Shown piece by piece: positions 1 to 10,432 of a stretch of DNA of 10,432 nucleotides. Under the pieces are notes generated by a model, which did not search any database, had not been told where the DNA came from, and worked only from the letters and a program-made list of their open reading frames with translations. The translations under genes were made by a program, and so were the position numbers. Where the stretch lies: positions 1-10,432 of the forward strand of contig DTXE01000214.1 in the NCBI GenBank assembly GCA_012962595.1. The letters are read 5' to 3'. This DNA comes from Syntrophaceae bacterium (lineage in GTDB: Bacteria > Desulfobacterota > DTXE01). Numbering within the stretch: the stretch's first letter is position 1; each line of letters opens with the position of its first letter.

Positions 1-1
1 C

Positions 2-598
2 CAGCAGAATTTCCCCATCCAAAGCCAGGCCACTGAACTCTTAGCCTTGCAGCATGTGATGAAGAAACTTAAAATGGGTGGCCGCTGTGGAATTGTGGTC
101 CCTGAGGGTATTCTTTTTAGAGGAGATGCCTTTGCCCAGGTCAAAAAGGAATTACTCGAAAACTATAATCTTCATACCATTGTGAGCTTGCCTTCTGGTG
201 TTTTTGCCAATGTCACCTCCTCTGGCCAGGGGCCAAAGACAAACCTTCTCTTTTTCGACCGAACAGGTCCTACAAAGGAAATCTGGTATTACGAACTTAC
301 CCCTCCACCCGGTGTAAAATACACCAAAGCCAGTCCTATTAAAGATGAACACCTTAGCGATGCTTATGAAAAATGGAAAACAAGGGCTGTTTCAGAAAAT
401 TCATGGATTGAGCCTGTGGAAAATATTGTTAAACGAGGCTATGACCTCACAGCAAAGAATCCTAATCGAATAGATAATTATGAACATCGTTCACCTGAAG
501 AGCTGGTAGCTGGTGTGCTTGCTAAAGAAAGGCGAATTACGAAGATTTTAGAAGAAGTTAAAACGTTGCTTGAATCTGAGAAAAGGAAGGAGGTTTAA
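2..598 (+). CDS. hsdM: Type I restriction-modification DNA methyltransferase subunit HsdM, C-terminal part (5' end outside window)
   Basis: HsdM is the adenine-N6 methyltransferase subunit of type I R-M complexes, working with the specificity subunit HsdS and, for cleavage, HsdR. The frame is open to the left edge, so the gene is partial: the SAM-binding and NPPF/Y catalytic motifs must lie upstream. What remains starts in the family block following that motif (NFPIQSQATELLALQHVMKK, then GGRCGIVVPEGILFRG). It continues through LPSGVFANVTSSGQGPKTNLLFF and ends in a charged C-terminal helix (LAKERRITKILEEVKTLLES) of the kind that contacts HsdS. An internal TTG at 47 is not the true start, because family similarity continues upstream of it. 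The TAA stop (596-598) lies inside the first unit of an 8-bp repeat array. A perfect Shine-Dalgarno, AAGGAGGT (587-594), overlaps the last codons. No hsdR is visible. The family call is secure; recognition sequence and activity cannot be judged. Confidence 0.93.
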   Translation, partial: QQNFPIQSQATELLALQHVMKKLKMGGRCGIVVPEGILFRGDAFAQVKKELLENYNLHTIVSLPSGVFANVTSSGQGPKTNLLFFDRTGPTKEIWYYELTPPPGVKYTKASPIKDEHLSDAYEKWKTRAVSENSWIEPVENIVKRGYDLTAKNPNRIDNYEHRSPEELVAGVLAKERRITKILEEVKTLLESEKRKEV

Positions 599-680
599 GG
601 GAAAGAAAGTTTAAGGGTTTAAGGGTGAAAGGGATAGGATATGGATAGTTCAAGGGTTGAAGAGTTTCAGAGTGAAAGGG
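594..680 (+). repeat. Left octamer array, consensus TTYAAGGG, flanking the S23 gene
   Basis: Units lie in an 8-bp register. TTTAAGGG occurs at 594-601, 610-617 and 618-625. AAAGAAAG is at 602-609 and TGAAAGGG at 626-633. After a 15-bp interruption containing the S23 start codon, the units TTCAAGGG (649-656), TTGAAGAG (657-664), TTTCAGAG (665-672) and TGAAAGGG (673-680) continue inside the coding sequence. The first unit contributes the hsdM stop codon. The right array at 1141-1188 carries the same motif in the opposite orientation. Confidence 0.88.
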
Positions 681-1147
681 AAAAGAAGATTGAAAGTTTT
701 GAGGATTTACATGTTTATCAGCGGGCGAGAGAGTTGACAAATGTTATCTATGGATTGACCCATAATGCTGACTTTGCTCGAGATTTCGGCCTCGTAGACC
801 AAATCCGCAGGGCCTCAGTTTCTATTATGTCTAACATCGCCGAAGGCTTTGAGCGAGGGACAAATGCTGAATTTATTCAGTTTCTCTTTATAGCCAAAGG
901 TTCTTGTGGAGAGGTACGTGCCCAGTCAACTATTTCCTATGATCAAAAGTATATTTCTCATGCGGATTACATCAACTTAGTAGATCGCTGCAGACGTATT
1001 AGTGGTATGCTGAGTAATCTAATAGGACACCTCAAGAGGTCTCCTTATCGTGGGGCTAAGTATAAGAAGCTACCTTATAAATCAATGGCGGATGAAATAA
1101 ATGAACTTCTCAAAGAAATCAATAAAGATTCAAAAAAGAACCCTTAA
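641..1147 (+). CDS. Four helix bundle protein, 23S rRNA-intervening-sequence (S23/IVP) family
   Basis: This 168-aa protein belongs to the small four-helix-bundle family first found inside intervening sequences of 23S rRNA; the accessory protein Avd of diversity-generating retroelements shares the fold. The family core begins near residue 18 (KIESFEDLHVYQRARELT). The signature QIRRASVSIMSNIAEGFERG follows at about 54-73, and then EFIQFLFIAKGSCGEVRAQ. The first ~16 residues (MDSSRVEEFQSEREKK) are encoded by degenerate octamer-repeat DNA, and the TAA stop (1145-1147) lies inside the first unit of the right-hand repeat array. The extra N-terminus therefore looks like a by-product of the repeats. 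The ATG at 641 follows a weak GGGATAGGA ribosome site. The gene sits between hsdM and hsdS on the same strand, which is not part of a standard hsd operon. No reverse transcriptase or rRNA is in the window. The molecular role of stand-alone members is unknown; nucleic-acid binding is only a family-level inference. Confidence 0.88.
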   Translation: MDSSRVEEFQSEREKKIESFEDLHVYQRARELTNVIYGLTHNADFARDFGLVDQIRRASVSIMSNIAEGFERGTNAEFIQFLFIAKGSCGEVRAQSTISYDQKYISHADYINLVDRCRRISGMLSNLIGHLKRSPYRGAKYKKLPYKSMADEINELLKEINKDSKKNP

Positions 1148-1188
1148 ACCCTTGAACTTTCACAACCTTGAACCCTTAAACTCTTGAA
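1141..1188 (-). repeat. Right octamer array, consensus CCCTTRAA (inverted copy of the left array)
   Basis: Six consecutive 8-bp units are in perfect register: CCCTTAAA (1141-1148), CCCTTGAA (1149-1156), CTTTCACA (1157-1164, degenerate), ACCTTGAA (1165-1172), CCCTTAAA (1173-1180) and CTCTTGAA (1181-1188). The reverse complement of 1141-1156 matches 610-625 at 15 of 16 positions, so the two arrays could base-pair in RNA or single-stranded DNA with the S23 gene in the loop. The first unit contains the S23 stop codon. The sixth contains an in-frame TTG (1184) that could be mistaken for the hsdS start. Confidence 0.88.
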
Positions 1189-1216
1189 CCTTAATGAATG
1201 TACGAGATATTTAGAT

Positions 1217-2365
1217 ATGAACTTCGATAATCTACCAAAAGGTTGGCAGGTAAAGCGGTTGGGGGAAGTTGCAAAAGTTTTTTCTGGTTCCTCTGCTCCG
1301 CAGGGAAGCCAATACTTTGAGAACGGTAAATATCCTTTTGTGAGGGTTCAAGACGTTGGGCTTTTTGGTCGGACTAAGAATCTGACAAACACCAAGGATA
1401 AAATTAATGACGAAGCGTTAAAGAAATTCCGATTAGTGCTTGCTAAGAAAGGCAGTATAGTTTTTCCAAAAAGTGGAGCTGCAATTCTTACCAACAACCG
1501 AGCGATGTTAGGGGTGGATGCATATGTGGTTGGACATTTAGCCATCATAGAGGCAGACGAAGAGCAAGTCTCAAAGGATTATCTGTATCACTGGCTTTGC
1601 AATTTTGATGTTGCCAGTTTTGTGAAAACCACATCGTTGCCTTCACTGCGCCTCTCTCTAATCAAAGAATTTGAAATCCCCTGCCCTCCCCTTCCCCAAC
1701 AACGCCGTATTGTGAGACGGATTGAGGAGCTAACCAGCCGTATTGAAGAAGCCAAAGGTTTACGCCTTGCCGCCCAAAAAGAAACCGAAGCCATTATGCC
1801 AGCGGCTTTACATGAGATCTTTGGGAAAGCTCAGTTAGAGTGGGAGTCAGTAGCTTTAGGTGAGACCATTAAACTAACAAGTGGGCGGTTCCTCCCTGCA
1901 AAACAGATGCAAGACGGCGGGCCGTATCCAGTATATGGTGGCAACGGAATTGTCGGATATCACACTCAATATTTATTCGAAGAGTCCAAAGTAATTATTG
2001 GTCGGGTAGGTGCAAAATGTGGTTGCGTTCACATCACTCAGTCAAAGTCATGGATTACTGACAATGCCCTCTATGTTACTGATAAACTGAAGGATATAGT
2101 TGATGAATATCTTGCGCTAGCTTTACGGCATCTCAATCTAAATCAATTTGCCAAGCAAGCTGCACAGCCCGTAATTTCCCAGAAACTAATCAAACCCTTG
2201 AAAATCCCACTCCCACCATCAGATGAACAACGCCGCATCGTGGCCTATCTTGACCGGCTACAGGCCAAAGTCGAGGAACTCCGCCGTTTGCAAGAAGAAA
2301 CTCAGAAGGAAATTGAGGCTATGAGAGCGGCAGTGTTGACAAAGGCTTTTGCGGGAGAATTATAA
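1217..2365 (+). CDS. hsdS: Type I restriction-modification specificity subunit HsdS
   Basis: HsdS is the DNA-recognition subunit of type I R-M. Its two target-recognition domains (TRDs) each read half of a bipartite site, and helical conserved regions set the spacing and dock two HsdM. From the ATG at 1217 the protein is 382 aa. TRD1 spans about 1-153, beginning at LPKGWQVKRLGEV as family members usually do. The first conserved helix region (PCPPLPQQRRIVRRIEELTS) lies near 156-175. TRD2 runs about 208-330 (WESVALGETIKLTSGRFLPA and YPVYGGNGIVGY). The second helix region (PLPPSDEQRRIVAYLDRLQA) lies near 331-350. The protein ends MRAAVLTKAFAGEL, so both halves are complete. An upstream in-frame TTG (1184) lies within repeat DNA and adds residues not expected in the family, so 1217 is preferred although its ribosome site is weak. 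The separation from hsdM by the S23 cassette may affect its translation. Confidence 0.92.
   Translation: MNFDNLPKGWQVKRLGEVAKVFSGSSAPQGSQYFENGKYPFVRVQDVGLFGRTKNLTNTKDKINDEALKKFRLVLAKKGSIVFPKSGAAILTNNRAMLGVDAYVVGHLAIIEADEEQVSKDYLYHWLCNFDVASFVKTTSLPSLRLSLIKEFEIPCPPLPQQRRIVRRIEELTSRIEEAKGLRLAAQKETEAIMPAALHEIFGKAQLEWESVALGETIKLTSGRFLPAKQMQDGGPYPVYGGNGIVGYHTQYLFEESKVIIGRVGAKCGCVHITQSKSWITDNALYVTDKLKDIVDEYLALALRHLNLNQFAKQAAQPVISQKLIKPLKIPLPPSDEQRRIVAYLDRLQAKVEELRRLQEETQKEIEAMRAAVLTKAFAGEL
1698..2242 (+). repeat. Short direct repeats within hsdS at the two conserved regions
   Basis: The segment at 1698-1714 (AACAACGCCGTATTGTG) matches 2226-2242 (AACAACGCCGCATCGTG) at 15 of 17 bases, including ten identical bases in a row. 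Both encode the QRRIV part of the conserved helix regions that follow TRD1 and TRD2. Such repeats reflect the internal duplication of HsdS, and in other systems they are where TRD swapping recombines. The feature here is the pair of repeats, not the DNA between them. Confidence 0.7.
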
Positions 2366-2376
2366 GAGGATAATTT

Positions 2377-2688
2377 TTATATAGTAGTGGCTTCCGGAAT
2401 AATTGAAATAAAAATCTCTTCTTGCTCAAATCTATTCCGCAAGGTCTCTTTGTAGGTTTGCCAAAAAATGGCGTCGTGTTGTGTAGCAGACACTCTATAA
2501 ATCTTAATTTCGTCTCGGATAATCCTGTCCCCGAACTTCCACCACCCTTCAATAGAACCTTCCGCTGGGATAATGGTAAGACCACCAAATTGCTTTATCA
2601 GCTCTTGGCGGGTTAAATCAAACTTGTGGGGCTCAATATTTCGACCATCATTGTATTTTAGTGGAATGTAGATATCATACTGAGGCAC
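2377..2688 (-). CDS. Conserved small protein of unknown function (103 aa)
   Basis: The protein begins MPQYDIYIPLKYNDGRNIEP and continues through a predicted helix (TRQELIKQFGGLTIIPAEG), a strand pair (WWKFGDRIIRDEIKIYRVS) and a second helix (WQTYKETLRNRFEQEEIFI). That order suggests a small alpha/beta, ferredoxin-like fold. The opening strand plus YNDG plus FGGLT pattern resembles hypothetical proteins I have seen in many bacterial genomes, but I know of no assigned function. The start is GTG at 2688, with GGTGG six bases upstream, and it overlaps the end of the preceding gene by 14 bp, so the two are probably translationally coupled. It is the last gene of a three-gene minus-strand cluster behind an SDH-type serine protease, and its stop faces the hsdS stop only 11 bp away. 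It has no signal peptide or membrane segment. Confidence 0.78.
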   Translation of the reverse strand: MPQYDIYIPLKYNDGRNIEPHKFDLTRQELIKQFGGLTIIPAEGSIEGWWKFGDRIIRDEIKIYRVSATQHDAIFWQTYKETLRNRFEQEEIFISIIPEATTI

Positions 2689-2989
2689 TCAGGTCCACCA
2701 CTTGGTAGGGTATATAAGCATCCTCAAGAAGCTTTAGATCAGCTTTGCTTAAGATGTAGATATTATCTGGTAGGCATTGAAGGAAATTAGATGACCTTAA
2801 TAACACATAGAATCCAATCTCATTGTACTCAGGATTTAACCTAATCTTTATCAATTCCGCTTTTTTCGACTTTTCTAAAAGTTCATCCACATCTATTATT
2901 TCATAGCCAGGAAGATACTCGCCAGACGTTGAGTTATAATCAAGTTGAGCGCATGAAGATAATCCAGATGTTACAGTGGACCAATACAT
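2675..2989 (-). CDS. Hypothetical protein (104 aa), middle gene of the protease cluster
   Basis: I do not recognise this protein. It starts with ATG at 2989 behind a good ribosome site (GGGGGTG, four bases upstream), only 16 bp after the stop of the SDH-type protease, and it overlaps the next gene by 14 bp. Spacing and ribosome site make it a real gene. It appears soluble: there is no clear signal peptide, and a mixed alpha/beta pattern is visible, with YEIIDVDELLEKSKKAELIKI, a hydrophobic strand NEIGFYVLL, and the ending LSKADLKLLEDAYIPYQVVD. The closing pattern resembles the short tail 'L..A.IPY.VV' seen in some small regulatory or adaptor-like proteins, but this is too short to assign a family. 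A functional link to the protease, such as substrate or adaptor, is suggested only by position. Confidence 0.7.
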   Translation of the reverse strand: MYWSTVTSGLSSCAQLDYNSTSGEYLPGYEIIDVDELLEKSKKAELIKIRLNPEYNEIGFYVLLRSSNFLQCLPDNIYILSKADLKLLEDAYIPYQVVDLSASV

Positions 2990-3005
2990 ACGACACCCCC
3001 TTAAC

Positions 3006-4019
3006 CTATTCTTGCTCCCACCCTTCTTTAATAACTCTTTCTTGAAACCCTTCTACGGGGATAGGTATTCCAGGCTGGGTTCTGGTAATCCTTTTAACCT
3101 CTTTCTCTGTTTTGAAAATATCTGTCCTCTCAGTTGATTCTATTACAGCCCTTCTAAAGACTCCTATCTTTTCATTTTCGTTTCCTAGAAAAGTAGCTGG
3201 ATGATAAGCCTTCCCTAACTCCAATATACCCTCATATTCCTTATAAAGTTGCCAAATTGTTTCCTCTAGACTTGACGGGATATCAATAACTTTTAGTCCA
3301 ATGACATTCTGTGCTTCCTTTCTGCTAATCAGATAATCATGGGAGAATAGCTCCCTGGATAACACAGAAGCAATTCTATCAATCTCCCTCTCCGCTTCAG
3401 GAGACATATGAGTCTTTAATAGCTTTCTGGCTAAGATTCCAGTCTGCTCTCTTGCTCTATAGACTGCGCCTAAGGCTAAGGGATGAACTTTATCGGAAAG
3501 ACTTTGGAACACCCTAGCTAAGGATGCATCCTCTCTCAGGTTTGCTCTCTGGATGCCTAAGTCTAAATACCCTAGGACATCTTCTACATTTACAGGCAAA
3601 AGATTTGTGGTTCCAGCTGGTTGTCCTGGAGCTGGGGGGTTATATGGTGACATGGTGGAAGGGTCTATTGGGCTTAACTGTCCCAGTTTCCCCATTATAA
3701 TTTCGTTTGCGCCCAAAGCTATTAAGGTGGCACAACTATAAGCCTTGAAGGGAATAATTACACAGAATTTCTCACAGAACTCCCTTATCAAATTAACTAA
3801 TCCCCATCCTGCTATGGTTATACCACCCGTGCTATATATGAATAAATCGAGCAACTGCCTGGTGCCAATTTTCGATAAGTGTTCAAACATTATGCTAAAT
3901 ACATCGGTGGCAATCCTTGTTTCATATCCCTTTCGGTCACCAGTTATATAGCAAACCAATTTTGATTTTCTCTGCTCTTCAATTGTTCTGATTAGGCGTA
4001 ACCGATTCTCCTTAGACAA
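3006..4019 (-). CDS. SDH-type serine protease (ClpP/crotonase fold)
   Basis: This protein of about 337 aa matches the serine dehydrogenase proteinase (SDH) family, relatives of SppA/ClpP peptidases. The chosen start is TTG at 4019, placed seven bases after a GGGAGG ribosome site (4027-4032). A longer frame beginning at TTG 4043 would put that ribosome site inside the coding region. Family motifs appear in order: YITGDRKGYETRIATDVF (~24-41); the oxyanion-hole strand LLDLFIYSTGGITIAGWG (~56-73); the nucleophile region FKAYSCATLIALGANEIIMG, with Ser95 in the usual Ser position; and LGQLSPIDPST (~112-122). A later conserved block, ELFSHDYLISRKEAQNVIGL, lies near 223-242. Usual SAGT is SCAT here, with the Ser retained. 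SDH members are often reported as membrane-associated, but no transmembrane helix is obvious here. It is first in a tight cluster with two small unknown genes. The physiological substrate is unknown. Confidence 0.87.
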   Translation of the reverse strand: MSKENRLRLIRTIEEQRKSKLVCYITGDRKGYETRIATDVFSIMFEHLSKIGTRQLLDLFIYSTGGITIAGWGLVNLIREFCEKFCVIIPFKAYSCATLIALGANEIIMGKLGQLSPIDPSTMSPYNPPAPGQPAGTTNLLPVNVEDVLGYLDLGIQRANLREDASLARVFQSLSDKVHPLALGAVYRAREQTGILARKLLKTHMSPEAEREIDRIASVLSRELFSHDYLISRKEAQNVIGLKVIDIPSSLEETIWQLYKEYEGILELGKAYHPATFLGNENEKIGVFRRAVIESTERTDIFKTEKEVKRITRTQPGIPIPVEGFQERVIKEGWEQE

Positions 4020-4026
4020 TATTAGA

Positions 4027-4032
4027 CCTCCC
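4027..4032 (-). promoter_or_regulatory. Ribosome binding site deciding the SDH protease start
   Basis: The minus strand reads GGGAGG here, then seven bases, then TTG at 4019. The resulting N-terminus, (M)SKENRLRLIRTIEEQRKSK, fits the protease family better than the eight-residue extension from TTG 4043. Confidence 0.75.
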
Positions 4033-4262
4033 TTTTTGTACAATAACTAGCTTATACCATTTTTTGGAATCATACAACATTTTTTTATAAAATGAACTTG
4101 CAATCATTTTTTATTAATATAGCAAATTTCCCTCTAGAGTTCAATAGAAAGTCTAGGGAGGCTTGGGGGTCGCACCTTCATTTTTCATTTTACAAGGAGA
4201 AAAGGGTTGTGAGAAGCCATAGGATGGAATTATGGATACTTTTCATTTTTTGTGATATAGAA

Positions 4263-4376
4263 ATGAATGGGGGGTGGTGGAGCACCGGTCCAGATACTGG
4301 GTATGAGATTGAGAAAATCCAGGGCGTCAGGATAGCGAAATTGCCCACAGGAGACCCTAAGCCCTCCTATACTTGA
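4263..4376 (+). CDS. Possible small protein upstream of recJ (37 codons), uncertain
   Basis: ATG at 4263 opens a frame that starts MNGGWWSTGPDTGYEIEKIQ and ends GDPKPSYT, stopping at TGA 4374-4376, 34 bp before the recJ start. The composition (GWWSTGPDTGYEIE, then a basic stretch) looks more protein-like than random AT-rich DNA. No convincing ribosome site precedes it, and I recognise no family. The frame is open back to 4092 without evident similarity. It could be a small leader protein, the remnant of a longer gene, or chance within a structured leader. Confidence 0.2.
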   Translation: MNGGWWSTGPDTGYEIEKIQGVRIAKLPTGDPKPSYT

Positions 4377-4410
4377 CCCCTTTTCCATTTTGATATATGT
4401 TCGGTTCAGC

Positions 4411-6120
4411 ATGGAGAAGGAATGGAAGATTTGCACACCTCATCAAGATAAGGTACAAGAACTCGCCTCCCAACTAAATATTCACCCACTTATTATCCAG
4501 GTATTGTTCAATAGAGGGATTGAAGAAAAGGATTCCATCCATAAATTTCTGTATCCTAGTCTTAAAGATCTTCATTCTCCATTTCACATGAAGGATATGG
4601 ATAAGGCAGTAGATAGGGTCATAAAGGCTATTCTGAATAGAGAAGGGATAGTCATTTATGGTGACTATGATGCTGATGGAGTTACTTCAACCGCTTTGCT
4701 CTTGGACTTCCTTCAAGGATTGGGGGGTAACGTCTCTTATTACATTCCCAATAGACTGGAGGAGGGTTATGGACTGAACAGAAAGGCCTTAGATCAAATA
4801 GCCCGGTCAGGTACCCGACTTGTCATAACCGTAGACTGTGGAATAACTAATATCCAAGAGATAGAATATGCTAGAGGGCTAGGTATGGATACTATAATTA
4901 CTGATCACCACGAGACACCGGTTGATTTGCCGCCAGCCTTGGCCATCCTTAATCCTAAACAGCCAGGATGCACGTTTCCTTTTAAGGAGTTAGCTGGTGT
5001 GGGGGTAGTTTTTAATCTCATCATTGCCCTTAGGGCTCGACTGCGTGAGATGGGATTCTGGAAAGATATCCCTGTTCCTAACCTAAAGAATTACCTGGAT
5101 ATAGTGGCTCTGGGAACTATAGCCGACATGGTTCCACTGGTAGATGAAAATCGGATTTTTGTAAAAATTGGGCTTACCCTCCTAACCAAAGGTTCAAGGC
5201 CTGGAATAGCCGCCCTAAAGAATGTAAGTGGTCTAGAGATGAAGGAGATAGAGGCTTCGGATGTGGGGTTTAAGTTAGCACCTAGGATCAATGCTGGAGG
5301 CAGGATAGGTGTGGCCAACGATGGAGTGGAACTCCTTATCGCCAAAGATAGGGATACTGCTCGGCCCTTCGCTGAGCGCCTAAATCAAAACAACCATCAA
5401 AGACAGAGGATGGAAGAACAAATCCTGTCCGATGTCCTAAGACACATTGATATGGATTCAAGTCTTCTTCAAAGAAAATCTCTGGTTTTGGCCTCATCAA
5501 AATGGCATCCAGGGGTAATAGGCATTGTGGCCTCAAGACTTGTGGAGCAATACCTAAGACCTGTAATACTTATAAGCCTTATAGAGGGTATAGGTAAAGG
5601 ATCGTGTCGGAGCATTAAAGAATTCAATCTATATGAGGGATTAAAATCTTGTAGACATCTTTTGGAGGGATTTGGGGGTCACAAATATGCCGCCGGTATG
5701 ACGTTGCTTGAAGGTAATATTACAGAATTTTACAGATTCTTTGAAGCTACTGTGAGGGAAAGCCTGCCAGATCGAGAGCTTTATCCCAAGATGGAGATCG
5801 ATTCTATGGTAAATTTAGATGATCTAACGGAAACCTTCACTGAGCACTTATGTTTACTGCCTCCTTTTGGCATAGCAAATCCGGAACCTATATTTTGTAC
5901 CTCAGGCCTTAACATTACGGATATCCAGGTGGTAGGAGAAAAACATCTCAAATTTAAGGCCTTCCAAGGTACTACACCCTTTGAAGTTATTGGCTTCAAT
6001 ATGGGCCACTATTACTCTTCCCTAAACTCATCTATTCAAATTGCCTTTGTCCCCCAGGTTAATATGTGGCAAGAAAAAAGGAGCCTGCGGCTCAAATTGA
6101 AGGACATAAAGATTAATTAA
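4411..6120 (+). CDS. recJ: Single-stranded-DNA-specific exonuclease RecJ
   Basis: RecJ degrades single-stranded DNA 5' to 3' in the cytoplasm, acting in RecF-pathway recombination, mismatch repair and base excision repair, with Mn/Mg in a DHH-type active site. The 569-aa product is of normal length and has all the key motifs: DYDADG at 85-90, VDCG at 141-144, ITDHHE at 163-168 (the DHH motif), and ALGTIADMVPLVDENR at 233-248. The DHHA1 domain shows HPGVIGIVASR at 366-376 and FGGHKYAAG at 421-429, and an OB-fold C-terminus follows (about 460-569). ATG 4411 gives the usual start, MEKEWKI followed by a short helical lead. The in-frame TTG at 4390 would add seven residues and is less likely. The ribosome site is weak in both cases. 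It converges on the chelatase gene with an 18-bp gap. There is no sign of damage; this is a housekeeping repair gene. Confidence 0.96.
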   Translation: MEKEWKICTPHQDKVQELASQLNIHPLIIQVLFNRGIEEKDSIHKFLYPSLKDLHSPFHMKDMDKAVDRVIKAILNREGIVIYGDYDADGVTSTALLLDFLQGLGGNVSYYIPNRLEEGYGLNRKALDQIARSGTRLVITVDCGITNIQEIEYARGLGMDTIITDHHETPVDLPPALAILNPKQPGCTFPFKELAGVGVVFNLIIALRARLREMGFWKDIPVPNLKNYLDIVALGTIADMVPLVDENRIFVKIGLTLLTKGSRPGIAALKNVSGLEMKEIEASDVGFKLAPRINAGGRIGVANDGVELLIAKDRDTARPFAERLNQNNHQRQRMEEQILSDVLRHIDMDSSLLQRKSLVLASSKWHPGVIGIVASRLVEQYLRPVILISLIEGIGKGSCRSIKEFNLYEGLKSCRHLLEGFGGHKYAAGMTLLEGNITEFYRFFEATVRESLPDRELYPKMEIDSMVNLDDLTETFTEHLCLLPPFGIANPEPIFCTSGLNITDIQVVGEKHLKFKAFQGTTPFEVIGFNMGHYYSSLNSSIQIAFVPQVNMWQEKRSLRLKLKDIKIN

Positions 6121-6138
6121 CCTGCGTGATAGATACAT

Positions 6139-6609
6139 CTAACCTTTCTCCAAAACCCCTTTCACTGTAAGGACAATTTTGTCTGCTTTGATGTCCTCCA
6201 TCTTATAATATATTCCTCCTAAAGAGTCACAGATCTCTAGCATTTTACTGGAAGATGTAAGTCCACTTTCCGTATCTATTACTATGGACCTTATCCCAGA
6301 TAGTCTTATCCAGTGAGCTATTTCCTTAGCCTCTTCTAAGGCATTTCCTCCTATAATATTCAAGAGGGAAGGCAGCCAGAAACGACGCAAGTTGGAGTAC
6401 CAGAAGCGGGTTATACGCTGGGAATTGTCCAATGTTTGGTCTCCACCCATGGTTACATTAGCCTTCCCATCGGAGATGAGAACTAAAATAGGTTCCATAT
6501 GTGAATCTTTCCGTATACTATTGGTTAGCACAACATGAGCTAAGTACAGTCCCTTGGAAAGCGGTGTATTCCCACCAGTAGGCAGTTTCTCCAGGCTTTT
6601 TTCGGCCAA
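6139..6609 (-). CDS. Cobaltochelatase/Mg-chelatase-type subunit, C-terminal VWA fragment (frameshifted from upstream ORF)
   Basis: This frame holds the second half of a von Willebrand A domain and belongs with the ORF ending at 6617. Removing one base of the AA pair at 6621-6622 (TT on the coding strand) fuses them as ...[17 protein letters not shown], which is exactly how related chelatase subunits read. Visible motifs are LPTGGNTPLSKGL, which carries the MIDAS threonine, and LVLISDGKANVTMGG, which carries the MIDAS aspartate. The end, SIVIDTESGL, ICDSLGGIYYKME and KADKIVLTVKGVLEKG, is also typical. A stretch around TRFWYSNLRRFWLPSLLNIIG looks like an insertion relative to the short SDG-to-helix segment I expect. 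The nominal start (TTG 6609) has no ribosome site and is internal to the domain, so independent translation is unlikely. The stop is TAG at 6139-6141, convergent with recJ. Confidence 0.82.
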   Translation of the reverse strand: MAEKSLEKLPTGGNTPLSKGLYLAHVVLTNSIRKDSHMEPILVLISDGKANVTMGGDQTLDNSQRITRFWYSNLRRFWLPSLLNIIGGNALEEAKEIAHWIRLSGIRSIVIDTESGLTSSSKMLEICDSLGGIYYKMEDIKADKIVLTVKGVLEKG

Positions 6610-6616
6610 TTCTATA

Positions 6617-6633
6617 CTAGAAGGTTGGAGGAA
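6617..6633 (-). other. Frame-break site in the chelatase gene (+1 relative to upstream frame)
   Basis: The coding strand reads CCT CCA ACC TTC TAG in the upstream frame, while the downstream frame reads TCT AGT ATA GAA. The two frames are both open only over this window: the downstream frame has its own stop at 6634-6636. One extra T (either of the pair at 6621-6622) accounts for the break exactly. No CTT-TGA, CCC-T or other classic +1 slippery sequence, and no Shine-Dalgarno-like stimulator just upstream, is present. An A_AAA_AAG heptamer lies downstream, near 6599-6607, but beyond the stop and with the wrong shift direction. Confidence 0.85.
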
Positions 6634-8194
6634 CTAATAAACAGGCATCGCCCCGCCTAAAGGCTATCAGTCCAATTCTATCCCGTTTCTGATAGGCATC
6701 AATTAGCAAAGAGAAAATGGCACCTTTAGTCTCTATCATTCTTCTGTTGGCCCCCATGGAACCGCTAGCATCTACTACAAATAGAATAGTGTGGCCGATC
6801 TTTCTTTCCCTTAGTTTTCTTCGAATATCCGGAGGTTTAATTGCCAAGGCTAGGCCATCCTTTTCCCTGTACATCTGATACGGAGCTGCGGCCCTAATGG
6901 TTGCATCCAGTGCAACATCACATATTTTATCCTGGGGCATAATACTTCGCACATACTTTCCTGATCTATTCTGAACTTTTGCCCTGTCCCTTTTCCCAAA
7001 ACCTTTCTTGACACACCCATCCCTAGGGAAGGTCAATTCCCTTACTTGAAAAGGGGCTCCAGTCTCAAATATCGCATCAGAAGAAACCCTCCGGGTTACC
7101 TCCTTATCTCCATTATTAAGCCTCTCAGCCACGGTGTTTTGATCTTGGCTTTGATTTTTCTGCTCTTTGTCCTTTGTGCCACATTGTTCAATGGACTGTT
7201 CTATCTTTTTCAGATCCACCATAGGCTTGAACGGTCTTCTTCCCATACGATGACTGAGTACTAGCCTTGCAGCCTCTTTAATATCTATATCTTCAATCTC
7301 CGTCCGTTCATGATATGAGGCCAAAGTTTTTGCTACTTTAAGCATAAAGATGTCGGCTCGATGACCATCTACACCCATATTAGTGGCAATCCTGGTAACC
7401 AATTCCAATATCCTATCACTATATGTTACTTGAGGCAGTATCTCCTTTGCTTTCAGAATAGCATCCCTTAATAGATCCTGTTGTTTTTGCCACCTATTCT
7501 CAAAGGCATATGGATCTCTCTCAAATTCCATCCACCTATGAACTATCTCCATCCTTTGTGTTATCTCAGTAATTCCTTTAATCTCCACACAAAGTCCAAA
7601 TCTGTCCAAAAGCTGGGGTCTAAGTTCCCCTTCTTCTGGATTCATAGTGCCAATGAGGATAAAGCGTGCGGGGTGGGTGAAAGAAATCCCCTCTCTTTCC
7701 ACTATATTGACTCCCATGGCTGCAGCATCCAGAAGTACATCTACTATATGGTCATCGAGCAGATTTACCTCATCCACATATAAGATTCCACGATTAACCT
7801 CTGCTAATATACCAGGTTCGAAGACCTTATGGCCCTGTTTTATGGCACGCTCTATATCGAGCGTACCAATAACTCGATCTTCAGTAGCTCCCAAGGGCAG
7901 ATCTACTACATGTCTTCTTCTCCTGATTATAGGTAACTTTTCGCCTTTTGCCATTCTATTTCTGCATTCCTCACACATATTTTGGATATTGTAGGGATGG
8001 CAGTTAAATCTACAATCTTTTACCACCTCAATCTCGGGCAGTAGAAAGGCTAGTCCCCGTGCGGCAGTGGACTTGGCTGTCCCCTTTTCTCCCCGTATCA
8101 GAACACCTCCTAAATTGGGATTGATGGCATTAAGTATCAGGGCCTTTTTCATATCCTCCTGCCCGACAATGGCAGTAAAGGGAAAGACATTCAT
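6617..8194 (-). CDS. Cobaltochelatase/Mg-chelatase-type subunit, ChlI-like AAA+ plus start of ChlD-like VWA domain (frame broken)
   Basis: This fused medium subunit of CobN-type cobaltochelatases (ChlD-like; ATP-driven metal insertion into a tetrapyrrole) is 525 aa in this frame. The AAA+ part shows Walker [10 protein letters not shown] (35-43), Walker [11 protein letters not shown] (137-146), [20 protein letters not shown] (180-199) and the sensor region GVDGHRADI (274-282). A four-cysteine motif, C61-x3-C65-x8-C74-x2-C77, is typical of the cobaltochelatase-type branch rather than plain ChlI and could bind metal. A polar linker (~330-370) leads to the VWA MIDAS motif DASGSMG (475-481). The frame then stops at TAG (6617-6619) after VPPTF, in mid-domain. 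The ATG at 8194 has GGAG six bases upstream and lies 33 bp after hflC, so it is probably cotranscribed. The corrected length would be near 685 aa, normal for the family. No cobN or other cobalamin gene is in view. Confidence 0.88.
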
Positions 8195-8227
8195 CTTACG
8201 CTCCGTATTTGGCTCCTGATCTCCCTT

Positions 8228-9184
8228 TCAGTAGCCTTTTATTCTCCTTTCTTCAGAATACTTCTTAAGGTACTTAAAGAAATCGCTGTCGGTGCCTAAG
8301 ATAAGTGTGCTGTCCTTACCCAAGGTGTCTTTATAAATGTCCAAGGTTTTGACGAAGGAGTAAAAATCCGGATCCCTGCTGAAGGCCTCAGCATAAATCC
8401 TGGTGGCCTCTGCATCAGCCTTCCCCTTTATCTCTTGAGCCTTTCTGTAGGCCTCCGAGGTGATACGCCGCATCTCTTTTTCCTTATCACCTTCGATTTT
8501 TTGACTCTCCCCTCTACCTTCCGATCTGAATTTCTCAGCTATCTGTTTCCTCTCAGCAATCATTCTCTGATAAACTGTTTTCCTGACCTCCTCCACATAG
8601 TTAATCCGTTTGATACGGACATCCACCAATTCGATTCCAAACTTCGCCAGCTTGGGTTTGGCCTGTTCCAAGATCATCTGGGTAATCTTCTCTCTTCCTA
8701 CCTTGACAGGTGGTATAGGTTGTCTTTTAAACCCCTCTAGCCCTACCTCAAAGATGTCCATCTCCCGGTTGGAGTTTCTCACAGCTTCAATTAGGGGGTA
8801 GGAGGTAATGGCATTTCTAACAGCGGGATCTATTATGTCATCCAGACGAGCCAGGGCAGCAGTCTCGTTATTTACCGATTGGAAAAATTTTAAGGGGTCT
8901 ACGATCTTCCACCGTGCAAAGGTATCCACCCAGATGAAGGTCTTATCCAGAGTAGGAATCTGTCCTGCCTCCCCATCCCATTCTAAGAGATTCTTGGGGA
9001 AGTAGTTGGCTTGCTGAACAAAGGGAATCTTGAAGTAAAGGCCGGGTTCAGTAATGGGCTCCCCAACTGCCTTTCCAAATTGGGTAATGACCACCTGCTG
9101 GGTCTCATCCACCACAAAGGCTGCCCCACTAACCACAATAAATCCTATGATAATTAATATGATAAGTGAACCCTTGAATTTCAC
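8228..9184 (-). CDS. hflC: Band 7/SPFH protease-modulator protein HflC
   Basis: HflC pairs with HflK in a large inner-membrane cage that surrounds and modulates the FtsH protease; most of it faces the periplasm. The 318-aa protein has one N-terminal membrane anchor (about residues 5-23, LIILIIIGFIVVSGAAFVV). The SPFH domain follows at once (DETQQVVITQFGKAV, EPGLYFKIPFVQ). The HflC-type mid region TFARWKIVDPLKFFQSVNNE lies at 88-107, a long charged helix runs about 195-265 (ERKQIAEKFRSEGRGESQKI), and the ending is DSTLILGTDSDFFKYL. The start is GTG at 9184, sharing GTGA with the hflK stop, with AGGAGG six bases upstream inside hflK. This indicates translational coupling. All expected parts are present. 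ftsH is not in the window. Confidence 0.93.
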   Translation of the reverse strand: MKFKGSLIILIIIGFIVVSGAAFVVDETQQVVITQFGKAVGEPITEPGLYFKIPFVQQANYFPKNLLEWDGEAGQIPTLDKTFIWVDTFARWKIVDPLKFFQSVNNETAALARLDDIIDPAVRNAITSYPLIEAVRNSNREMDIFEVGLEGFKRQPIPPVKVGREKITQMILEQAKPKLAKFGIELVDVRIKRINYVEEVRKTVYQRMIAERKQIAEKFRSEGRGESQKIEGDKEKEMRRITSEAYRKAQEIKGKADAEATRIYAEAFSRDPDFYSFVKTLDIYKDTLGKDSTLILGTDSDFFKYLKKYSEERRIKGY

Positions 9185-10209
9185 TTTTGCCCTCCTCTCT
9201 GGCCCAGATTTAAAAGGGGGATTATTCCCCTCTGTTCGGAGTCCACAATATATTTGCTACCCAGTTTGGGGAACACCTCATGGAGGGCCTCTAGATATAG
9301 GCGCCTTCGGGTCACATCCTTAGACTTGGCATACGCTTTCCAGAGGGAGATAAATCGGGCTGCATCACCTTTGGCCCGATTGACCCGATCCAGATAATAT
9401 CCTTCAGCAGTCTTGATAGTCCTCTCAGCCTCACCTTTGGCTGCTGGTATAGCCTTATTGTATGCCTCTTTGGCCTGGTAAATCATCCTCTCCTTTTCTT
9501 GGAGGGCCTGATTTACCTCGTTGAAAGAGGGTTGGACCGGTTCGGGAACAGTGGTGGTCTTCATCTCTATGGTCACTAAGCTGATGCCTGTCTCAGCCTC
9601 GTTAAGTACATCTTGGAGAAGAACCTTGGCCTCGTTTGCGATTTCTTGCCTTTTACTAATTACCTCATTGATGCTGCGATCTCCCACCACCTGGCGCATG
9701 ACGGCCTCAGAAAGGTCCCTCAAGGTACCTCTTACATCCCTTACCTTGAACAGGTATTTATAGGGGTCACTGATCCGGTATTGAATAATCCAGGGAACTA
9801 CCCCCACATTCAGATCCCCTGTGAGCATAAGGGATTCTTCCAGATAAGCCTTTTGGGGAGCATATTCGGTTCTCACTCCAGCCCTAATGGTTCTGAGACC
9901 AAACTCCTCCTTGTACACCTTTCGCACTTTCACCTTAGTTACCTTTTCGATGCCTTTGGGTAGTTTGAAATGAAGACCTGGCTGGGTGAGTCGCACGTAC
10001 TTTCCAAATCTCTGTACCACCCCCACTTCATCTACTCCCACGGTGTAAAAGCCTGTAAATACCCAGATAAAGGCCACGATGGCCACTGCAATCCAGGCAC
10101 CGGGTACCTTTGGTATCTTTCCCTTGAATTTATCTTGAATATTTCTAATCCACTCTTCCAGAGGGGGTTGCTTATCAAAACTTCTTCCACCCATATCCTC
10201 CCAAGGCAT
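9181..10209 (-). CDS. hflK: Band 7/SPFH protease-modulator protein HflK
   Basis: HflK is the partner of HflC in the FtsH-modulating membrane complex. The 342-aa protein begins with a short charged cytoplasmic segment (about 1-37) containing an acidic/GG stretch. One membrane helix follows, near 38-56 (AWIAVAIVAFIWVFTGFYT), then the SPFH domain (VDEVGVVQRFGKYV, PGLHFKLPKGIEKV). The HflK-specific pattern TTVPEPVQPSFNEVNQALQE lies at about 219-238, with a long helical region after it (AAKGEAERTIKTAEGYYLDR). It is shorter at both ends than the E. coli protein, as is common outside gammaproteobacteria. ATG 10209 follows AAAGGAG at six bases. It heads a probable hflK-hflC-chelatase operon, and a sigma70-type promoter lies 33-61 bp upstream. 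Confidence 0.93.
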   Translation of the reverse strand: MPWEDMGGRSFDKQPPLEEWIRNIQDKFKGKIPKVPGAWIAVAIVAFIWVFTGFYTVGVDEVGVVQRFGKYVRLTQPGLHFKLPKGIEKVTKVKVRKVYKEEFGLRTIRAGVRTEYAPQKAYLEESLMLTGDLNVGVVPWIIQYRISDPYKYLFKVRDVRGTLRDLSEAVMRQVVGDRSINEVISKRQEIANEAKVLLQDVLNEAETGISLVTIEMKTTTVPEPVQPSFNEVNQALQEKERMIYQAKEAYNKAIPAAKGEAERTIKTAEGYYLDRVNRAKGDAARFISLWKAYAKSKDVTRRRLYLEALHEVFPKLGSKYIVDSEQRGIIPLLNLGQRGGQK

Positions 10210-10241
10210 AATAAACTCCTTTCATCAAAAACCTTTTTATT

Positions 10242-10270
10242 ACCATATTTTAACTTTTGAACTATGTCAA
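10242..10270 (-). promoter_or_regulatory. Sigma70-type promoter for hflK-hflC
   Basis: On the minus strand a perfect -35 box, TTGACA (10265-10270), is followed after 17 bp by TATGGT (10242-10247), which matches four of six -10 positions. The spacing is optimal, transcription would start near 10235, and the hflK ribosome site and ATG lie 25-30 bases further on. It was identified by eye. Confidence 0.65.
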
Positions 10271-10432
10271 GATAAAAGGGCTGCGTCAATCTCAGAGGAA
10301 ATGCTTCAGAACTGTTAAAGGTGGGAGAAGGGGCTTTTCTCTTGACAGGGACTGCGTGTGTCAATTACCATTCCTTAGATATCTTATGGGAGATAAAAAA
10401 TTTTGGAGAAACTGAATCCTCAGATTTTTAGG
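10271..10432. other. Intergenic DNA upstream of hflK to the window edge
   Basis: Beyond the hflK promoter and the short inverted repeat at 10342-10364, no open frame with a ribosome site and no RNA gene is visible. The last bases are AT-rich. The neighbouring gene, if divergent, begins outside the window. Confidence 0.5.
10342..10364. repeat. Inverted repeat TTGACA-N11-TGTCAA upstream of hflK
   Basis: A perfect 6-bp inverted repeat (10342-10347 and 10359-10364) with an 11-bp spacer lies about 75 bp upstream of the hflK promoter. It could be an operator. Alternatively, its left arm could be a plus-strand -35 box followed after 18 bp by TACCAT (10366-10371), driving a gene beyond the right edge. 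Six-base arms are short enough to occur by chance. Confidence 0.25.

Follow-up and report, generated by a model that had tools for sequence, protein, structure and literature searches.

S23 genes between private inverted repeat arrays: a probable small fold-back mobile cassette in bacterial operons

Why should a small S23/IVP gene lie between hsdM and hsdS, enclosed by two arrays of the same 8-bp word in opposite orientations? The locus is found in a Syntrophaceae bacterium (GenBank assembly GCA_012962595.1, contig DTXE01000214.1), and the whole 10,432-nucleotide stretch that was analysed is referred to here as the window. S23/IVP genes are common and have so far been without explanation, as have the heptamer repeats of many bacterial genomes. 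The array frame joins the two, offers an origin for the intervening sequences (IVSs) of 23S rRNA, and predicts a mobile element with ends of no fixed sequence. It also accounts for odd annotations, such as proteins whose ends are encoded by an array, or the small genes that interrupt hsd, cas, suc, and nrd operons.

All three genes are on the plus strand, with S23 in the middle. The hsdM gene (2..598) is represented by its C-terminal part, recognised in the ORF list and by an N6_Mtase profile match and truncated by the contig end, while hsdS (1184..2365) has two Methylase_S matches; its likelier start is ATG 1217, as the listed TTG falls within an array. The S23 ORF (641..1147, plus strand; 168 aa) belongs to the four-helix-bundle family, scoring 123.2 bits against PF05635 (cut-off 33.8) and 117.4 bits against TIGR02436 (cut-off 24), and the one solved relative found by sequence is 2GSC, with five chains. 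The left arm (592..690, plus strand; inverted pairs I1-I6 and shuffles) is a degenerate TTYAAGGG-type 8-bp array that begins at the hsdM stop and continues into the coding sequence of S23, with exact units at 594, 610, 618, and 649. The right arm (1140..1192, minus strand; inverted pairs and shuffles) is its reverse complement, built of CCCTTRAA units that are exact at 1141, 1149, and 1173 and carry one mismatch at 1165 and 1181, and it extends from the S23 stop to just before hsdS. The preliminary description had both inverted arrays in strict 8-bp register. The inverted arrays themselves are confirmed, and so is the register for all five right-hand units; on the left it holds at 594, 610, and 618 and fails at 649, which is off register, the array being degenerate past 626. 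Positions 610-625 do pair with 1141-1156 at 15 of 16 positions. The repeats also reach into the coding sequences, as had been described for S23: the N-terminal residues from ATG 641 are array-encoded, the S23 stop (TAA 1145-1147) lies within the unit 1141-1148, and the hsdM stop (TAA 596-598) lies within the first unit, 594-601.

The complementarity of the two arms scores 25.5, whereas 2000 dinucleotide shuffles averaged 10.6 and never exceeded 19.5. Exact copies of a 16-bp double unit occur only at the two window arms in the whole 2.09-Mb assembly. Single octamers, with up to one mismatch, show no enrichment in the window (28 seen, 29.2 expected); the rarity is that of the arrangement, not of the single octamer. 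No transposase, relaxase or RT was seen in the cassette, and no RT was recognised by eye in the ORF list of the window.

Relatives of the hsdM gene (29-49% identity; 10 inspected among 30 loci fetched) provide a comparison for the insertion site. In four of the ten (L237, L241, L244, and L245), an hsdS-like ORF, named by reading its translation, overlaps the hsdM end with no insert, and the other six are ambiguous. None of the ten has a significant S23 match (best E 0.055, in L238). Because the hsdM/hsdS junction is tight in relatives, the window site is most likely an insertion. In L238, an S23-like ORF with a weak profile score lies at about 38-550 (gene orientation), directly upstream of hsdM.

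The frame recurs around S23 genes generally. S23 is present in 110 of 198 genomes of the phylum and in none of 14 control genomes, E. coli among them. In our surveys, a locus with an arm score of at least 18 was counted as framed, while arms of at least 16 sufficed for inclusion in comparisons of units and arms. Thirty S23 loci of the phylum were taken, 29 of them with flanks long enough, and 25 of the 29 are framed; with the same scoring, none of 30 HEPN control genes of the phylum is. Across many phyla, 52 of 77 S23 loci reach 18, compared with 16 of 765 other ORFs of the same loci (Fisher p 3e-49). These loci were drawn by protein, as the 80 best among 585 confirmed matches, and 77 of the 80 could be scored. 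About a third of these S23 loci (25/77) fall below 18. The neighbour ORFs are mechanical and partly spurious, and three of the 16 high-scoring ones read as S23 themselves, so HEPN is the fairer control. On plasmids, all eight scored loci are framed (nine fetched, 30 records matched). In the pool of 158 distinct loci, which includes a few orthologous sites, the inverted score reaches 18 in 108 and the direct-repeat score in 29. Arrays are thus not equally common at unrelated genes; equal frequency would have undone the original proposal. Arms around any small gene can be dismissed on the HEPN result together with that for GIY-YIG genes (7 of 29 scored loci with inverted arms of at least 18; 30 given), and chance as the origin of the frame is excluded by the shuffles and the control families.

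Several other readings gained no support in these surveys. For residence in 23S genes, a scan with five short motifs (up to three mismatches) yielded two single-motif matches, at L113 and L167, and nothing convincing as rRNA; the scan is restricted by flanks of only about 1.5 kb at many loci. Neighbouring DGRs were considered as a cause of weak arms: a motif search at 18 loci selected for low arm scores found none, and on re-scoring two of these loci reached at least 20. Frequent transfer across phyla was likewise unsupported, in a quick test on a poorly resolved S23 tree of 76 rows: the phylum labels are clustered, with 32 label changes where the least possible is 18 and the shuffled mean 48. 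S23 had no match among 50,697 phage records.

The TTYAAGGG octamer had been offered as a possible signal of the family, and here the proposal fails, since each element has its own unit, usually of 7 bp. Among 124 distinct loci with arms of at least 16 (of the 158), a lag of 7 fits best in 96, 8 in 18, 9 in seven, 6 in two, and 11 in one, and the window octamer is a minority form among S23 units. Self-match within S23 arrays is 0.52 at lag 7 and 0.48 at lag 14, against 0.24-0.32 at other lags. Arms were compared among 96 armed loci (of 120), giving 4539 cross-genome pairs. Below 60% protein identity, the similarity of upstream arms from different loci is at background (means 9.1-10.9); it rises to 13.6 at 60-70% identity (39 pairs) and to 22.5 above 70% (8 pairs), the last value being about 17.9 without the site-sharing L015/L020. 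Arm similarity follows protein identity weakly overall (rho 0.106), with none of 500 Mantel permutations reaching the observed value. Within a locus, the arm score averages 25.5 over the 96 loci, a mean inflated by the selection for scores of at least 16. Left and right arms therefore match within an element, while unrelated elements have no common unit.

A reading with no special process would see in these arms degenerate short repeats, favoured by selection close to start and stop codons, in AT-rich or Shine-Dalgarno-rich DNA between genes. The left arms are richer in G than in C at 81 of the 96 loci and could supply Shine-Dalgarno sequences, and the unenriched single octamers of the window also speak for this reading. 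It is contradicted by the control families, since S23 and HEPN genes differ so sharply within one phylum, as well as by the self-match at lags 7 and 14 and by the shuffles, and we consider it very improbable.

The arms belong to the element, as dispersed copies within one genome retain them while their flanks are unshared. Copies with 68-89% protein identity and common units were found in L317/L318 and L286/L298, each pair separated by about 10 kb within a single contig, and in L311/L312/L313 on different contigs. In five S23-rich genomes, 32 of 42 distinct loci have arms of at least 16. The window genome contains five S23 matches with arm scores of 25.5 (the window), 22.5, 18.0 (partial), 15.5 (internal stop), and 13.5 (partial), each with a different unit as judged by eye. 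Broken copies are seen in genome G003, where all 14 S23 matches are short or interrupted: 10 contain stops, and four are in frames of 51-63 aa. In L022 and L024, the S23 3′ end and the adjoining array seem, by eye, to be partly tandem-duplicated downstream of S23. L189 and L193, about 94% identical, seem to differ by an inversion in place whose breakpoints fall in the arrays. This was demoted to a hint, because both are drafts, an N run lies beside one arm of L193, and an assembler can flip a segment that lies between inverted repeats.

The state of related sites varies: some carry the element, some a decayed copy or an array alone, some a different element, and some no insert. Five genomes of one genus were compared by eye, with gene names taken by reading unless annotated. 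Between sucC and sucD, the element is intact in G147, decayed in G119, and reduced to about two units in G090; G016 has a geneless inverted array of another unit there, and G054 gave no match. Between kdtA and lpxK, G119 carries the element, G054 an S23 tail with the right array, G147 and G016 only a right-type array; in G090, the place is taken by a GIY-YIG gene accompanied by other repeats. A response-regulator site has one S23 gene in G016 and G090 and a second one, 39% identical to it and with a unit of its own, in G054. Among complete plasmids, S23 lies between cmr2 and cmr3 in Picosynechococcus PCC 7003 and is absent from PCC 7002 (92% identity), and it lies between nrdB and nrdA in Nostoc edaphicum, with none in Calothrix NIES-4105 (85%). 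Sites without S23, whose existence had been posed as a test, are thus found among the hsdM/hsdS relatives, the sites of this genus, and the plasmid records. Inspection by eye of the complete-plasmid comparisons revealed no target duplication; in L267/L274 and L271/L275, a few intergenic bases are replaced and not duplicated, in flanks that are only 92% and 85% identical, respectively. No insertion was caught between near-identical strains: in the 99%-identical pair, Anabaena 90 has S23 between cas6 and cas4, and Dolichospermum UHCC 0315A has a different fold-back sequence there and no clean site. That fold-back, at about 930-1160 of L273, has GTAGGTTGGGTTG ends. S23 genes were also observed within CRISPR-Cas operons of cyanobacterial plasmids in L267, L268, and L272.

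Arrays also occur without S23. Eighty S23 loci contain 74 arrays, of which 41 fall in the S23 flank zones, where 4.8 would be expected from their 6.5% share of the sequence; the other 33 lie outside these zones. In genome G037 (1.6 of 2.54 Mb sampled), seven of 77 arrays are near S23 and 70 are not. Four of its S23 genes were scored and one reached 18, as did 12 of 1270 other ORFs. The 400 kb sampled from five genomes of the phylum that lack S23 contained one array. At 82 loci chosen for other genes (HEPN 30, GIY-YIG 30, and hsdM 22 of 30), the 187 kb from genomes with S23 contain five arrays (two at GIY-YIG loci) and the 73 kb from genomes without it none. Arrays are associated with S23 presence at a pooled p of 8e-8, or 0.008 without G037, in few genomes and uncorrected for phylogeny. 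As separate observations, G037 (L353-L432) has composite dispersed repeats made of several heptamer or octamer arrays (types GAAACGG, CCAATTC, AACGTGC, and GACTAAG) at many S23-free sites, and in Phormidium (L098, 5566-6453), inverted GGGAGTA-type arrays surround a 207-aa ORF that is unlike S23 by eye.

The same architecture is found around GxxExxY nuclease genes (PF13366; L118-L147), so S23 is not required for it. Inverted arms of at least 18 frame 19 of 28 scored loci (30 given; e.g., L138 and L146), and the unit lags at the 17 of 29 loci with arms are 9 in eight, 10 in five, and 8 in four. S23 is present in 58 of 71 genomes with GxxExxY and in 52 of 127 others. In L230 (G090, C112), the place where a congener has S23 is taken by a GIY-YIG gene with GTCATTGCGAG-type repeats.

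These observations could be attributed to arrays that come first, heptamer arrays arising and spreading alone and serving as landing sites for S23, GxxExxY, and GIY-YIG genes. The many arrays away from S23, both in the S23 loci and in G037, speak for this, as does the kdtA-lpxK site, where members of one genus have a bare array, an S23 gene, the remnant of one, or a GIY-YIG gene. Against it, the S23-free sites of PCC 7002 and Calothrix NIES-4105 have no array by eye, dispersed S23 copies bring their own unit, the unit length tracks the gene family (mostly 7 for S23, 8-10 for GxxExxY), and the sampled S23-free genomes are nearly arrayless. We regard an origin of this kind as unlikely.

S23 lies mostly in the sense of its neighbours. 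Of 110 loci, 79 have both neighbours within 600 bases, and in these S23 is codirectional in 55, opposite to both sides in six, and mixed in 18 (55 vs 6, binomial p 5e-11; mechanical ORF-triple background 374 vs 108). Such a bias would suit an RNA-level element, in which the arms of the transcript pair and RNase III removes the S23 segment from the mRNA, as with 23S IVSs; selection in operons alone would suffice to explain it. In the Coxiella IVS, RNase III cuts a stem of 28 bp, and usually three tandem heptamers, variable in number among strains, lie directly before the S23 ORF (PMC4990558). The RNA of the window folds with its arms paired (z -3.05, 20 shuffles), as would any inverted repeat. 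Selection on an RNA stem would tolerate sense G.U over sense A.C, so an excess of G.U is expected among arm mismatches, and this signal is absent (sense G.U 165, sense A.C 185; 96 loci, p 0.31; cross-locus control fraction 0.495). The RNA-pairing role that the preliminary description had allowed the array thus gains no support from the mismatch test. The persistence of array-only sites and of elements antisense to both neighbours (the six loci above, and L271) is also at odds with excision from mRNA, which we judge quite unlikely.

Among the closest known systems are eukaryotic foldback (FB-type) elements such as Tetris and Tm1, whose inverted termini consist of short tandem repeats. The lag-7 structure and inverted arms of the S23 elements reproduce this organisation, in elements that differ in being bacterial, about 0.6 kb long, with one S23 gene and mostly 7-8-bp element-specific units. 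Terminal inverted repeats are shared with IS elements and MITEs; a terminal sequence conserved among family members is not, as arm similarity between S23 elements is at background below 60% protein identity. The REPs are palindromes of conserved sequence that a catalytic transposase recognises; S23 units, in contrast, are private tandem words. The STRR of cyanobacteria are tandem heptamers in intergenic DNA, and these and other heptamer repeats resemble S23 arrays in this respect, yet have been described without a link to S23. REP/RAYT itself is presented in PMC2817692 as a single-gene mobile module linked to short intergenic repeats. TAACTGA tandem heptamers are reported from Beggiatoaceae (PMC4679880), and GGGAATC sites in two Xanthomonas genomes are often convergent pairs (PMC4692102); neither text mentions S23 or four helix. 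Like the 23S rRNA IVSs of Leptospira and Coxiella, the window has complementary termini around its S23 ORF. Unlike those IVSs, which are in rRNA genes and excised by RNase III, it lies in a protein operon, at the hsdM-hsdS junction, with private tandem-array arms. The 23S rRNA IVSs are probably the rRNA-resident form of the cassette; earlier proposals, cited in PMC4990558, took them for remnants of transposition or mobile elements. In the literature searched, which mostly excludes subscription journals and preprints, we found no account of stand-alone S23 or GxxExxY genes framed by arrays.

On balance we favour, with some confidence, a fold-back DNA element: the window would be one member of a widespread group of small mobile cassettes with S23 between private inverted arrays. 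That many S23 relatives across bacteria have the same kind of frame with a different word each time suggests a common and unrecognised mobile cassette. The compact cassette of the preliminary description is strongly supported, and its mobility is the best inference. Several results count against it: no transposase, relaxase or RT in the cassette, no target duplication, and no insertion between near-identical strains; the third of S23 loci below 18 and the loci with high direct-repeat scores; the arrays of G037, far more numerous than its S23 genes; the GxxExxY genes of like architecture; and the clustered phylum labels, which lend no support to frequent transfer over long range. The gene and both arms would move as one DNA unit, and the arms might stay matched through recombination or copying between them, a route preferred because no RNA-pairing signature was seen. 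The S23 protein, for which no catalytic site is known, is presumably related to the DGR accessory protein Avd and, like it, pentameric and nucleic-acid-binding; it might bind the folded arms and recruit an enzyme from elsewhere. Solo arrays could be decay products or non-autonomous copies served in trans by S23. Fold-back behaviour would account for the layout of the cassette, for arrays that stand alone, and for the agreement between its two arms. More tentatively, S23 and GxxExxY proteins may define a class of prokaryotic mobile elements with sequence-free termini, in which the protein sets only unit length and inversion, the unit is rewritten with divergence and copied from arm to arm, and heptamer repeats and 23S IVSs are by-products; we hold this broader scheme to be possible, and doubtful in its full extent.

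Elsewhere in the window, two adjacent ORFs (6139-8194, minus strand) resemble, by reading, the halves of one AAA/VWA chelatase-like protein, and the split near 6610 looks like a pseudogene or a sequencing error.
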